DNA from: Halomonas citrativorans
GTDB lineage: Bacteria > Pseudomonadota > Gammaproteobacteria > Pseudomonadales > Halomonadaceae
Length of the DNA stretch: 64,000 nucleotides
Assembly: GCF_900163645.1 (NCBI RefSeq)
Contig: NZ_FUKM01000048.1
Span: 1-64,000, forward strand
Direction of reading: 5' to 3'
A program made the position numbers and the translations under genes. Below are positions 1 to 64,000 of this stretch, piece after piece. A model generated the notes under the pieces. That model was not told where the DNA came from and made no database searches. It was given only the letters and a program-made list of their open reading frames with translations. Numbering within the stretch: position 1 is the first letter of the stretch; every line of letters begins with the position of its first letter.

Positions 1-2
1 AC

Positions 3-1151
3 GACGGTGCGGGTAATATGATCGAGCGGCAACAACCGGACGGCGAGCGCCTGACACTCGGCTACGACGGCGCCAACCGCCTGGTAAGCCTCACCCACAC
101 CCGCGCCTACGGTCATACCACGGAGGCCGCCTACCGCTACGATGGTCTGGGCCGCCGGATCAACAAGACCGTCCGCCACACCAACGGCACTACTGCCACT
201 ACCCACTTCGGCTGGGACGGTGACCGCATCGTGCGGGAAGAAAGTGACAGTCAGCGCTCGACCATCGTCTACGAGCTGGGCAGTTTTGTGCCCATGCTGC
301 GTATTGATGATACCCAGCAGGGCCAAATCCTCAGTGCTTTTGTCACGGATGCGCTGGGTACGCCCATGCAACTGGTTGCCGTCAACGGCGACACGAAATG
401 GCAGGCGCAGCCTGATGATTGGGCGGCGGTGAAACATCAGCGCGGCAATACAGCGCAGCCGATTCGCTTCCAAGGGCAGTGGCACGATGAAGAAAGCGGG
501 CTCTATTACAACCGTCATCGGTATTATGATCCGCAGCAAGGCAGGTACATTAGTCAGGATCCGATTGGGCTCAACGGCGGGACGAATTTGTATGGGTATG
601 TCGCTAATCCAACAGGGGCGGTGGACCCGCTAGGTTTAGTAGGCCAAGTATGTGCAATACCTGGTCCTACTATGGCGGCTTGCGCTTCTGCAGCGCAATG
701 GCTTGCAGGATTAGGAATGGCAGTGACTACAGCCGCTGTAGCTGTTATCTTTGGGCATAATTCTAGCGCGCAAGATGCGGATCAAATAGCCAATGTGCGC
801 CGTTCGGCGGCTGACATTAGTGAGCTCAATGAAAGGAATTCATCTCAAACATACTTCCACTATACCAATGAAGAAAACCTATCTTCAATTATGTCATCAG
901 GTGTTATACGAGCAGACAGCCGGAATCGTGTATTTATGACTACTGAGGGCAATTACTCTCCTGAAGTAGCTCAGCAAGCTCTTTTCATGGGTAGGAGAGG
1001 CCAAAGCGCAACACATATGATGTCTTTTCAACTGAGAGACGGTGTACAGTTATTACCTGGCACTCAACCTAATGAGTTAATTCACAACGGCTCACTAAGA
1101 ATTGGCCGACAAATTAAAAGTGTGACCTATGCCGGGCCCAATCTAAATTAA
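3..1151 (+). CDS. Rhs-family polymorphic toxin, 3' part (5' end outside window), ART-HYD1-like C-terminal domain
   Basis: The reading frame is already open at the window edge, and the first visible codons read as an Rhs/YD repeat, so this is the 3' end of a larger gene. Counting from the ATG at 18, YD repeats fill residues 1-150. The conserved core end lies at about 165-207, with SQDPIGL followed by the terminal DPLGL (ends near 638), the usual junction between Rhs core and variable toxin. The tail (about 639-1151) is clearly richer in AT. It has a hydrophobic stretch at about 222-246, then FHYT near 280-283, a G-V-I element and a VFMTT strand. This pattern resembles HYD1-type ADP-ribosyltransferase toxins (Tox-ART-HYD1), a moderately confident assignment by motif only. 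Rhs proteins are delivered by type VI secretion or related systems; a PAAR gene lies about 2 kb away. The next gene starts about 10-16 bp after the stop, as expected for an immunity gene. Confidence 0.88.
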   Translation, partial: DGAGNMIERQQPDGERLTLGYDGANRLVSLTHTRAYGHTTEAAYRYDGLGRRINKTVRHTNGTTATTHFGWDGDRIVREESDSQRSTIVYELGSFVPMLRIDDTQQGQILSAFVTDALGTPMQLVAVNGDTKWQAQPDDWAAVKHQRGNTAQPIRFQGQWHDEESGLYYNRHRYYDPQQGRYISQDPIGLNGGTNLYGYVANPTGAVDPLGLVGQVCAIPGPTMAACASAAQWLAGLGMAVTTAAVAVIFGHNSSAQDADQIANVRRSAADISELNERNSSQTYFHYTNEENLSSIMSSGVIRADSRNRVFMTTEGNYSPEVAQQALFMGRRGQSATHMMSFQLRDGVQLLPGTQPNELIHNGSLRIGRQIKSVTYAGPNLN

Positions 1152-1167
1152 AAAAGGGTGGATGATT

Positions 1168-1563
1168 ATGACATTTGAAAGTTATTTTGAACTCTTATTT
1201 TTACACCGAGCCTTACTTGAAGCTAAATTTTCAGAATCGCCGAACGACCGAGATGTGCCAGTTAGCCCTCAGATAGCAAAAATATCTAATCAAACTGTCG
1301 AAGAAATTATTGCTATCTTAGAAAGACAGGAAAACAAGAAAGAAGCAGATAGCTGGAGAGCATGGAGAGAAACTTTAAAATCGCGTCCTCGAGAGCGGGA
1401 AATTATAAAATTAAATATAGCCTTAATGAAAGAAAGCAATACTTGGGCCTCACTTTCTAGCAATGAGAAAAAAGATACTATTAAAGACCTTGCTGCGCCA
1501 TTTTTTATAAATAACGATGAAATTGAAGAAATCATTGATACATTTAAAAACTCAGCACCATAG
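1168..1563 (+). CDS. Probable immunity protein for the adjacent Rhs toxin
   Basis: A short, AT-rich, hydrophilic and apparently helical protein of 131 residues, rich in Glu, Lys, Ile and Asn, without signal peptide or membrane segment. I do not recognise the family. It begins 16 bp after the toxin stop, and its composition differs sharply from the housekeeping genes but matches the toxin tail. This is the classic position of a cognate immunity gene. An in-frame ATG also exists at 1162, but the GGG of the ribosome binding site (1156-1158) sits too close to it. The ATG at 1168 has normal spacing and is preferred. The function rests on position, not on sequence similarity. Confidence 0.7.
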   Translation: MTFESYFELLFLHRALLEAKFSESPNDRDVPVSPQIAKISNQTVEEIIAILERQENKKEADSWRAWRETLKSRPREREIIKLNIALMKESNTWASLSSNEKKDTIKDLAAPFFINNDEIEEIIDTFKNSAP

Positions 1564-1880
1564 AATAATTTAATTAAATTGAGGAAGGGTGACCAATTCT
1601 CTGTAAAAAAAGTGAACTGAAAACGTATGATAAAACCATCATCGAAAACCGACACTTAATTTCGTGGATCAGTCATACGGTGAACGAATTAGATGATGTA
1701 AGCTGTTTTATGAACTTAATCAATGTGAGCAATACTGAAATTGCGCCATCTAATATTTAAGAGCAGGTATCTAATGCCCTGTCTTTACATTAAAGCGGTC
1801 GAAATATAGTTAAGCACCTACTATGACAATTCTTTCATGCTCGTAGCCCACAGCGTGCGTGGTGGCATAGAAGCCTTGGG
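1564..1880. other. AT-rich gap between Rhs fragments
   Basis: This 317-bp stretch separates the immunity gene from the second Rhs fragment. It is AT-rich like the toxin/immunity pair. Apart from a short open frame at 1593-1760 I see nothing recognisable. The Rhs coding signal resumes abruptly at about 1872-1880, which suggests a recombination junction near 1860-1880. Confidence 0.5.
1593..1760 (+). pseudogene. Possible remnant of a small accessory gene
   Basis: An open frame of about 55 codons runs from a stop at 1590-1592 to the TAA at 1758-1760. It has no convincing start codon until an internal ATG near its end. The predicted peptide (for example LISWISHTVNELDD) looks like real protein rather than random translation, and its AT-rich composition matches the neighbouring immunity gene. 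It could be the 3' end of a displaced immunity or toxin gene. No family is recognised, and chance is a real alternative. Confidence 0.3.
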
Positions 1881-2752
1881 ACCGCCCACACCCGCGCCGA
1901 CGGCTCGCTGCTCAAGCGCGACGAGAACGGCCAGGTGATCGGCCAGGTCACGTCGGATGGACAGCGCTGGACCCTCGAGCGCGACGCCATGGGCGATACG
2001 ACCAGCGCAGAAGGCCCCGAGCATCAGCGCTGGCAGATTACACGCAGCGAGCGCGGCCAGCGGCTGGCCACCCAACTGCCGGACGGCACCCACAGGCACC
2101 ACCACTATGACCCGCAAGGTCGCCTGGTCGAGCTGGAAGGCCCCCAAGTCTTCCACCAGCAGTTCTTCTTTGATGACCATGGCCGCCCGGTGCAACGTAT
2201 CGAGGCTGACGGCAGCCATCAAACCACAGCGTTTGATGACATCGGCCGCCTGAACGAACTCACGCTGGGCAATGGCGCGGTCTACCGCTTTGCCTATGAC
2301 GACATGGACCGCCTGGCCAGCGAGACCGGTCCGGATAATCGCGAGCAGCAGTACCGCTATGATGAGGCGGGCCAGTTGGTCGAACGCATCGAAGCTAACC
2401 GCACAGGACCGGATGGTCAGCCACTGGCCACGCGCTACGCGTATGATACCGCCGGTCGCTTGACCGCTCGCCATCTACCGGCCACCGAACACGCCCCGGC
2501 CAGCAGCGAACACTACCGCTGGGGTGCCAACGGTCAATTGGCGAGCGTGACCAACGACCATGGGGAAGTGACGTTCAGCTACGACCACGCCCAGCGGCTG
2601 ACTGGCGAACAGCAGCGGCATACCGGTATGGAAGGCGGCAGTGGCAGTGGCAGTGGCAGTGGCAGTGGCAGTGGCAGTGGCAGTGGCAGTGGCAGTGGCA
2701 GTGGCAGTGGCAGTGGCAAGAGACATTACCAGCCTAAGAGAAGCCTGAATAG
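1872..2752 (+). pseudogene. Orphan Rhs core fragment ending in a Gly-Ser hexanucleotide repeat
   Basis: From about 1872 the frame encodes YD/Rhs core repeats: ADGSLLKRDENGQV, then several YDxxGRL-type units such as YDPQGRLVELEG, FDDIGRLNEL, YDEAGQLVERI and YDHAQRLTGEQ. There is no Rhs start, and the core never reaches a DPxGL terminus. After residue GME the frame runs into 13 copies of GGCAGT encoding Gly-Ser, then a short unrelated sequence and a stop at about 2760. A GTG at 1935 could serve as a start but has no Rhs-like N-terminus. I read this as a displaced core fragment left by recombination or IS activity, not a functional gene. High GC here contrasts with the AT-rich DNA just upstream. 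Confidence 0.8.
2637..2714 (+). repeat. (GGCAGT)13 hexanucleotide tandem repeat
   Basis: Thirteen uninterrupted copies of GGCAGT lie inside the Rhs fragment frame and encode alternating Gly-Ser. They are followed by GGCAAG and then unrelated sequence. Because the unit is 6 bp, copy-number change would keep the frame. Perfect short repeats of this length are prone to slippage. The repeat sits at or next to the junction between the Rhs fragment and the transposase remnant. Confidence 0.97.
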
Positions 2753-2914
2753 ATGTGGTTAGTGGATCGTTTACAATGGTTGGAATTGCACCCGTTCGAC
2801 TCGGTTAGTCATGCCCAGGAACTCGCGACTGAGTGGCTATGGCAATACAATAACGAGCGGCCCCATACCGCTATCGGTGGTGTCCCTCCCCGGCAGCTAC
2901 TGATGACAGCTTAA
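2753..2914 (+). pseudogene. IS3-family transposase (OrfB) C-terminal remnant
   Basis: The frame ending at TAA 2912-2914 encodes about 53 residues with the C-terminal hallmark of IS3-family integrase-type transposases: WLWQYNNERPHTAIGGVPP followed by RQLL. The DDE catalytic core is absent, so only the 3' end of the gene remains. The ATG at 2753 is just the first one in frame after a stop. About 40 bp downstream the sequence reads AAATGGGGTGATGTCGACA, which resembles the subterminal end of such elements, but I cannot define the IS boundary or a target duplication. The element probably took part in rearranging the Rhs locus. Confidence 0.85.
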
Positions 2915-3076
2915 ATTTCTACGAATAGCCGCTTCGTAAAATGGGGTGATGTCGACAAATACGTCACCCGGCTAACCACTTCGCTGCCAAACCAAGCTTT
3001 TTCACGGTCACTGTAGACTCTGAGGTTTACTGGCCAATACCGAAAACGCTAAAAGCACTTCTACCTAAAGAGACGG

Positions 3077-3352
3077 TTATTGACCAATAATGACCGTTCC
3101 TGAGCCGGTGATAACGGTATTGCCATGGGAGCCAACACTGCCCAAAATCGCGGCGGGTTTTCCGTTGACAAAGACTGTGGATGAAACTGCTTGAGTAATT
3201 GGGCTGCCACACGCGGATTCGTCGCCCAGCCTTGCAGCAGACAAACTGTCATAAAAAACATCCGGCGAGCCCTTTACCAATGGGTTTTTGCCATGCCCTG
3301 GTATAGGGCATGAGGTCATATCAGTAACACGTGCGGCTGGCTTTCCACTCAT
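3077..3352 (-). CDS. PAAR-domain protein (type VI secretion spike tip)
   Basis: A 91-residue protein that is essentially one PAAR domain: KPAARVTDMTSCPIPGH near the N-terminus, an AARLGDE segment, then VFVNGKPAAILGS and a C-terminal GSHGNTVITGSGTV. PAAR proteins fold into a metal-binding cone that caps VgrG spikes and carries effectors out through type VI secretion systems. There is no effector extension, so it would act as a stand-alone tip or adaptor. It lies 76 bp downstream of the DUF3686 ATPase gene on the same strand and about 160 bp from the transposase remnant, so it may belong to the Rhs island rather than to the ATPase cluster. No vgrG or other T6SS structural gene is in the window. 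Confidence 0.88.
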   Translation of the reverse strand: MSGKPAARVTDMTSCPIPGHGKNPLVKGSPDVFYDSLSAARLGDESACGSPITQAVSSTVFVNGKPAAILGSVGSHGNTVITGSGTVIIGQ

Positions 3353-3428
3353 GATAGAGCTCCTTACGAGGGTGACGTTTATTGATTAAATCTAATAGAA
3401 AAACGTATAGGTAAAACGTTAAGCGACA

Positions 3429-6400
3429 TTAGCTCTCCTCCGGCCTTGCCTTTCCCCACTGACCAATGCCTTCAGCAATCAAACTCAGTTGACGCACTAC
3501 CAGAGCACCGGTTTCCTCGTCTCCGCCCGTTAACTGCCGGCGCTGAAACTCACGCTTGATGCTCTCCCAGCGCTGGCGCTCTCCGTCATCCAACGTATCG
3601 CGCAGCTCTTTGAGTTTTAGCAGATTCTCTTCAGCGCCTTGGGTAAGCAGTTGCGCTTCGCCCACGTAGTGGTCGTCAATGATGGCTTCAAGTTCACTCT
3701 TACTGAGAATAGGCGATATCTTTTCTGCTAGACGATTCATGTTCCGGTAACTGCCTTGAAGCCGGAAAGGCGGCTCGGTACGGTACTCATCAGCCTGGGC
3801 ACTGGAGGCGATATACTGCTGATTGACGCGTAAAACCACTTCGCGCACTTTGAACATGTTCTTCAACACGGCTACGATCTCTTCACGTTCAGCAGCGCTG
3901 TAATCGTGTTCAAAATCGGTGCTGGGAACCTCGCGCCCTGCAGCTACATCGGCAAACCGATAGAAGTCGTCCAGCCCCCGCGTTGCCAGCGGCGCCAGCA
4001 CCGTGTTGGCGCTCATCGAGTTCTCGATATAGGAGAGCGCGAACACCTCCTCCATACCGCTTAGCACGTCACCAAGGTTATACACATCGGCGCGGTTGGC
4101 GAGCATATCGGGCACCTTGAATACGTCACCACTTTCCGTATATGGGTTACCCGCCATGGCGATACAGAAGCGTTTGCCGCGCATATCATAGGTTTGGGTG
4201 CGCCCGTTCCATATACCGTCAATGCGCCGACTGCCATCGCATAGTGAGATAAATTTCTGTAGAAATTCAGGGTGCGTATGCTGAATATCATCAAGGTAGA
4301 GCATGACGTTATTACCCATTTCAAACGCCAGATTGAGTTTAACGAGCTCAGCATGGGCAGTGGAGTGCGTAGCAGCTTCAGGATCTAGCGAAGTAACATC
4401 ATGGCCAAGACTTGGGCAGTTGATCTTCATAAAAATCAGCCCCAGACGATTAGCGACATACTCCATCAAGGTGGTTTTACCGTAGCCGGGCGGAGAAATC
4501 ATCATCAACAGACCGCTGTTATCGGTACGCCGAGTATCTCCTACGGTGCCCATCTGCTTGGCAAGGTTATCGCCAATGATCGGCAGGTAGCTTTCGGTAA
4601 TAAGCTTGTTGCGCACGAAGGAGTTGAGCGGCTTGGGCGTGTACTCTTCGAGTCGTAAGCGCTCGCGCTGCTCGCGGAGGATACCCTGGCGCCGCTCCTG
4701 AAGCGCTGACCAGTCTCGGATCACGACCTGCTGGTGGTGGCGTAACCGCTCCTGAAAATTATCCAACTGTAATGCCAGCTGCTGTTGGCCAAGCTGCTCG
4801 TGCTGGCCCAGCAGGCCCTCTACGGTAAAGGCTAGCTCAACGCTGTGCGGAACACTTTTAAGCCGGTCAGCGGTGTTGAGCATGGCAATGGCTTCGGGCA
4901 GGTAATGCAGCCACGCCTCCTGTTTGGCTTGCCGGGCATGGGCTTGAAGCCAGTGCGATGTGATCGTCCAACGTGCGCCGGGCTGGCCCATGACAACGGC
5001 CAATGCTTCTTGAAAATGCGCGTAGTGCCCTTGACGCTGCATAGTAGTGGTGAAGCTCTCCACCAAACTGGCAGCGTACTGCGTAACCGGAAAACTCTCG
5101 CCCTCCTCTGCCAGCTGGCGCACTAGATACTCATTGGCACTGGCCAATTGGCTCGGTGAGTAAGCAAGCTGATGCGTTTTAAGGAACGCTTCCAGCTGCG
5201 GCTCAACCTCTTGCATCAAGGCGCGAATCAAATCGTCGTTATCCATGATCCGACACAAAATACCGGCTGACAGACAGCGTGCCCTTAGGTTGCGCGCAGC
5301 GTTTTCATCGCGCAGACGATCCGCCCAAAAGAGCATCGCCAACGCCCTGGGCAGCGGCCCAAATCCAAGCAGCCCCGCGCTTTGGCGCGCAGGCCACAGC
5401 GTACGCACGATCAGCGCAGCGTCATGATCATGAATGCCTTTCTCATAGCCTTCTCGGTAGCGCGGGGAGGCAAAGTTGGCGATTTGTCGCTGCAATTCTT
5501 CAATATCTTCGACATTGACCTGCTTGGCCCCAGGTGTCGACAGCGTCTGCATAAACAGATAGGCGAGGTACTCAGCGCGATAGACAGCGCGGCTTTCCGA
5601 AGGCAGCGACATGTTCCAGTAATCATGCAGCTCCGTCAGGCGGGGATCTTCAAGAGGCTCGTAATATTGAGTACCCGTCAGGTGCAGCATAATGCGCTCA
5701 TCACGGGGCACCAGCGTCAGATCAAGGTTCTGCTGGTTAACACTAAAACGATGACGCGGCCCCAAGCGAATGACGTTGCCACCGGATTCATAAATATCGG
5801 CACGGTCTCGCACGCTGCGCATCGCTGCATCCTGCGACGCACGCAACCGCCCGGCGATATCATCCGCCTCAAGGTTGGCACCTATATTGCGCAGCTCATC
5901 CACCATGCTGCGCACTTTGCCCACCATGGCATCGGCGGCAAAGAAGCTATGCAACTCTTCCAGCGTTTCAAAGCGTTCCGTGCGGCGCGTAACATTGGCT
6001 AGAATGCGCTGGCTGGCATCGGCCAGGGTGGACACACGGCGCTGGCGTTCATCCTGAAGCTGCTGGCGCCGCCCTTCGATGCTTTCATGGGCGCTTTCAC
6101 GCTGCTCAAGAATCGTGGTCAGGAATTCATCGAACTCGCCGAACTGACTCTCCAGCTCCTGCAGTTGGTCGAGCATACGGGTCATTAGCTGGTCGCAATC
6201 GTCCGGCTCGCGTAACGCCCCTACCCCATTGGCAAGACTTTGCTCGAACAGACGGATTTGCGCTGCAAACTGCGCCTGGGCTTCGGCACTGCCCTGCTCG
6301 CGCAGACGAATCTCCGCTTCGGAACGCTGCTGGTTGATAGACGCATAAATACTCGAAATATTTTCGGTAATGCGCGTCTGCTCAATGGCATCGCCACCCG

Positions 6401-8363
6401 ACATGGAAGACAGCAGCCCTTGGATCATATCCAGCCCTGCGGTCAGCTCACGATAACGCGCAACATATTCTGCCAGCTGCAGGCGGGTTTCTGCCTCACC
6501 CACCTGCGCCTTAAGCTCTGCCAAGGTTTCACGGTAACCATCCAGCGCTTCAGGCTGAGCCAGAAAGGTAAAGGTCTGCTGTGTCAGCGATGCTTCAGCC
6601 TTATCCAAGGCTTGTTCCAGCGTTTGCAGGCGTTCTTCGTCAAGATAACGACGTTCCCGCAGCGCCATTAACCGCCCACGATGATCACGCAACCGCTTCA
6701 GATAGGTCACGAAGACATCGGGCGCTTTCCAGCTGCTGGGTTTCAGCTCACGCAGTAAGTCGGCCTGCTGTTTACCTACCTCTTCAAGCGCTTGAGCGGT
6801 CTGAGCGCGGATAGCCTGTACTTTTTCGTATTCGTCGAGCATCAACTCAGCGGTATGCTTGAGTTGTTCGAGCGCTTTATGGATAGCGCTAAAGTCAGGT
6901 TCGCCAATCCAGTAAAACTGATTCAGCGTTCGGTCGACGCGGCGAATAATGGCGTTGAAGTGCCGCTCGGTCGCCTGCTGTTCGCTGGATAACTGAACGA
7001 TGCTGTTGAGCTCAGCGATACCGCGCACCAGTTCCGGATTACCGATTCGCCCAAGCGGTGTATCGTTACGCACCGCGTCTTGTGCATGGAATCGCTCCGA
7101 CATAAACGGCGTGGCCCAGACCTGGATGGGATGAACCAGCGTTGGCTCTTCTTCGGCATAGAATATCGCCAGGTGTCCGTTTTCAAGCAGTGCCGCGCCG
7201 TGGCCAACCATCGGTGCATCCACCTGTTTGCGAATCAGGTTATAGCGGTACAGCACCACCTGCCCGGTTTGCGGTGCATAGAAGACGTAAAGAACATCTT
7301 CACCATTAGGCGAGCGCACCATGCGCTTGAAACGTAGATCCTCTTCAGGCACTTCATAGGTGGTTAGTTCGCCCGTATTCAGGTAGAACCCCGATGGAAA
7401 AATCAGGCCATGATTTTCCGGCAGCTCAATCACCGACCCTGCCATGGCATCGACACGCTTAACGTGTTGCTCAGCGCGGTTAAAAAGATAGTAACGCCAC
7501 TGCTTTTCGCTAAAAGGCAGGATGCGGATAAGCAATACCGCCCCCAGGTCGGCATATTCAAAGGTGGCATCGTCCAGGGACTGGGAGTCAGAATCGACCG
7601 GATCGGTAAAGATGCCTTCGCCGCTACTGGTGTTATTTTCGATCTTGAATGTGATGTTACCGCGCAGATTATCCACGAACACGGTATCAAGAATATTCAG
7701 GTGAGGCGCGCGCCCCTGCTCCTGCAAGTCGCGCCCCGCCTCTTGCCAGGCAAAAGCGAACCGCTCTGGAAACACCAAATCGCGCTCACCGCGATTATCG
7801 ATATAACGGTTTACCTCACCCTGAGCCGTCAACTCCCACCGAAAAACCCGCACATCACTGAGCTTTTCGCCAATCTGAAAAGCAATCAGCAGTTTGTTAT
7901 TTAGCGTTACCAGCCGCACCAGCGTGGCGTGACTGTAGTACTGCTGCAGTTCCCGGAAGTCCCGAGTGAACTGCTCATCGGTCAAGAAGCTGTCCGTGAG
8001 AGGCGCTTCTGCCAGCTCTAATCCGTCTTCATCGTCCTTGAGATAGTAAAGCGCAAAAATATCTTTAGCATCCAAGGCTTTACGCAGCCCCAGCTGCACA
8101 TTGAACCCAAACAAAATTTGATCGCCAATGCGCACCATGTCGCGAGCGATAGCGTTGTTTTCAGTACGCACCCGGGCACGGCCTAACAGCGCCATGCTGC
8201 TGCTTCCGAAAACGCCTGCGCGTGCTTCGTTCAACTGACCGACGGATGTATTCAGCTCACTGCCCTGAGCTCGCAGGCGGCGTTGAATGGTCTCGAATGC
8301 TGTGCTTTCTCTAACAATATTCTCGACCGACGACGGCTCCTTCGACATAGCGTCCTTCGACAT
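3429..8363 (-). CDS. Giant DUF3686-type AAA+ ATPase ('DNA repair ATPase')
   Basis: A protein of about 1,644 residues. The N-terminal half resembles the DUF3686 family (often labelled 'ATPase involved in DNA repair', without firm biochemical proof). The middle (about 470-900) is rich in predicted coiled coil (Glu/Gln/Arg/Leu). A AAA+ module follows, with Walker A PPGYGKTTL near residue 1295 and Walker B VMLYLDDIQH near 1355, then AMAGNPYTESGD as a sensor-like segment. An upstream in-frame start exists at 8402, but the ATG at 8363 has an AGGA at good spacing and is preferred; a second ATG at 8348 lies in a 15-bp duplication. It is followed on the same strand by a PAAR gene and preceded by flotillin and YqiJ-like genes, suggesting a membrane-associated complex. 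No signal peptide or membrane segment is seen, so it should be cytoplasmic. Confidence 0.82.
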   Translation of the reverse strand: MSKDAMSKEPSSVENIVRESTAFETIQRRLRAQGSELNTSVGQLNEARAGVFGSSSMALLGRARVRTENNAIARDMVRIGDQILFGFNVQLGLRKALDAKDIFALYYLKDDEDGLELAEAPLTDSFLTDEQFTRDFRELQQYYSHATLVRLVTLNNKLLIAFQIGEKLSDVRVFRWELTAQGEVNRYIDNRGERDLVFPERFAFAWQEAGRDLQEQGRAPHLNILDTVFVDNLRGNITFKIENNTSSGEGIFTDPVDSDSQSLDDATFEYADLGAVLLIRILPFSEKQWRYYLFNRAEQHVKRVDAMAGSVIELPENHGLIFPSGFYLNTGELTTYEVPEEDLRFKRMVRSPNGEDVLYVFYAPQTGQVVLYRYNLIRKQVDAPMVGHGAALLENGHLAIFYAEEEPTLVHPIQVWATPFMSERFHAQDAVRNDTPLGRIGNPELVRGIAELNSIVQLSSEQQATERHFNAIIRRVDRTLNQFYWIGEPDFSAIHKALEQLKHTAELMLDEYEKVQAIRAQTAQALEEVGKQQADLLRELKPSSWKAPDVFVTYLKRLRDHRGRLMALRERRYLDEERLQTLEQALDKAEASLTQQTFTFLAQPEALDGYRETLAELKAQVGEAETRLQLAEYVARYRELTAGLDMIQGLLSSMSGGDAIEQTRITENISSIYASINQQRSEAEIRLREQGSAEAQAQFAAQIRLFEQSLANGVGALREPDDCDQLMTRMLDQLQELESQFGEFDEFLTTILEQRESAHESIEGRRQQLQDERQRRVSTLADASQRILANVTRRTERFETLEELHSFFAADAMVGKVRSMVDELRNIGANLEADDIAGRLRASQDAAMRSVRDRADIYESGGNVIRLGPRHRFSVNQQNLDLTLVPRDERIMLHLTGTQYYEPLEDPRLTELHDYWNMSLPSESRAVYRAEYLAYLFMQTLSTPGAKQVNVEDIEELQRQIANFASPRYREGYEKGIHDHDAALIVRTLWPARQSAGLLGFGPLPRALAMLFWADRLRDENAARNLRARCLSAGILCRIMDNDDLIRALMQEVEPQLEAFLKTHQLAYSPSQLASANEYLVRQLAEEGESFPVTQYAASLVESFTTTMQRQGHYAHFQEALAVVMGQPGARWTITSHWLQAHARQAKQEAWLHYLPEAIAMLNTADRLKSVPHSVELAFTVEGLLGQHEQLGQQQLALQLDNFQERLRHHQQVVIRDWSALQERRQGILREQRERLRLEEYTPKPLNSFVRNKLITESYLPIIGDNLAKQMGTVGDTRRTDNSGLLMMISPPGYGKTTLMEYVANRLGLIFMKINCPSLGHDVTSLDPEAATHSTAHAELVKLNLAFEMGNNVMLYLDDIQHTHPEFLQKFISLCDGSRRIDGIWNGRTQTYDMRGKRFCIAMAGNPYTESGDVFKVPDMLANRADVYNLGDVLSGMEEVFALSYIENSMSANTVLAPLATRGLDDFYRFADVAAGREVPSTDFEHDYSAAEREEIVAVLKNMFKVREVVLRVNQQYIASSAQADEYRTEPPFRLQGSYRNMNRLAEKISPILSKSELEAIIDDHYVGEAQLLTQGAEENLLKLKELRDTLDDGERQRWESIKREFQRRQLTGGDEETGALVVRQLSLIAEGIGQWGKARPEES

Positions 8364-8367
8364 AGTG
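8338..8367. repeat. 15-bp tandem duplication spanning the ATPase start codon
   Basis: TCCTTCGACATAGCG (8338-8352) is followed directly by TCCTTCGACATAGTG (8353-8367), 14 of 15 identical. On the coding strand this duplicates the start region, giving MSKDA-MSKE with two in-frame ATGs (8363 and 8348). Confidence 0.9.
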
Positions 8368-8500
8368 TTCATCCTGAAAAAAGTGCTCAAGCGAAATAGC
8401 AAAGACCGCAGCGTGATGACACATGCGGTCTTGGGAAGGCTACGGAATATTCGGCTGTATCATGCCAAGCAAGGTGGCTCTTGATGAGCCGCCTCTTTTA

Positions 8501-10432
8501 TCAGGCCGATTCCGAGGACTTGCTCGACCCCATGGCACGGCTGGCAAGGCCTGCCAGCGTGGCTTGAAGCGCCGGGGACTTGTCGAGTACCCCCTGCACC
8601 GTCTTGCCATAGCCAAGGCCGGTGGCAAATTTTTCGAAGATATCGCCGTCGCCGCCAATCAGTTCGAACTTGGCATTGTGCAGAGCCGCCGACATGACCT
8701 TGCCATTTTCGAGCATGCCCGTGCGCTGTGCTTCAATTTGCGCCATGACTTCCTTCTCATGAACCTCCAGGTTCATGCGGAATTCTTCAAAGTGGCGCGC
8801 CTCTTCAGACATGTTGTCGTAAGCACGCAGTTTCTCGACCAAGCCATTCGCTTCGGCCTTGGCCATCGCTTCGCGGGCCTGGGCTTTTGCAGTACCCAGT
8901 TTCTCTTCGCCCATTGCTTCAGCTTCAAGGCGCTGTTCGAGCACACGCACTTCCGCCATACCCGTATCTTCATCGGCTTTAGCGGTGGCGGTTTTCACTT
9001 CAGCCAAGGCCATGCCTTCGCTACGCTGGGCGTGAGCGCGGGCTTCAAGCACTTGGGCTTCGGCCAAACCATCTGCTGCCAGCAACGCCTGCTGACCGCG
9101 TGCCTGCTTCTCTTCGGCCGCAGCGCGCTTCTCAGCAGAATCCAGCTCCGCCTGAGCACGGATGATGGTCTCTTCGGCTTCCAGTTTAGAACGCTCAAAC
9201 GCCGCTTCGGCTGCGCGCACTTCCTTGAGCTTGCTCTCTTCGGCAACCGCCTGCGCCGCCGTCAGGCTGGTGACCTTTTTACGCTCGGCTTCGGCGCGGT
9301 TGCGCACATCGTTGATGTTCTCTTCTTCTTCAGCCACATTCCGCTCAACGGCGATACGCTGGCTGGTGATATCGGCAATTTCCTTGCGCTCTTCTTCCAG
9401 CGCTTTTTCCATGCCGATACGCTCAATTTCTACCGCGCGCTCGCGGTTAACGTCTTCAAGCTCTCTGGCCTGACGGATCCGCACCTCCTCGATTTGTACG
9501 GCACGCTCGCGCGCCTTGGAGGCCATTTCAATCTGCCGCTGCTTGTTCTCTTCGGCAATCGCCAGCTCTTCGTCGGTCTTGATACGCGCCGCTTCACTCT
9601 TGGAACGCTCCTGATGAAGCACCTGCTCGGCTTCTGACTCTTCACGCGAACGCAGGCTTTCGATCTCACGACGCTGGCGAGCCTCCGCATCGGCCTGGGT
9701 ACGCTCAAGCTCTAACGCTGCTTCGCGGGCCGAGACATTCTTGCGCTGAATTTCGAGTTCCTGATCACGCTCCAAACGGTTGGTTTCAACATTGTGCTTC
9801 GCCGTAATTTCGGTGATGCACTTGATACCTTCAGAATCCAGAATGTTATGCGGATCAAGCGAGCTCTTGGGCGTCTGCTCCAGATAGTCAATCGCGACAT
9901 CTTCCAGCACATAGCCGTTCAGATCCTGACCAATGGTTTCGACGATGGCATCACGGAACTGCTGGCGTTCATCAAACAGCTGCATGAAGTCCATCTTCTT
10001 ACCGACGGTCTTCAACGCTTCGCTGAATTTGGCATTGAACAGTTCATTTACTGCATCGCGGTCAGACGCCCGGTTCACTCCCACCGACTTGGCTACACGC
10101 AGCACATCCTCAGCAGTGGCATTCACCCGCAGATAAAACGCCACGCTGATATCGGCGCGCAAGTTATCGCGGCAGATCAAGCCCTCTTTACCGGTACGGT
10201 TTAGCTCAAGGGTGATGACGGAAATCTTCATGATCTCCGCACGGTGAATAACCGGCAGTACCATCGCGCCGGTGAAATACACCTTAGGTGTCGTCGAGAG
10301 ATCATTGACGATCAGCGTCTCGCCCTGATCAATCTTGCGGTAAAACGCCTTGAACAGTGATAAGAGCGCCATGATAGCGACGACAATAACGCCAATGCCT
10401 ACTAACAGCGGCATAACCCACGATAAGTCCAT
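8501..10432 (-). CDS. yqiK: Flotillin-like SPFH protein, YqiK family
   Basis: A 643-residue protein with one N-terminal membrane segment (about 6-30), an SPFH/band-7 domain (about 35-205, including DQGETLIVND and NLRADISVAFYLRV), then a very long Glu/Ala/Arg-rich coiled coil (about 215-560) and a short Gly-rich C-terminus. This is the architecture of bacterial flotillins that form membrane microdomain scaffolds. The start has a strong GTAGGAG ribosome binding site. It lies between a YqiJ-like gene (23 bp upstream) and the DUF3686 ATPase gene, reading the same way. In E. coli yqiJ and yqiK are adjacent, which supports the name. What it scaffolds is unknown; the giant ATPase next door is the obvious candidate partner. 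Confidence 0.9.
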   Translation of the reverse strand: MDLSWVMPLLVGIGVIVVAIMALLSLFKAFYRKIDQGETLIVNDLSTTPKVYFTGAMVLPVIHRAEIMKISVITLELNRTGKEGLICRDNLRADISVAFYLRVNATAEDVLRVAKSVGVNRASDRDAVNELFNAKFSEALKTVGKKMDFMQLFDERQQFRDAIVETIGQDLNGYVLEDVAIDYLEQTPKSSLDPHNILDSEGIKCITEITAKHNVETNRLERDQELEIQRKNVSAREAALELERTQADAEARQRREIESLRSREESEAEQVLHQERSKSEAARIKTDEELAIAEENKQRQIEMASKARERAVQIEEVRIRQARELEDVNRERAVEIERIGMEKALEEERKEIADITSQRIAVERNVAEEEENINDVRNRAEAERKKVTSLTAAQAVAEESKLKEVRAAEAAFERSKLEAEETIIRAQAELDSAEKRAAAEEKQARGQQALLAADGLAEAQVLEARAHAQRSEGMALAEVKTATAKADEDTGMAEVRVLEQRLEAEAMGEEKLGTAKAQAREAMAKAEANGLVEKLRAYDNMSEEARHFEEFRMNLEVHEKEVMAQIEAQRTGMLENGKVMSAALHNAKFELIGGDGDIFEKFATGLGYGKTVQGVLDKSPALQATLAGLASRAMGSSKSSESA

Positions 10433-10455
10433 TTTCTTCTCCTACATCCAAGCAG

Positions 10456-11088
10456 TTAATCGGCTAAGCCGGTTTTAAAGTCCTTCTCAGGCATTACCCA
10501 GTAAGCGTCTTCGTCGGCGAGATAATGAATTAGAATGGCACGGTCGCCGCGCGCTAAGGGCGTATCACTGCGAATCTGTAATATCAGGTGGTCACCTTCG
10601 ATATAGGCATCGGCTCGGCCCCGCGCTCTATCAACACTGCCAGAACGCACTGTACACAGCGTACCAGTTAAGCGCTTCTCAGCGGACAGGTGCTGGGCAG
10701 GTTTAAATAGAGGGCGTAAAGGGCGAATCACAAAAGAGGTAACGAAGATGCCTATGGCAAAACTAGCCAGAAGTAAGACAATATGAAACAGCCAAAGTAA
10801 CAAACCAGGACTAAGTTGTGCGCCTAAAAGAAGCTCACCAAAATAACTAAATAACCAGCCGCCTAAAGCGACGAGCGTAATCACTAACGGCAGTGGTACA
10901 CCCTGAAGACCCAGCGTTGCCAGCAAACCGCCGACCCCCATGGCGCCATCACTGCCCAAGTCTCCCTCTGGCACATCGCTATCGACCATACCGGATAGCG
11001 AAATAAGCCAATAAATAACGGCAATGCTTAACAGCACGGTAAAAATGACGGTTGGAAAACCAGTGATAATAGAAAAAAATAGAGGCAT
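10456..11088 (-). CDS. yqiJ: YqiJ-like membrane protein with predicted OB fold
   Basis: A protein of about 210 residues with three hydrophobic segments: FPTVIFTVLLSIAVIYWL near the N-terminus, VITLVALGGWLFSYF in the middle, and LLWLFHIVLLLASFAIGIF. A soluble C-terminal half follows (about 135-210: GTLCTVRSGSVDRARG, AILIHYLADEDAYWV) that fits the OB-like domain of YqiJ and NfeD-type flotillin partners. An upstream in-frame start at 11229 would add 47 residues of poor quality; the ATG at 11088 begins directly at the first membrane helix and is preferred. NfeD/YqiJ proteins are usually encoded beside flotillins and are thought to bind them. It is the first gene of the three-gene cluster. Confidence 0.8.
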   Translation of the reverse strand: MPLFFSIITGFPTVIFTVLLSIAVIYWLISLSGMVDSDVPEGDLGSDGAMGVGGLLATLGLQGVPLPLVITLVALGGWLFSYFGELLLGAQLSPGLLLWLFHIVLLLASFAIGIFVTSFVIRPLRPLFKPAQHLSAEKRLTGTLCTVRSGSVDRARGRADAYIEGDHLILQIRSDTPLARGDRAILIHYLADEDAYWVMPEKDFKTGLAD

Positions 11089-11504
11089 TTGCCTGAGATT
11101 CCTTAAACAGAGCGTAAGCGCCACCATACAGCGATGCCGCTCTAATAAATCCTTTTCGTATCGGTAAGGGCAGTGCAAAGAGGAAACGATATCGCACTGT
11201 TCAATGAAGGCAACCAACCCGAACAGCAAACGCTGAACACCCCTAAAATCGACCAGACGAAACTACAGGAATACTTCTTAAAATCAACAAATCAGTGGCT
11301 ATTTGCGATATTGCTTACAAATGCCATAGCGAATGTCTTACAAAGAGATTGGCTTAAGGAGACTCTAAAAAAAGTATCTGACATCAGCGATAATATGCTA
11401 TCTGTAGTGGTTCAATAAAACCCTAGCATCCTCTCCTATTTAGATAACTTGATACGCCAGTGCCCTGCCCCTTGCTGCGCCTAATTGCTCGTAGGGCTAT
11501 TCCA
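11089..11504. other. Divergent intergenic region, yqiJ to trpR
   Basis: More than 400 bp between divergent genes. It must hold the yqiJ promoter, but I cannot point to a convincing -35/-10 pair. A GTG-initiated frame of 81 codons (11173-11418, plus strand) has one hydrophobic stretch but no good ribosome binding site and no recognisable domain; I treat it as probably non-coding. No RNA gene is recognised. Confidence 0.5.
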
Positions 11505-11552
11505 TCGAACGACTTGCTCTTTGAGTGACTTGCCCCTCGAATGACTTGACTT
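11505..11552 (+). repeat. Three 16-bp imperfect direct repeats upstream of trpR
   Basis: Three contiguous 16-bp units, TCGAACGACTTGCTCT, TTGAGTGACTTGCCCC and TCGAATGACTTGACTT, each place GACTTG at the same position. The last unit contains the possible -35 element TTGACT (11546-11551). They lie just upstream of the trp operator. Confidence 0.85.
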
Positions 11553-11567
11553 CTTCGCCAACCAATA

Positions 11568-11585
11568 TATCGTACTAGTACGATA
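11568..11585 (+). promoter_or_regulatory. trp operator (TrpR binding site), 18-bp perfect palindrome
   Basis: TATCGTACTAGTACGATA is a perfect 18-bp palindrome centred on GTACTAGTAC. It shares the ACTAGT core of the E. coli trp, aroH and trpR operators. It lies 28 bp upstream of the trpR start codon and just downstream of a possible -35 TTGACT (11546-11551), so a bound repressor would cover the -10 region. The site predicts that TrpR represses its own gene together with trpE and trpG. Confidence 0.85.
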
Positions 11586-11612
11586 GTACAGCATTCAAAT
11601 ATTGGTGCGCTC

Positions 11613-11885
11613 ATGCCTATATCCAGTTCTACCGATGATGTTTACCAAACTGAATTGATTAATTACCTTGTGGCCATTGATAGCTCTGAGGCCATGAATG
11701 AAGCACTTGAAAGCCTTCTGACGCCGGCGGAGTATCAGGAAATCAGCAAACGCCTGCAGATTTTTAATTTACTGCGTGATGGCGTGCCACACCGCAAAAT
11801 TGCTGAATTGCTGGGAGTTGGCATTGCGACGGTTTCTCGCGGCTCGCGCGCGCTAGGCACTTCTCACTCATTACTGGATCGCTGA
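11613..11885 (+). CDS. trpR: Trp operon repressor TrpR
   Basis: A 90-residue helical protein matching the TrpR family in length and motifs: LLTPAEYQEISKRLQI, then a helix-turn-helix RKIAELLGVGIATVSRGSRAL that aligns with the TrpR DNA-reading head (GAGIATITRGSN in E. coli). With L-tryptophan bound, TrpR represses tryptophan and aromatic biosynthesis genes. The palindromic operator just upstream implies autoregulation. The trpE start follows 3 bp after its stop, so repressor and target enzyme genes are probably one transcript, an arrangement that differs from E. coli, where trpR is unlinked. Confidence 0.93.
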   Translation: MPISSSTDDVYQTELINYLVAIDSSEAMNEALESLLTPAEYQEISKRLQIFNLLRDGVPHRKIAELLGVGIATVSRGSRALGTSHSLLDR

Positions 11886-11888
11886 ATC

Positions 11889-13301
11889 ATGACTATCCAC
11901 GCTCAATCAGATGCTGGCCCGCGTCCGTTTACTCTGTCGCGTAAGCCCCACTACGTCACACTTGCCGCAGACTGTGACTTTTTTGGCCTATTCAAAAAAA
12001 TAGAGAAGCAGTTCGATACCTGTTACATGCTTGAATCGCTGGGTGAAGACAGCCACATCGCCCGTCATTCAATCATTGGATTTGATCCTGAATATACCAT
12101 TTACGCGAATGGCCAAACGCTGACCATCGAGGACCGTGCGGGCAAGGCCGAGCACTACCCAAGCGATAATCCTTATGAATTACTGCGCAGCCTGATCCCG
12201 CAAAATATTATTTCGCGTAAGTATGCTGGTGGGCTGAGCGGGTATTTAGGCTATGACGCGATGCAGTACTTTGAGCCTACGCTTTCCTTAAAAGCCAATG
12301 ATGACTTTGATACGTTTCGGTTTGGGCTTTATAAAGATGGGCTTATCCACGATAAGATGACCGGCGAGGTAACCTACTTCTACTACGACCATAGCCGCTT
12401 TGATTTCCTGCAAACACTTATCGACGCTGAGGATATCGAGAGCGACGATCTGAAAGTTACCGCGCTTGGCGACACCATGAGCCAAGCAGAACACGCCGCA
12501 GCGGTCGCCAAGGTCAAGCAGGATATTATCGACGGCAAGGTGTTTCAGTGTGAAGTCGGGTTTAAAAAGCGCTTTCGTATCGAGGGCGACACGGTCGCTC
12601 TGTACGACCAGCTTCGTACGATTAACCCTTCACCCCAGATGTACTACATGAAGTTTGGTGATCAGAAGCTGATAGGAGCAAGCCCCGAGCTGCTGTTTCG
12701 CCTGCGCCAGGGTGAAATGGAAACCTTCCCGCTGGCAGGCACCACTACCCGAGGCCAAACGCCCCAGGAAGATACTCAGCTGGCCCGTACCCTGCTTAAC
12801 GATCCTAAAGAGATTGCCGAGCACAATATGATTGTTGATCTACATCGCAATGATATTGGCCGGGTTGCCCAGTTTGGCACGGTCAAGGTGCGCAGCCTGA
12901 TGGACATTAAGCGCTTTAGCCATGTTCAGCATATTTCCAGCGAAATCGTCGGCATTATTGCCGAGGGCGAAGACATGTTTAGTGCCTTGGCCAGCAACTT
13001 CCCTGCGGGCACGCTTACCGGTGCGCCCAAAATTGAAGCCATGAAAATTATCGATGACCTGGAAAACGATGGCCGGGGCCCTTACGGCGGCGCGGTTGGC
13101 CAGTTTTCGTTTAACGGTGACTGCACTTTTGCGATCCCGATTCGTACCGTGTTTGTCAGCGGCGAGCGGGCCTATGTGCAGACCTGTGGTGGCAACGTTT
13201 TTGATAGTAACGCCGCCGATGAGTATGAAGAAATACGCCGTAAATTTGCCGGTACGCGTAAAGCCTTAGCCCCCTTTATGGATTCGGAGAGCCTGGCATG
13301 A
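11889..13301 (+). CDS. trpE: Anthranilate synthase component I
   Basis: A 470-residue chorismate-binding enzyme making anthranilate from chorismate with ammonia supplied by TrpG. Visible marks are the N-terminal LES motif (about 48-50) typical of the tryptophan feedback site, PLAGTTTRG near 281-289, HNMIVDLHRND near 312-322, and GTLTGAPKIEAM near 373-384. The Ala in PLAGT, where PabB enzymes carry Lys (PIKGT), argues for anthranilate rather than aminodeoxychorismate synthesis. The stretch FQCEVGFKKRF differs from the FQVVLSQRF-like segment common in proteobacterial TrpE, so this may belong to a divergent TrpE branch. The stop overlaps the trpG start by 4 bp (ATGA), indicating translational coupling. 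No trpDCBA genes follow. Confidence 0.92.
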   Translation: MTIHAQSDAGPRPFTLSRKPHYVTLAADCDFFGLFKKIEKQFDTCYMLESLGEDSHIARHSIIGFDPEYTIYANGQTLTIEDRAGKAEHYPSDNPYELLRSLIPQNIISRKYAGGLSGYLGYDAMQYFEPTLSLKANDDFDTFRFGLYKDGLIHDKMTGEVTYFYYDHSRFDFLQTLIDAEDIESDDLKVTALGDTMSQAEHAAAVAKVKQDIIDGKVFQCEVGFKKRFRIEGDTVALYDQLRTINPSPQMYYMKFGDQKLIGASPELLFRLRQGEMETFPLAGTTTRGQTPQEDTQLARTLLNDPKEIAEHNMIVDLHRNDIGRVAQFGTVKVRSLMDIKRFSHVQHISSEIVGIIAEGEDMFSALASNFPAGTLTGAPKIEAMKIIDDLENDGRGPYGGAVGQFSFNGDCTFAIPIRTVFVSGERAYVQTCGGNVFDSNAADEYEEIRRKFAGTRKALAPFMDSESLA

Positions 13302-13957
13302 AAGTGTTAATCATCGATAACTACGATTCGTTCACCTATAACCTGTACCAATTTATTGGCGAGATTCTCACTACAGAAAAAAACCGTGGCGCGGTGAATG
13401 ACTTTGAGATCGTGGTAAAGCGCAACGACCAGGTTCAATTTACCAATATTGTGGCAATGGCGCCGGACCGTATTATTATTTCGCCGGGGCCTGGCTCGCC
13501 AGACGACCCACGCTACTTCGGCGTCTGTGCAGAGGTCATCAAAGAGCTGGGGAAGACAACACCGCTGTTAGGTGTCTGCCTCGGGATGCAGGGGATTGTT
13601 CATGTGTTTGGCGGCCAAGTGGTGAAAGCACCGCTCCCCATGCATGGCAAGATCAGTCCGGTTACGCATAATCAGCAGTCGGTATTTAAAGGCGTGCCGG
13701 ACCAGCTTGAGGTGATGCGTTACCACTCGCTAATTGCTGATGCAGGCTCGCTACCCGAGTGCCTGGAAGTGACCGCTGCGGTGGGTAGTCTGGAGGCGAT
13801 CCACTTTGAACAGCGAGAGCACTGGGAAGCCACTGGGGAGTTCGAGCTGATGGGCGTCAAGCACCGCGACTATCCGATCCACGGCATTCAGTTTCACCCC
13901 GAATCATTTGCCACCGAAGGGGGTAAAGAACTGATTGCCAACTTCTTGCTGGAATAA
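13298..13957 (+). CDS. trpG: Anthranilate synthase component II, glutamine amidotransferase
   Basis: A 219-residue class I glutamine amidotransferase. It has the N-terminal DNYDSFTYNLYQ motif, oxyanion SPGPGSP near 62-68, nucleophile Cys94 in GVCLGMQG, and the His200/Glu202 pair in HPES. It hydrolyses glutamine and channels ammonia to TrpE. It is longer than E. coli PabA (about 187 residues) because of insertions near 26-36 and 168-182. The gene is translationally coupled to trpE and followed by a strong terminator, closing the trpR-trpE-trpG unit. Whether the genome has another TrpG/PabA cannot be seen here. Confidence 0.92.
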   Translation: MKVLIIDNYDSFTYNLYQFIGEILTTEKNRGAVNDFEIVVKRNDQVQFTNIVAMAPDRIIISPGPGSPDDPRYFGVCAEVIKELGKTTPLLGVCLGMQGIVHVFGGQVVKAPLPMHGKISPVTHNQQSVFKGVPDQLEVMRYHSLIADAGSLPECLEVTAAVGSLEAIHFEQREHWEATGEFELMGVKHRDYPIHGIQFHPESFATEGGKELIANFLLE

Positions 13958-13979
13958 TTCATTTTAAAATACACCACAA

Positions 13980-14018
13980 AAAAAGCGGGAGGCCCTTTAA
14001 TGGCGTCTCCCGCTTTTT
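13980..14018 (+). terminator. Rho-independent terminator after trpG (bidirectional)
   Basis: AAAAAGCGGGAG (13980-13991) pairs perfectly with CTCCCGCTTTTT (14007-14018) across a 15-base loop. T and A tracts on both sides make it usable for trpG and for the convergent rluF gene. Confidence 0.92.
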
Positions 14019-14066
14019 AATGTTGGCGAGTGGTTTAACGACCTTTACCTTCATCGCCTAAAAAGC

Positions 14067-15101
14067 CTAGTGTTTCGTTTTGGGACGCGGCGCTTTTCCT
14101 CGCGCTGCTGGTTTACCTGCCCCAGGCTGCCCTTTACCGAAAGGCTTACCATTACGTTTACCTTGGGCTGCCGGTTTGCCGCCCGCTGCGGCTTTTGCTT
14201 TTGGGTGAGCTTTGGAAGTACCGGGCTTGCCCTTGGCGTTTGAGCGCGATTTACTGCCCGCCGCTTTGCCAGCGCTATCGGATTTTGCCCCCGTTCCCGG
14301 TTTTCCCTTACGTGGATGTTGCCCAGTAGGTGCCCGAGGCTTGGCTTTCGGCTTAGCCGGTTTAGGAGGCGCTGCACTATCGTTAGCGCTCTCCGTCAGG
14401 GCAATGATGGTCTCCACCTCTTTGGGCGTTAAATCACGCCAGTCACCCAGCGCCAATCCCTTCAAAGACACATTCATGATCCGCGTGCGTATTAATTGGG
14501 TAACGTCATAACCGAAGTATTCGCACATCCGGCGTATCTGGCGATTTAACCCCTGCACTAGCGTGACAGTGAACACAAAAGTGGACACTTTCTGCACCTG
14601 GCACTTCTTGGTGACCTGGCCAAGAATCGGCACACCCTTTTGCATCCCCTCAACAAATTCCTCCGTAATCGGCTTGTTGACCGTTACCTGGTACTCTTTT
14701 TCGTGATTGTTGTTGGCACGGAGGATTTTATTAACCAGATCCCCATTATTGGTTAAAAAAATCAGCCCTTGGGAGTCTTTATCCAGCCGACCAATGGGGA
14801 AAATACGTGCTCCATGTTTTACGAACTCAACAATATTGTCTTTTTCACTCGATTCAGTCGTGCTCACAATACCAACAGGCTTATTGAGCGCAATCAGAAT
14901 AAAGTCCTCTTCCTCTTGGGGTTCAATTTCCTGACCATTCACCTTTACACGGTCACCAGCCACTACCTGGTCACCGGTTGTCGCACGACGGCCGTTGATC
15001 CAGACATTGCCCTGCTCTACATAGCGGTCTGCCTCACGGCGCGAGCAAAGGCCGCTTTCACTAATATATTTATTGATTCGAGTCGATTTTCGTAATGACA
15101 T
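14067..15101 (-). CDS. rluF: 23S rRNA pseudouridine synthase RluF
   Basis: A 344-residue protein with an N-terminal S4 RNA-binding domain (about 7-55) and an RsuA/RluB-type catalytic domain. The nucleophile is Asp107 in [11 protein letters not shown]. Segments [28 protein letters not shown] and [17 protein letters not shown] closely follow E. coli RluF, which converts U2604 of 23S rRNA to pseudouridine. After residue 240 comes a tail of roughly 105 residues made almost only of Lys, Ala, Pro, Gly and Arg, longer than the basic tail of E. coli RluF. It is likely disordered and RNA-binding. The start codon has only a weak ribosome binding site. Confidence 0.9.
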
Positions 15102-15137
15102 AACACGCCGTAAGGCTAAAAGTGGATAAAAGCGCCG

Positions 15138-15683
15138 CTAGAAAGAGGAGCCAGGCTGTTCTAGAAAGGCGATTTCTTCATCGCTGGACGCTCTCCCCAA
15201 TAGCATATTGCGATGAGGGTAACGACCAAAGCGGTCAATAATCGCCTTATGACGAACTTCAAAATCAAGATTGTTTTCAAGCCCTGGCTGGTCGAAGAGT
15301 ACCATTGCCTGGGCATGAATCGTTTTCGATTCGCTATGCATATAAGGCATATATACAAAGCTGCGCTCTTCAGGCGTTAACGTCATGTCGGCACCTGCTG
15401 CCACGGCTTCCTGGGCGAGGGCAAGCGCGAGTGCATCAAACGCAAACGCGCGGGCATTATCGCGGTACATATTGCGCGAAAACTGATCAAGCACAATAAT
15501 TTCGGCCAGACGCCCCTGCGGTGTATCCCGCCACGTATAACATTCGCACTGGACAACATGGCCGTGCAGCTCTCCAAAACGCGCCATGATAGCGGCGTCC
15601 ATCTCGGTGTCTTTCTTAAACCACTGCGCCGGGGTTAGTTCATTAAACCAAAACTGCAACACCGCTTGAGCATCCAAATTCAT
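15138..15683 (-). CDS. DUF924 family protein
   Basis: A 181-residue protein of the DUF924 family. Typical segments are VLQFWFNELTPAQWFKKD at the N-terminus, IIVLDQFSRNMYRD near 62-75, FVYMPYMHSE near 109-118, and FGRYPHRNMLLGR near 151-163. The fold is all-helical and TPR-like; no enzymatic function is established. The start has a good AGGAGG site 6 bp upstream. It lies between rluF and ppc on the same strand. Confidence 0.88.
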   Translation of the reverse strand: MNLDAQAVLQFWFNELTPAQWFKKDTEMDAAIMARFGELHGHVVQCECYTWRDTPQGRLAEIIVLDQFSRNMYRDNARAFAFDALALALAQEAVAAGADMTLTPEERSFVYMPYMHSESKTIHAQAMVLFDQPGLENNLDFEVRHKAIIDRFGRYPHRNMLLGRASSDEEIAFLEQPGSSF

Positions 15684-15711
15684 TGCCGCCTCCTGAGAAC
15701 ATACATAAATG

Positions 15712-15730
15712 CCGCCAGCCGTACTGGCGG
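15712..15730 (-). terminator. Probable terminator after ppc
   Basis: CCGCCAG (15712-15718) pairs with CTGGCGG (15724-15730) over a 5-base loop, 28 bp past the ppc stop. The T run on the minus strand is short (CATTTATG), so efficiency is uncertain. Confidence 0.55.
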
Positions 15731-15757
15731 TATACGCATTTCTAATGTTGCCGCTAA

Positions 15758-18406
15758 TTAACCCGTATTGCGCAGCCCCGCCGAGATACCTGCCATAGTC
15801 ACCATTAGCGCCCGGGAAAGGTCACCGCTGATCGCGCCATCGGCGTCGCGGTTACGCTGTAAAAGCTCAGCCTGCAGCCCATGCAGCGGGTCAATGTAGG
15901 GGTTACGCACGTCAATGGCCTGGCGGATCAGTGGCGTCTTCTCAAGCAACTCATCCTGCTCGAGTATTTCCAGCACCACGTTTTCCAAGCGCTCAAAACG
16001 CTCGCGAAGCTTTTTGCCTAAGGCTTTTAAGGATGGCTCATCCACTAGCCGGTGCTCGTAGTACGCCGCAATGGCCACATCAGCTTTGGCCAGTAACATT
16101 TCCAACATATCCAGATAGGTGCCAAAAAATGGCCATTGATCACGCATTTCCTGGAGCAGCTCGCGTCCGCCGGGCTCTTCCAGGCGCTGCAGGAACGCTT
16201 CGCCACTGCCTAGCCATGCGGGCAGCATTAGTCGAATTTGGGTCCAGGCGAAAATCCACGGAATCGCACGCAGCGTTTCCACGCCACCGTCCTGACGCCG
16301 CTTGGTGGGGCGTGACCCCAGCGGCAGCCTGCCTAGTGCCCCTTCTGGCGTTACCGCACGGAAGTAAGGCACAAAGTCAGGGTCCTCGCGCACCACGCCC
16401 ACATAACCGACGTGCGCAATGTGAGCGAGCTTATCCATCTCTTCGCGCCAGCGGGGGTCAGGCGCCGGTGGCGGTAGCAAGGTGGCTTCAAGCACCGCGC
16501 AAGCGTAGATCTCCATTGACCGCAGCGCGATATCCGGCTGGCCGAACTTGAAGCGAATCATTTCTCCCTGCTCTGTCACCCGCAAACTGCCGTTTACCGA
16601 GCCCGGTGGCTGCGACAAGATCGCTGCGTGAGCGGGGCCGCCCCCACGGCCGACGGTGCCGCCGCGGCCGTGGAACAGGGTCAGGTCAACACCGTGTTTT
16701 TCACACACATTAACCAGCGCTTCCTGAGCCCGATACTGCGCCCAGGCAGCCGCCAGTTGCCCGGCATCCTTGGCAGAGTCGGAGTAACCGATCATGATTT
16801 CCTGACGGTCATTAATCAGTGCTCGGTAACCAGGCAGAGACAGGAGCTGTTCGACAACCGCACCCGCGTGATCCAGGTCGTTGAGGGTTTCAAACAGTGG
16901 TGCAATGGGCAGCGTGACTTGGCCACCCACCTCTTTCATTAACAGCGCAACGGTCAGTACATCTGACGGCTCGCCAGCCATGGAAATAATGTAGGTACCC
17001 AGTGCCTCTGAATGCTCTTGGGCGATGACCTTAAAAGTATCCAGTACTTCACGACACTCGGCAGAACACTCCCAACGGCGTGGGATCAGGGGTCGGCTAG
17101 ACGCCAGCTCTTCCAACAGGAACGCCTGGCGCTGAGCTTCGCTCCACTCCTGGTAGTGTCCCAGGCCTAATGTGCTGGTGAGTTCTTCGATCACTTGGGC
17201 GTGGCGGCTGGCTTCTTGACGTAAATCCAGCTTGGTCAGCGTTACTCCAAACACGGCGACGCGGCGCAGCGTATCGAGCAAGGCACCATTGGCAATGGTG
17301 TCCAAACCCACATCGCATAAAGAGCGGTAGCAAGCCAGCAGCGGCGCATAAAGTTGGTCGCGAGTTTCAATAATCGGCCCGCCGTCGTAATTGCGGCCAT
17401 CAAGCTTCGCCTTGGCCCAGTCCCGGGTTGCTTCCACCTTGGCTAAAAGGCGTTTAAGCAGCTCGCGATACGGCTCGGCGACATCGCCCACTTCTGCTTT
17501 TAGTGCGCTATTGGCCTTCCACATGGAAAGCTCAGTTTTAAGCTGTTCCAGGTCGCGCAGGTAAAGGTCTGCGGCCATCCAGCGCCCCAGAAGAAGCACT
17601 TCTCGGGTGATTCGTGAAGTAACATTAGGGTTGCCGTCCCGGTCGCCCCCCATCCATGAAGCATAGCGAATGGGTGCAGCGTCCAGCGGAAGGCGCTCAC
17701 CAGCAGTATCCAGCAGTAGATTATCCAGATCACGATGGAAGTCAGGCACGGCTTGCCATAGCGAGTTCTCGATAACCGCAAACCCCCATTTGGCTTCATC
17801 AACCGGGGTTGGCCGCTCATGGCGAATTTCATCGGTATGCCATGCCTGGCTAATCAATTCTTCTAACCGCCCGTGAGCACGCGTACCGCGCTCTGGATAG
17901 TCGCCAGAACCTTCGATGGCGGTTAGGCACTCATCAATTGCGTCGTATTTTTGGATTAGTGTACGGCGAATAACTTCTGTCGGGTGGGCAGTAAGCACCA
18001 GTTCCACCCGCATATTGGCGAGTGTTTCGACCAGCTTACGAGGTGAATTACCCGCCAGTTGGGCCCGCTCAAGCAGCCCGTTGAGGGTTGGCTGGGTGCC
18101 GGGTTTGTAGTCTTCTACACGGCGAAAACGTGCGCGATAGTGCTGCTCGGCAATGTTGGCAAGATTCAAGAACTGGTTAAAGGCACGCGTAACGGGTAGC
18201 AGATCACGCTCGGGTAACTGACGTAAATACTCAATAAGTGCGCGCTGCTGGAGTGAGTCACCTTGACGACCTTGCTTGGCATGCGCTCGGATCGTCTCAA
18301 TTTTATCTACAAATGCCTGTCCCAGGTCGTCCGCTATGGTGCGTCCCAGGCTATCTCCTAAAATGCGTACGTTATCGCGCAGCGATTCGTGCAGGTCGTG
18401 ACTCAT
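15758..18406 (-). CDS. ppc: Phosphoenolpyruvate carboxylase
   Basis: An 882-residue protein, full length for the bacterial enzyme that carboxylates PEP to oxaloacetate and so refills the TCA cycle. Catalytic landmarks are present: His141 in LTAHPTEVIRRT, GYSDSAKDAG, and FHGRGGTVGRGGGPAH near 575-590, with the invariant C-terminal RNTG. The ATG at 18406 is preferred over an upstream in-frame TTG (18412) because the AGGAGG site lies 9 bp before it. The gene stands alone between DUF924 and mazG. Confidence 0.97.
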   Translation of the reverse strand: MSHDLHESLRDNVRILGDSLGRTIADDLGQAFVDKIETIRAHAKQGRQGDSLQQRALIEYLRQLPERDLLPVTRAFNQFLNLANIAEQHYRARFRRVEDYKPGTQPTLNGLLERAQLAGNSPRKLVETLANMRVELVLTAHPTEVIRRTLIQKYDAIDECLTAIEGSGDYPERGTRAHGRLEELISQAWHTDEIRHERPTPVDEAKWGFAVIENSLWQAVPDFHRDLDNLLLDTAGERLPLDAAPIRYASWMGGDRDGNPNVTSRITREVLLLGRWMAADLYLRDLEQLKTELSMWKANSALKAEVGDVAEPYRELLKRLLAKVEATRDWAKAKLDGRNYDGGPIIETRDQLYAPLLACYRSLCDVGLDTIANGALLDTLRRVAVFGVTLTKLDLRQEASRHAQVIEELTSTLGLGHYQEWSEAQRQAFLLEELASSRPLIPRRWECSAECREVLDTFKVIAQEHSEALGTYIISMAGEPSDVLTVALLMKEVGGQVTLPIAPLFETLNDLDHAGAVVEQLLSLPGYRALINDRQEIMIGYSDSAKDAGQLAAAWAQYRAQEALVNVCEKHGVDLTLFHGRGGTVGRGGGPAHAAILSQPPGSVNGSLRVTEQGEMIRFKFGQPDIALRSMEIYACAVLEATLLPPPAPDPRWREEMDKLAHIAHVGYVGVVREDPDFVPYFRAVTPEGALGRLPLGSRPTKRRQDGGVETLRAIPWIFAWTQIRLMLPAWLGSGEAFLQRLEEPGGRELLQEMRDQWPFFGTYLDMLEMLLAKADVAIAAYYEHRLVDEPSLKALGKKLRERFERLENVVLEILEQDELLEKTPLIRQAIDVRNPYIDPLHGLQAELLQRNRDADGAISGDLSRALMVTMAGISAGLRNTG

Positions 18407-18457
18407 TGGCAAGGCCTCCTAGCGGGGTCGCGTCATTATTAATGATCAATTTATGCT

Positions 18458-19279
18458 TTATTCTTGATGTTTAGCCGCCTGCCAGTGAGCTTCCATCTCT
18501 TCCAGCGAGGCTTCCGTTATCGGTCGATGGGCTGCGCTTAAGGCATGCTCCACATAGCGAAAACGACGTTCAAATTTACGGTTGGTTCCACGCAAGCACT
18601 GTTCAGGATCAGCACCCAGACGGCGGGCTAAATTGGTTACCGCAAACAGTAAATCACCGACTTCTTCCTGAGCATGGCGTGTATCTCCTGTCGCCAGTGC
18701 TTCTTCTACCTCACCCAGCTCTTCACGAATTTTATCCAGAACACCCTGCGTATCGGGCCAATCAAAACCTACCCGGGCAGCGCGCTTTGAAAGCTTGTTC
18801 GCTCGGCTTAACGCAGGCAACGCGCGAGGTACGTCATCAAGTACCGAAGGCGCCTCAATGACACGTTGGGCGCGCTCTTCCGCCTTAAGTGACTCCCAGC
18901 GCTGATTAATCTGTTGGGTCTGTAGCGCTTCAGCGCTAACACCTGGCGGCCTACGCGAGCCAAGCGTACCCTCCGGAAACACATGCGGGTGCCTGCGCAG
19001 CATTTTAGCCGTCAATGTATGTACAATATCGTGAAAATCAAAGCGCTGCTCTTCTGCACCAAACTGAGCGTAATAAACGACTTGAAAGAGTAAATCGCCA
19101 AGCTCCCCCGGCAGTTCATCAAAGGCGCGCCGCTCAATGGCATCGGCAACCTCGTAGGCTTCTTCCAGCGTATGAGGAACGATACTGTCCCAGCCTTGCT
19201 TAATATCCCACGGGCACCCTTGCTCGGGGTCGCGCAGTACCTGCATTAACGTCAGCAGGTCATCCAGATCATAGCGCAT
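18458..19279 (-). CDS. mazG: Nucleoside triphosphate pyrophosphohydrolase MazG
   Basis: A 273-residue protein with two MazG domains. The first carries the EEAYEVADAI and GDLLFQVVYYA metal-binding helices (about 39-70); the second has REELGEVEEAL and EEVGDLLFAVTNLARR (about 184-218). MazG hydrolyses NTPs and dNTPs to monophosphates and, in E. coli, lowers ppGpp. It lies just downstream of relA on the same strand (14 bp apart), as in E. coli, linking synthesis and turnover of the alarmone. ATG 19279 is favoured over the in-frame TTG before it by GGAG spacing. Confidence 0.95.
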   Translation of the reverse strand: MRYDLDDLLTLMQVLRDPEQGCPWDIKQGWDSIVPHTLEEAYEVADAIERRAFDELPGELGDLLFQVVYYAQFGAEEQRFDFHDIVHTLTAKMLRRHPHVFPEGTLGSRRPPGVSAEALQTQQINQRWESLKAEERAQRVIEAPSVLDDVPRALPALSRANKLSKRAARVGFDWPDTQGVLDKIREELGEVEEALATGDTRHAQEEVGDLLFAVTNLARRLGADPEQCLRGTNRKFERRFRYVEHALSAAHRPITEASLEEMEAHWQAAKHQE

Positions 19280-19293
19280 CAAGCCGCTCCATA

Positions 19294-21555
19294 TTAGGCA
19301 CCTTTTTCAGGGTCTGCGTTTCGCAGGCGGCGCACTTCGGTCACATTGGGCAGTTGCTGAATACGTGAGAAGAGCCGCCCCAAAGATTCAAGTCCATCCA
19401 CTTCTAACGTAATCCTCAGGCGGGCGATGCCTTCGTTGGTATCCGTTAGCGTATTCACCGCCAGCACATTGACTTTCTCATTGCCTAGAAGGCCCGTCAC
19501 ATCGCGCAGTAGGCCCGAGCGATCCCAAGCCTGGATTTCGATAGTGACCGGATAACGCGTATGGGCGCGCTCGCCCCATTCTACTTCAATGATCCGCTGG
19601 GGCTCTTCCATACGCAGTTGGAGGATATTGCTGCAGTCCTGACGGTGTACGGTAACTCCTCGCCCTTGGGTGATAAACCCCACAATCTGCTCACCCGGAA
19701 CGGGGCGGCAGCAGTTAGCCATGCTGGTTTTAAGATTGCCCACGCCAAGCACGGTAATGTCACTTTTAGGGGGTTTGTTCGGCTGCTTGCGCGGTTTGGC
19801 AAGTAAACGTTCCAGCTGTTCCTGATCGTCAGTCTCGCCAAATAACTGCTGGGCCTGGTTCAATACCTGCCCGATACGCAGGTCGCCTGCCCCGATAGCG
19901 GCATACATATCATCAGCGTTTTGATAATTAACCGCGTCGGCCAATTTGGGTAGGTCCAACCCGTCGACATCAAGACGGCGCATTTCGCGCTCAAAAAGTA
20001 CCCGGCCCTCTTCCAGGTTCTGGCCTCTGGCCTGATGCTTAAACCATGCCTGAATTTTGGCGCGCGCTCGTGACGTGCGCACATAGCCAAGATTAGGATT
20101 GAGCCAGTCGCGGCTTGGCCCGGCTTTGGTGGCGGTAAGAATTTCCACCTGCTGGCCCGTTTTAAGCTCATAGGTCAGCGGAACAATGCGCCCGTTAATT
20201 TTGGCACCCCGGCAACGGTGGCCAATTTCGGTATGAACCCGGTATGCAAAATCAATCGGGGTGGCAATACGCGGCAAGTCGATAACATGACCGTCAGGCG
20301 TAAAGACATAGTTGCGGTCCGGGGCAACGTCGCTTGAAAGCCCTTCGCGCAGATCACCAAAATCACCCACTTCGTCCTGCCACTCAAGCACTTGACGCAG
20401 CCAGGCAATTTTTTCTTCGTAGCTGCGACTTTTCGCGTTGGTGTCGTGCCCTTTATAGCGCCAGTGGGCACATACCCCAAGTTCTGCGTCGTCATGCATG
20501 GCAAACGTGCGGATTTGAATTTCGAGGACTTTGTTTTCAGGCCCGACCACCGCAGTATGAAGCGATTGATAGCCATTCTTTTTAGGGTTGGCTATATAGT
20601 CGTCAAATTCGTCTGGAACATGGTGCCAGCGCGAATGAACAATCCCTAATACGGTGTAGCAGTCGGTGACTTCTGGCACCAAAATGCGTACTGCACGAAC
20701 GTCGTGTACGTCAGAAAATTCGATCCCTTTGCGCTTCATTTTACGCCAGATCGAGTAAATATGTTTGGCTCGGCCACTCACGTCGTGATGGGTAATATGC
20801 TGAGCTTCCATCAACGTTTTAAGCGTTTCGACCACGTCATGAATATAGTGCTCTCGATCCAGGCGCTTCTCAGCAAGCAGCTTGGCGATCGCCTTGTACT
20901 CTTCTTCGTGCAGATAGCGAAACGACAGGTCTTCAAGTTCCCACTTGATTTGCCCCACTCCTAAGCGATGCGCGAGGGGTGCATAAATGTCGGCGACTTC
21001 GCGGGCTACCTGCAGACATTTTTCAAGCGGAGCATCCTTGACCTGACGCAGCGCACAGGTGCGCTCGGCGATTTTAATGAGCGCAACGCGAACATCGCTC
21101 ACCATATTGACCAGCATTTTACGCAGGTTTTCCTGCTGATTATGCTGGGCCATACCGTGGTTGGGAGCGTGTGGATAGCTGATGGCAGCCATTTGCAGGA
21201 CGCCATCAATTAACGTGGCAACTTCACTGCCAAACCGTTTGGAAACGGCCTCCAGACTCAACAGTCCTTCGCGCACGGCGCGATAGAGCACTGCCGCTTC
21301 CAGGGTCGCCTGGTCAAGCTTTAGGTCTGCCAAAATGTCTGCCATTTCAAGCCCCATACGGAAGCTTGAACCAAGAGATAGCCATTCACGATGAGTACGA
21401 GGCGCCTCACGTTCGAGTTGCTCTGCCAGTTCGCAGGCTTCAATAAGACGCTCAGGCTCGCTTAGACGCACATCTTCTTGCAGGCGCGTTAACCATTGTT
21501 GTATGTCTACCCCGCCGCTATCCATTAGCGGCTGGTCTTCACGCACTTTCACCAT
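19294..21555 (-). CDS. relA: GTP pyrophosphokinase RelA, (p)ppGpp synthetase I
   Basis: A 753-residue RelA/SpoT-family protein with a degenerate HD domain (about 40-200), a synthetase domain (about 250-370), TGS (about 410-470) and C-terminal ACT (about 670-745). The HD region lacks the His-Asp pair (LEAAVLYRAVREG), so hydrolase activity should be lost. The synthetase domain carries EFDD in DEFDDYIANPKKNGYQS, the signature of monofunctional RelA rather than the RFKD of SpoT. It makes ppGpp on stalled ribosomes under amino-acid starvation. mazG follows directly downstream and rlmD lies 69 bp upstream. Confidence 0.96.
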   Translation of the reverse strand: MVKVREDQPLMDSGGVDIQQWLTRLQEDVRLSEPERLIEACELAEQLEREAPRTHREWLSLGSSFRMGLEMADILADLKLDQATLEAAVLYRAVREGLLSLEAVSKRFGSEVATLIDGVLQMAAISYPHAPNHGMAQHNQQENLRKMLVNMVSDVRVALIKIAERTCALRQVKDAPLEKCLQVAREVADIYAPLAHRLGVGQIKWELEDLSFRYLHEEEYKAIAKLLAEKRLDREHYIHDVVETLKTLMEAQHITHHDVSGRAKHIYSIWRKMKRKGIEFSDVHDVRAVRILVPEVTDCYTVLGIVHSRWHHVPDEFDDYIANPKKNGYQSLHTAVVGPENKVLEIQIRTFAMHDDAELGVCAHWRYKGHDTNAKSRSYEEKIAWLRQVLEWQDEVGDFGDLREGLSSDVAPDRNYVFTPDGHVIDLPRIATPIDFAYRVHTEIGHRCRGAKINGRIVPLTYELKTGQQVEILTATKAGPSRDWLNPNLGYVRTSRARAKIQAWFKHQARGQNLEEGRVLFEREMRRLDVDGLDLPKLADAVNYQNADDMYAAIGAGDLRIGQVLNQAQQLFGETDDQEQLERLLAKPRKQPNKPPKSDITVLGVGNLKTSMANCCRPVPGEQIVGFITQGRGVTVHRQDCSNILQLRMEEPQRIIEVEWGERAHTRYPVTIEIQAWDRSGLLRDVTGLLGNEKVNVLAVNTLTDTNEGIARLRITLEVDGLESLGRLFSRIQQLPNVTEVRRLRNADPEKGA

Positions 21556-21623
21556 GACTCTTACTCATCCCTTCAGGGTATTCGTCTTGACGGCGAATAC
21601 CGTGGCTTGATGCGATAGGCGGA

Positions 21624-23018
21624 CTAGCCTTCGTACTCGAACAGCATAAGCGATTCCATATGTGCAGTGTGCAGGAACATATCTGCCACTGCTACTTGCT
21701 TAATACGATAGCCTGCCTGCACCAAGTACGCCGCATCACGGGCAAGCGTTGCCGGGTCACACGACACATACGCAAGCCTGGGTACCGGGTAACGACCCAG
21801 CGCCTTGCACACTGTTTCTGCACCGTTACGCGGTGGGTCCAGCACCAGTGCATCAAGGTGCTGCTGGTTTTTCAACAAGGTCTCAACCGCTGCGCTATCG
21901 CTTAAATCAGTCTGTTGTGCACTTACGTCTAGCCGGTTACGCGCCGCATTGCTGCTGATGCGCGCAACCATTGAAGCGCTGCCTTCAACGGCATGTACCT
22001 TGGCACCGCCCGAGGCGATGGGCAGGCTAAAGTTACCCATTCCGGCAAACAGGTCCATAACATGCTGGCCAGGCGCGGGGGCAAGCCATTTCACCACTTG
22101 CGCCACCATTTGTTGGTTGACGTCAGCATTAACCTGTAAAAAATCGCCGGGAGCAAAGGTGAGCGTGAGCGGTGGTTGGCCTTCTATCTGCAGGGTCTCT
22201 TCCAGCACCGGTTCAGCGCTGTACCAGTGTAGACTGGCAGACTCGCGGCCCAGCCACGCGCCAAGCGCAACCCCCTGTTGCTTGGCAAACGCCTGCCAGC
22301 GCTCGGCATCCAGCGCATGTGCTTTAAGCTGGCGGACCAAGAGCACGCATTCCGACGCAGTGGCCAATAACTCGATATGGCCCACCAGACGCGGCGCCTC
22401 AAGCGTTGCTAACAAGGCCCTCAAGGGAGGCAAAAGCGCTTGTAAGGGCTCCACCAATACATGGCACTGATGAATATCGACTAACCGATGACTATGGGCT
22501 GCGCGAAACCCTAGCAACACGTTCCCCTGCCCATCTATTTTTACGCCTAGTCGCGCTCGGCGGCGATAGTGCTCCGAACTGCCATGAAGCACATGGGGCG
22601 GTCCCAGCTGAATACCCTGACGAGCAAACAGCTCGCACAGAACGTCTTGTTTATGCGTGCGTTGTGCTTCAATCGCCATATGCTGCAATTGGCAACCACC
22701 GCACTGGCCAAAATAAACGCAGGGGGGCTCAACGCGCTGTTGCGAACGGTGTAGCAGCGCTTTTACATGCGCTTCATCAAAGCGTTTGCGGTTGACATGC
22801 ACGGCAGCGTCAACACGCTCGCCGGGAAGCGCCCGGTCAATAAACACGGTTTTACCTGTGGCGTCATGAGCAACTCCCCGGCCATCATGCGCCAATCGCT
22901 CAACCACCAGCGCATCACTCGTGTCAGAAGCACTTGTTGATTTAGCAGCGGGCTGGCGTACCAGCCCTGATTTGCCTGATGCAGCGCGCGATGGGCGCCG
23001 CTTACCCAGCATGGCCAT
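21624..23018 (-). CDS. rlmD: 23S rRNA (uracil-1939-C5)-methyltransferase RlmD
   Basis: A 464-residue TrmA-family methyltransferase with a basic N-terminal extension (about 1-30), a TRAM domain (about 35-95), the 4Fe-4S cysteines C-x5-C-x2-C in CVYFGQCGGCQ near 100-110 plus a later Cys, and a SAM domain with DLFAGMGNFSLP. The catalytic Cys lies in VSCDPATLARD near 420. It makes m5U1939 in 23S rRNA. The start codon directly abuts the cysM stop, and the relA gene follows, the same order (rlmD-relA-mazG) as in E. coli. Confidence 0.94.
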   Translation of the reverse strand: MAMLGKRRPSRAASGKSGLVRQPAAKSTSASDTSDALVVERLAHDGRGVAHDATGKTVFIDRALPGERVDAAVHVNRKRFDEAHVKALLHRSQQRVEPPCVYFGQCGGCQLQHMAIEAQRTHKQDVLCELFARQGIQLGPPHVLHGSSEHYRRRARLGVKIDGQGNVLLGFRAAHSHRLVDIHQCHVLVEPLQALLPPLRALLATLEAPRLVGHIELLATASECVLLVRQLKAHALDAERWQAFAKQQGVALGAWLGRESASLHWYSAEPVLEETLQIEGQPPLTLTFAPGDFLQVNADVNQQMVAQVVKWLAPAPGQHVMDLFAGMGNFSLPIASGGAKVHAVEGSASMVARISSNAARNRLDVSAQQTDLSDSAAVETLLKNQQHLDALVLDPPRNGAETVCKALGRYPVPRLAYVSCDPATLARDAAYLVQAGYRIKQVAVADMFLHTAHMESLMLFEYEG

Positions 23019-23915
23019 TTATAGCTCCGGGCCGAATAGGCCCATTGAGAGGTAACGATCCCCCCGATCACACACAACAAACACGATGACCGCGTTTTCT
23101 ACTTGCTCAGCAATACGCAGCGCACCCGCAAGACTGCCGCCCGATGAAACACCCGCCAGAATGCCCTCTTCACGGGCCAGACGGCGCATATTGCTTTCAG
23201 CCTCTTGCTGGCTTATATCCAGCGTAATATCTACCCGCGGGGCTTCAAAAATCTCGGGCAGGTACGCCTGCGGCCAACGGCGAATACCGGGAATGCTGGC
23301 GCCATCAGAGGGCTGCAAGCCGACAATCTGAATAGCGTCGTTCTGCTCCTTGAGGTAGCGAGATACCCCCATAATAGTGCCCGTTGTGCCCATGGAGCTT
23401 ACAAAATGGGTAACCTCCCCCTGGGTTTGCTGCCATATTTCAGGCCCCGTTGTACGGTAGTGCGCCAAGGGGTTGTCCGGATTGGAAAACTGGTTCAGCG
23501 GCTTGCCTTCGCCCCGTTCAATCATGGCATCGGCAATATCCCGGGCCTCTTCCATACCACCGGCCTTACTGGCAGAAATCAGCGTCGCGCCGTAAGCCAC
23601 CATGGCCTGCTTACGCTCCTCCGACGCATTCTCAGGCATCACCAGAACCATGTTGTAGCCTTTGATAGCCGCCGCCATGGCGAGCGCAATACCAGTATTT
23701 CCCGAGGTTGCCTCGATCAGGGTATCGCCTGGTTTTATTTCTCCACGCGCTTCCGCTTCGTTCAACATCGAAAGCGCGGGACGATCCTTTACCGAACCAG
23801 CGGGGTTGTTGCCCTCAAGCTTCGCCAACAGCGTATTGTTGCGCCCAGCAGTGATCCGCTTCAAACGCACCAAGGGAGTGTTGCCAACCACATCCTCTAG
23901 CATGGGATAATTCAT
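23019..23915 (-). CDS. cysM: Cysteine synthase B
   Basis: A 298-residue PLP enzyme making cysteine from O-acetylserine and sulfide or thiosulfate. PLP lysine is Lys43 in NPAGSVKDRPAL; the phosphate-binding loop is in SSMGTTGTIMG, and substrate loop EATSGNTGIAL is present. RYLKEQN and PGIRRWPQAYLP fit CysM better than CysK. The ATG at 23915 has AAGGAA 7 bp upstream, whereas a longer frame to 23984 would overlap the divergent gacS promoter region. It is probably cotranscribed with rlmD. Confidence 0.94.
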   Translation of the reverse strand: MNYPMLEDVVGNTPLVRLKRITAGRNNTLLAKLEGNNPAGSVKDRPALSMLNEAEARGEIKPGDTLIEATSGNTGIALAMAAAIKGYNMVLVMPENASEERKQAMVAYGATLISASKAGGMEEARDIADAMIERGEGKPLNQFSNPDNPLAHYRTTGPEIWQQTQGEVTHFVSSMGTTGTIMGVSRYLKEQNDAIQIVGLQPSDGASIPGIRRWPQAYLPEIFEAPRVDITLDISQQEAESNMRRLAREEGILAGVSSGGSLAGALRIAEQVENAVIVFVVCDRGDRYLSMGLFGPEL

Positions 23916-24006
23916 CACACGTTCCTTATCATTACCGTTATGCTGCATTATATCGGTGCTGTCGTACGCTGGACAGGCAACCACATTGAATCAACGAGTT
24001 TCTTCC

Positions 24007-26727
24007 ATGTCTTTAAACACGCGTTTGCTGTTCGCGCTACTCGGCTTTCCGCTTCTGGTGTACGCCATGATGGCTATTTTGCTCATGGTACAAAGTGATA
24101 CAGCTGAACGTGCTGCGCTTCACGAGCGACTTAAAGATGCCGGTGAGCTATTAACCCCAAGTTTCCAGCTCGCCATGGTAGACGCAGACTTCCAGCGTAT
24201 GGAAAGGCTTTCTCGACGGCTGCTGGACCGTTATGGGCTTAGTTCTGTCAGCCTCTTTGATGAGCAAGGTAACCGTTTGTTCGTGCTAGGCCGCTCCACC
24301 CCACCTCATCTACGTTTAACAGCGCCCAGTGCCCCCCTGATAGAAGAAGAAGAGCATATTTGGCGACTTCTAGTCCCTCTTGATAGCGCGCTCCCCAACA
24401 TGAACCCGACAGGGGTGGGCTGGCTTGAAGCCGAGGCAAACGCCCGCCCCTTGACGCTTGAACGCTACAAACTGTTGGCCAGTTTAAGCCTGGGCGGCAT
24501 GCTGTTAGGGCTACTGCTTTTTCTGGGTGCCTTTGCTGTTAGTCGGTATATTTCCCGGCCTATTGAGGAAGCTAACCAGGCCTTATATCGCTTATCTCGT
24601 GGCGACTATCGGCTGCAGTTAACGCCTGCACGACCAAGCGAACTTCGCCAACTAGCCGTTCATGTGAATAGCCTGGCTGAGCACTTTCAGCAGTCGCAGC
24701 GCGATATGCAGACCCAGATTGAGCAGGCGACCAGCGAATTGCAGGAATCAATGGAAACCATTGAAGAGCAAAATATCAAGCTCGACCTGGCCCACCGCAG
24801 CGCGCTTCGTGCTAATGCCGTTAAATCCGAATTTTTAGCCAATATGAGTCATGAGATACGCACGCCACTCAATGGCATTATCGGTTTTTGCCGGTTACTG
24901 GGCCGCTCCAGGTTGGATAACCGCCAACAGGGGTGGTTAGAGCACGTTCACCGTGCCTGTGACAACCTGCTAATGCTCGTCAATGACGTGCTCGATTTTT
25001 CCAAACTTGAAGCAAATCGCCTCACACTTGAAGAAGTCGACATTGATATTGTATCGCTTTTGGATGAAGTGATTGGCTTGCATGCGCCTGAGGCGCAACG
25101 TAAACACCTGCACTTGGTGGCAATGATTTACGATGATGTGCCTACGCCGCTTAGCGGCGACCCGCTGCGTATTCATCAGGTGCTTAGTAACCTGATCGGC
25201 AATGCACTCAAGTTTACCCACGAAGGCGACGTTATTGTTCGTGTGATGCTCGACACCCAGGAAGGTCAGCACGTGGTACTGCGTATCAGTATTAGTGATA
25301 GCGGCATTGGTTTGAGTGAAGAGCATCAAAAACAGCTTTTTAGCGCCTTTTCCCAAGCAAAACCCAGCCATTCACGCCAATTTGGCGGTAGCGGGCTGGG
25401 CTTATCGATTTGCCGCCAGTTGATTGAGCGAATGGGCGGCACTATCAGCGTGGAAAGCGAGGTAGGCCACGGCTCAACGTTCTCATTTACCCTTCCACTA
25501 TTGGCTAACCAAAGCGGCGAACGCCCCGCAGAGCTTACTCTGAAAAGCCCGGTCGTACGTCTTTATGAAACCCATACGCCTACTCGCAATACGCTTGAGT
25601 ACTTGCTAGAGCGCTGGGGGGCTACCCCCGTCGCCTTTACCGCTAATGAACCCGAAGATCTGCTGATGTTATGCCTGGATCAAGATGAGTTCGAAATAGG
25701 GAAGAGAGACTACTGGCGAGATTTGATTGATCAAGCCGCCTGCCCCGTATTGATTCTGGCAAATACCACCAGCTATGACTTACCGCCTTGGGAGCTTCCT
25801 CATGGTGGGGAAATGCTCTGCAAACCTTTCACTCGAGCCCAGTTGGTCACGACATTGCGCCATTTGCTGCAGCCCGCAGATCAAGAGATAGCGTCCGCTC
25901 AATCAAAAGCGCCTCCGCCAACGGACGCTTCCGTCATTGATATTTTGATCGTTGATGACAATGCCTCCAACCGTGAGCTGCTTAAGGCGCTGCTTGAAAC
26001 GGATCAGCTACGTATTACGCTTGCCGATAGTGGGCATGAAGCGCTTGCCTTGGCAGTTAATTACACGGCTGACATGGTGCTAATGGATATTCGTATGCCG
26101 GGTATGGACGGCGTTGAAACCAGTCAGGCGCTGCGCCGTATCAATAATCACTGGTCACGCTGCCCTATTATTGCGGTAACCGCTCATGCCTTAAGCAGCG
26201 AACGTCAGCAGTGGCTGGCGGCTGGGCTGGATGATGTACTGATAAAGCCTGTTGATGAGGCGCAGCTACAACAATTGTTGCTGCGTTTTTTGGCCGTAAC
26301 CCCTTCTCTGCCTACCGTTACATCAACGGCAGCCTTGCAACGAAAAGGCACTACTGAATTTGCCAGTGAAGCACTCGCGGCCGTCGATTTAACCATGGGC
26401 ACAAAGCTTGCGGGCGGTAAAGAGAGCGTTGCCTATGCACAGCTTATACGCCTGATTGACAGCCTGGATGAAACAGAAACGCAAATGCGTGCCGCCTATG
26501 CCCAGAAAAACCTGGCGATGCTGCTTGACTGGGTACATGGGCTCAATGGAGCAAGCCGTTACTGCGGCGCACCTGAGCTAGCCCTATTGGTAGAAACCCT
26601 TGAGACGCGGTTACGCACCAGCGGGCTCAGTCATGTGGGCAGCCTCCTGGAAGCGTTGTACACCGCAATGGCACGCTTGCGTACTCATCGAAGCAGGCTG
26701 GCCCGTGGGCCTAACGCTCCAGAATGA
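24007..26727 (+). CDS. gacS: Hybrid sensor histidine kinase GacS/BarA
   Basis: A 906-residue tripartite kinase. Two membrane helices (about 5-27 and 155-178) flank a periplasmic sensor; then HAMP, a HisKA domain with His282 in MSHEIRTPLNG, an HATPase domain (GSGLGLSICRQL), a degenerate receiver-like segment, a true receiver with Asp694 in LMDIRMPGMDG, and a C-terminal Hpt with His844 in VHGLNGASRYCG. This matches GacS/BarA, which phosphorylates GacA/UvrY and controls Rsm/Csr small RNAs. An upstream GTG (23956) is in frame; the ATG at 24007 gives a normal N-terminus, though its ribosome binding site is weak. It is divergent from cysM and overlaps acpS tail to tail by 17 bp. Confidence 0.93.
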   Translation: MSLNTRLLFALLGFPLLVYAMMAILLMVQSDTAERAALHERLKDAGELLTPSFQLAMVDADFQRMERLSRRLLDRYGLSSVSLFDEQGNRLFVLGRSTPPHLRLTAPSAPLIEEEEHIWRLLVPLDSALPNMNPTGVGWLEAEANARPLTLERYKLLASLSLGGMLLGLLLFLGAFAVSRYISRPIEEANQALYRLSRGDYRLQLTPARPSELRQLAVHVNSLAEHFQQSQRDMQTQIEQATSELQESMETIEEQNIKLDLAHRSALRANAVKSEFLANMSHEIRTPLNGIIGFCRLLGRSRLDNRQQGWLEHVHRACDNLLMLVNDVLDFSKLEANRLTLEEVDIDIVSLLDEVIGLHAPEAQRKHLHLVAMIYDDVPTPLSGDPLRIHQVLSNLIGNALKFTHEGDVIVRVMLDTQEGQHVVLRISISDSGIGLSEEHQKQLFSAFSQAKPSHSRQFGGSGLGLSICRQLIERMGGTISVESEVGHGSTFSFTLPLLANQSGERPAELTLKSPVVRLYETHTPTRNTLEYLLERWGATPVAFTANEPEDLLMLCLDQDEFEIGKRDYWRDLIDQAACPVLILANTTSYDLPPWELPHGGEMLCKPFTRAQLVTTLRHLLQPADQEIASAQSKAPPPTDASVIDILIVDDNASNRELLKALLETDQLRITLADSGHEALALAVNYTADMVLMDIRMPGMDGVETSQALRRINNHWSRCPIIAVTAHALSSERQQWLAAGLDDVLIKPVDEAQLQQLLLRFLAVTPSLPTVTSTAALQRKGTTEFASEALAAVDLTMGTKLAGGKESVAYAQLIRLIDSLDETETQMRAAYAQKNLAMLLDWVHGLNGASRYCGAPELALLVETLETRLRTSGLSHVGSLLEALYTAMARLRTHRSRLARGPNAPE

Positions 26728-27088
26728 CAAAGGCAACTGCGTACTCCGCTTCATCACTTAGCGTGATATGGCTGGTCGTCGCACCGGATGCCTGCATTAG
26801 CCGCTTGGCCTCACGACTCAACTGTAAAAAGGGCTTCCCCAGGTGGTCATTAACCACTTGGATATCCCCCCACTGCATGCCGCCTCGAAGGCCAAGCCCT
26901 AGTGCTTTTACAAACGCTTCTTTGGCGGCAAATCTTTTCGCCAAGTAAGCCACCGGTTCGCCTTTTTGCTGCCATATCGCGTATTCGTCAGTTCCCAAAA
27001 TACGCTGAGCAAAACGTGACCCATGGCGCTCAACTGCCCGGGTAAAACGCGCTACCCGGGCAATATCAGAACCAATCCCCACAATCAT
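26711..27088 (-). CDS. acpS: Holo-[acyl-carrier-protein] synthase
   Basis: A 125-residue phosphopantetheinyl transferase that converts apo-ACP to holo-ACP for fatty-acid synthesis. It has the family's two motifs, GIGSDIARVARF at the N-terminus and RFAAKEAFVKALG near 52-64. It lies 3 bp downstream of pdxJ, as in many gammaproteobacteria, and its 3' end overlaps gacS on the opposite strand. Confidence 0.96.
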   Translation of the reverse strand: MIVGIGSDIARVARFTRAVERHGSRFAQRILGTDEYAIWQQKGEPVAYLAKRFAAKEAFVKALGLGLRGGMQWGDIQVVNDHLGKPFLQLSREAKRLMQASGATTSHITLSDEAEYAVAFVILER

Positions 27089-27091
27089 GTG

Positions 27092-27922
27092 TTAGTGACC
27101 ACAGCAGTCATGATGACCATGCGTATGGTCATCTGCATGGTCATGTTCATGATCGTGAGCATCTAAAGCCGCCATCAACCCCGCTTCCTGGCCTGCAATA
27201 ATAAGGCGCTTCATTTCCTGGACAGCCTCTTTGAGGCCAACAAACAGCGCCCGAGCAATAATTGCGTGACCGATATTCAGCTCATTCACCCCAGGCAGTG
27301 CGGCTATTGCTTCTGCATTATGGTAATGAAGTCCATGCCCAGCGTTAACCACCAGCCCCAGGGAAACGGCCTGCATCGCTGCTGCGGTTAAGCGCTGATA
27401 CTCAGCATTTGCGGCGTCACTCCCCAGCTTCTCTTCTGCATAAGCACCGGTATGCAGCTCAATCGTTGGGGCACCAGCGCGATGAGCCGCATCGATTTGT
27501 GCTTCGTCAGGGTCGATAAACAGCGATACATCGCAGCCTGCGTTTTTAAGCCGCTCACATGCTTTGGCAATCGCCTCAAAACTACCGACCACATCCAGCC
27601 CGCCCTCTGTGGTGAGTTCTTCACGCTTTTCTGGTACCAGGCATACGTGTGCTGGGCGCACCTCTTCAGCCAGCGCCAGCATCTCTTCGGTCACCGCCAT
27701 CTCTAAATTCATGCGGGTATTTAACACTTCCGCCAACAGCCTGACATCGCGAAGCTGTATATGGCGGCGGTCTTCGCGTAAATGCACCGTAATGCCATCT
27801 GCGCCCGCTTCTTCAGCCAACAAGGCAGCCTGTACCGGGTCCGGATAGCGGGTACCACGTGCCTGACGCAGCGTGGCGATATGGTCGATATTAACGCCCA
27901 GTAGAATGCGCGGAGGATGCAT
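27092..27922 (-). CDS. pdxJ: Pyridoxine 5'-phosphate synthase with a His-rich C-terminal tail
   Basis: A 276-residue protein. The body is standard Pdx[19 protein letters not shown] at the N-terminus, [26 protein letters not shown] and [10 protein letters not shown]. It condenses 1-deoxyxylulose 5-phosphate with 3-amino-2-oxopropyl phosphate to make pyridoxine 5'-phosphate. The last 21 codons (27095-27157) are unusual: nine His, five Asp and two Cys, a likely metal-binding tail absent from E. coli PdxJ. The ATG at 27922 has GGAG 6 bp upstream and is preferred over the ATG at 27934. The gene lies between recO and acpS, its conserved place. Confidence 0.95.
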
Positions 27923-27956
27923 AACTATCTCCATTCCAAAAAATCATAAGCATGAA

Positions 27957-28649
27957 CTATGGCTGTCGCCGGCGGGCCAATGCCATCATTAGCTCCCGGG
28001 AGCGCAGCGCAGTAGACCCCAAATGCGGTGCCAGAGCCGCCCGCATGACCGATTTAAGAACGCTCGCGAGCCCCGTATGCTGCCAGTCACCCTGCTCAAT
28101 ATAACGCAATGCGCGCCCTTCAAGCCCCTGCTCTGCGGGAAGAAAAGCACGGCTTTGTGCATCAAACCGATAGCGGGCTTGCGGGTCCAGCACGTTATTA
28201 TCTGGCGTGCAAAAGCGCGGGGTAGCTTCAAGCGCATCCAACAACGCCCATTCATACCGCCGCAAGGCAAGAGCGCGCTCGGAAGGCATTGGAAGCGCTT
28301 CAAGCAACGCCGTATAGAAGGCAAAAACATCTGGCGCAGCGAGTTCTAGCGGCAGCAGCCGGGTGGCGATTTCATTCGCGTAAAGACCGCATAGAAGGCC
28401 CTCTCCTGCCAGTAATGCCGTTTGTCCACGCGACTCCATCAATGTTAGTCGTTTCAAATCGCGTTCGCCGCGCCAGCTAACAAACAGTGGCGTAAACGGC
28501 TGTAGTCGTTGACGCGATTTGGACCCCGGCCGCTGCCCTCCGTGGGCAACGGCGCGGATACGGCCATTATTAAGCGTCAGCAAATCGACTAACGCACTGG
28601 TTTCACGGTAGGGCTTGCGGTGCAGTAAAAAAGCGGGCTCCGCTGACAT
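27957..28649 (-). CDS. recO: DNA repair protein RecO
   Basis: A protein of about 230 residues with the N-terminal OB fold of RecO (EPAFLLHRKPYRETSALVDLLT, VAHGGQRPGSKSR) and a helical C-terminal part; no zinc-finger cysteine quartet is seen, as in E. coli RecO. RecO works with RecR to load RecA on SSB-coated DNA. The ATG at 28649 is the first ATG and lies 9 bp after the era stop; an in-frame TTG at 28661 could instead overlap era by 4 bp. It belongs to the rnc-era-recO-pdxJ-acpS operon. Confidence 0.93.
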   Translation of the reverse strand: MSAEPAFLLHRKPYRETSALVDLLTLNNGRIRAVAHGGQRPGSKSRQRLQPFTPLFVSWRGERDLKRLTLMESRGQTALLAGEGLLCGLYANEIATRLLPLELAAPDVFAFYTALLEALPMPSERALALRRYEWALLDALEATPRFCTPDNNVLDPQARYRFDAQSRAFLPAEQGLEGRALRYIEQGDWQHTGLASVLKSVMRAALAPHLGSTALRSRELMMALARRRQP

Positions 28650-28657
28650 TGCGACAC

Positions 28658-29557
28658 TCAATCGAGGTCGTAACCCAGGCTTTTCAGGGCACGCTCGTCA
28701 TCGGACCAACCGCGCTTCACTTTTACCCACATATTCAGCATGACCTTGGTGCCCAGCGCGCGCTCCATATCCAGGCGCGCCTCGCGGCCAATGCTCTTGA
28801 TTCGGTCACCGTTTTCGCCGATCAGGATGACTTTCTGCCCTTGGCGTTCCACCAGAATCAGCGCGCTGATATGAGTGATGCGCTCGGTTTCGCGGAACTC
28901 TTCGATCTCAACGGTCATCTGGTAGGGCAACTCGTCACCCAACTGACGCATGACTTTTTCACGCACCAGCTCAGCGGCCATAAAGCGCAGGCTCTTGTCG
29001 GTAATCTGGTCTTCTGGGAAGAAGTGCACGCTTTCTGGCAGGTATTTAGCCACTTCCTCTTCCAGCGTTTCTACCTGAGTGCCGTGCTTGGCTGAAATAG
29101 GCACAACGGCTGCAAACTCACGCCGCGCACCCACTTCAGCAAGCCAAGGTAGCAAATCGCCCTTATCCTGTAGACGATCCACTTTATTGACGGCGAGAAT
29201 AACCGGTGCCTTAACATGCTCAAGACGTTTGAGTACCGCCTGGTCTTCGTCAGTCCAACGGGTACGATCAATAATAAAGACCACACAGTCAACATCACGA
29301 AGTGCTTGGGTAGCCGCCTGGTTCATAAAGCGGTTGATGGCTTTATTACGGTCTTTGGACATGATGTGCATGCCCGGTGTATCCACGTAAATAAACTGCG
29401 TATCTTCAACCGTCTTAATACCCATTACCTGATGGCGCGTGGTTTGCGGACGCCGAGAGGTAATTGAGATTTTTTGCCCCAGAATACGATTCATGAGGGT
29501 TGATTTGCCTACGTTAGGCCGTCCAACAATGGCCACAAAGCCGCAGGATTGGCTCAT
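28658..29557 (-). CDS. era: GTPase Era
   Basis: A 299-residue Ras-like GTPase needed for 16S rRNA maturation and 30S assembly. G1 is GRPNVGKST (12-20), G3 DTPG, G4 NKVD; a C-terminal KH domain carries [19 protein letters not shown]. The start overlaps the rnc stop by 4 bp (ATGA), indicating translational coupling. Confidence 0.97.
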
Positions 29558-30246
29558 GATTTGTCTCCTGGTTTTTTCTCAAGGTACGAAAGCGCTTCTT
29601 CTGCCGCTTGCTGTTCAGCATGGCGGCGGCTAGGGCCTTTACCGGTGGTATGCTTGCTTAGTAGCTCAATGTAGCACTCCACGGTAAAGGTCTGGGCATG
29701 CGCCTCGCCCTTTACAGAGACCACTTCATAGCGCGGCAGCGCTGACTGACGCGACTGCAAAAACTCTTGTAAGCGTGTTTTAGGGTCTTTCTGGGTATCT
29801 TGTAACGAGATATTCTCTAGACGCTCGGCGTACCAGGAAAGCACGCGTTCCCGGACAACGTCCATACCGGCGTCCAGATAAATGGCACCAATTATCGCTT
29901 CAACCGCATCGGCGAGAATCGACTCACGGCGATGCCCTCCGCTTTTCATTTCCCCAGACCCCAAGCGCAAGCATTCGCCAAAGGTCATTTCACGGGCGAG
30001 TTCAGCAAGCGTTTGGCCTTTCACCAAACGCGCGCGAAGGCGCGATAACTGCCCTTCCCGCGCCTGAGGAAAACGTTGAAACAAGGCTTCTGCGATAACG
30101 AAATTAACAATTGAATCACCCAAAAATTCCAGGCGCTCATTGTTACGACCACCGTAGCTTCGGTGCGTCATGGCCAGTTCCAAGAGCGTTTCGTCGCCAA
30201 AGGTATGGCCGATTCGTCGGCAAAAAGCGTTTAAAGGATTACTCAC
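29554..30246 (-). CDS. rnc: Ribonuclease III
   Basis: A 230-residue protein with an RNase III domain (signature [10 protein letters not shown] near 36-45, and the second acidic patch [13 protein letters not shown]) followed by a double-stranded RNA-binding domain (about 155-225). It processes rRNA and structured mRNAs. The start codon is GTG at 30246, supported by AGGAG a few bases upstream. It is coupled to era. Confidence 0.97.
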
Positions 30247-30311
30247 AAGGCTCCTACGTCATTGACGTTAACTATTAGTGACATGACTAACCAAGGCTGA
30301 CATAAACTTAT

Positions 30312-31115
30312 TCATTCAATCCGTCGCACCGTATTAAAGCTGGGCAACCCGCCGTCCCAATGCATCCAAACAGCAAATGCACGACCCACGATATTCTCTT
30401 CCGGTACAAACCCCCAGTAACGGCTATCGTTGGAGTGATCGCGATTATCGCCCATCATGAAGTAGTGACCTTCAGGCACTTCAACTTCGCGCATTTGCGG
30501 TCCTGGGTCGCGGGGGTTGTTGTAGATAGTATGGCGCACGCTACCCAACTGCTCTTCTAATAATAGCTCTTGTGGCGAGGCATCGGGGCCTTCTTCCAAT
30601 AACGTTTTAGTGACCAGTTCGCCGTTCACATAAAGCTGCTTATCTTCGTAGCGAATACGGTCGCCCGGAAGGCCTACCACCCGTTTGATAAAGTTGACCG
30701 ATGGCTCATCCGGGAAGCGAAACACCATCACATCGCCACGCTCAGGCTCACCAACCTCCAAAATACGGTTGTGAACCACCGGCAAACGCAAGCCGTAGGC
30801 AAACTTGTTCACCAGGATAAAATCGCCTACTTCAAGCGTGGGCCGCATTGAACCCGATGGAATTTGAAACGGTTCGACAATAAAACTGCGTACTACCAAT
30901 ACCACCAGAAGTACCGGGAAAAAAGAGCGCGCATAATCGACCGGCCAAGGCTCTTTTAAAAGTTTTTCCTGTGTTGGTGCGTCAAGGTTCCCAGCAGCGG
31001 CTTCCTCTGCTTTCGCCAACCGCTCACGACGCTTAGGCCGCAACCAAATCACATCGATAAAATAAACGACCCCTGAAATTACAACGGCCAATACCAGCAG
31101 TAATGAAAAATCCAT
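30312..31115 (-). CDS. lepB: Signal peptidase I
   Basis: A 267-residue inner-membrane protease that cleaves Sec and Tat signal peptides. Two N-terminal membrane segments (about 3-24 and 64-80) precede the catalytic domain. Ser89 lies in QIPSGSMRPTL and the general base Lys144 in NFIKRVVGLPGDRI; box E appears as GDNRDHSNDSRYWG. It sits 14 bp downstream of lepA, the conserved order. Confidence 0.97.
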   Translation of the reverse strand: MDFSLLLVLAVVISGVVYFIDVIWLRPKRRERLAKAEEAAAGNLDAPTQEKLLKEPWPVDYARSFFPVLLVVLVVRSFIVEPFQIPSGSMRPTLEVGDFILVNKFAYGLRLPVVHNRILEVGEPERGDVMVFRFPDEPSVNFIKRVVGLPGDRIRYEDKQLYVNGELVTKTLLEEGPDASPQELLLEEQLGSVRHTIYNNPRDPGPQMREVEVPEGHYFMMGDNRDHSNDSRYWGFVPEENIVGRAFAVWMHWDGGLPSFNTVRRIE

Positions 31116-31129
31116 AAAGGAAACCTTCC

Positions 31130-32947
31130 CTAGTCGTTAACCTTGAGCACAGCGAGGAAGGCATCCTGGGGAATTTCAACGCGCCCCACCTGCTTCATCC
31201 GTTTTTTACCGGCTTTCTGTTTTTCCAGCAGTTTTTTCTTACGGCTTACATCACCGCCATAACATTTTGCCGTTACGTTTTTACGCAGGGCTTTTACGGT
31301 AGAGCGCGCCACTACCTGACCACCGATAGCGGCCTGAATGGCCACGTCAAACATCTGGCGCGGAATTAGCTCTTTCATTTTTTCGACCAGCAGCCGGCCG
31401 CGGCTATGAGCATGATCACGGTGGATGATCACCGCGAGGGCATCGACCTTTTCGCTATTGATCAGCACGTCCAGGCGCACCAGCTTGGCCTCTTCGAAAC
31501 GCTCGAAATTGTACTCAAGCGACGCGTAACCGCGGGAGATGGATTTCAGGCGGTCGAAGAAGTCCATGACCACTTCCGACATCGGCAACTCATAGGCTAA
31601 CTGAATCTGGTTACCCAGGAACTGCATGTCTTTCTGGGTACCACGGCGCTGCTCACACTCGGTAATGACATTACCCACGAACTCCTGAGGCACCAGAATA
31701 CTGGCCCGCACGATGGGCTCACGCATCTCATCCACGTCTGCCATATCCGGCAGCTTGGAGGGGTTGGAGACGTAAGTGACGTCACCATTTTTCATCGCAA
31801 GCTCGTATACCACGGTAGGTGCGGTGGTAATCAGATCAATATCGTATTCGCGCTCAAGCCGCTCCTGGATAATTTCCATGTGGAGCGTGCCCAGGAAACC
31901 TACGCGAAAACCAAAGCCCAAGGCATCCGAGTTTTCCGGCTCATACTCTAAAGAGGCATCGTTAAGCGCGAGCTTTTCAAGCGCATCTCGGAAGTCTTCG
32001 TAGTCATCAGCACTGACGGGGAACATGCCGGCATACACCTGAGGCTTCACCTTCTGAAAACCAGGCAGACGCGGCACGTCGGACGTTTTGGTATGCGTGA
32101 TAGTGTCACCCACCGGCGCACCGTGAATCTCTTTAATACCTGCGACAATAAAGCCCACTTCACCCGCACGCAGGATATTGGTCTCTTTGCGCAACGGAGT
32201 AAAAATGCCCACTTCAGTGGCGTTCCAGTCGCGGCCCGTTGACTTGATTCGGATCTTGTCGCCCTTGCGCAGCGTGCCATCAAACAAGCGCACCAGCGAG
32301 ACAACACCTAGATAGTTATCAAACCAGGAGTCAATAATCAGCGCTTGCAGAGGTGCATTCCGGTCACCTTTGGGCGGCGGAATATCACGCACTAAACGTT
32401 CAAGCAGTCCATCAATGCCGATACCGCTTTTGGCGGACACCTGGCAGGCGTCAGTGGCGTCGAGACCAATGATCTCCTCAATCTCTTGCGCCACCTTGTC
32501 CGGGTCGGCCTGGGGTAAATCGATTTTATTGAGGACGGGCAATACTTCCAAGCCCTGCTCGATGGCGGTATAGCAGTTAGCCACCGACTGCGCCTCAACC
32601 CCTTGGCCCGCATCTACGACCAGCAGCGCCCCTTCGCAAGCATACAGCGAGCGCGATACTTCGTAGGAAAAATCCACGTGGCCTGGTGTATCGATGAAAT
32701 TAAGCTGATACACCTCGCCATCGGCCGCAGTGTAATCGAGCGTCACCGATTGCGCTTTAATGGTGATACCACGCTCGCGCTCAATGTCCATGGAGTCGAG
32801 CACTTGCTCTTTAAGCTCGCGCTGGGTCAATCCACCGCAGGTTTGGATCAAGCGATCAGAGAGCGTTGATTTCCCGTGATCGATATGAGCGATAATTGAG
32901 AAGTTTCTTATATTCTTTAAATTACTGCTAGAAACGTCGTGGGACAT
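31130..32947 (-). CDS. lepA: Elongation factor 4 (LepA), back-translocating GTPase
   Basis: A 605-residue translational GTPase. G1 [14 protein letters not shown] lies near 19-32, G3 DTPGHVDF and G4 NKIDLP follow, and the LepA-specific C-terminal domain ends with [18 protein letters not shown]. It acts on ribosomes in stressed or mistranslocated states. The ribosome binding site is weak. It is the first gene of the lepA-lepB-rnc-era-recO-pdxJ-acpS run. Confidence 0.97.
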
Positions 32948-33099
32948 CGAGAGTGGTCTGCCTTAGTGGTACGTAAGCGGCTTTATTACCAGCCGCCTCG
33001 AGAGTTTAAAGCCCGAAAACAGCTGGCATGTTGGCCACTTTGCCTATTTCCGTTAAAAAGATAAGCGCTATTGTAGCGATATGTGCGGGATAGGAACAG

Positions 33100-33124
33100 C
33101 AGTCCGGCGAGAACCGCCGGACTG
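33100..33124 (-). terminator. Terminator-like hairpin after mucD
   Basis: CAGTCCGGCG (33100-33109) and CGCCGGACTG (33115-33124) form a perfect 10-bp stem with a 5-base loop, 18 bp past the mucD stop. The following minus-strand T run is weak (CTGTTCC), so termination may be partial or Rho-assisted. Confidence 0.7.
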
Positions 33125-33141
33125 GGTAGGCAGAGAAGGGA

Positions 33142-34557
33142 TTATTCCAGGCGTAAAGCTAAAAACAGTGAGCGACCCTCACGGTAAACACGCACTGGAA
33201 TTGCCCGATCACTTGGTAGCTGTTCAACAATGTCTAACAACTCATCCGGAGAAGACACGCTGCGGTGATCAACACTTACCAGTACATCGCCAACGTGGAG
33301 GCCCGCCTGAGCGGCAACGCTATCAGGCTCCATCTGACGCACTTCAACGCCCCCCTCAATATTCAAGCGCTCACGCATCGCGTCATCCAACTCGGCAACC
33401 GAAATCCCCAAACGCACCTGATTGTTGCTTTCATCACCCTGTGAGGCTGTTTCGGAATCGGGCCAATGACCCAGCGCTACCGTCTCCGTTACCTCTTCGC
33501 CATCGCGCATTAAGGTAAGTTCCACATCACTTCCAGGAGCAACACGACCAATTAAACGCGGTAGTGTGCTTGAGCGATCAACCTCTTCGCCATTGACACC
33601 TGTAATCACGTCACCAGCACGTAAGCCGCCTTGCGCTGCAGGGCCTTCCGGGTCAAGGTCAGCAATGAGGGCCCCACTTGCGTTTTCCATACCAAAGGAT
33701 TCGGCCAAATCCTGAGATACAGGTTGAATCATGACGCCTAGCCAACCACGATCAACGCGTCCCTCTTCACGCAGTTGATCAGCAACGTCCATGGCGACAT
33801 TAATGGGAATCGCAAATGAAAGCCCCATAAAGCCGCCGCTACGGGTAAAGATTTGCGAGTTAATCCCGACGACTTCTCCGTCAAGATTAAACAGCGGCCC
33901 ACCGGAATTACCTGGGTTGATCGCCACATCCGTTTGAATAAAGGGAACGTAGGCATCACGCGGCAATGTGCGATTAATCGCGCTGATAATGCCTGCAGTG
34001 ACTGAGTGATCAAACCCAAACGGAGAGCCAATCGCAGCCACCCACTCACCCACTTTAAGATCGTCAGAATTGCCAAGATTCAAGACCGGTAATTCAGAAG
34101 CATCAATTTTTAAAAGTGCAACGTCGGTCTGAGCATCGCTGCCGATCAACTCAGCGGAGAGCTCTCGACGGTCATTCAAGCGCACCAATATCTCATCAGC
34201 ATCCTGGACAACGTGGGCGTTAGTCATGATATAGCCATCATCGCTAATCACGAACCCAGACCCCAGCGACTGACGCTCTTCACTACGTCCTTGTCCGCCA
34301 CTGCCTGGCGGCGTGGGAAAACTATCACCAAAAAAATGCCGGAAAATTTCAGGTATCTCTTGCCCGCCGAACCCACCCATGGAAGGGCCGCTGCTGCGTT
34401 GCACGGTACGGCTGGTTGAAATATTGACAACGCCTGGCGCAGCCTCTTCAACCAATTCAGTGAAATCGGGTAAATTATAGGCATAGGCATTTTGGCCTAT
34501 CATCAATAATGTAACTAACCATAGCCATAATGCGGAAGGAAGAACCAAGCGCTTCAT
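33142..34557 (-). CDS. mucD: Periplasmic serine endoprotease DegP/MucD
   Basis: A 471-residue HtrA protease with a signal peptide (cleavage likely after AYA, residue 26), a trypsin-like domain with catalytic triad His115 (TNAHVV), Asp145 (TDVALLKI) and Ser218 (GNSGGPLF), and two PDZ domains (about 265-350 and 370-465). It degrades misfolded envelope proteins and, in Pseudomonas, restrains AlgU signalling. AGGAG lies 8 bp before the ATG. It closes the algU-mucA-mucB-rseC-mucD cluster; lepA begins about 190 bp further downstream on the same strand. Confidence 0.96.
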   Translation of the reverse strand: MKRLVLPSALWLWLVTLLMIGQNAYAYNLPDFTELVEEAAPGVVNISTSRTVQRSSGPSMGGFGGQEIPEIFRHFFGDSFPTPPGSGGQGRSEERQSLGSGFVISDDGYIMTNAHVVQDADEILVRLNDRRELSAELIGSDAQTDVALLKIDASELPVLNLGNSDDLKVGEWVAAIGSPFGFDHSVTAGIISAINRTLPRDAYVPFIQTDVAINPGNSGGPLFNLDGEVVGINSQIFTRSGGFMGLSFAIPINVAMDVADQLREEGRVDRGWLGVMIQPVSQDLAESFGMENASGALIADLDPEGPAAQGGLRAGDVITGVNGEEVDRSSTLPRLIGRVAPGSDVELTLMRDGEEVTETVALGHWPDSETASQGDESNNQVRLGISVAELDDAMRERLNIEGGVEVRQMEPDSVAAQAGLHVGDVLVSVDHRSVSSPDELLDIVEQLPSDRAIPVRVYREGRSLFLALRLE

Positions 34558-34623
34558 GTAAGAGCTCCTAATAAAGCAGACATCAAACGAAGGAAGTGCA
34601 ACTCACCATGAGATGCAGGACGC

Positions 34624-35070
34624 CTAACTGACCAATTGAGGGCGAAAGCGTTCCGTTCGCCCGCTAAGCAATTTTTTTAAAATCACACATCCAACGAACA
34701 GCGTCATAAAAAAACTGGCAGGTGCCCACCACACAGCCCCGTCTAACGCTGCAACCCCTCCTGATAACAGTAGCGCAACCAATAGCGGCAGCGCATAGAC
34801 AAGCAAGGCTAACAGGGTAATATCAGAACGGCCAAGAGTAAGCGTTACGCTTGTGCCAAGCGGGTAGTGCTCGCAAAGTTGAGAGGAAACATAAGAGGTT
34901 TTTACTTCGATACGCTGGTGCTGCTGACGCGCCAACACGCCCATGCCACATCCACGGCCCTGGGCACACTGCTGACAGCTCTCTTTCACCGACACATCGA
35001 CTAACAGCCCACGCGGGGTGTAGCCAACAACGCGACCGGTGCGCAGCAAGGCATCACCTTCAGATTTCAT
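34624..35070 (-). CDS. rseC: RseC/MucC-like envelope stress regulator
   Basis: A protein of 148 residues with the RseC layout: an N-terminal soluble part carrying a cysteine cluster (CQQCAQGRGCGMG near 32-44) and two membrane segments (about 83-103 and 108-130). RseC/MucC modulates sigma-E activity in some species; the cysteines may bind a cofactor. A longer frame reaches 35196, but it would overlap mucB and add an atypical N-terminus, so the ATG at 35070 is preferred. Confidence 0.85.
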   Translation of the reverse strand: MKSEGDALLRTGRVVGYTPRGLLVDVSVKESCQQCAQGRGCGMGVLARQQHQRIEVKTSYVSSQLCEHYPLGTSVTLTLGRSDITLLALLVYALPLLVALLLSGGVAALDGAVWWAPASFFMTLFVGCVILKKLLSGRTERFRPQLVS

Positions 35071-35137
35071 CAACGCACTAATACCTTGGCTGAACTGATT
35101 GAGCTGGAGAACATGCGCACAATGTAAATAAGAAAAT

Positions 35138-36085
35138 TTAGTCGAACTCAACCGATTGAACAATACGCTGAAGCATTGAAGGGGGAACTTCACCAATACC
35201 GACTAGCTGCCAGTACTGCTCGCCTTCAGCATATTCATCAACCGCTATCGACGAAACACCAATTTGATGGACGCCGCGATTCAACTCTTGCGGCCCCGCT
35301 TGAGGCTCGGCAAAAATGCTAATGGTGGCCAAACCGTCGCTATACAAACGCTGATGCGCGTCGTCATCCTGGGAGAATGTCGGCTGAGCGACAAAGCCTT
35401 CGGGCAGCCATGAAGGCTGCCAAGCGGGCTCTGTGCTGACGGGCAACGCATCAATGACAACCGGACCTGTATAGCGCTCGGGCTCATTTAATTGTGTTAT
35501 TTGAAAGGTTTCTAAAATACGACCCGTTGAGTCACTTAACACGTGTTTTAACAATAAGCCGGTTGTATTATCCAACCACCATTCATGGGTATAACGCTGC
35601 TGGTCGTGCGGCTCAAATCGAAGCGTTGCTGCCTCGCGCCCAGCGACTCGGACGTCTTCATCCAGTGAAATATCATAAAAACGAGAAGTGTGCTCAACCC
35701 ACCCATCCAGGGAAGGAAATGCACCGTTTTTACTCTCTGCTGACCAAGCCAGCTGCCCTACCCGAGAGCGGCGTTCGACACTTATAGAGGGACCATCAAG
35801 CAACTGAACAACTTGCTGGCGAATACCATCCTGAATGCGATGTGAAAGCGCTAGCGTGCGCACATCAATGGCATTAATCGCAACAGCCCGTGCTTGAAAA
35901 GTATAACAATGGCTCGCTTGTAAACTTCTTTCCAGCCACAGCTGAACATTGCCAGATGCATTTTCAGAGGGCGCATCCGCACACATGTCAGGTTCATCAG
36001 TTTGTGCATATAGCTGTAAAGGCAACAGGCTAATGCTCAATAACGCAGCAGAAGCCACCCACCTGTTTCGCCAGGTCACCATCAT
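35138..36085 (-). CDS. mucB: Sigma-E regulatory protein RseB/MucB
   Basis: A 315-residue periplasmic protein with a signal peptide (cleavage probably after LYA, about 27), an N-terminal lipid-sensing domain resembling LolA/LolB (about 45-220, with WWLDNTTGLLLKHVL) and a C-terminal domain (about 235-315). RseB/MucB binds the periplasmic part of the anti-sigma factor MucA and shields it from proteolysis until lipid or LPS signals displace it. Its place after mucA supports the call. Confidence 0.93.
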   Translation of the reverse strand: MMVTWRNRWVASAALLSISLLPLQLYAQTDEPDMCADAPSENASGNVQLWLERSLQASHCYTFQARAVAINAIDVRTLALSHRIQDGIRQQVVQLLDGPSISVERRSRVGQLAWSAESKNGAFPSLDGWVEHTSRFYDISLDEDVRVAGREAATLRFEPHDQQRYTHEWWLDNTTGLLLKHVLSDSTGRILETFQITQLNEPERYTGPVVIDALPVSTEPAWQPSWLPEGFVAQPTFSQDDDAHQRLYSDGLATISIFAEPQAGPQELNRGVHQIGVSSIAVDEYAEGEQYWQLVGIGEVPPSMLQRIVQSVEFD

Positions 36086-36251
36086 CCGGGGTATTCCCTT
36101 ATCTATCGGTAGCCACTCTTAGCCTGCTATTACATACAATCTTTCAAATGCCTATCTAGAGATTAAGGCATGTTCCCGAGCCCTGGTTTTACGAATACGC
36201 GTTTAAAACTCGTATTCAGGTGCCACACTCAGGAAACATTGTAATAACGTG

Positions 36252-36986
36252 TTAGCGTTGGCCTAGCGGTTCAGTGACAGAAGAACGCATCAACGGCATC
36301 CAGCTGTCGCCATTGCCATAAGCGGCGCCCTGAGAATGCTGCTCTAGATACGACTGCAGAAGCCTAATCTGATCAACGTCAATAGTGTTAACTTGCTGCG
36401 CGGGAGCACTTTGAGCCACGGCGGCTGAAGCGAACCCCGTCTCGCTTACGTTCATTAGCCCGTTTTGCGCTTGACCATTAACCCGAAAAGGCGTTGGTTC
36501 AAACATCGGCATACCGGCAGAGGTCATTGATGCTGGCTGCGAGGCGGCAAGGTCGACAGGCTGAACCTGACCCGCTGCGCCTCCTCCCGTCGAGGACGTT
36601 GCCGCAATAGTGTTGCCTGGTTCAATACTTTCACCGTCAGCACCAAAGAACTGAACACCAGTAATCACCATAAGCGATACTGCTGCCGCAACACCGGCGC
36701 CGCGAGCAAAAGAGATGTTACTTGACCGAGCAGGAGTTGACGCTGGGGCGTCAGCCGTCATCGGAGCAGGTTCATCCTGTAAACGCGCCATAATACCGGC
36801 GGAAAGGTCGGCACTCACATCAACACTCCGCTCACGCTGCATCATGCTACGAGCCAAGTGGTAACGTCGCCACGTATCTGCCGCATCAGCATCATTTGGC
36901 AGTGCCTTCAACACTCGGCGTAGTTCCAGCTCATCACTTTCGCTATCCATTAACGCTGAAAGCGATTCCCGTGTGTTTTGACTCAT
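36252..36986 (-). CDS. mucA: Anti-sigma-E factor RseA/MucA
   Basis: A 244-residue single-pass membrane protein. The cytoplasmic N-terminus (about 1-90) has the anti-sigma signature (RESLSALMDSESDELELRRV, DTWRRYHLARSMM). One membrane helix lies near 97-113, and the periplasmic tail (about 114-244) is rich in Ala, Gly, Ser and Gln. It holds AlgU inactive until regulated proteolysis. GAGGGTG lies upstream of the ATG. An unusual feature is the 354-bp gap from algU. Confidence 0.92.
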   Translation of the reverse strand: MSQNTRESLSALMDSESDELELRRVLKALPNDADAADTWRRYHLARSMMQRERSVDVSADLSAGIMARLQDEPAPMTADAPASTPARSSNISFARGAGVAAAVSLMVITGVQFFGADGESIEPGNTIAATSSTGGGAAGQVQPVDLAASQPASMTSAGMPMFEPTPFRVNGQAQNGLMNVSETGFASAAVAQSAPAQQVNTIDVDQIRLLQSYLEQHSQGAAYGNGDSWMPLMRSSVTEPLGQR

Positions 36987-37340
36987 ACTTCACACCCTCA
37001 CACTGTGTTAAATGAAGCCTTACCGCAGCACGGCAAATAAGCAGCGACCGCTGTAACAACTCCACTGGCCAAGATCTGATAACAACTCGCTTAGTGCAAT
37101 GCACCTCGCATCATGTTGCCTCATTCTTCGGTACATCAGCCGCTCGATGCGACATGGTAGCTAGAGCGTCACGGCTGCTTGTTCTCATCCGTTTAACGGA
37201 AGCAGCTGGTGTGTATGACGCTTTACCTGCCAGACAGTTCACAAAAAAAGGAAAAACGTAATTTTCTGTGTCCTGACCGTTACCTGCAACTTCTACCTGC
37301 AACTTCCAGCAGCACTGTGTTTATTCAGTTCTATCGACCA
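36987..37340 (-). other. Long algU-mucA spacer
   Basis: 354 bp separate the algU stop from the mucA start, where most bacteria have a few to a few tens of bases. A 63-codon frame (37111-37302, minus) overlaps a 13-bp tandem duplication and shows no recognisable domain; I do not call it. No terminator with a T tract is obvious, so readthrough into mucA is likely. An extra promoter or regulatory RNA segment may lie here. Confidence 0.55.
37281..37306. repeat. Exact 13-bp tandem duplication in the algU-mucA spacer
   Basis: TACCTGCAACTTC occurs twice in direct succession (37281-37293 and 37294-37306) with no mismatch, starting about 35 bp from the algU stop. Confidence 0.97.
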
Positions 37341-37940
37341 CTATTCATCGCGACTGTTCCGTGCGGTCGTCACTAACGGTCGAATGTGTTCATCCACCGC
37401 TTCACGCGCGCGAAAAATCCGCGAACGCACAGTCCCCACTGGACACTGCATTATCTGAGCAATGTCTTCATAGGCAAGACCATCCAGTTCGCGCAGCGTA
37501 ATCGCCGTACGTAGATCGTCCGGCAGCTTTTCAATCGCCTCATAAACGGCGGCTTCAAGTTGATCACGTGCGATAGCGGCTTCTGGCGACTCGGCATCGG
37601 CCAGTCGGCCGCTCTGATCGACAAGCTCTGCATCCACGATGTCCAGATCGCTACCAGGTGGCCGTCGGCCCCGAGACACCAGGTGGTTTTTAGCCGTATT
37701 GATAGCAATACGGTACATCCAGGTATAAAAAGCACTTTCAGCACGAAACTTACCGAGCGCTCGATAGGCTTTGATAAACGCTTCCTGGGCCACATCCTGG
37801 ACCTCAGAGTGGTCGTGCACGTAGCGGCCGATCAAACCAATAATTTTATGCTGGTATTTTTTTACCAGCAGATCAAACGCGCGCGTATCGCCTTTCTGGG
37901 CACGTTCGACAAGCTGTTGATCCGTTTCCCGAGTGCCCAT
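37341..37940 (-). CDS. algU: RNA polymerase sigma-E factor (RpoE/AlgU)
   Basis: A 199-residue ECF sigma factor. Region 2 shows FDLLVKKYQHKIIGLIGRYV, DVAQEAFIKAYRAL and FRAESAFYTWMYRIAINTAKN; region 4 shows LREDGLAYEDI-like sequence (actual ELDGLAYEDIAQIMQCPVGTVRSRI), the DNA-reading helix-turn-helix. It directs the envelope-stress regulon and alginate or exopolysaccharide genes in Pseudomonas. AGGGG lies before the ATG. A sigma-E-type promoter about 220 bp upstream suggests positive autoregulation. Confidence 0.96.
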   Translation of the reverse strand: MGTRETDQQLVERAQKGDTRAFDLLVKKYQHKIIGLIGRYVHDHSEVQDVAQEAFIKAYRALGKFRAESAFYTWMYRIAINTAKNHLVSRGRRPPGSDLDIVDAELVDQSGRLADAESPEAAIARDQLEAAVYEAIEKLPDDLRTAITLRELDGLAYEDIAQIMQCPVGTVRSRIFRAREAVDEHIRPLVTTARNSRDE

Positions 37941-38161
37941 TCACACGCCCCTCCAGCTCGTACGACATGCGTAGAGCCCTATTTCTGTCACCCCTTTTGA
38001 GCGGGCCTTCACAGCAAGCAGCATAGCGTCCCTTGGGCATTAATTAATGACAATGATGACAGCGGCGACCAATATGCCGCTGTGTTTATGGTTCATAACG
38101 TTAAGTGTTACGCGTTCTGTACGAGGCATCAAGCGCTTACACACTACTTGCAAAATCTTGA

Positions 38162-38191
38162 AGCTGACACTGCTCAACGCTTTCAAGTTCC
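38162..38191 (-). promoter_or_regulatory. Sigma-E-type promoter upstream of algU
   Basis: On the minus strand GGAACTT (38191-38185) is followed after 16 bases by GTCAGC (38168-38163). This fits the sigma-E consensus GGAACTT-N15/16-GTCNAA closely. Transcription would reach the algU start after a leader of about 215 bases. Confidence 0.7.
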
Positions 38192-38198
38192 TCAAGAA

Positions 38199-38228
38199 TT
38201 GATTTTTACCACCCTGACACGCCATAGT
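38199..38228 (+). promoter_or_regulatory. Possible sigma-70 promoter of DAHP synthase gene
   Basis: TTGATT (38199-38204) and CATAGT (38223-38228) are separated by 18 bp, 42 bp before the start codon. The match is moderate. No trp-operator-like palindrome is seen here. Confidence 0.35.
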
Positions 38229-38269
38229 AGGCGTTATTTTTCGCTCACTACGCACGCATAGGTAGCTAG

Positions 38270-39346
38270 ATGTCAGAACAACAGGTTCATAACCTTAACG
38301 TCCTCGCCCAGGATGTCCTCACCACACCCGACGCGCTCAAGCAGGCGGTTCCTCTTACCGACACAGCTGAACGTACGGTCATCGAAGGGCGTCAAACCAT
38401 TCAGAATATTCTGGATGGTAAAGATCCACGCCTTTTAGTCGTCGTCGGCCCCTGCTCTATCCACGATGTAGACGCAGCGCTGGATTACGCCCGCCGCTTG
38501 CGCAAACTGGCCGACCAGGTGAGCGATAGTCTTTATATCGTGATGCGCGTGTATTTTGAAAAGCCTCGCACAACGGTCGGCTGGAAAGGCCTTATCAACG
38601 ACCCGCACCTCAACGACTCCTTTGAGATTGATGAAGGCCTGCATATTGCGCGCAAGCTGCTGGTCGACCTGGCGGAACTTGGCTTGCCGCTGGCGACCGA
38701 AGCACTCGACCCCATTTCGCCTCAATATCTTCAAGACTGTATCAGTTGGTCAGCTATTGGTGCACGTACCACTGAGTCACAAACGCACCGCGAAATGGCC
38801 TCAGGCCTCTCCTCACCGGTCGGTTTTAAGAACGGAACCGATGGTAGCCTGGATGTCGCTATCAATGCGCTGCAGTCCGTGGCGAGCCCGCATAATTTCC
38901 TAGGCATTAACCCAGCCGGTCAAGTGGCCATTATTCGCACCCGGGGTAACGCATACGGCCACGTCGTTCTACGGGGCGGTAACGGCAAACCCAATTACGA
39001 CAGTGTTAGCGTGACGCTGGCCGAAAAAGAGCTTAAAAAAGCCAATCTTTCTGCCAACATCATGATCGACTGTTCTCACGCCAACTCTAATAAAGACGCG
39101 GCTTTACAGCCGTTGGTATTGGAGAACGTGACCAACCAGATCCTTGAAGGCAACATCTCTATCATCGGCTTGATGGTGGAATCCAATATCGGCTGGGGCA
39201 ATCAAAAAGTCCCTGCGGACCTAAGCCAACTGCAGTACGGCGTTTCCATTACTGATGCCTGCATCGACTGGGATACAACGGTTGAAACGTTTACCCGCAT
39301 GAACGATAAGCTGGCACCGGCACTTGCCAAGCGCATTGCGCAGTAA
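38270..39346 (+). CDS. aroG: 3-deoxy-7-phosphoheptulonate synthase (AroF/G/H family)
   Basis: A 358-residue class I alpha DAHP synthase, the first enzyme of the shikimate pathway (PEP plus erythrose 4-phosphate). Motifs are VVVGPCSIHD near 60-69, MRVYFEKPRTTVGWKG near 90-106, IGARTTESQTHREMASG near 160-176, NGTDG, and IMIDCSHANSNK near 262-273 with metal ligands. Which aromatic amino acid inhibits it cannot be told from sequence by eye, so aroG is a family name. The ribosome binding site is weak. It is divergent from algU and convergent with the dinG-like gene. Confidence 0.93.
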   Translation: MSEQQVHNLNVLAQDVLTTPDALKQAVPLTDTAERTVIEGRQTIQNILDGKDPRLLVVVGPCSIHDVDAALDYARRLRKLADQVSDSLYIVMRVYFEKPRTTVGWKGLINDPHLNDSFEIDEGLHIARKLLVDLAELGLPLATEALDPISPQYLQDCISWSAIGARTTESQTHREMASGLSSPVGFKNGTDGSLDVAINALQSVASPHNFLGINPAGQVAIIRTRGNAYGHVVLRGGNGKPNYDSVSVTLAEKELKKANLSANIMIDCSHANSNKDAALQPLVLENVTNQILEGNISIIGLMVESNIGWGNQKVPADLSQLQYGVSITDACIDWDTTVETFTRMNDKLAPALAKRIAQ

Positions 39347-39364
39347 CTCGACTGCATGCACATG

Positions 39365-39392
39365 CCCCGCTATGGCGTATGCCATAGCGGGG
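39365..39392. terminator. Strong hairpin between convergent aroG and dinG
   Basis: CCCCGCTATGGC (39365-39376) and GCCATAGCGGGG (39381-39392) form a perfect 12-bp stem with a GTAT loop. It lies in the 67-bp gap between two convergent genes. Neither strand has a good T tract, so it may act as a barrier or Rho-linked terminator or as an mRNA-end stabiliser. Confidence 0.7.
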
Positions 39393-39413
39393 GTTCAGAT
39401 GATTGCAGGTGGC

Positions 39414-41543
39414 TTATGGGTGAATCTCGCGCCTGAACGGTGGTAAAGCATCCAGTAACGCCTGACCGTAGCGCCGGGTAATCACGCGCTTGTCCAGCAA
39501 GGTAATCACCCCCTGGTCACTCTCTTTACGAATTAGCCGCCCACAGGCCTGCACCAGTTTAATCGAGGCATCCGGCACGCTAATGCGCATAAAAGAGTTC
39601 CCGCCCTGGTTCTCGATCCATTCAGCAAGCGTCGCCCCTACCGGGTCATCCGGCACTGAAAATGGCAGCCGCGTGATCACCACATGGGTCAAGTAGTCAC
39701 CAGGCAGATCGATTCCTTCGGCAAAGCTTGCTAGTCCGAAAATAATACTACCTTTGCCCTTGTCGACCGCCGCGCGATGCCGCTCAATTAACTCTCTTTT
39801 GGGCAGCGCATCCTGGGCAAGCACCCGCTCTCTGATTGCCGCTGGCAGGCTTTTCTCTACCGCGCGAAGCTGCGCACGAGAAGAAAACAGCACCAAGGCC
39901 GCCTCTTTATCGGTCAACTGCGTGACAAACTGAGCGATCGCATTTTCATGCGCATCGCGATCACCAGGGTCAGTCGCCTCCTTTGGCACACGCAGCACCG
40001 CATTGGCATAATCAAACGGGCTGGGCAACGCCTGGTAGCGGTACCGATTAGCTAACCCGGCGCGCTCCTGAATGCGTTCAAATCGACCCAGTGCAGTAAG
40101 CGTTGCCGAGGTGACCACTGCACCATGGCAGCGCCCCCATAAATGCTTGGCAAGCGTATGGGCCGCTGATACTGGGCTTGCAGAAAACTCAATCTCGGGC
40201 TCACCCGCCACCCGGCTTAGCGTAAGCCACCGAGCACTCGGCGGGGCGTTAGGTGCATCCTGCTCACTAAACGCTTGCCATAAGGCGTGGGCTTCCAAGG
40301 CGCGGCCATGCAGCAGCGCGACCAGTGGCAGCCAGCTTTCCGCTTGCTCGCGATCAAGCCCGGTCTGCTTATCAGGGTCAAGGCTTTCACGCAGAATATC
40401 GCTGATACTCTCCAGGCAACGCGAGAGCGTGGCAAACATCACCAACAACTGCTGCGCCTGTTCACGCAGCGCATCAGGCACTTGGCCTTTTTCAAACCGC
40501 GATTGCAGTGTGCTTTCTTCATCTGACAGCCCATTGGGCCGCTCCGCCAGCTGATGCCCTACGCTAAATACATCGCCCAGCACAGGCTCCAGGCCATGAA
40601 TAGCCTCGGGGAGGCTTGCCAGTAGGCGTGCGATGGTGGGCTGCACCGCCAACGCCTGATTCAGGTCGGTCAAACTGCTTTTAAGCGTATTTAACCAGCG
40701 CACACAGCCGTGTACGGCAAACCGGTGGGCGAAATGCGAAAGCGCCTTATCAGGCAGGTGATGACCTTCATCAAATACAAAAATGCAGTCGGAAGGATCC
40801 GGTAAAATCGCCCCACCTCCCAGTGCCAAATCTGCCAGCACCAGGTCATGGTTGGCAACGATGACATCCGCATTTTCAAGATCACGACGCGAGCGAAAAA
40901 AGGCACAGGCGCCAAAGTGGCCACAGCGCCTACCGGTGCATTGGCGGTGGTCTACCGTTAGCCGCCGCCAGTGGGCATCATCAATGGTGGTGGGCCAGTT
41001 ATCGCGGTCGCCCTCCCAATTCCCCTGCCCATAGGCGTCCGTCATATCAGTGGCAAGCACGGTAAAATCGCTGCTTTCCGTTTGCAGGGACTGCTCGAAT
41101 AGCGAAAGCGTCGGGTTAGGCTCAGCGCCTTCCATGACCTGATCCAGCTTGGCCACACAGACATACCGGCCGCGACCTTTTGCCAACGCGTAGCGAAAAG
41201 CGATGCCGCTATGGCTGGCAAGCGCGGGCAAGTCCTGATTCAGCACCTGCTCTTGCAATGCAACCGTAGCGGTCGAAATAACCAACCGCTTACCACGAGC
41301 TTTCGCAATGGGTAATGCAGCGATCAGATACGCCAGCGTTTTGCCGGTTCCGGTGCCCGCCTCCAGCACACAGACATGGCTGTCACTGGTCCGCTTGCCT
41401 TCGCTATCGCTTTCGATATCCCCTAACGTGCGGGCAATCTCAGCAATCATCAGACGCTGCCCGTAGCGCGGAGTCAGCTCAAGCTTTTCTACCACGCGAC
41501 GATAAGCGTCCTGAATATCGCTTTTTAGGGCATCATCAAGCAT
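39414..41543 (-). CDS. dinG: ATP-dependent DNA helicase, DinG family
   Basis: A 709-residue XPD-like superfamily 2 helicase. Walker A is EAGTGTGKT near 61-69; the Walker B box is FDEGHHLPD near 263-271. Cysteines RYVC, QCTG, RCGH and ACAFF (about 125-215) fit the 4Fe-4S cluster of DinG. Late motifs GSIIFGLASFAEGIDLPG and QACGRLIRKESDQG close the helicase core. DinG unwinds 5'-tailed DNA and resolves R-loops. It begins 5 bp downstream of rhlB on the same strand. Confidence 0.92.
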   Translation of the reverse strand: MLDDALKSDIQDAYRRVVEKLELTPRYGQRLMIAEIARTLGDIESDSEGKRTSDSHVCVLEAGTGTGKTLAYLIAALPIAKARGKRLVISTATVALQEQVLNQDLPALASHSGIAFRYALAKGRGRYVCVAKLDQVMEGAEPNPTLSLFEQSLQTESSDFTVLATDMTDAYGQGNWEGDRDNWPTTIDDAHWRRLTVDHRQCTGRRCGHFGACAFFRSRRDLENADVIVANHDLVLADLALGGGAILPDPSDCIFVFDEGHHLPDKALSHFAHRFAVHGCVRWLNTLKSSLTDLNQALAVQPTIARLLASLPEAIHGLEPVLGDVFSVGHQLAERPNGLSDEESTLQSRFEKGQVPDALREQAQQLLVMFATLSRCLESISDILRESLDPDKQTGLDREQAESWLPLVALLHGRALEAHALWQAFSEQDAPNAPPSARWLTLSRVAGEPEIEFSASPVSAAHTLAKHLWGRCHGAVVTSATLTALGRFERIQERAGLANRYRYQALPSPFDYANAVLRVPKEATDPGDRDAHENAIAQFVTQLTDKEAALVLFSSRAQLRAVEKSLPAAIRERVLAQDALPKRELIERHRAAVDKGKGSIIFGLASFAEGIDLPGDYLTHVVITRLPFSVPDDPVGATLAEWIENQGGNSFMRISVPDASIKLVQACGRLIRKESDQGVITLLDKRVITRRYGQALLDALPPFRREIHP

Positions 41544-41548
41544 GTGCT

Positions 41549-42823
41549 TTACAGCATACCTTCCGGCGGATGTTCGCAGGGTAGTTTGCCGTTGATATAG
41601 CGTTCGATCTCAGGCAATGAGAAGGCATCTTCTTCGCCCACAAAGCTGATTGAAACGCCTTTGGCGCCTGCACGACCGGTACGACCAATACGGTGCACGT
41701 AGTCTTCCGGGTCTTCAGGCAGCGTGTAATTGATGACGTGGCTTACGTCTTCAATATGAATACCGCGGCCTGCCACATCCGTGGCAACCAGCACTTGGAT
41801 TTCACCCTCGCGGAAACGCTCAAGCGTAGTGATGCGCTGGTTTTGCGGTACGTCACCCGACAACATGGCCGCACTGATACCGGCTTTTTTCAGCAGATCA
41901 TCCAGCTTACGAACCAAATCGCGGCGATTACCGAATACCATCACACGCTCAAAGCTCTCTTGCTCAAGCAGGTTTACCAACAGGCGCTGCTTATCGTCGT
42001 CCGAGACAAGATAAACACGCTGGTCAATATCCGCCTGGTTTTCAACCGTGACTTCAATCTCAACGTGGGCCGGGTTAACCGTCCACTGATTGGCCAGATT
42101 GAGAATATCGTCTGTAAAGGTGGCAGAAAACAGGAACGTCTGGCGCTCTTCTGTCTTCGGCGTGTAGCGAATAATACGCTTCACGTCAGGAATAAAGCCC
42201 ATCGACAGCATACGGTCGGCTTCATCCAATACCAGCACTTCCACTTCAGAAAGGTCGATATCGCGCTTTTGATGGAAATCCAGCAAGCGGCCTGGCGTTG
42301 CGACCAGGATATCAATCTTTTTGCCTAGGCTTTCGCGCTGCTTTTGATAGTCCATTCCACCAACAACGCTGGCCACGTTCAACTGCGTAAAGCGAGCAAG
42401 CGCCTTGGCGTCTTTTTCGATTTGCAGGGCCAACTCACGCGTAGGCGCAATAATCAGGGCTCGCGGCGCACCGGGCTTTTGACCATCCGGTGCAGGCTCT
42501 TCAAGGAAGTACGCCATTACCGAGATCAAAAATGCAGCCGTCTTGCCGGTACCGGTTTGCGCTTTACCAACAATATCGCCACCCAGCAGCGTTGCACGCA
42601 GCGCTTCAGCCTGGATCGGTGTGCAGTACTCAAACCCTTGGGCATGAATGGCGCGCATCAACGGTAGCGGCAGATCAAAGTCATGAAAGCGCCATTTGCC
42701 AGCCACGGCAGGCACCTGAAACTGACGAAGATCCCAGCTCGACTGGCGGCGACGCGGTTTCCGACGGCGACGTTTCGGCTTGCGGTTCTGGGCCGATGCT
42801 ATGGTCTGTTCCGACTCGCTCAT
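41549..42823 (-). CDS. rhlB: DEAD-box RNA helicase RhlB
   Basis: A 424-residue DEAD-box helicase with a basic N-terminal extension ([11 protein letters not shown], about 15-26). It shows Q motif [12 protein letters not shown], motif [13 protein letters not shown] at [12 protein letters not shown], and [10 protein letters not shown]. The extension and C-terminus fit RhlB, a helicase that unwinds RNA in the degradosome. The short pair with dinG is likely cotranscribed. Confidence 0.9.
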
Positions 42824-42968
42824 AGGCTATGTATCTGTCCATTACTGTGAATGTTAGGCATCACGAAGCGCGTATTGTATCAGGGGTTGGCGCTAAGAGC
42901 GCGTCCTGCTGTCGAAGGTAGGCCAGAGCCTGTTAGAATATGGCTTAATTCGACATAAGGAGCGCGAC

Positions 42969-43217
42969 ATGACGCGTAAGAAAAAAACACGTTCTTTGGC
43001 TGACAAGGTGACGATTCGCACCGGGCGCCGCAAAGACTATAAACAGTGGCGCCATGATAACCCCGACCAGGTGACCTCTTCACGCCGTTTTGTCGCCAAA
43101 AAGCAGCAGCAGCGTAAACTTCAGGCAGTGCGCAAGCTAGCGCGCCAACAGGAGGGACAAAGTATCGCCATCCATCCTGACAAAGGGGCGGATCACACGC
43201 CAGAGGATAAATCGTAA
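42969..43217 (+). CDS. Small basic hypothetical protein
   Basis: An 82-residue, strongly basic protein (MTRKKKTRS at the start; many Lys, Arg and Gln) without membrane segments. I do not recognise the family. It is supported by AAGGAG 6 bp before the ATG, a -10-like TAGAAT at 42934-42939, and a TAATG overlap between its stop and the xthA start. It may bind nucleic acid, by composition only. Confidence 0.75.
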   Translation: MTRKKKTRSLADKVTIRTGRRKDYKQWRHDNPDQVTSSRRFVAKKQQQRKLQAVRKLARQQEGQSIAIHPDKGADHTPEDKS

Positions 43218-44050
43218 TGCGGTTGGTTTCTTTCAACATCAACGGCATTCGCGCTCGGCTTCATCAGTTGCAGGCCTTGATTGATACCCAGCAGCCTGAC
43301 GTTATAGGCCTGCAGGAAACCAAAGTACAGGACAGCGAGTTCCCCTTGGCCGATGTGGAGGCCATGGGCTACCACGTTTATTACCATGGGCAAAAAGGTC
43401 ACTATGGGGTGGCATTAATGTGCCGTCAAAAGCCCCAGGACATCTTTTATGGCTTTCCCGATGATGGCGAAGAAGCGCAGCGGCGCATGATTGGCGTACG
43501 CTTGCTAGCTGACGACGGCGAATCAGTCACCGTTTGGAACGGCTACTTCCCACAGGGTGAAAACGTTAGCCATCCGACGAAATTTCCCCATAAAGCGCAA
43601 TTTTACCGCCAACTAACAAGCCTGCTCAACGAACATTACCGCGCGGACGAGCGTCTAGCGATTATGGGTGATTTTAACATTTCACCTGAAGATCAAGATA
43701 TCGGCATTGGCGAGGCGAGCCGCAAGCGCTGGCTGCGTGAAGGCAAAGCAAGTTTTCAACCGATTGAGCGCGAATGGCTGGAGGGCATCAAAGCCTGGGG
43801 ACTAACCGACAGCTATCGCCTTTGCTACCCAGAGAACAATGAGTGGTTCAGTTGGTTTGATTATCGTTCCAAAGGCTTTGATCGCGAACCCAAACGTGGC
43901 CTACGGATCGACTATATTCTGGTGACACAACCGCTTGCCGACTGCGTTCAGGCAGCGGGGATCGATTATGAGCTGCGCGCCATGGCACGCCCCTCCGACC
44001 ACGCGCCTACCTGGAGCGATTTTGCGATTACGCTCAGTCCTTCAGCGTAA
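43217..44050 (+). CDS. xthA: Exonuclease III
   Basis: A 277-residue AP endonuclease/3'-5' exonuclease of base-excision repair, close to E. coli XthA. Motifs are FNINGIRARLHQL, GLQETKVQD, YHGQKGHYGVAL, the metal site MGDFNISPED, WFDYRSKGFD, and C-terminal PSDHAP. The start overlaps the stop of the small basic gene (TAATG), so translation is probably coupled. Direct repeats follow its stop. Confidence 0.96.
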   Translation: MRLVSFNINGIRARLHQLQALIDTQQPDVIGLQETKVQDSEFPLADVEAMGYHVYYHGQKGHYGVALMCRQKPQDIFYGFPDDGEEAQRRMIGVRLLADDGESVTVWNGYFPQGENVSHPTKFPHKAQFYRQLTSLLNEHYRADERLAIMGDFNISPEDQDIGIGEASRKRWLREGKASFQPIEREWLEGIKAWGLTDSYRLCYPENNEWFSWFDYRSKGFDREPKRGLRIDYILVTQPLADCVQAAGIDYELRAMARPSDHAPTWSDFAITLSPSA

Positions 44051-44051
44051 T

Positions 44052-44130
44052 TGTTCTGTACAAAACCTCTGCACAAGCTCTTTGCCGTAGCCCTTTGCAT
44101 AGCCCTTCTGCATAACCCCTCTGTGTAAGT
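44052..44130. repeat. Imperfect 12-14-bp tandem repeats after xthA
   Basis: About six degenerate units follow the xthA stop, for example CTTTGCCGTAGCC, CTTTGCATAGCC, CTTCTGCATAACC and CCTCTGTGTAAG. Unit length wavers between 12 and 14 bp. The array fills most of the 117-bp gap to the TPR gene. Confidence 0.75.
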
Positions 44131-44167
44131 TACGCGCCGGGCGTTAATCTTCTCAGTCATTCTGACG

Positions 44168-45232
44168 TTAATTGAAATTGGCCAGCCATTGGCTGGCTTC
44201 TTCATCGCCCAACTCAGCAGCCTTGGAAAGTGCCTGTTCGGCCTGCTCTTCACTTCCCCAGGCATAAGCCAACTGCCCATATTGGCGCCAGTCCTTGGCC
44301 GCCTGGGTATATTCAGCCAATGCTTGCCAGGCACTTAGCGCATTGTCGACGTGCCTGGCCTGCTGCCAGGACGTGGCGAGCAAGCGTAACGAGCGCTCAT
44401 CTCGCTCAAGCTCCCCCTTCGCCAAGGCATTTTCCACATGCTCAGCGGCCCGCGCAGGCGTTCCTCCGCTTCGATGCAACTGAACCAGTAGCCAAAAGTC
44501 ATCCTTTGATTCCAGCTTGCCCAACTGCCACGCCATTTCCCACAAGCCAGCGGCAACGCCTGGCTGGCCTGCCTGCTGGGCAAGCCCCGCTGCCTGCTGC
44601 CACGCGTCTCTATCGCTTTGAGGGCCCAGGCCCTCAACCAACCAGCCAAGCGCCTGCTCGTTTTGCCCTGAATGGCGCAGTATGGCAAGCGCCAGTGCTT
44701 GCTGGCTCTCATCAAGCGCTTGTGTCTGCTCAACGGCCTGATTCAGCCGCTCAGCGGCAGCATCCCACTGCGCTTCTTGCGCCATCAAACGCACCAACTG
44801 CCATAGCGTGGCGGTATCCTGCTCGCTCTCCAGCCATTCGCTCAATAAATCAATGGCCTGCTCATTTTGCCCCGCCACACGCCGCAGCGACGCTTCTTCA
44901 CGCAGCCAACGCGCTGCCTGCTCTGCATCCACACCGCTGGTCTGACGCGCCAATGCGAGATGATCAGCGGCCTGAGCAGGCTTTTCTTGGCGAGCCAAAG
45001 CGCTTGCCGCCAGCTGATGGTAGAGCGCACTGGCCCAACGGTCAGAAACATTTCCTCCAGCCAATCGATTCGCCTGGGCAGTGGCGCGTTCAGCCACCGC
45101 TTCAAATGCGCCGCTCTGTAACTGCTCCTGCTGCGCTTTTAAATCACGAATGACATCACCTGGAAGTGGCGCATCGGCTTGGGCGGCAGAGACCCAAACA
45201 CTGAATATTAGAATCCACGCTAAACGCTGCAT
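44168..45232 (-). CDS. Periplasmic TPR-repeat protein of a TonB2-type operon
   Basis: A 354-residue protein with a signal peptide (cleavage likely after AQA, about 19) followed by helical TPR-like repeats rich in Ala, Gln, Leu and Trp (about 30-345). It is the last gene of the DUF3450-ttpC-exbB-exbD-tonB cluster, the position held by a TPR gene in Vibrio TonB2 operons. The exact role is unknown; periplasmic protein-protein contact is inferred. It lies 4 bp downstream of tonB. Confidence 0.83.
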   Translation of the reverse strand: MQRLAWILIFSVWVSAAQADAPLPGDVIRDLKAQQEQLQSGAFEAVAERATAQANRLAGGNVSDRWASALYHQLAASALARQEKPAQAADHLALARQTSGVDAEQAARWLREEASLRRVAGQNEQAIDLLSEWLESEQDTATLWQLVRLMAQEAQWDAAAERLNQAVEQTQALDESQQALALAILRHSGQNEQALGWLVEGLGPQSDRDAWQQAAGLAQQAGQPGVAAGLWEMAWQLGKLESKDDFWLLVQLHRSGGTPARAAEHVENALAKGELERDERSLRLLATSWQQARHVDNALSAWQALAEYTQAAKDWRQYGQLAYAWGSEEQAEQALSKAAELGDEEASQWLANFN

Positions 45233-45236
45233 ACCG

Positions 45237-46007
45237 CTACCTCAATTGAAACTCTATGCGCTGTGTGGCACGCCGGATCTGCTGGCTGCTGGCAAACTGC
45301 CACTGCCCAATAGCCTCTTGGGCGGCATCATCAAATACACGCCGTGGCTGAGAATCCGTCACTCGAACGGAGGACCGGTCAACGCTGCCATCGCGACGAA
45401 TAATAAATACCACCTCAACGAAACCTTCCATACCTCTGCGCTGCGCGCGCGGTGGATAAGTGGGGTTAACACGATTGGTAGGCGCTACCTGCCCGACACT
45501 TACTGGCTCGTTGGAAGGCGGCGCTTCGGCTACTGGGGCCGCTTCACGCTGAGCGGGTGCCTCCGTGGGCGTCGCTACTGGCGCTGCTTCCGTCGGCGGC
45601 TCAGGGGATGGCTCAGGTGCAGGTTCCGGCTGCGGTGCGGGCTGAGGCTCAGGTTGAGGCTCGGGCGCTATTTCCGTTAACTCCGGCAGTTCATCATCCA
45701 TCTCCACCGGCTCGACGGGCACGTCAGGTAGCTCTACATCAGGCAGCGTAATCACACTATCGGTTACCGGAGGCGGCTCGGGTGTCGGCATGGGCGGCGG
45801 CGCCTGCTGAGGCGTGGCTTGCGCAGGCTGCGGCGCTGGCGCCTCTTGCTCAGGCGCCACTTCTGGCGCTTCCACCATATTCATGGTCATGGTCATTATC
45901 GGCGTTTCAGGCTCGCTTTCTGGCGGCGTTACCAGTAATGCCAGCAGCCAAAACAGACCCACTGCCAGCGTAATTCCCACCAGAAAGGACACCGCATGAC
46001 GTATCAT
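45237..46007 (-). CDS. tonB: TonB energy transducer
   Basis: A 256-residue protein with one N-terminal membrane anchor (about 8-27), a long periplasmic Pro/Glu-rich spacer (about 45-165) and a C-terminal TonB domain (NPTYPPRAQRRGMEGFVEV, then IGQWQFASSQQ). It passes proton-motive energy from ExbB/ExbD to outer-membrane receptors. Neighbouring genes suggest the TonB2 type. The start overlaps the exbD stop by 4 bp (ATGA). Confidence 0.94.
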   Translation of the reverse strand: MIRHAVSFLVGITLAVGLFWLLALLVTPPESEPETPIMTMTMNMVEAPEVAPEQEAPAPQPAQATPQQAPPPMPTPEPPPVTDSVITLPDVELPDVPVEPVEMDDELPELTEIAPEPQPEPQPAPQPEPAPEPSPEPPTEAAPVATPTEAPAQREAAPVAEAPPSNEPVSVGQVAPTNRVNPTYPPRAQRRGMEGFVEVVFIIRRDGSVDRSSVRVTDSQPRRVFDDAAQEAIGQWQFASSQQIRRATQRIEFQLR

Positions 46008-46411
46008 GGCGCACTCCGGCTCGCAGCGACGGCCACCTGCTCTACCCCAGCCTCTTTAAGGCGATCCATAACTTCAATGAGCAGCCCCGTCGTCGATGCC
46101 CGGTCCGCCTGAATCACGGCAGACCCTTGCTCGGTCAACATACCGGCCACTTCCCGCCCTACGTGATGGATATCCACTGGCTTACCGTCCACCCAGACAG
46201 CACCTTCAGGCGTAATAGCCACCAGCACCTGCGCTTCCGGACGCGGACTCGCCGCACTGGATTCAGGGCGCTCAATTTCAATGCCGCTCTCTTTAATAAA
46301 GCTGGTCGTTACGATAAAGAAGATCAGCATAATGAACACCACATCGAGCATGGGCGTCAGGTTGACTTCATTGCTTTCTGCGTTTGCGTCCATTGAACGG
46401 CGTCTACGCAT
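46004..46411 (-). CDS. exbD: Biopolymer transport protein ExbD
   Basis: A 135-residue protein with one membrane helix containing the essential Asp (VNLTPMLDVVFIMLIFF, Asp near residue 23) and a periplasmic domain. It forms the proton channel with ExbB. The ATG at 46411 has GGAGG 6 bp upstream and overlaps the exbB stop by 8 bp; a longer frame to 46444 would overlap more and is less likely. Confidence 0.92.
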   Translation of the reverse strand: MRRRRSMDANAESNEVNLTPMLDVVFIMLIFFIVTTSFIKESGIEIERPESSAASPRPEAQVLVAITPEGAVWVDGKPVDIHHVGREVAGMLTEQGSAVIQADRASTTGLLIEVMDRLKEAGVEQVAVAASRSAP

Positions 46412-46946
46412 CATTCTCCTCCAAGGCACGTGCCAGCCGGTCATGCAACCGCTGATCTTCTCGACGAATCACGTGCTCTAAACGACTAATAAACAGAAGC
46501 CCCACGACCGCAATCGCCATGCCGGTTAACGTTGGCAGCGTTGCACGCGCCACACCATCGGCCATCGCGCGCGCCTGATGCGTGTCACTCATCGAGAGGC
46601 TATCAAACACGGTAATCATGCCAGTAACAGTACCCAGCAGGCCTAGTAAGGGGCAGAGCGCGACCAGCAGTTTTAACCAGGGTAGCGGACGACGAAGCTT
46701 GGCCACCAATGCTTCTGTCCACACGTGGCGTAGCGTGCGCGCGCTCCAGCTACGGTGGTCGCGGCGCTCCGCCCAGCGACGAATCAACTGCCGACGGGCG
46801 GAACGCCAGGTAATGCGGTAGTACCACCAGCGCTCTATCGCCATACCGAATACCAGCACCGCGACCAACGCCAGTACGACCAGAACCGCACCACCGGCAT
46901 CGACTAGCCGCTCTACCGGTTCAAGCCAGAGAGGTAGCGTGGGCAT
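46404..46946 (-). CDS. exbB: ExbB proton channel (TonB2 type)
   Basis: A 180-residue MotA/TolQ/ExbB-family protein with three membrane segments (about 18-38, 90-112, 138-156). The conserved LVALCPLLGLLGTVTGMI channel motif is present. It is short, like ExbB2 of Vibrio. It lies just after the larger TtpC-like gene (1 bp gap), so both ExbB-family proteins belong to one transcript. Confidence 0.92.
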   Translation of the reverse strand: MPTLPLWLEPVERLVDAGGAVLVVLALVAVLVFGMAIERWWYYRITWRSARRQLIRRWAERRDHRSWSARTLRHVWTEALVAKLRRPLPWLKLLVALCPLLGLLGTVTGMITVFDSLSMSDTHQARAMADGVARATLPTLTGMAIAVVGLLFISRLEHVIRREDQRLHDRLARALEENDA

Positions 46947-46947
46947 A

Positions 46948-48312
46948 TCAATTCACCGACGTAGCATGAACAGTAGATTGAGCTTCCAAATGATCCGCCA
47001 AGGTCGCACTCGCCTCGCCTTCAATCACTTGGCTTAAGTGACGGCTGCGGCTTGAAAGCGCCGTTTGTGCAAACAGCAAAGGTACCGCCGTAATGAGGCC
47101 TAGTACCGTGGTGACCAATGCCTGACTAATCCCCCCTGCCATGAGCTGCGGATCGCCGGTACCAAACACGGTAATCGCCTGAAACGTTACAATCATGCCG
47201 GTCACCGTTCCCAACAACCCCAGCAGCGGCGCAATAGCAGCCAATAGCTTAACAATGGGCTGACCCCGCTCAATGCGCGGTAATTCTGCTAGTACCGCTT
47301 CATCCAAACGCGCTTCTAACGCTTCAGGGGTTTGGTGCTTATCCATCTCTTTAAAGCGTAGCAACACGCGGCCTAGCGGGTTATTCGACTGCAACTGATT
47401 AAGCGACTGACGTTGACGGCGCACGCGAAGACTCTGTAGCACCAAGTAGGCATATTGCCCCAGCGCCACCAGCAGACCCAACACCCCCAGCACGACGATG
47501 ACATAACCGACATACCCACCCTGCTGGAAACGCTCCCACAGGCTAGGACGTTGAGAAAGCGCCTGTAAAACGGGGCCTTGAGTGGGGTCAATCAGGAACT
47601 CCCTGCTTTCTCCCCGATGGTAAGCCGCGAGTACACTTTGAATTTCATCTGGCGTACGCGGGACTTCGGCCAAATGACTGACGCCACCTTCTTGACGAAG
47701 TAGTGCATTTTCCGTAAAGGCGGCGAAGTCACCCAATCGAACCACGTTACGGGGCGCGATCGCGCCGCTGGAATCCGCGACCGGAAGCTCCAAACGTTCA
47801 ACCTGCCCAGTTTTTGCAGCCAGCGTTGCCAGACTGTCGACCACGTTTTCTAGCTGACTACGCTCAAGCACTTCCGCGTTATCCAGGCGAGGCGGCAGTA
47901 CCTCTTCTTGCAAGGTTAACCAGCTATCTTCACCCAATCCATTGCGCACTTCGGTACTGTGTCGCGCAAGGTTTGCCAACAAGCCGGAAAGCGCTTCACC
48001 CTGTTCGTTCTGTCGCTCGGTTAGCTCACTGGCCTGCTCAGCCTGCTCGGTTTGCTGGGCTTGCAGCGCTTCACGCTGCTCCTCGGCTGACTGATGGGCG
48101 GCGCGAGCCTCTTCAAGCGCTGCATTTAACGCTTGTTGATCTTCCAAAAAGCGCGCCAAGCGCTCCTGGTCACGCGCCTCAGCGGCCTGGCGTGCTTCCC
48201 GTAGTGATGAAACAGGCTCACTTTGCGCCGAGACACCGAAACTGACGGCGACAAGTCCTACCAACAAACCAGCACTTATCAGGCGTTGCAGACGTTGACG
48301 ATTGACGCTCAT
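46948..48312 (-). CDS. ttpC: TtpC-like ExbB-family protein with long periplasmic N-terminus
   Basis: A 454-residue protein: signal-like N-terminus (about 10-30), a long periplasmic coiled-coil region rich in Gln, Glu and Ala (about 35-125), a further soluble region, then three ExbB-type membrane helices (about 270-295, 355-385, 400-420) with LLAAIAPLLGLLGTVTGMI. This matches TtpC, the fourth component required by Vibrio TonB2 systems. The start overlaps the DUF3450 stop by 4 bp. Confidence 0.9.
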   Translation of the reverse strand: MSVNRQRLQRLISAGLLVGLVAVSFGVSAQSEPVSSLREARQAAEARDQERLARFLEDQQALNAALEEARAAHQSAEEQREALQAQQTEQAEQASELTERQNEQGEALSGLLANLARHSTEVRNGLGEDSWLTLQEEVLPPRLDNAEVLERSQLENVVDSLATLAAKTGQVERLELPVADSSGAIAPRNVVRLGDFAAFTENALLRQEGGVSHLAEVPRTPDEIQSVLAAYHRGESREFLIDPTQGPVLQALSQRPSLWERFQQGGYVGYVIVVLGVLGLLVALGQYAYLVLQSLRVRRQRQSLNQLQSNNPLGRVLLRFKEMDKHQTPEALEARLDEAVLAELPRIERGQPIVKLLAAIAPLLGLLGTVTGMIVTFQAITVFGTGDPQLMAGGISQALVTTVLGLITAVPLLFAQTALSSRSRHLSQVIEGEASATLADHLEAQSTVHATSVN

Positions 48313-49094
48313 GGCTGACCTCCCTGCTGTTCTGCAACCGTAATGGATAGCGGCAACCTCAATAGATCCGGCGTGCGCTGGTCAGCGGCGATGCGCAGGC
48401 CATTGCGGACTTCGCGCCGTGCTCGCTCATCCAGCGGTAGCCATTCATGGTTGGCGGCATCCCAAACACCCCCTTCCCGAGCGTCTGGCGTCAGGTAGTA
48501 AAATCCAATTCTACCGACGCGTAGATAATCCACTTCCCGAGCGTTGCCTTCAGGGCTTTGCAAGCGTCCACGCCAGTTATCAATGTCACGGCCGTACTCA
48601 AGCTCTACTCGCCATGCTTCTAATAAGCCGTTGATCCGCTCAACAGCGTCGGTGCTCTGCGTCTCATCAGAGCGCGCGACTCGAGCCAAGCGCTCATCGC
48701 GCAAGAACGGCATATCCTGCTCAATCCAGTGCGTTAACTGCGCTTGCATATCCTGCTCGATAAGCGGTAGCGCCACGCGTGTCTCTTCCAGGGTATTCAG
48801 TGCAGTACTTAAACGCTGCTGACGTTCGGCTTCTTCTACCAAACGCGCACTTAGCGACGCGTTTGTGGCCTCCATTTGACGAGTCTCACGCTCTAGCCGA
48901 CGTAACTCTTCTAGCGCCCCCCGGGTCTCTTCATCGGCTGCGTCAATTTGCTGCTGCAGGGCCGCTTGGGTTTGCTGGGCTTCTACACTCTGGGCTGCCT
49001 GGCCCGCTGTTTCATCGCTTGCCATTAGCGCACCGCTGACTAGCACAAAGGCTAAGCAACACGTACGCACGGCAAAGAAAGACCTGTTCAGCAC
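48309..49094 (-). CDS. DUF3450 periplasmic coiled-coil protein
   Basis: A 261-residue protein with a signal peptide (cleavage about residue 25), a coiled coil (about 35-105) and a C-terminal domain with VDYLRVGRIGFYYLT, typical of DUF3450 proteins found upstream of TtpC in TonB2 operons. Function is undefined. The start is GTG at 49094 with GGAGAG 6 bp upstream. It is the first gene behind the Fur-box-like site. Confidence 0.9.
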   Translation of the reverse strand: MLNRSFFAVRTCCLAFVLVSGALMASDETAGQAAQSVEAQQTQAALQQQIDAADEETRGALEELRRLERETRQMEATNASLSARLVEEAERQQRLSTALNTLEETRVALPLIEQDMQAQLTHWIEQDMPFLRDERLARVARSDETQSTDAVERINGLLEAWRVELEYGRDIDNWRGRLQSPEGNAREVDYLRVGRIGFYYLTPDAREGGVWDAANHEWLPLDERARREVRNGLRIAADQRTPDLLRLPLSITVAEQQGGQP

Positions 49095-49208
49095 GTCGAC
49101 TCTCCGTTACTGCCTAGCGGGCTTTACCATTAGCCACACTAGAAACTAATTAAGTATAAGAACGATTTGCGTTTAAATTCTACGCGCTAGCCTACCACCA
49201 TCTCAATA

Positions 49209-49227
49209 AATGACAATATTTATCATT
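49209..49227 (-). promoter_or_regulatory. Fur-box-like site upstream of the TonB2 operon
   Basis: AATGACAATATTTATCATT matches the 7-1-7 Fur consensus TGATAAT-N-ATTATCA at 12 of 14 positions in its 15-bp core (49211-49225). It lies about 115 bp upstream of the DUF3450 start. Iron-dependent repression of the operon is inferred. Confidence 0.7.
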
Positions 49228-49261
49228 AACATTAAGACGCTTTTTGCTTTATTTTGGGTAT

Positions 49262-49285
49262 AAAAAAGGGCGCCAAATGGCGCCC
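49262..49285 (-). terminator. Rho-independent terminator after the nrd-Nudix unit
   Basis: GGGCGCC (49268-49274) pairs with GGCGCCC (49279-49285), 4-base loop. On the minus strand a T6 run follows (49267-49262), so it ends transcription coming from the Nudix gene. Confidence 0.9.
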
Positions 49286-49334
49286 CGGTTATAATGTTGA
49301 TGCTTGATGTCTTTAAACGTTCAACATGACACAT

Positions 49335-49403
49335 GTCTTTGATGACACAGTCTTTGATGATATAGCCTTTGATGACTTAGCCTTTAATGACATAGTCTTT
49401 GGT
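49335..49403. repeat. 15-bp tandem array covering the Nudix gene stop codon
   Basis: Units on the plus strand are GTCTTTGATGACACA, GTCTTTGATGATATA, GCCTTTGATGACTTA, GCCTTTAATGACATA and a partial GTCTTTGG. Read on the minus strand, the last Nudix codons (KDYVIKG) lie in the array, the stop falls inside the third unit, and more units follow outside the gene. Confidence 0.95.
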
Positions 49404-49784
49404 TAGCGGTGCGAGTGGAAGCTCCCACGCCTGCTCACGGCTTACCCATTTGGCTTCAGCGATTTCAGCGGCCGCCTCTACCGGCTCATCAATCACCAGC
49501 CCATAGAGCTGCGCTTCAATCGTCATGCCAGGCTCATTCGCCGCAGGGGCCTTCTGTACGCCCAAAGGAAGCAGCCGGTCTTCAGTGACATGCAAACCGA
49601 GCTCTTCTTTAAGCTCACGACATAGTGCTGCCAGCGCCGTTTCACCCGGGTCGATCTTACCGCCCGGCTGCATAAAGAAAGCGGTGTCCTGTTTACGCAC
49701 CAGCAGCAGTCGGCCATCGAGGTCACTTACAACAGCCGCTACGATTTTCAGTACACTGGCCGTGTTTGGCGCTACATCTGGCAT
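49377..49784 (-). CDS. Nudix hydrolase
   Basis: A 135-residue Nudix protein with the full box GGKIDPGETALAALCRELKE followed by ELGL (about 41-64), so it should hydrolyse a nucleoside diphosphate linked to some group X. The substrate cannot be read from sequence. It lies 44 bp downstream of nrdF on the same strand and may be cotranscribed, which would fit nucleotide-pool cleaning. Its last codons lie in a 15-bp tandem repeat array. Confidence 0.92.
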   Translation of the reverse strand: MPDVAPNTASVLKIVAAVVSDLDGRLLLVRKQDTAFFMQPGGKIDPGETALAALCRELKEELGLHVTEDRLLPLGVQKAPAANEPGMTIEAQLYGLVIDEPVEAAAEIAEAKWVSREQAWELPLAPLTKDYVIKG

Positions 49785-49828
49785 GGCCCTTCCCTCTTTT
49801 TACCCTTACCGCTTACCGGATGAGACTA

Positions 49829-50827
<999 letters not shown>

Positions 50828-50886
50828 TTACATACGGCACATTAAGTACAGAATATCAAATACTGGCAATTTGCCAGGCACGGGTA

Positions 50887-53070
50887 TTAAAGCGTGCAGG
50901 AAACGCAGCCTTCCACCTCAGTACCTTCCAGCGCGCTTTGGCGCAGACGAATGTAATAAAGCGTTTTAATACCTTTCCGCCAAGCGTAAATCTGCGCCTT
51001 ATTGATATCACGCGTTGTCGCAGTGTCCGGGAAGAACAGCGTCAATGAGAGCCCTTGGTCAACGTGCTGGGAAGCCTCAGCGTAGGTATCAATAATCTTC
51101 TCAGGACCAATTTCATAAGCGTCCTGGAAGTAATCAAACGTGGACTCGCTCAAGAACGGCGCAGGGTAATAAGCACGTCCCAGCTTGCCTTCTTTACGAA
51201 TCTCGATCCTGGCCGCTACCGGATGGATGCTTGAGGTCGAGTGGTTAATATAGGAAATAGAACCCGTGGGCGGCACTGCCTGCAAGTTGCGGTTATAAAG
51301 GCCGTGGGCCATTACCGATGCCTTGAGCTCCTGCCAGTCCTGCTGAGTAGGTAGCGTAATGTCGCTACGCTCGAACAGTCCACGTACTTTATCGGTGCGC
51401 GGCAGCCACTCCTGCTCCGTATATTTATCGAAGAACTCGCCCGTTGCATATTTGGAGTCTTCAAAGCCTGCAAACGTATCGTTATGCTCAATCGCCAAGC
51501 GGTTCGAAGCGCGAATGGCATGAAAGGCGATGCAGTAGAAATACAGGTTGGTAAAGTCCAGCCCCTCTTCGGAGCCATAATAAATGTGCTCGCGGGCCAG
51601 GTAACCGTGCAGGTTCATCTGACCAAGACCAATAGCGCGTGACTTGGCATTACCTTCGGCAATAGAGGGTACGCTACGCAGATTGCTCATTTCAGAAACC
51701 GCGGTTAACCCGCGAATGGCGATCTCAACGCTTTCGCCAATGTTGCCGGCGTCCATTACCTTGGCGATGTTCATCGACCCCAGGTTACAGGAGATATCCT
51801 GACCCATTTGGCGATAGCCAAGATCATCGTCGTATTCGGTAGGCGTATTGACCTGCAGAATTTCCGAGCACAGGTTACTCATATTGATACGACCAGCAAT
51901 CGGGTTCGCCCGGTTGACCGTATCTTCAAACATGATGTACGGATAGCCCGACTCAAACTGCAGCTCTGCCAGTGTCTGGAAGAACGCCCGCGCATTGATT
52001 TTTTGCTTACGGATGCGCGCGTCCGCGACCATCTCATGGTATTTCTCGGTAACACTGATGTCGCCAAACGGGACGCCATAAACGCGCTCAACGTCGTAAG
52101 GCGAGAACAGGTACATATCGTCGTTACGCTTGGCGAGTTCAAACGTAATATCCGGAATCGTCACACCCAGCGACAGCGTTTTAATGCGGATTTTCTCATC
52201 AGCATTTTCACGCTTGGTATCCAAAAAGCTCAGGATATCGGGGTGGTGCGCATTCAGATAAACCGCGCCAGCGCCTTGGCGAGCACCCAGCTGGTTCGCA
52301 TAGGAGAAGGCGTCTTCCAAAAGCTTCATGATCGGGATAATGCCCGATGACTGATTCTCAATACGCTTGATGGGTGCGCCGGACTCACGGATATTGCTCA
52401 GCAAAAAGGCAACACCACCGCCCCGCTTGGAAAGCTGCAGCGCTGAGTTAATCGAGCGACCGATCGACTCCATATTGTCTTCAATACGCAGCAAGAAGCA
52501 CGATACCAACTCACCACGCTGCTGCTTGCCGCAGTTTAGGAAGGTAGGCGTCGCTGGCTGGAAACGACCGCTGATTATTTCATCAACCAAGGATTTTGCC
52601 AGCGCTTCATCGCCGCGCGCCAGGGTCAGTGCCACCATACATACGCGGTCTTCATAGCGCTCAAGGTAACGCTTACCGTCGAACGTTTTTAGCGTATAGC
52701 TGGTGTAGTACTTGAAAGCGCCTAAAAAGCTTGGAAAACGGAATTTGTAGGCATACGCCTGTTCAAACAACGCTTTAACAAAGGCGAAGCTGTATTGGCC
52801 GAGCATCTCCGCTTCGTAATAGCCCTCTTCCATCAGGTAATCGAGCTTTTCTTCCAGCGAGTGGAAAAAGACGGTGTTCTGGTTAACGTGTTGCAGGAAG
52901 TACTGACGTGCTGCTTCACGGTCTTTATCCAGCTGTAGTTCACCGTTGGCACCGTACAAATTAAGCATCGCGTTTAGCGCGTGATAATCCATAGTACGCG
53001 CTTCGGAAGCTCCCGTAGCCGGCCGTTTGGGTTCAGCCTGGTTTTTCGTGACTAGGTTTGTCGTTTCCAA
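50887..53070 (-). CDS. nrdE: Class Ib ribonucleotide reductase large subunit
   Basis: A 727-residue catalytic subunit. Visible marks are the active-site region SNLCSEI near 400, [20 protein letters not shown], the [10 protein letters not shown] loop, [18 protein letters not shown], and the C-terminal redox pair CVSC. It lacks the N-terminal ATP-cone of NrdA, as class Ib enzymes do. The start overlaps the nrdI 3' end by 19 bp. It reduces ribonucleoside diphosphates with NrdF and NrdH. Confidence 0.96.
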
Positions 53071-53489
53071 AACTCTTCTACTCCTTTGCGAACCTTGGCC
53101 ACGTCGTCGTCGGTGCCAAATAATTCAAATCGATACAGCAATGGCACACGGCACTTTTCTGCAATAACGCGACCAGCCAGGCCATACGCTTCGCCAAAAT
53201 TAGTGTTACCGGCAGCAATGACGCCGCGAATAAGGCGCCTATTCTGCTCATCGTTAAGAAAGCGAATGACTTGTCCTGGCACTGCGCCTTTTGCCTCGCC
53301 GCCCCCGTAGGTGGGCGTGATTAATATATAAGGTGCTGTGGCATGTAGCGTCGGTTCATCACGCCCTAGCGGAAGACGCTGTGCGGCCAGACCAAGTTTT
53401 TGTACAAAACGATGAGTGTTACCTGATTTGGTGGAGAAATAAATTAGGCTGCCGACCTTGGGTGTTGCAGCGGCGGCGTCCACCAACAT
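53052..53489 (-). CDS. nrdI: NrdI flavodoxin
   Basis: A 145-residue flavodoxin-like protein. FMN-binding features are [19 protein letters not shown] near the N-terminus, [19 protein letters not shown], and [18 protein letters not shown]. NrdI supplies the oxidant used to build the Mn2-tyrosyl cofactor of NrdF. The ATG at 53489 is 7 bp after the nrdH stop; the longer frame to 53582 is antisense-like sequence within nrdH and is rejected. Confidence 0.93.
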
Positions 53490-53496
53490 AGCAATT

Positions 53497-53718
53497 TTAC
53501 GCCAACGCTTGGATACGGTCCGGGCGGAAACCCGACCAGTGATCATCACCAGCAACGACAACCGGAAGCTGACGGTAGCCAAGGGCCTCTACTTCTTGTT
53601 GGGCACCCGACTCGGCCGTAATATCGATAACGGTATACGCTAAACCCTGTTTATCCAGAGCACGGTAGGTAGCAGTACACTGAACACAAGCAGGCTTGCT
53701 ATAAATCTGGATTGCCAT
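53497..53718 (-). CDS. nrdH: Glutaredoxin-like protein NrdH
   Basis: A 73-residue redox protein with the CVQC motif (residues 11-14) and WSGFRPD at the C-terminus, typical of NrdH, the electron donor to NrdE. Two ATGs are possible (53724 and 53718). The GGGG of the ribosome binding site is only 3 bp from the first and 9 bp from the second, so 53718 is chosen with low certainty. It heads nrdHIEF. Confidence 0.93.
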
Positions 53719-53796
53719 GGTCATTTTCCCCTTTTCATAGCGGTATTTTTCGGGTAGAGCATATCTAGTATCTCCCCCTCTCTGAAGACATCACGC

Positions 53797-53811
53797 ATAC
53801 TATATATAGAC
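53797..53811 (-). promoter_or_regulatory. NrdR box 1 (nrdHIEF promoter)
   Basis: ATACTATATATAGAC fits the NrdR box consensus (ACACTATATATAGTGT-like). It overlaps a likely -10 TATATA on the minus strand, which lies 16 bp from a -35 TTGAAT. NrdR would repress when dATP is plentiful. Confidence 0.75.
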
Positions 53812-53830
53812 CATGGGAAAATCAATTCAA

Positions 53831-53846
53831 GCATATATAGTATTTT
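53831..53846 (-). promoter_or_regulatory. NrdR box 2 (nrdHIEF promoter)
   Basis: GCATATATAGTATTTT, whose complement reads AATACTATATATGC, is a second NrdR-like box. Its centre is about 33 bp from that of box 1, about three helical turns, the paired spacing known for NrdR targets. Confidence 0.72.
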
Positions 53847-53895
53847 TTCATCCACAGGTTATTGACAGCTCATTCCCAGCCTACGGCCTGGAAAT

Positions 53896-53922
53896 AAAAA
53901 AACCGCCCCACAGAGGGGGCGG
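53896..53922 (-). terminator. Rho-independent terminator after sodA
   Basis: CCGCCCC (53903-53909) pairs with GGGGCGG (53916-53922). On the minus strand the stem is followed by a T7 run (53902-53896). It separates sodA from the nrdHIEF promoter. Confidence 0.93.
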
Positions 53923-53970
53923 CCTTTTGCAGGCGCCAACGGCTGGCATCCTGCCCTACATAGCGCTAAA

Positions 53971-54582
53971 TTAAGCGATAGCAGCCTGGTAGCGACGCTC
54001 TACGTCTTCCCAGTTAACAACGTCGAAGAACGCAGCAACGTAATCAGGACGCTTGTTCTGATACTTCAGGTAGTAGGCGTGCTCCCATACATCCAAGCCG
54101 AGCAGCGGCGTGTTGCCGTGCATCAACGGGTTATCCTGGTTTAGCGTGTTTTCAACAACCAGCTTTTTATCGGGAGTAACAGAGAGCCATGCCCAGCCGC
54201 TACCAAAACGACCTACGGCTGCCTTTTTGAACTCTTCCTTGAAGGAGTCCAAGCCGCCCAGCTCGCTATCGATAGCTTTTGCAACATCGCCCTGGGGTTG
54301 ACCACCACCGTTTGGTGACATCATCTGCCAGAACATGGAGTGGTTGGCATGGCCGCCGCCGTTGTTAATAACCGCTTGGCGCTTGGCTTCTGGTACGCGG
54401 TCCAGGTTCGAAACGAGTTCTTCAATCGCAACGTCCTCAAGGCCTGTGCCTTCAAGCGCAGCGTTGAGATTATTAACGTACGTTTGGTGGTGACGCGAAT
54501 GATGGATTTCCATGGTCATCGCATCGATATTCGGCTCGAGAGCGTCATAAGCGTACGGCAGTTCGGGAAGGGTATGTGCCAT
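53971..54582 (-). CDS. sodA: Superoxide dismutase, Mn/Fe family (SodA-like)
   Basis: A 203-residue superoxide dismutase. Metal ligands are His27 ([12 protein letters not shown]), the His in [11 protein letters not shown], and Asp/His in [29 protein letters not shown] and the NQDNPL segment match Mn-type rather than Fe-type enzymes; a cambialistic enzyme is possible. The ATG at 54582 has AAGGAG 8 bp upstream; a longer frame to 54618 is less likely. It removes superoxide in the cytoplasm and lies upstream of nrdHIEF. Confidence 0.92.
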
Positions 54583-54749
54583 TTTATCATCTCCTTGAGT
54601 GGCTTTCGTTGCGTTCACTACATTACATGCGGTCAGCCCGCACCTTTTTCAACCGCCATGGCGATACTTTCTCAGCCTTGGCTGATGCTGTTTCGTATTG
54701 TGCCCGTACTTTAGCCAACTACGGGCGATTTATCTAACTGCTCGCATGC

Positions 54750-54778
54750 AAAAAGCCGGCTCTTGATTCAGCCGGCTT
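54750..54778 (-). terminator. Rho-independent terminator after etfA
   Basis: AAGCCGGCT (54753-54761) pairs with AGCCGGCTT (54770-54778). A T run on the minus strand completes the signal, 27 bp past the etfA stop. Confidence 0.9.
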
Positions 54779-54804
54779 ACATCAATCAGATCCCCCAAAA
54801 CAGC

Positions 54805-55731
54805 TTATAGCTTGCTCTCTAGTTCAGGCAGAATATCAAACAGATCGCCTACCAGACCATAGTCCGCTACTTGAAAGATCGGCGCTTCGTCGTCTTTATT
54901 AATCGCGACAATGACCTTGGAGTCTTTCATGCCCGCCAAATGCTGGATCGCGCCCGAAATGCCCACGGCAATGTAGAGATCCGGCGCGACGATCTTGCCA
55001 GTTTGCCCGACCTGCATGTCGTTAGGAACAAAGCCTGCATCTACCGCTGCCCGTGAGGCACCTACGGCCGCCCCCAGCTTGTCGGCAATACCGTCCAGCA
55101 GCTTGAAGTTTTCACCATTGCCCATGCCGCGGCCGCCTGAAATAACCACTTTGGCGCCACCCAGCTCGGGGCGGTCGGACTGTGCAAGCTCTTCTTTAAC
55201 AAAGCTTGACTGGGTGTTTTCAACCACTACGTCGATCGCTTCGACCGTAGCGCTGCCGCTGTCGGCAACGGCATCAAACGCGCTGGAGCGCACGGTAATT
55301 ACTTTCAGCGGATCATCGCTTTTCACGGTAGCGATGGCGTTCCCCGCATAAATGGGACGCAGGAAGGTATCAGCGCCCTCAATGCCAATGACGTCGGAAA
55401 GCTGGCTAACATCTTTCAGTGCAGCCAAACGCGGCAACACATTTTTACCTGTTGTGGAGGCGCTCGCCAGCACATGGGTGTAACCATTGGCTAGTTCCAT
55501 CAGCAGCGCACCCATGGGCTCAGCCAGTTGGTAAGCGTAAACAGCGTTATCTGCAACCCGCACCTTGCTTACGCCATCAAGTTTGGCGGCTGCTTCAGCG
55601 GCGGCCTGGACGCCCTCTCCAGCCACCAGAACGTCAATATCGCCACCGATGGCTTTGGCGGCGGCTACCACGTGAGCTGTGGCGCTGGCGAGTTGGCCGT
55701 CATTGATATCGGCAAGTACCAAAATGCTCAT
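54805..55731 (-). CDS. etfA: Electron transfer flavoprotein subunit alpha
   Basis: A 308-residue FAD-binding ETF alpha subunit. The C-terminal domain carries the family signature region [51 protein letters not shown] and [13 protein letters not shown]. It forms a heterodimer with EtfB that takes electrons from acyl-CoA and other dehydrogenases. The ATG at 55731 has AGGAG 8 bp upstream. The gap from etfB holds a short tandem repeat. Confidence 0.95.
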
Positions 55732-55752
55732 TAGATCAGCTCCTTTCAAAGC

Positions 55753-55800
55753 ACTTATCTTGAAGAACTTATCTCAAAGAATTTTTCTTAAAGAACTTTG
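55753..55800. repeat. 14-bp tandem repeats spanning the etfB stop codon
   Basis: Plus-strand units ACTTATCTTGAAGA (55753-55766), ACTTATCTCAAAGA (55767-55780), ATTTTTCTTAAAGA (55781-55794) and a partial ACTTTGG. The etfB stop (55788-55790) lies in the third unit; the rest fills the etfB-etfA gap. Confidence 0.9.
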
Positions 55801-56537
55801 GCTTCATTTTTTAGTTTATCGATCAATTCATCCACCGACGCAACTTTAATACCGCCTTTACGTTCTGCCGGGGACTCGACTTTCAAAAGGCTTACCTTGG
55901 ATGCCACCTCAATGCCGTAATCGGCTGGGGTTTTGACATCCATCGGTTTCTTTTTGGCCTTCATGATATCCGGCAGCTTGGCGTAGCGTGGCTCGTTCAA
56001 GCGCAAATCGGTTGTCACAATGGCAGGCAGCGTCAGGGCAACGGTCTGCAAGCCGCCATCGATTTCACGGGTAACATTAACCGTATCACCATCAACGACC
56101 ACTTCTGAGGCGAACGTGCCTTGCGGCAAGTTGGTTAATGCGGCCAGCATCTGGCCCGTCTGGTTATTGTCGGTGTCAATCGCCTGCTTACCCAGAATGA
56201 CCAGGCCGGGCTGCTCTTCATCAACCACCTTGGCCAGCAACTTGGCAACTGCTAGCGACTCAACTCGCGCGTCGGTTTCGATGTGAATAGCGCGGTCAGC
56301 ACCCAGCGCCAGCGCCGTACGCAGCTGCTCCTGGGCGGCTTTGGGGCCAACGGTGACGGCCACTACTTCAGTAGCAACGCCCTTCTCTTTTAGACGTACA
56401 GCCTCTTCCACCGCAATTTCGCAGAAGGGATTCATGGCCATTTTGACATTGGTAAGATCAACGTCAGAGTGGTCTGCTTTGACGCGGATTTTGACGTTAT
56501 AGTCGATGACGCGTTTAACCGCGACGAGTACTTTCAT
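55788..56537 (-). CDS. etfB: Electron transfer flavoprotein subunit beta
   Basis: A 249-residue ETF beta subunit with the AMP-binding N-terminal domain ([35 protein letters not shown]) and the family signature near [18 protein letters not shown]. The start at 56537 has AGGA 5 bp upstream; the longer frame to 56600 is not supported. It is the first gene of etfBA, divergent from the ETF:quinone oxidoreductase gene that re-oxidises it. Confidence 0.95.
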
Positions 56538-56755
56538 AGGTTCCTCGCTTGGCTGGTGGCAAAAGCCGTTAACCAAAGTCGGCACCCGCCCAGCGGACAC
56601 CGCTTATAAAAGAGTCAGCCTCGCCATACACGATGACGATGCCGAAGAGATTCATGCAAGCGTTTGATAGGCACGCAGTTCAAAACCTTGTTAATTTGCC
56701 ACAGCCTGCCCAATAGCAACAATACCCATTCGCTACCGCAATAGTCGAACAGTCG

Positions 56756-56775
56756 CCAAACAGGGATACGTTTGG
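56756..56775. promoter_or_regulatory. Inverted repeat CCAAAC-N8-GTTTGG
   Basis: CCAAAC (56756-56761) and GTTTGG (56770-56775) form a perfect 6-bp inverted repeat with an 8-bp spacer in the etfB / ETF-QO intergenic region. The spacer is longer than in known PsrA sites, so the binding protein is uncertain. Confidence 0.35.
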
Positions 56776-56859
56776 GCCACTTAGTGTGAAACGCGGCTTT
56801 TAGCATCGTAGGCGTGACCTGACCACGGTATTATGCCTATCATGGAGCATAACCAGAAG

Positions 56860-56873
56860 CAAACGACCGTTTT
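56860..56873. promoter_or_regulatory. Possible PsrA-type operator
   Basis: CAAACGACCGTTTT resembles the Pseudomonas PsrA consensus (G/C)AAAC-N2-4-GTTT(G/C), missing only the final base. PsrA represses fatty-acid oxidation and ETF genes in pseudomonads. The site lies 57 bp before the ETF-QO start. Confidence 0.4.
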
Positions 56874-56929
56874 ATATTAAGGCCGTGTTTTTATAAGGCA
56901 CTGCACTTATGAGAATAAGGAGAGACCAG

Positions 56930-58594
56930 GTGGAAAATGTTGAACGCGACGTCATGGACTTCGATGTAGTGATTGTAGGCGCGGGCCCTTCTGGACTTGC
57001 CGCTGCCTGCCGCCTGATGCAACAAGCAAATGAAGCCGAACATGAGCTCACCGTCTGCGTGGTGGAAAAAGGCTCAGAGGTGGGCGCGCACATTTTATCT
57101 GGCGCGGTGTTTGAGCCACGGGCGCTCAATGAACTCTTTCCCGATTGGCAAGAGCGTGGCGCCCCTTTGAACACTCCCGCCATTCGCGACGATGTATACC
57201 TGCTGAAAGATGATCAAAAGGCGCAGAAGCTACCCAATTCGCTGGTCCCCAAAAGCATGCACAATACCGGCGGTGATCAAACGCGATACGTGATCAGTGC
57301 TGGCAATCTGTGCCGCTGGCTCGCCGAGCAAGCTGAAGAGCTTGGCGTTGAAATTTTCCCTGGCTTCGCCGCCCAGGACGTCATTATTGAAGAAGACGCC
57401 GTACGCGGCATTTTGATAGGCGATATGGGCGTTGCCGCTGACGGCACGCCGAAAGATGGCTATATGCCCGGCATGGAGCTGCGCGCCAAATACACGCTGT
57501 TTGCCGAAGGTGCGCGCGGCCATTTAGGCAAACGCTTAATCAAGCATTTTTCCCTTGATGCCGGACGCGATCCACAACACTACGGCATAGGCCTAAAAGA
57601 ACTCTGGGACGTTCCTGCTGACAAGCATGAACCGGGGCTTGTGGTTCACGGCTCTGGCTGGCCGCTGGGTAAAGACACCTCGGGGGGCTGGTTCCTGTAT
57701 CACGCTGAAAACCAGCAGGTGGTTGTCGGGCTGATTATGGATCTTTCCTATCAGAACCCCTGGCTTTCGCCGTTTGATGAATTTCAGCGCATGAAGCATC
57801 ACCCCGCGCTTAGCCAATATCTGGAAGGCGGTAAGCGCGTGGCTTACGGCGCCCGGGCACTCACCAAAGGAGGCTTTAACTGCCTGCCTAAAATGACGTT
57901 TGCAGGCGGCCTACTGATTGGCTGTGATGCAGGAACCCTTAATTTCTCCAAAATCAAAGGCCTGCATACCGCCATGAAGTCAGGCCTGGTGGCCGCTGAA
58001 AGCGTTTTTGAAGCCCTAAAAGCGGGTGATGAAGGCGCTCAAGAGCTCACTAGTTTTACCCAAAAGTGGGAAGCCAGCTGGGCTTACGAAGAACTGAAAG
58101 AGAGCGCAAGTTTTGGACCCGCCATGCATAAGTACGGCACCGTGGGTGGCGGCGCTTACAACTTTGTTAATCAGTTGCTGGGCAACAAGCTGCCCAATGT
58201 TCACGACACGACCACTGATTACGGCGCTCTAAAACCGGCGGCAGAGTTTGAAAAAATCAATTATCCCAAGCCTGACGGAAAGCTCTCGTTTGATAAGTCG
58301 TCTTCGGTGTTTCTCTCCAACACCAATCACGAAGAGGACCAGCCATGCCACTTGCGCCTGGACGATCCTGACATTCCGATTAAGCACAACTTACCCAAGT
58401 ACGCCGAGCCGGCCCAGCGTTACTGCCCCGCTGGCGTGTATGAAGTGGTAGAGGATGATGCTGGGCAGCCACGTTTTCAGATCAACTTCCAGAACTGCGT
58501 GCACTGCAAAACTTGTGACATTAAGGACCCGGCCCAGAATATTACCTGGGTAGCGCCTGAAGGCGGCGGTGGGCCCAACTATCCCAATATGTAA
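56930..58594 (+). CDS. etfD: Electron transfer flavoprotein-ubiquinone oxidoreductase
   Basis: A 554-residue membrane-associated FAD/4Fe-4S enzyme passing electrons from reduced ETF to ubiquinone. It has the Rossmann motif VVIVGAGPSGLAAACRL near the N-terminus, GCDAGTLNFSKIKGLHTAMKSG in the middle, and the four cluster cysteines CPAGVYE plus NCVHCKTCDIKDP at the C-terminus. The GTG at 56930 has AAGGAG 7 bp upstream; an ATG at 56909 is in frame but lacks a ribosome binding site, so GTG is preferred. It is divergent from etfBA. Confidence 0.95.
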   Translation: MENVERDVMDFDVVIVGAGPSGLAAACRLMQQANEAEHELTVCVVEKGSEVGAHILSGAVFEPRALNELFPDWQERGAPLNTPAIRDDVYLLKDDQKAQKLPNSLVPKSMHNTGGDQTRYVISAGNLCRWLAEQAEELGVEIFPGFAAQDVIIEEDAVRGILIGDMGVAADGTPKDGYMPGMELRAKYTLFAEGARGHLGKRLIKHFSLDAGRDPQHYGIGLKELWDVPADKHEPGLVVHGSGWPLGKDTSGGWFLYHAENQQVVVGLIMDLSYQNPWLSPFDEFQRMKHHPALSQYLEGGKRVAYGARALTKGGFNCLPKMTFAGGLLIGCDAGTLNFSKIKGLHTAMKSGLVAAESVFEALKAGDEGAQELTSFTQKWEASWAYEELKESASFGPAMHKYGTVGGGAYNFVNQLLGNKLPNVHDTTTDYGALKPAAEFEKINYPKPDGKLSFDKSSSVFLSNTNHEEDQPCHLRLDDPDIPIKHNLPKYAEPAQRYCPAGVYEVVEDDAGQPRFQINFQNCVHCKTCDIKDPAQNITWVAPEGGGGPNYPNM

Positions 58595-58615
58595 GCTGTA
58601 AACGACAGCGGCAAA

Positions 58616-58664
58616 AGAGCCACTTGCACCGCCTAATTGTTAGGCGGATTGCACAGGTGGCTCT
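58616..58664 (-). terminator. Two-part hairpin at the end of the uvrD-like gene
   Basis: Outer arms AGAGCCAC/GTGGCTCT (58616-58623, 58657-58664) enclose a perfect inner stem CCGCCTAA/TTAGGCGG (58629-58636, 58640-58647). The inner stem includes the helicase stop codon. A short T4 run follows on the minus strand, so it probably terminates that gene; it also lies 21 bp after etfD. Confidence 0.75.
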
Positions 58665-60847
58665 AATCGCTCAATGGGTGCGCGGCGAGCAATTAAACGT
58701 CGCCTGCCTGCTTGAACAAAACGCACATCAATGACCGGGTCAGAGGGATTACCTTCTACCGAGGCAATCTCTCCCTCACCAAAAACGGCGTGATGCAGGC
58801 GTTGACCGGGGTAAAAGTGCTCCCCAGGCGCATAAGCGGCTTGGGGCTCCTTCATCTCGGGCACCGTTAACGTAATATCTTCACGTCCTAACCGCTCAAG
58901 ATAGCGTTTTACAATCGCTGGCGAAGCCGCTTGTAACGCAGCGCTTGTGGGTTCGCTCTTCGCCAAACACTCGGCAATATGCATGCTGTCTTGCCAGGCG
59001 CTTTCAGCAATAAAGCGACTTGGACGATGCGAGCCACCATCGTGCATGACCAGAAGCTGCTCTTCTGCGCGAGTAATCGCGACATAAAAGAGTCGGCGTT
59101 CTTCTTCAAGACGCTCATCGCTAAGCGGCGTATCCCGGCTATAATGCGGGAAGTCTTCCTCATTGACGCCAGCGACTACCACAAGCGGCCACTCCAACCC
59201 TTTGGCACCATGCACGGTTGAAATCAGGACACCCTCGGCCTGGTTTTCAACCGGACGCTCTAATAACGCTATAAAGGCGTCAGGATCAGGCACGCTTTGA
59301 GCCTGTTCGATCAGCACATCCAAAAGGCGGACGTCCTCCTCACCTTTATCTCGCCGGGCTGCGGCACGCTTTAACGTTTTTTCAGCGTCGATGCTTTCCA
59401 CTACATGGCTAAGTAATTTAGCGGATGGCCATGCACTTAGCTTGGGAAGCTCACACAATAACGCCCAGCGTTTTTTTAACGTACGCCGTTGAAGCGGCTT
59501 TAGCTCAGTAAGCACGGGGTCATGCCGTTCTGGCCAGTCTTGCGTAGTGGCCAACTGGTAGGCCAAGCGCTGTAGGCGTTCCCGTGCAACAAAAGGGGTC
59601 GGCTGAGAGAGTAGTAACAGCAAGTGCTCCGGGTCGTGGAGAAGCTCAGGACGGCGAGATAGTTTTAAGTAACCCACCAACGCCTGCACCAGCGGTAAGC
59701 GAAAGACAAAACGATCTTCACGTAGTAAGCGAAAGGGGATGCCGGCCTGCAATAACGCCAGTTGGAACGGCACGGAAAGTGCCCAACTGCGCACTAACAG
59801 GCTGACCTGGTAAAAAGCGCGTCCCTGCGCACTCCAATCCATCAAGGTATCCAGCAGGACAGCACTTCCCTGCCCGACCGATACCCGCGTGTCCGGATTA
59901 TTTGCCGCCGCTAAACAGAGCTGATCGGGACGTCGTTGATTGGCAACAATCGCGTGATTCGCTGTTAATGCCAGCGCATGCCCATGGCGAAACGTCGTTG
60001 ATAGTGGGTAATCGGTGGGCTGCCCGAAGGTCGCGGTAAAATCCTCCAGCATGGTGTCCGGCCGCGCACCACGCCACTCGTAAATACACTGATTGGCATC
60101 CCCTACCGCCATAACCGCAGCCGTGCTTCCCGCTAATACCGCAAGGAGGCGTTGCTGAGCCGCGTTGATATCCTGATACTCATCAATAATAACGTGATCC
60201 AAAAAGCCCTCCACGCGCTGGCGTAGCGCACGGTCAGCTTCCAGCGCCAAGAGTGGCCGATAAAGCAAATCGGCGTAGGTCATAAGACCTTCATCCGCTA
60301 GCATTCGCTCTGCTTCGTTAAACGCGCCGGGGAAATAATCGGTGTCCGGCTCGTAGTTAAGCCGCTCATAAAGTGCTTGAGGTTCGGCCATTTCTGCTTT
60401 GACCAGATTACAAAAATGCGCCAGCGCCTCCAGGCGCTCGCCCTCAATGGCCGCATCGCGCCGCTCAACGCTTTCATGCAGTACATTTAAACTTGCCTGG
60501 CGAAGCAAGCGCTCCAACTGCCAGTCAGCCGACAGCAATCGGCGTGATGCGAGCACTCCCCAACGGCACAGACTTTGGGTTAATCGATGCCCCAGCGAGT
60601 GAAAAGTACGCACCGCAGGCAGCGCCTGCCCGGAAGGAGCCATGCTTACCAAGCGTTGATGAAAATCATCCCGTGCCGAGCGGTTAAACATCAATATCAG
60701 CATCCGCTTGGGCGCAACCCCACCGGCCAGCAGGTGCAGTACTCGTGCTGCCATAGTGGTGGTTTTACCCGCACCGGCGACTGCCGCTACTCTGGCATGG
60801 CCGTTTTCATGATGGACAACAGCAAGTTGTTCTGCGGTTAACTTCAC
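58640..60847 (-). CDS. UvrD/Rep-like superfamily 1 DNA helicase
   Basis: A 735-residue SF1A helicase. Motif Q and I are LTAEQLAVVHH and AVAGAGKTTT (about 22-31), motif II DEYQD (where many relatives have DEFQD), motif III GDANQCIYEWRGA, and late motifs VHGAKGLEWPLV and FYVAITRAEEQL. The C-terminal 60 residues carry GQRLHHAVFGEGEI, resembling the UvrD/PcrA C-terminal RNA-polymerase-binding Tudor-like segment. Whether it is UvrD, Rep or a third paralogue cannot be settled here, so no symbol is given. It overlaps the DUF1285 gene by 4 bp. Confidence 0.88.
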   Translation of the reverse strand: MKLTAEQLAVVHHENGHARVAAVAGAGKTTTMAARVLHLLAGGVAPKRMLILMFNRSARDDFHQRLVSMAPSGQALPAVRTFHSLGHRLTQSLCRWGVLASRRLLSADWQLERLLRQASLNVLHESVERRDAAIEGERLEALAHFCNLVKAEMAEPQALYERLNYEPDTDYFPGAFNEAERMLADEGLMTYADLLYRPLLALEADRALRQRVEGFLDHVIIDEYQDINAAQQRLLAVLAGSTAAVMAVGDANQCIYEWRGARPDTMLEDFTATFGQPTDYPLSTTFRHGHALALTANHAIVANQRRPDQLCLAAANNPDTRVSVGQGSAVLLDTLMDWSAQGRAFYQVSLLVRSWALSVPFQLALLQAGIPFRLLREDRFVFRLPLVQALVGYLKLSRRPELLHDPEHLLLLLSQPTPFVARERLQRLAYQLATTQDWPERHDPVLTELKPLQRRTLKKRWALLCELPKLSAWPSAKLLSHVVESIDAEKTLKRAAARRDKGEEDVRLLDVLIEQAQSVPDPDAFIALLERPVENQAEGVLISTVHGAKGLEWPLVVVAGVNEEDFPHYSRDTPLSDERLEEERRLFYVAITRAEEQLLVMHDGGSHRPSRFIAESAWQDSMHIAECLAKSEPTSAALQAASPAIVKRYLERLGREDITLTVPEMKEPQAAYAPGEHFYPGQRLHHAVFGEGEIASVEGNPSDPVIDVRFVQAGRRRLIARRAPIERLEPPVQSA

Positions 60848-61428
60848 AAAGCCTCACTCGGTGCGCCATTACCGCCACCAGCACCGTCCTCAGCATCCAC
60901 ACAGCCGAGTGGAAACCATTCACCGGCACTCCACACACCGACTTCACACTGGCCATTAACCAGCGTTTTCATACTTGCCGCGTCAACCAACTGATAAAAA
61001 ACATGGCGATGTAATCGGGCGGATAACCCATAACGGACAGCAATTTCCGGCAGCATCTCGCCACCCGGGGTCTCGCTGAACGCCAGAGGGTGTGTCGCGT
61101 CAAGGCGCACGACATCTTCAAACTGGGTCGTAAACCACCAGGCATCATCATGAAAGTCGGCCTCAACAGCCACAAAGGGCAAATCGTCTACCTGGAGACA
61201 CCAACGCTCAACAGGTGTAACCAGGCAGTAGCCTTCCGGGTCGTGGCGCAACAGCGAGGATAGCAAACGCACAACATCAGGACGGGCAAACGGTTGTCCT
61301 TCGTGTAACCAGGTGCCGTCTGCTTGAATCACAATATTGATATCGCCAGACAGCGCTGGCTGCCATTGATCCACAGGCGGAATAGTGGCCACACTTTGAC
61401 GCTGCTGCAGGAGTCGATCAATATTCAT
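60844..61428 (-). CDS. DUF1285 family protein
   Basis: A 194-residue protein of the DUF1285 family: INIVIQADGTWLHEGQPFAR, PEGYCLVTPVERWCLQVDD, and FSETPGGEMLPEIAVRYG. Function is unknown. It ends in a Gly/Asp/Ala-rich tail. It overlaps the helicase gene by 4 bp (ATGA) and follows tatD, so it may be in one transcript with both. Confidence 0.87.
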   Translation of the reverse strand: MNIDRLLQQRQSVATIPPVDQWQPALSGDINIVIQADGTWLHEGQPFARPDVVRLLSSLLRHDPEGYCLVTPVERWCLQVDDLPFVAVEADFHDDAWWFTTQFEDVVRLDATHPLAFSETPGGEMLPEIAVRYGLSARLHRHVFYQLVDAASMKTLVNGQCEVGVWSAGEWFPLGCVDAEDGAGGGNGAPSEAL

Positions 61429-61453
61429 TGCATCCGCCTTGCGCTAATACCGC

Positions 61454-62293
61454 TTAACGTGAAGACACGAGCCCAGACTGCGCCAGGGCCTGTTTAACAT
61501 GCGCAGGCGCATCCGGCACGGCCGCTTTAAAAAGCTGAAAGAAGTTGGCCGTCGTTTGCATGGCCACTTCGTCGACACTGATACCCCGCGCTTTGGCGAT
61601 GCACTCTGCCACCTCAACGACCCACGCAGGTTCGTTGGGTTTGCCACGGTAAGGCACAGGGGCCAAGTAAGGACTATCGGTTTCAACAAGAAGACGATCC
61701 AGCGGCAGTTGACGGGCCAATTCACGCAGCGACGCCGCGTTATTAAAGGTAATAATACCGGACAACGAAATATAGAAGCCAAGCCGCACCGCTTCACGCG
61801 CCATGTCCAAGTCTTCAGTAAAGCAGTGGAGCACACCACCGACGCGTGGATCGCTATATTCTCGCAACAAGGCAAGCGTGTCTTCCTTGGCTTCCCGGGT
61901 ATGTACGATAACTGGCAACTCAAGCTCGCGGGCAGCAATCAAGTGCTGCTTAAAGCGCTCATGCTGCACCGCAACCAGCACGCTTTCCTGATAGTGATAA
62001 TCCAGCCCGGTTTCACCAATGGCAATGGCGCCGTACTGCTCTGCGGCTTCTTGAATATCACTCGCCAATGGCTCTTGAACAGGCGTATGCAGCGGATGAA
62101 GGCCCGCCGAAATAGCGACGTCGCTATGCTCACGAGCAATCGCAGCGAGGCCTGGCATATCCTCAAGGGTCACTGAAATCGCCAAAAACTGGCTAACGTT
62201 TGCAGCTCTCGCCGCGTTTAGCGTGGCGGCGATATCACCACCGTGTGTGTGCTCCGACAAACGATCCAAATGACAGTGCGAATCAACAAACAT
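61454..62293 (-). CDS. tatD: TatD-family metal-dependent hydrolase
   Basis: A 279-residue TIM-barrel hydrolase/DNase of the TatD family. Metal ligands appear in FVDSHCHLD, GETGLDYHY, PVIVHTREA, LHCFTED and VETDSPYLAP. The closest E. coli relative by context is YcfH, encoded near holB. The ATG at 62293 is the first ATG; an in-frame TTG at 62311 is possible. Confidence 0.93.
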   Translation of the reverse strand: MFVDSHCHLDRLSEHTHGGDIAATLNAARAANVSQFLAISVTLEDMPGLAAIAREHSDVAISAGLHPLHTPVQEPLASDIQEAAEQYGAIAIGETGLDYHYQESVLVAVQHERFKQHLIAARELELPVIVHTREAKEDTLALLREYSDPRVGGVLHCFTEDLDMAREAVRLGFYISLSGIITFNNAASLRELARQLPLDRLLVETDSPYLAPVPYRGKPNEPAWVVEVAECIAKARGISVDEVAMQTTANFFQLFKAAVPDAPAHVKQALAQSGLVSSR

Positions 62294-62339
62294 GAACGTC
62301 TCATCAACCAAAAAGAGAAATAAAAAAGGCAGGATAACG

Positions 62340-62672
62340 CTAAAGCGTCAATGAGGGAGCCGTATGGTCATCAGCTTCCAGCAGCATTTCGATGCGCTCG
62401 CGCAGAGCGCTATCCTTGAAGCTAAAGTGAACACCAATTCCCGCGACACGCTGACTACTTACCTCGTCAGGCGATATCCATACGACATCACCCGAAACCG
62501 TCAGGCGTTCACACTCACCCGGCAACGTGAGCAATAAAGTGACCTGATCACCCAGCGCATAGGGCGTTTTGGTAGGTACAAACAGACCTCCACGCTCCAA
62601 AAACGGCATATAAGCTGAAAATAGCGTAGACGTATCAGGTACGGTGAGGGCAAGGGCTTTCTGAACACTCAT
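62340..62672 (-). CDS. pilZ: Type IV pilus assembly protein PilZ
   Basis: A protein of 110 residues made of one PilZ domain (LFSAYMPFLERGGLFVPT, LPGECERLTVSGDVVWISP, RVAGIGVHF). It lacks the RxxxR c-di-GMP motif near its N-terminus, as does PilZ itself, which works in pilus biogenesis without binding c-di-GMP. The ATG at 62672 has GAGG 6 bp upstream. It lies between holB and tatD, as in Pseudomonas. Confidence 0.92.
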   Translation of the reverse strand: MSVQKALALTVPDTSTLFSAYMPFLERGGLFVPTKTPYALGDQVTLLLTLPGECERLTVSGDVVWISPDEVSSQRVAGIGVHFSFKDSALRERIEMLLEADDHTAPSLTL

Positions 62673-62762
62673 ATCAACCTCACTCGCCGGTAAACCCATG
62701 ACCACAGTCGTAAATACATAACTAGAGGTTGATGGTTGAAATCCATAGCCAACGCAATAACG

Positions 62763-63749
62763 CTATGAGCGCAGTAGCGCTGCCCAACGCACTAACCATG
62801 CTTCAAGCACCAACTGCGGGTTTGGGTTGGCCCCAACCGCTAACAGGCGCCGCTGTTCTCGGGCGTAATCCAGCAAACGGAACCAATCCTGTGCACGGCC
62901 GTTTTTGACCGCCTGGCGGTAAAGGGGCTCTAAATCGGGATTATGTAGTACGCTTGCTTCACCTGAAATACCCAAACGAATTAAGTCTTCAAGCCACGCG
63001 ATACCGTACCACAAGATAGCGTCAATCGCTTGGCGGTCCAGCCGTGCGGCCTCCGACACCGGCTCAGCGCCCCGCACCAGTTGCTCAAAGCAGTCATGAA
63101 TCTGGTGGCGTAATGCCCGCTCTTCAGGCGAGGCTAATTCAGCCGCCAAAAGCGGTAATCCACCCGATACCTGCCACCAAAAGTGCGCCTCTTCCTCACC
63201 GCCCAACTTTTCGATTAACCAGCTGCGACACGCAGTGAAAGGTACACTGGGCAACGACCACTGCTGGCACCGGGAGCGAATAGTCGCCAACATGCGAGAT
63301 GGCACATCAGACAGCAGAATAAACAGCGTTTTAGCACCAGGCTCTTCCAGACTTTTAAGCAACGCATTGGCCGCGGCGATGTTCATGCTCTCTGCCGGTG
63401 AAATAACAATCACGCGATAGCCGCCCTGCTGAGCGGTCTGTGAGACAAACCGATTAACATCGCGGATAGGGTCAATACGTATCTGGCGCTTGCCTTCTTC
63501 AGGCGAAACCCGCAACAGGTCCGGATGATAACCCGACGCCAGCATGGAACAGCTGTGACACTGGCCGCATGCCAGCCCATTCGGGTTTGCGCACAACATG
63601 CGGGCAATTAGCACCTCTGCCAGCTGCTGCTTACCCACGCCGTGAGCGCCGCTTAACAAAATGGCATGGGGCATACGCCCCTCATCTGACAGCCGCACCA
63701 ACTGCTGCCATGTGGCCTCATGCCAAGGCAGTAGGCCGCTTAACGCCAT
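62763..63749 (-). CDS. holB: DNA polymerase III subunit delta'
   Basis: A 328-residue clamp-loader subunit. The AAA+ fold shows SGAHGVGKQQLAEVL near 33-47, a zinc site with Cys53, Cys61, Cys64 and Cys67 (CGQCHSC), and LLKSLEEP with SRCQQW near the sensor region. The start overlaps the tmk stop by 10 bp. Confidence 0.95.
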   Translation of the reverse strand: MALSGLLPWHEATWQQLVRLSDEGRMPHAILLSGAHGVGKQQLAEVLIARMLCANPNGLACGQCHSCSMLASGYHPDLLRVSPEEGKRQIRIDPIRDVNRFVSQTAQQGGYRVIVISPAESMNIAAANALLKSLEEPGAKTLFILLSDVPSRMLATIRSRCQQWSLPSVPFTACRSWLIEKLGGEEEAHFWWQVSGGLPLLAAELASPEERALRHQIHDCFEQLVRGAEPVSEAARLDRQAIDAILWYGIAWLEDLIRLGISGEASVLHNPDLEPLYRQAVKNGRAQDWFRLLDYAREQRRLLAVGANPNPQLVLEAWLVRWAALLRS

Positions 63750-64000
63750 AGGGCTATCCGTTCGGCGAGCGCACCCAGTATATCGGCTTGCACGCTGGCC
63801 AGCGGCTGATGGGCATTAATGAGCGCAAAGCGCTCAGGCTCAGCACTAGCACGCGCCAGGTAGGCGTCACGGACGGCGTGAAAGAACTCGCCCCGCTCCT
63901 GCTCAAAGCGGTCACGCTGTTCATTGCGGCTGTTAAGCCGCGACTCCAGGCGCGACTGCGCCGCAGTTAACGGCATATCGAGCAGTAACGTCAGGTCTGG
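63740..64000 (-). CDS. tmk: Thymidylate kinase, C-terminal part (5' end outside window)
   Basis: The frame is open to the window edge, so the gene starts beyond 64000. Visible codons read PDLTLLLDMP, then RDRFEQERGEFFHAVRDAYL and C-terminal LALINAHQP-like sequence (ERFALINAHQPLASVQADI), typical of bacterial Tmk, which phosphorylates dTMP. It overlaps holB, the conserved tmk-holB order. Confidence 0.92.
   Translation of the reverse strand, partial: PDLTLLLDMPLTAAQSRLESRLNSRNEQRDRFEQERGEFFHAVRDAYLARASAEPERFALINAHQPLASVQADILGALAERIALWR

What the first reader, a model, noticed from the sequence alone, without database searches (positions are those of the whole stretch)
3077..11088. DUF3686 giant ATPase / YqiK flotillin / YqiJ cluster as an uncharacterised membrane machine
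Three same-strand genes combine a membrane OB-fold protein, an SPFH scaffold with a coiled coil of about 340 residues, and a AAA+ ATPase of about 1,640 residues that itself has long coiled coils. Flotillin-NfeD pairs are known, but the role of the giant ATPase in such clusters is not established. The design recalls ATP-driven remodelling at membrane microdomains; defence or envelope repair are possible. A PAAR gene follows on the same strand.
Basis: partly seen in the sequence, partly recalled or inferred. Interest (0 to 1): 0.65.

Follow-up and report, generated by a model that had tools for sequence, protein, structure and literature searches.

The report
Flotillin and giant ATPase stress cluster
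A bacterial gene cluster pairs a flotillin membrane scaffold with a giant ATP-driven motor that, in the genomes examined, goes with a membrane-repair protein related to ESCRT-III; the arrangement was already described from genomes, but I found no experiment that tests its function.

Summary
In detail: on the minus strand lie a YqiJ/NfeD-like membrane protein, a YqiK-type flotillin and a 1,644-1,657-residue DUF3686 AAA+ ATPase. It is no chance neighbourhood: in 90 of 91 loci with at least 3 kb upstream the order YqiJ-YqiK-ATPase is kept. Nor is it a new discovery: Ravi et al. 2024 (PMC11237479, passages) describe this operon, alone or joined to a CesT/Tir chaperone (YjfI) and the ESCRT-III relative PspA. 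What I add: (1) all 23 ATPase-positive Pseudomonadota genomes found have this flotillin and a YjfI gene, 15 of them outside the ATPase locus; the only PspA-family gene found in the window's genome lies in a yjfIJKLMC-type run on another contig. (2) Plasmid pQBR103 carries both modules as one run of genes. (3) The motor models best on MoxR-type AAA+ (CbbQ, NorQ), behind a beta-propeller. (4) ATPase-linked flotillins have a conserved C-terminal tail missing from E. coli YqiK, a candidate docking site. Best explanation: an ATP-driven remodeller of a flotillin-PspA scaffold in envelope stress (inferred). Defence is not supported, and the PAAR gene is incidental (2 of 100 loci).

The parts
10456..11088 (-). 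YqiJ/NfeD-like inner-membrane protein, 210 aa, several hydrophobic segments (about 1-37, 52-84, 86-124) and a C-terminal soluble part
   Evidence: ORF; hydrophobicity; profile match to E. coli YqiJ prob 89%, E 2.3e-6; BLASTP finds no similarity
8501..10432 (-). YqiK-type flotillin (SPFH), 643 aa, one N-terminal hydrophobic segment (1-34), long charged region, conserved C-terminal tail about 526-625
   Evidence: Band_7; 26% identity to E. coli YqiK over 441 columns, E 8e-37; tail conserved in 90 ATPase-linked YqiKs but not in E. coli YqiK
3429..8402 (-). Giant AAA+ ATPase, DUF3686 family, 1657 aa from TTG (1644 aa from ATG at 8363)
   Evidence: PF12458 570 bits; no hydrophobic segment over the threshold used
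7107..8201 (-). beta-propeller domain of the ATPase (residues 55-419 of the 1644-aa form)
   Evidence: AlphaFold2 model pLDDT 87.2; closest solved folds are WD40 propellers, top Z 9.5, rmsd 4.0, 160 aligned (DCAF1), a modest Z
3684..4658 (-). AAA+ motor domain (about residues 1236-1560): Walker A SPPGYGKTT, Walker B LYLDDIQH, sensor 1 AGNPYTESG, Arg finger LANRAD, sensor 2 GSYRNMN (roles assigned from recalled motifs)
   Evidence: AlphaFold2 model pLDDT 89.3; best fold CbbQ2 Z 17.5, NorQ Z 16.5; motif residues invariant in 105 of 105 aligned sequences, sensor 2 in 104
3077..3352 (-). PAAR protein, 91 aa: next to the cluster but not part of it
   Evidence: PF05488; found next to the ATPase in only 2 of 100 other loci, L035 and L043

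Best explanation
The cluster encodes an ATP-driven remodeller of a membrane scaffold used in envelope stress. YqiK, helped by the YqiJ/NfeD-like protein, forms an oligomeric flotillin cage or patch on the inner membrane (inferred from the families). The cytosolic ATPase docks on it, probably through the conserved C-terminal tail of YqiK and the ATPase's own propeller and coiled coils (inferred). Its MoxR-type AAA+ ring then uses ATP to assemble, extract or recycle membrane-bound clients, of which the ESCRT-III-like PspA, with its CesT/Tir-type chaperone YjfI, is the likeliest (inferred from gene context). In this genome the YjfI-PspA pair is supplied in trans by a yjfIJKLMC-type run on another contig. 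Shown here: gene order, co-occurrence, modelled folds, intact catalytic motifs, the tail. Not shown: any interaction, ATPase activity or client.
For: Same-strand YqiJ-YqiK-ATPase in 90 of 91 loci with at least 3 kb upstream; PspA and YjfI both in the locus in 55 of 88 loci with at least 6 kb upstream. Relatives: the 12 of 58 genomes with DUF3686 are the 12 with a full-length YqiK match; one more genome has a partial YqiK match and no ATPase. The other 11 ATPase-positive genomes also have this YqiK, including G233, whose ATPase stands alone and whose YqiK is on another contig. DUF2170 (YjfI) in ATPase-positive versus -negative genomes: 12/12 vs 22/46, 7/7 vs 12/267, 8/8 vs 42/390; Fisher P 6e-4, 2e-9, 4e-8, samples overlapping and not corrected for kinship. 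Of the 15 genomes with YjfI outside the ATPase locus, PspA is next to YjfI in 14. The only PspA-family gene found in the window's genome is that YjfI-linked one. pQBR103: YjfI-PspA-rhomboid-DUF2491-DUF350-DUF1190-GSP synthase-YqiJ-YqiK-ATPase on one strand (the 'hypothetical' gene matches the YqiJ profile at E 2e-67). Hymenobacter plasmid: Tir chaperone-PspA-DUF1449-flotillin-ATPase. Plasmids: the 12 records with the ATPase are the 12 best-ranked of 311 with a YqiK match, on the same strand within about 6 kb in 12 of 12. Precedent: B. subtilis SPFH protein YdjI is needed to localise PspA (PMC8581546, abstract and Discussion).
Against: No biochemical data. The motor resembles MoxR-type proteins more than Vps4, so the ESCRT/Vps4 comparison is functional only. 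The YjfI dependence was tested only in Pseudomonadota; a Streptomyces and a Deinococcus plasmid locus have flotillin and ATPase with no annotated PspA or YjfI within about 8-12 kb. G233 has YjfI without PspA beside it on the contig piece held, and L034 has YjfI but no PspA match. Within the window's genus the YjfI association is weak (8/8 vs 17/29, counted by hand). In 6 genomes of that genus the YjfI gene lies on the same contig as the ATPase, 63-86 kb away, so 'in trans' there may partly reflect a shared region. P. aeruginosa has a YjfI-PspA-NfeD-SPFH operon for which no ATPase is mentioned (PMC10948618, passages; the word has 0 occurrences), and E. coli has yqiJK and a DUF2170 gene without DUF3686 (controls), so the scaffold can work without it. 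No sigma-54 promoter link was found.
Confidence: 0.5

Rival explanations
1. MoxR-type assembly chaperone: the ATPase matures or inserts metal or cofactor into membrane enzyme complexes, as MoxR-type proteins are thought to do for their targets (recalled), with flotillin only as a platform; PspA is a parallel stress response and not the client.
For: Best structural matches are CbbQ2 (Z 17.5, rmsd 3.8, 252 aligned) and NorQ (Z 16.5, rmsd 3.9, 241 aligned). SO1377 of Shewanella (COG2268, next to a DUF1449 gene) has iron-metabolism and peroxide phenotypes on deletion (PMC1468410, passages).
Against: MoxR proteins usually have a VWA-domain partner (recalled); none was noticed, though none was searched for. 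No enzyme gene is as often beside the cluster as PspA and YjfI.
Confidence: 0.25
2. Membrane-protein quality control, analogous to the FtsH-HflKC cage: flotillin corrals membrane proteins and the AAA+ unfolds or extracts them, sometimes passing them to a linked rhomboid protease.
For: Rhomboid-like gene in 22 of 100 loci (21 same strand), Pfam Rhomboid in 19 of 149 neighbour proteins and in the pQBR103 run. Interaction of HflK/C and of YbbK with FtsH is mentioned in PMC2636767 (passages); the cage around FtsH is recalled.
Against: 78 of 100 loci have no rhomboid match, and the ATPase has no protease domain in Pfam. PspA and YjfI (57 of 100 each) are linked more often than rhomboid.
Confidence: 0.15
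3. Anti-phage defence machine.
For: Patchy distribution: 8 of 37 genomes in the genus (own genome included) and 7 of 274 in the class sample; weak LmuB coiled-coil similarity (E 1.4e-4); single neighbours with strong AbiD and MzaA matches.
Against: No recurrent defence gene beside it apart from PLD-type (DrmC-like) matches in 9 and MkoB in 3 of 149 neighbour proteins (no control set); no viral or phage relative; linkage to stress genes.
Confidence: 0.05
4. DNA-repair ATPase, as the Pfam description and the plasmid annotation ('DNA repair ATPase') say.
For: Pfam text for PF12458 and plasmid annotations.
Against: Motor is AAA+ nearest to MoxR type; partners are membrane proteins. Weak sequence matches to RuvB exist, but at the Walker A region only.
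Confidence: 0.03

Closest known systems
CesT/Tir-PspA + band-7/flotillin + beta-propeller AAA+ ATPase + YqiJ/YuaF operon, and its abbreviated form (Ravi et al. 2024, PMC11237479, passages)
   Same: Same three proteins as the abbreviated operon; PspA homologue elsewhere in the genome, as the authors suggested might be the case
   Different: Here the partner elsewhere is found and its co-occurrence counted; rhomboid is not mentioned in the main text (0 occurrences), nor a MoxR affinity in the passages I read; supplements not read
P. aeruginosa bac operon (PMC10948618, abstract and passages)
   Same: YjfI-family BacA, PspA-like BacB, NfeD (BacC) and SPFH (BacD; both by PMC13086221 passages) in one operon; biofilm and rhamnolipid phenotypes
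   Different: The word ATPase does not occur in the paper, but I did not see what BacE and BacF are; sigma-54 site proposed there, not found here
B. subtilis pspA-ydjGHI (PMC8581546, abstract and Discussion)
   Same: SPFH protein needed to recruit PspA to the membrane
   Different: No AAA+ ATPase in the parts I read; different membrane partners (YdjG, YdjH)
E. coli yqiJ-yqiK
   Same: Gene order and homologous proteins
   Different: No ATPase beside it; YqiK lacks the conserved tail
ESCRT-III/Vps4 (Snf7 plus Vps4)
   Same: Idea of an AAA+ enzyme acting with an ESCRT-III family polymer
   Different: Motor fold is nearest to MoxR and dynein types; no MIT domain in Pfam; propeller and coiled coil instead

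Membership tests
DUF3686 (PF12458) | Full-length match of the 448-position profile | tested here: met
   1-448 of 448, 570 bits, cut-off 25
AAA+ ATPases | Walker A, Walker B, sensor 1, Arg finger, sensor 2 | tested here: met
   Invariant in 105 of 105 aligned sequences (100 loci, the window, 4 plasmid loci), sensor 2 in 104; the residue after the first Walker B Asp is Asp, not the usual Glu, in all 105. Roles assigned by me from recalled motifs
MoxR-type AAA+ | Closest fold | tested here: met
   CbbQ2 Z 17.5, NorQ 16.5, dynein 15.3, ClpA 13.5; shows fold only
MoxR-type AAA+ | Pre-sensor-1 beta-hairpin (recalled criterion) | tested here: met
   Strands 531-536 and 539-544 between helix 516-526 and strand 550-556 of the model
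MoxR-type AAA+ | Helix-2 insert (recalled criterion) | tested here: inconclusive
   Model shows a short helix and a loop, no clear insert, between strand 461-466 and helix 485-500
MoxR-type AAA+ | VWA-domain partner (recalled criterion) | not tested
   None noticed; no VWA search made
Vps4 | N-terminal MIT domain | tested here: not met
   No MIT match in Pfam at E 0.001; the N-terminal part models as a helix and a propeller
Flotillin/YqiK (SPFH) | Band 7 domain and homology to E. coli YqiK | tested here: met
YqiJ/NfeD | Homology to YqiJ, membrane segments and OB-type domain | tested here: inconclusive
   Profile match prob 89%, E 2.3e-6; no Pfam or BLASTP match; fold not predicted
CesT/Tir-PspA-flotillin-AAA+ operon (Ravi 2024) | YjfI and PspA in the same operon | tested here: not met
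   Found only on contig C32 of the genome, the cluster being on C9. The paper allows abbreviated operons without the pair
Known anti-phage systems | Match to a PADLOC family | tested here: inconclusive
   Only weak LmuB hits in the ATPase, E 1.4e-4 and 0.031; none in the other three proteins
Type VI secretion cargo | Conserved linkage to PAAR | tested here: not met
   PAAR in 2 of 100 loci; Rhs linkage was not counted

The most novel reading that the evidence does not exclude
A bacterial counterpart of ESCRT-III/Vps4, built from a different motor: a propeller-bearing MoxR-type AAA+ ring that docks on the C-terminal crown of a dedicated flotillin cage and disassembles or reloads PspA polymers at damaged membrane, with the YjfI-PspA module (joined to glutathionylspermidine-synthase-type genes in this genome) as its partner half.
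Probability: 0.3. Interest if true: 0.8.

Novelty: new member of a known kind. Interest (0 to 1): 0.5.

Why it matters
Ravi et al. write that it is unknown how PspA homologues without an associated AAA ATPase regulate assembly (passage). A regular partner ATPase, a dedicated flotillin subfamily and a plasmid carrying the whole set make the question testable. It would also give a bacterial case in which flotillin scaffolds are actively remodelled by ATP.

Tried and rejected
Sigma-54 promoter shared with bac and psp operons: 1 of 49 loci upstream of YjfI and 1 of 38 upstream of YqiJ, against 28 of 1740 mononucleotide shuffles; none upstream of the window's cluster or of the own yjf run. Rejected.

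Defence island: PADLOC on the four window proteins and on 149 of 561 candidate neighbour proteins; 15 of the 40 matched families were not shown and no control set was scanned, so this is absence of a clear signal and not a measured depletion.

PAAR link: rejected. Phage origin: no match in phages; in viral contigs 26 stretches fitted the peptide patterns and none was confirmed.

Solved relatives by sequence: the best stretches of the ATPase C-terminal profile lie at the Walker A region of Cdc48/Rix7/RuvB-type proteins; N-terminal, YqiK and YqiJ profiles had no meaningful match. Foldseek TM-scores were low for both models (TMq at most 0.25), so fold statements rest on the VIA Z-scores. Vps4, katanin and spastin are not among the 50 VIA rows shown; spastin is at Foldseek ranks 48-50. 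That does not exclude them.

yjfKLMC homologues inside the 100 loci: none by phmmer with the own genome's or with pQBR103's proteins as queries; the positive control (pQBR103 proteins) was found. The joined arrangement is so far known to me only from pQBR103.

Full report
What is there. The ATPase is 1,657 aa from a TTG or 1,644 aa from the ATG at 8363. The host is probably a Vreelandella/Halomonas species: the closest named locus is Vreelandella aquamarina (91% identity); the species was not determined.

Is the arrangement more than chance? L037 and L053 hold the same ATPase, so 99 are distinct. YqiK is present on the same strand in 96 of 100 (94 full length, 2 fragments) and YqiJ in 91 of 100. 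Where at least 3 kb lies upstream, both are present in 90 of 91. The exception, L025, is a true stand-alone ATPase; its genome G233 has the YqiK on another contig. The other absences lie at contig edges.

Co-occurrence by genome. DUF3686 is patchy: 12 of 58 relatives, 7 of 274 in the class sample, 8 of 398 in the phylum sample, 0 of 14 control genomes. In the 58 relatives a full-length YqiK match is found in exactly the same 12, and one more genome, G383, has a partial match (profile 4-466 of 656) and no ATPase. All 11 further ATPase-positive genomes have the YqiK. In the plasmid collection the ATPase motor occurs in 12 records, and these are the 12 best-ranked of 311 records with a YqiK match, same strand and within about 6 kb in 12 of 12. 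Of the 12, 11 cover at least 80% of the query and one, a Streptomyces, 63%; the 12 listed records that follow, without the ATPase, cover 44-63% and the rest are not listed.

The PspA link. YjfI (DUF2170, a CesT/Tir-type chaperone) and PspA are both in the locus in 55 of 88 loci with at least 6 kb upstream. The window's own locus lacks them. But all 23 distinct ATPase-positive genomes in the three samples have a DUF2170 gene: 12/12 against 22/46 of the rest, 7/7 against 12/267, 8/8 against 42/390. In 15 of the 23 the gene is outside the ATPase locus, and in 14 of these 15 PspA lies beside it; G233 is the exception. In 6 of the 15, all of the window's genus, it is on the ATPase's contig, 63-86 kb away; in the other 9, the window's genome among them, it is on another contig. 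The own genome has one PspA-family match, on contig C32, in the run DUF2170-PspA-DUF2491-DUF350-DUF1190-GSP synthase, that is, the yjfIJKLMC type. The Fisher values ignore kinship and the samples share genomes; within the genus alone the contrast is weak (8/8 against 17/29, counted by hand). The strongest single support is plasmid pQBR103, where the complete yjf run, with a rhomboid gene in it, is followed on the same strand by a YqiJ-like gene, the SPFH gene and the ATPase. A Hymenobacter plasmid has Tir chaperone, PspA, DUF1449, flotillin, ATPase. Against this, Streptomyces and Deinococcus plasmid loci show flotillin and ATPase with no annotated PspA or YjfI nearby.

Anatomy of the ATPase. 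Residues 1-545 model with pLDDT 87 as helices, a beta-propeller (55-419) and the start of a long helix; the nearest solved folds are WD40 propellers, top Z 9.5 (rmsd 4.0, 160 aligned), a modest value that agrees with the propeller named by Ravi et al. Residues 850-1644 model with pLDDT 89. The motor's nearest folds are the MoxR-type proteins CbbQ2 (Z 17.5) and NorQ (Z 16.5), then dynein (15.3) and ClpA (13.5). Walker A, Walker B, sensor 1 and Arg-finger residues are invariant in 105 of 105 sequences. The second acidic residue of Walker B is Asp in all, where most AAA+ have Glu (recalled), which may matter for turnover. Median identity to the window protein is 70% in the motor, 50% in the propeller, 38% in the coiled-coil and middle regions: motor and propeller are the most conserved parts.

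Anatomy of the flotillin. It is related to E. coli YqiK (26%, E 8e-37). In 90 ATPase-linked members residues about 526-625 are conserved (for example EEFRM.LE and IVGG.G.FF), and E. coli YqiK shows almost no match there; the profile comparison also stops before it. Eukaryotic flotillins form a cone-shaped cage (PMC11260169, start of the abstract in the listing only). If YqiK does the same, this C-terminal tail may sit at the free end, a natural docking place. That is inference.

Accessory genes. Rhomboid-like genes occur in 22 of 100 loci and small TerB-like proteins in 15 of 100 (the name TerB is my reading of the sequence; Pfam gave only weak hits, EF-hand type first). By sequence clustering, a PLD-type family occurs in 18 of 100 loci, a zinc-ribbon family in 20 and an unnamed family of about 110 aa in 15 (one or two members of each were scanned with Pfam). 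A PLD-type gene was noted by Ravi et al.; 'rhomboid' and 'TerB' have no occurrence in that paper's main text, and no held paper has rhomboid, SPFH, PspA and bacteria together.

Known or new. Ravi et al. [quoted passage not shown] The window's cluster is such an abbreviated form. The names DUF3686 and PF12458 occur in no held paper. New here, as far as those searches show, are the genome-level support for that guess, the MoxR affinity (no held paper has MoxR, flotillin and AAA+ together), the ATPase-linked flotillin tail and the joined pQBR103 arrangement; the supplements of Ravi et al. were not read.

Mechanism. I commit to ATP-driven remodelling of a flotillin-PspA scaffold in envelope stress (0.5). 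That an SPFH protein recruits PspA is shown in B. subtilis (PMC8581546, abstract and Discussion). That the ATPase docks on YqiK and acts on PspA is inferred. The main rival is a MoxR-like assembly chaperone with another client.

Noticed in passing
window 18-1151 and 1935-2762 (+): Rhs pieces beside the PAAR gene; one has a weak, sub-threshold ADP-ribosyltransferase-like hit (Tox-ART-HYD1, E 0.0028), and the other ORF runs into a long Ser-Gly repeat near its end, perhaps a disrupted Rhs gene.
   Followed up: no
L029 (G139): The ATPase gene is interrupted by a stop and reads as 89 + 1583 aa, possibly a decaying copy.
   Followed up: no
plasmid collection: 228 Escherichia plasmid records carry a YqiK-like match, and none is among the 12 with the ATPase; 259 of the 311 plasmids with a match are classed as conjugative.
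   Followed up: no
L036:13559-14167 (+), L039:11697-12245 (+), L146:1740-2294 (+): Rhomboid-family protein just after the ATPase (L036, L039) or between PspA and DUF2491 (L146), with an apparent GxSG motif in L036 and L039; not mentioned in the main text of Ravi et al. 2024.
   Followed up: partly
L087, L099, L114, L117: between PspA and YqiJ: Small protein of about 110 aa, family found in 15 of 100 loci on either strand; the one member scanned had no Pfam match; it may be a ribbon-helix-helix type regulator (my guess).
   Followed up: partly
L145: In a Streptomyces plasmid the flotillin-ATPase pair lies about 4 kb from a TerD gene, which hints at a link to tellurite-type stress systems.
   Followed up: no
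G314, G659, G660, G663, G672, G675: In six genomes of the window's genus the YjfI gene lies 63-86 kb from the ATPase on the same contig; in Halomonas sp. PA16-9 the PspA gene is about 77 kb away. A shared island or chance: not tested.
   Followed up: no
ATPase residue 1359 of the 1644-aa form: Asp replaces the usual catalytic Glu of Walker B in 105 of 105 aligned sequences; the effect on hydrolysis is unknown.
   Followed up: partly
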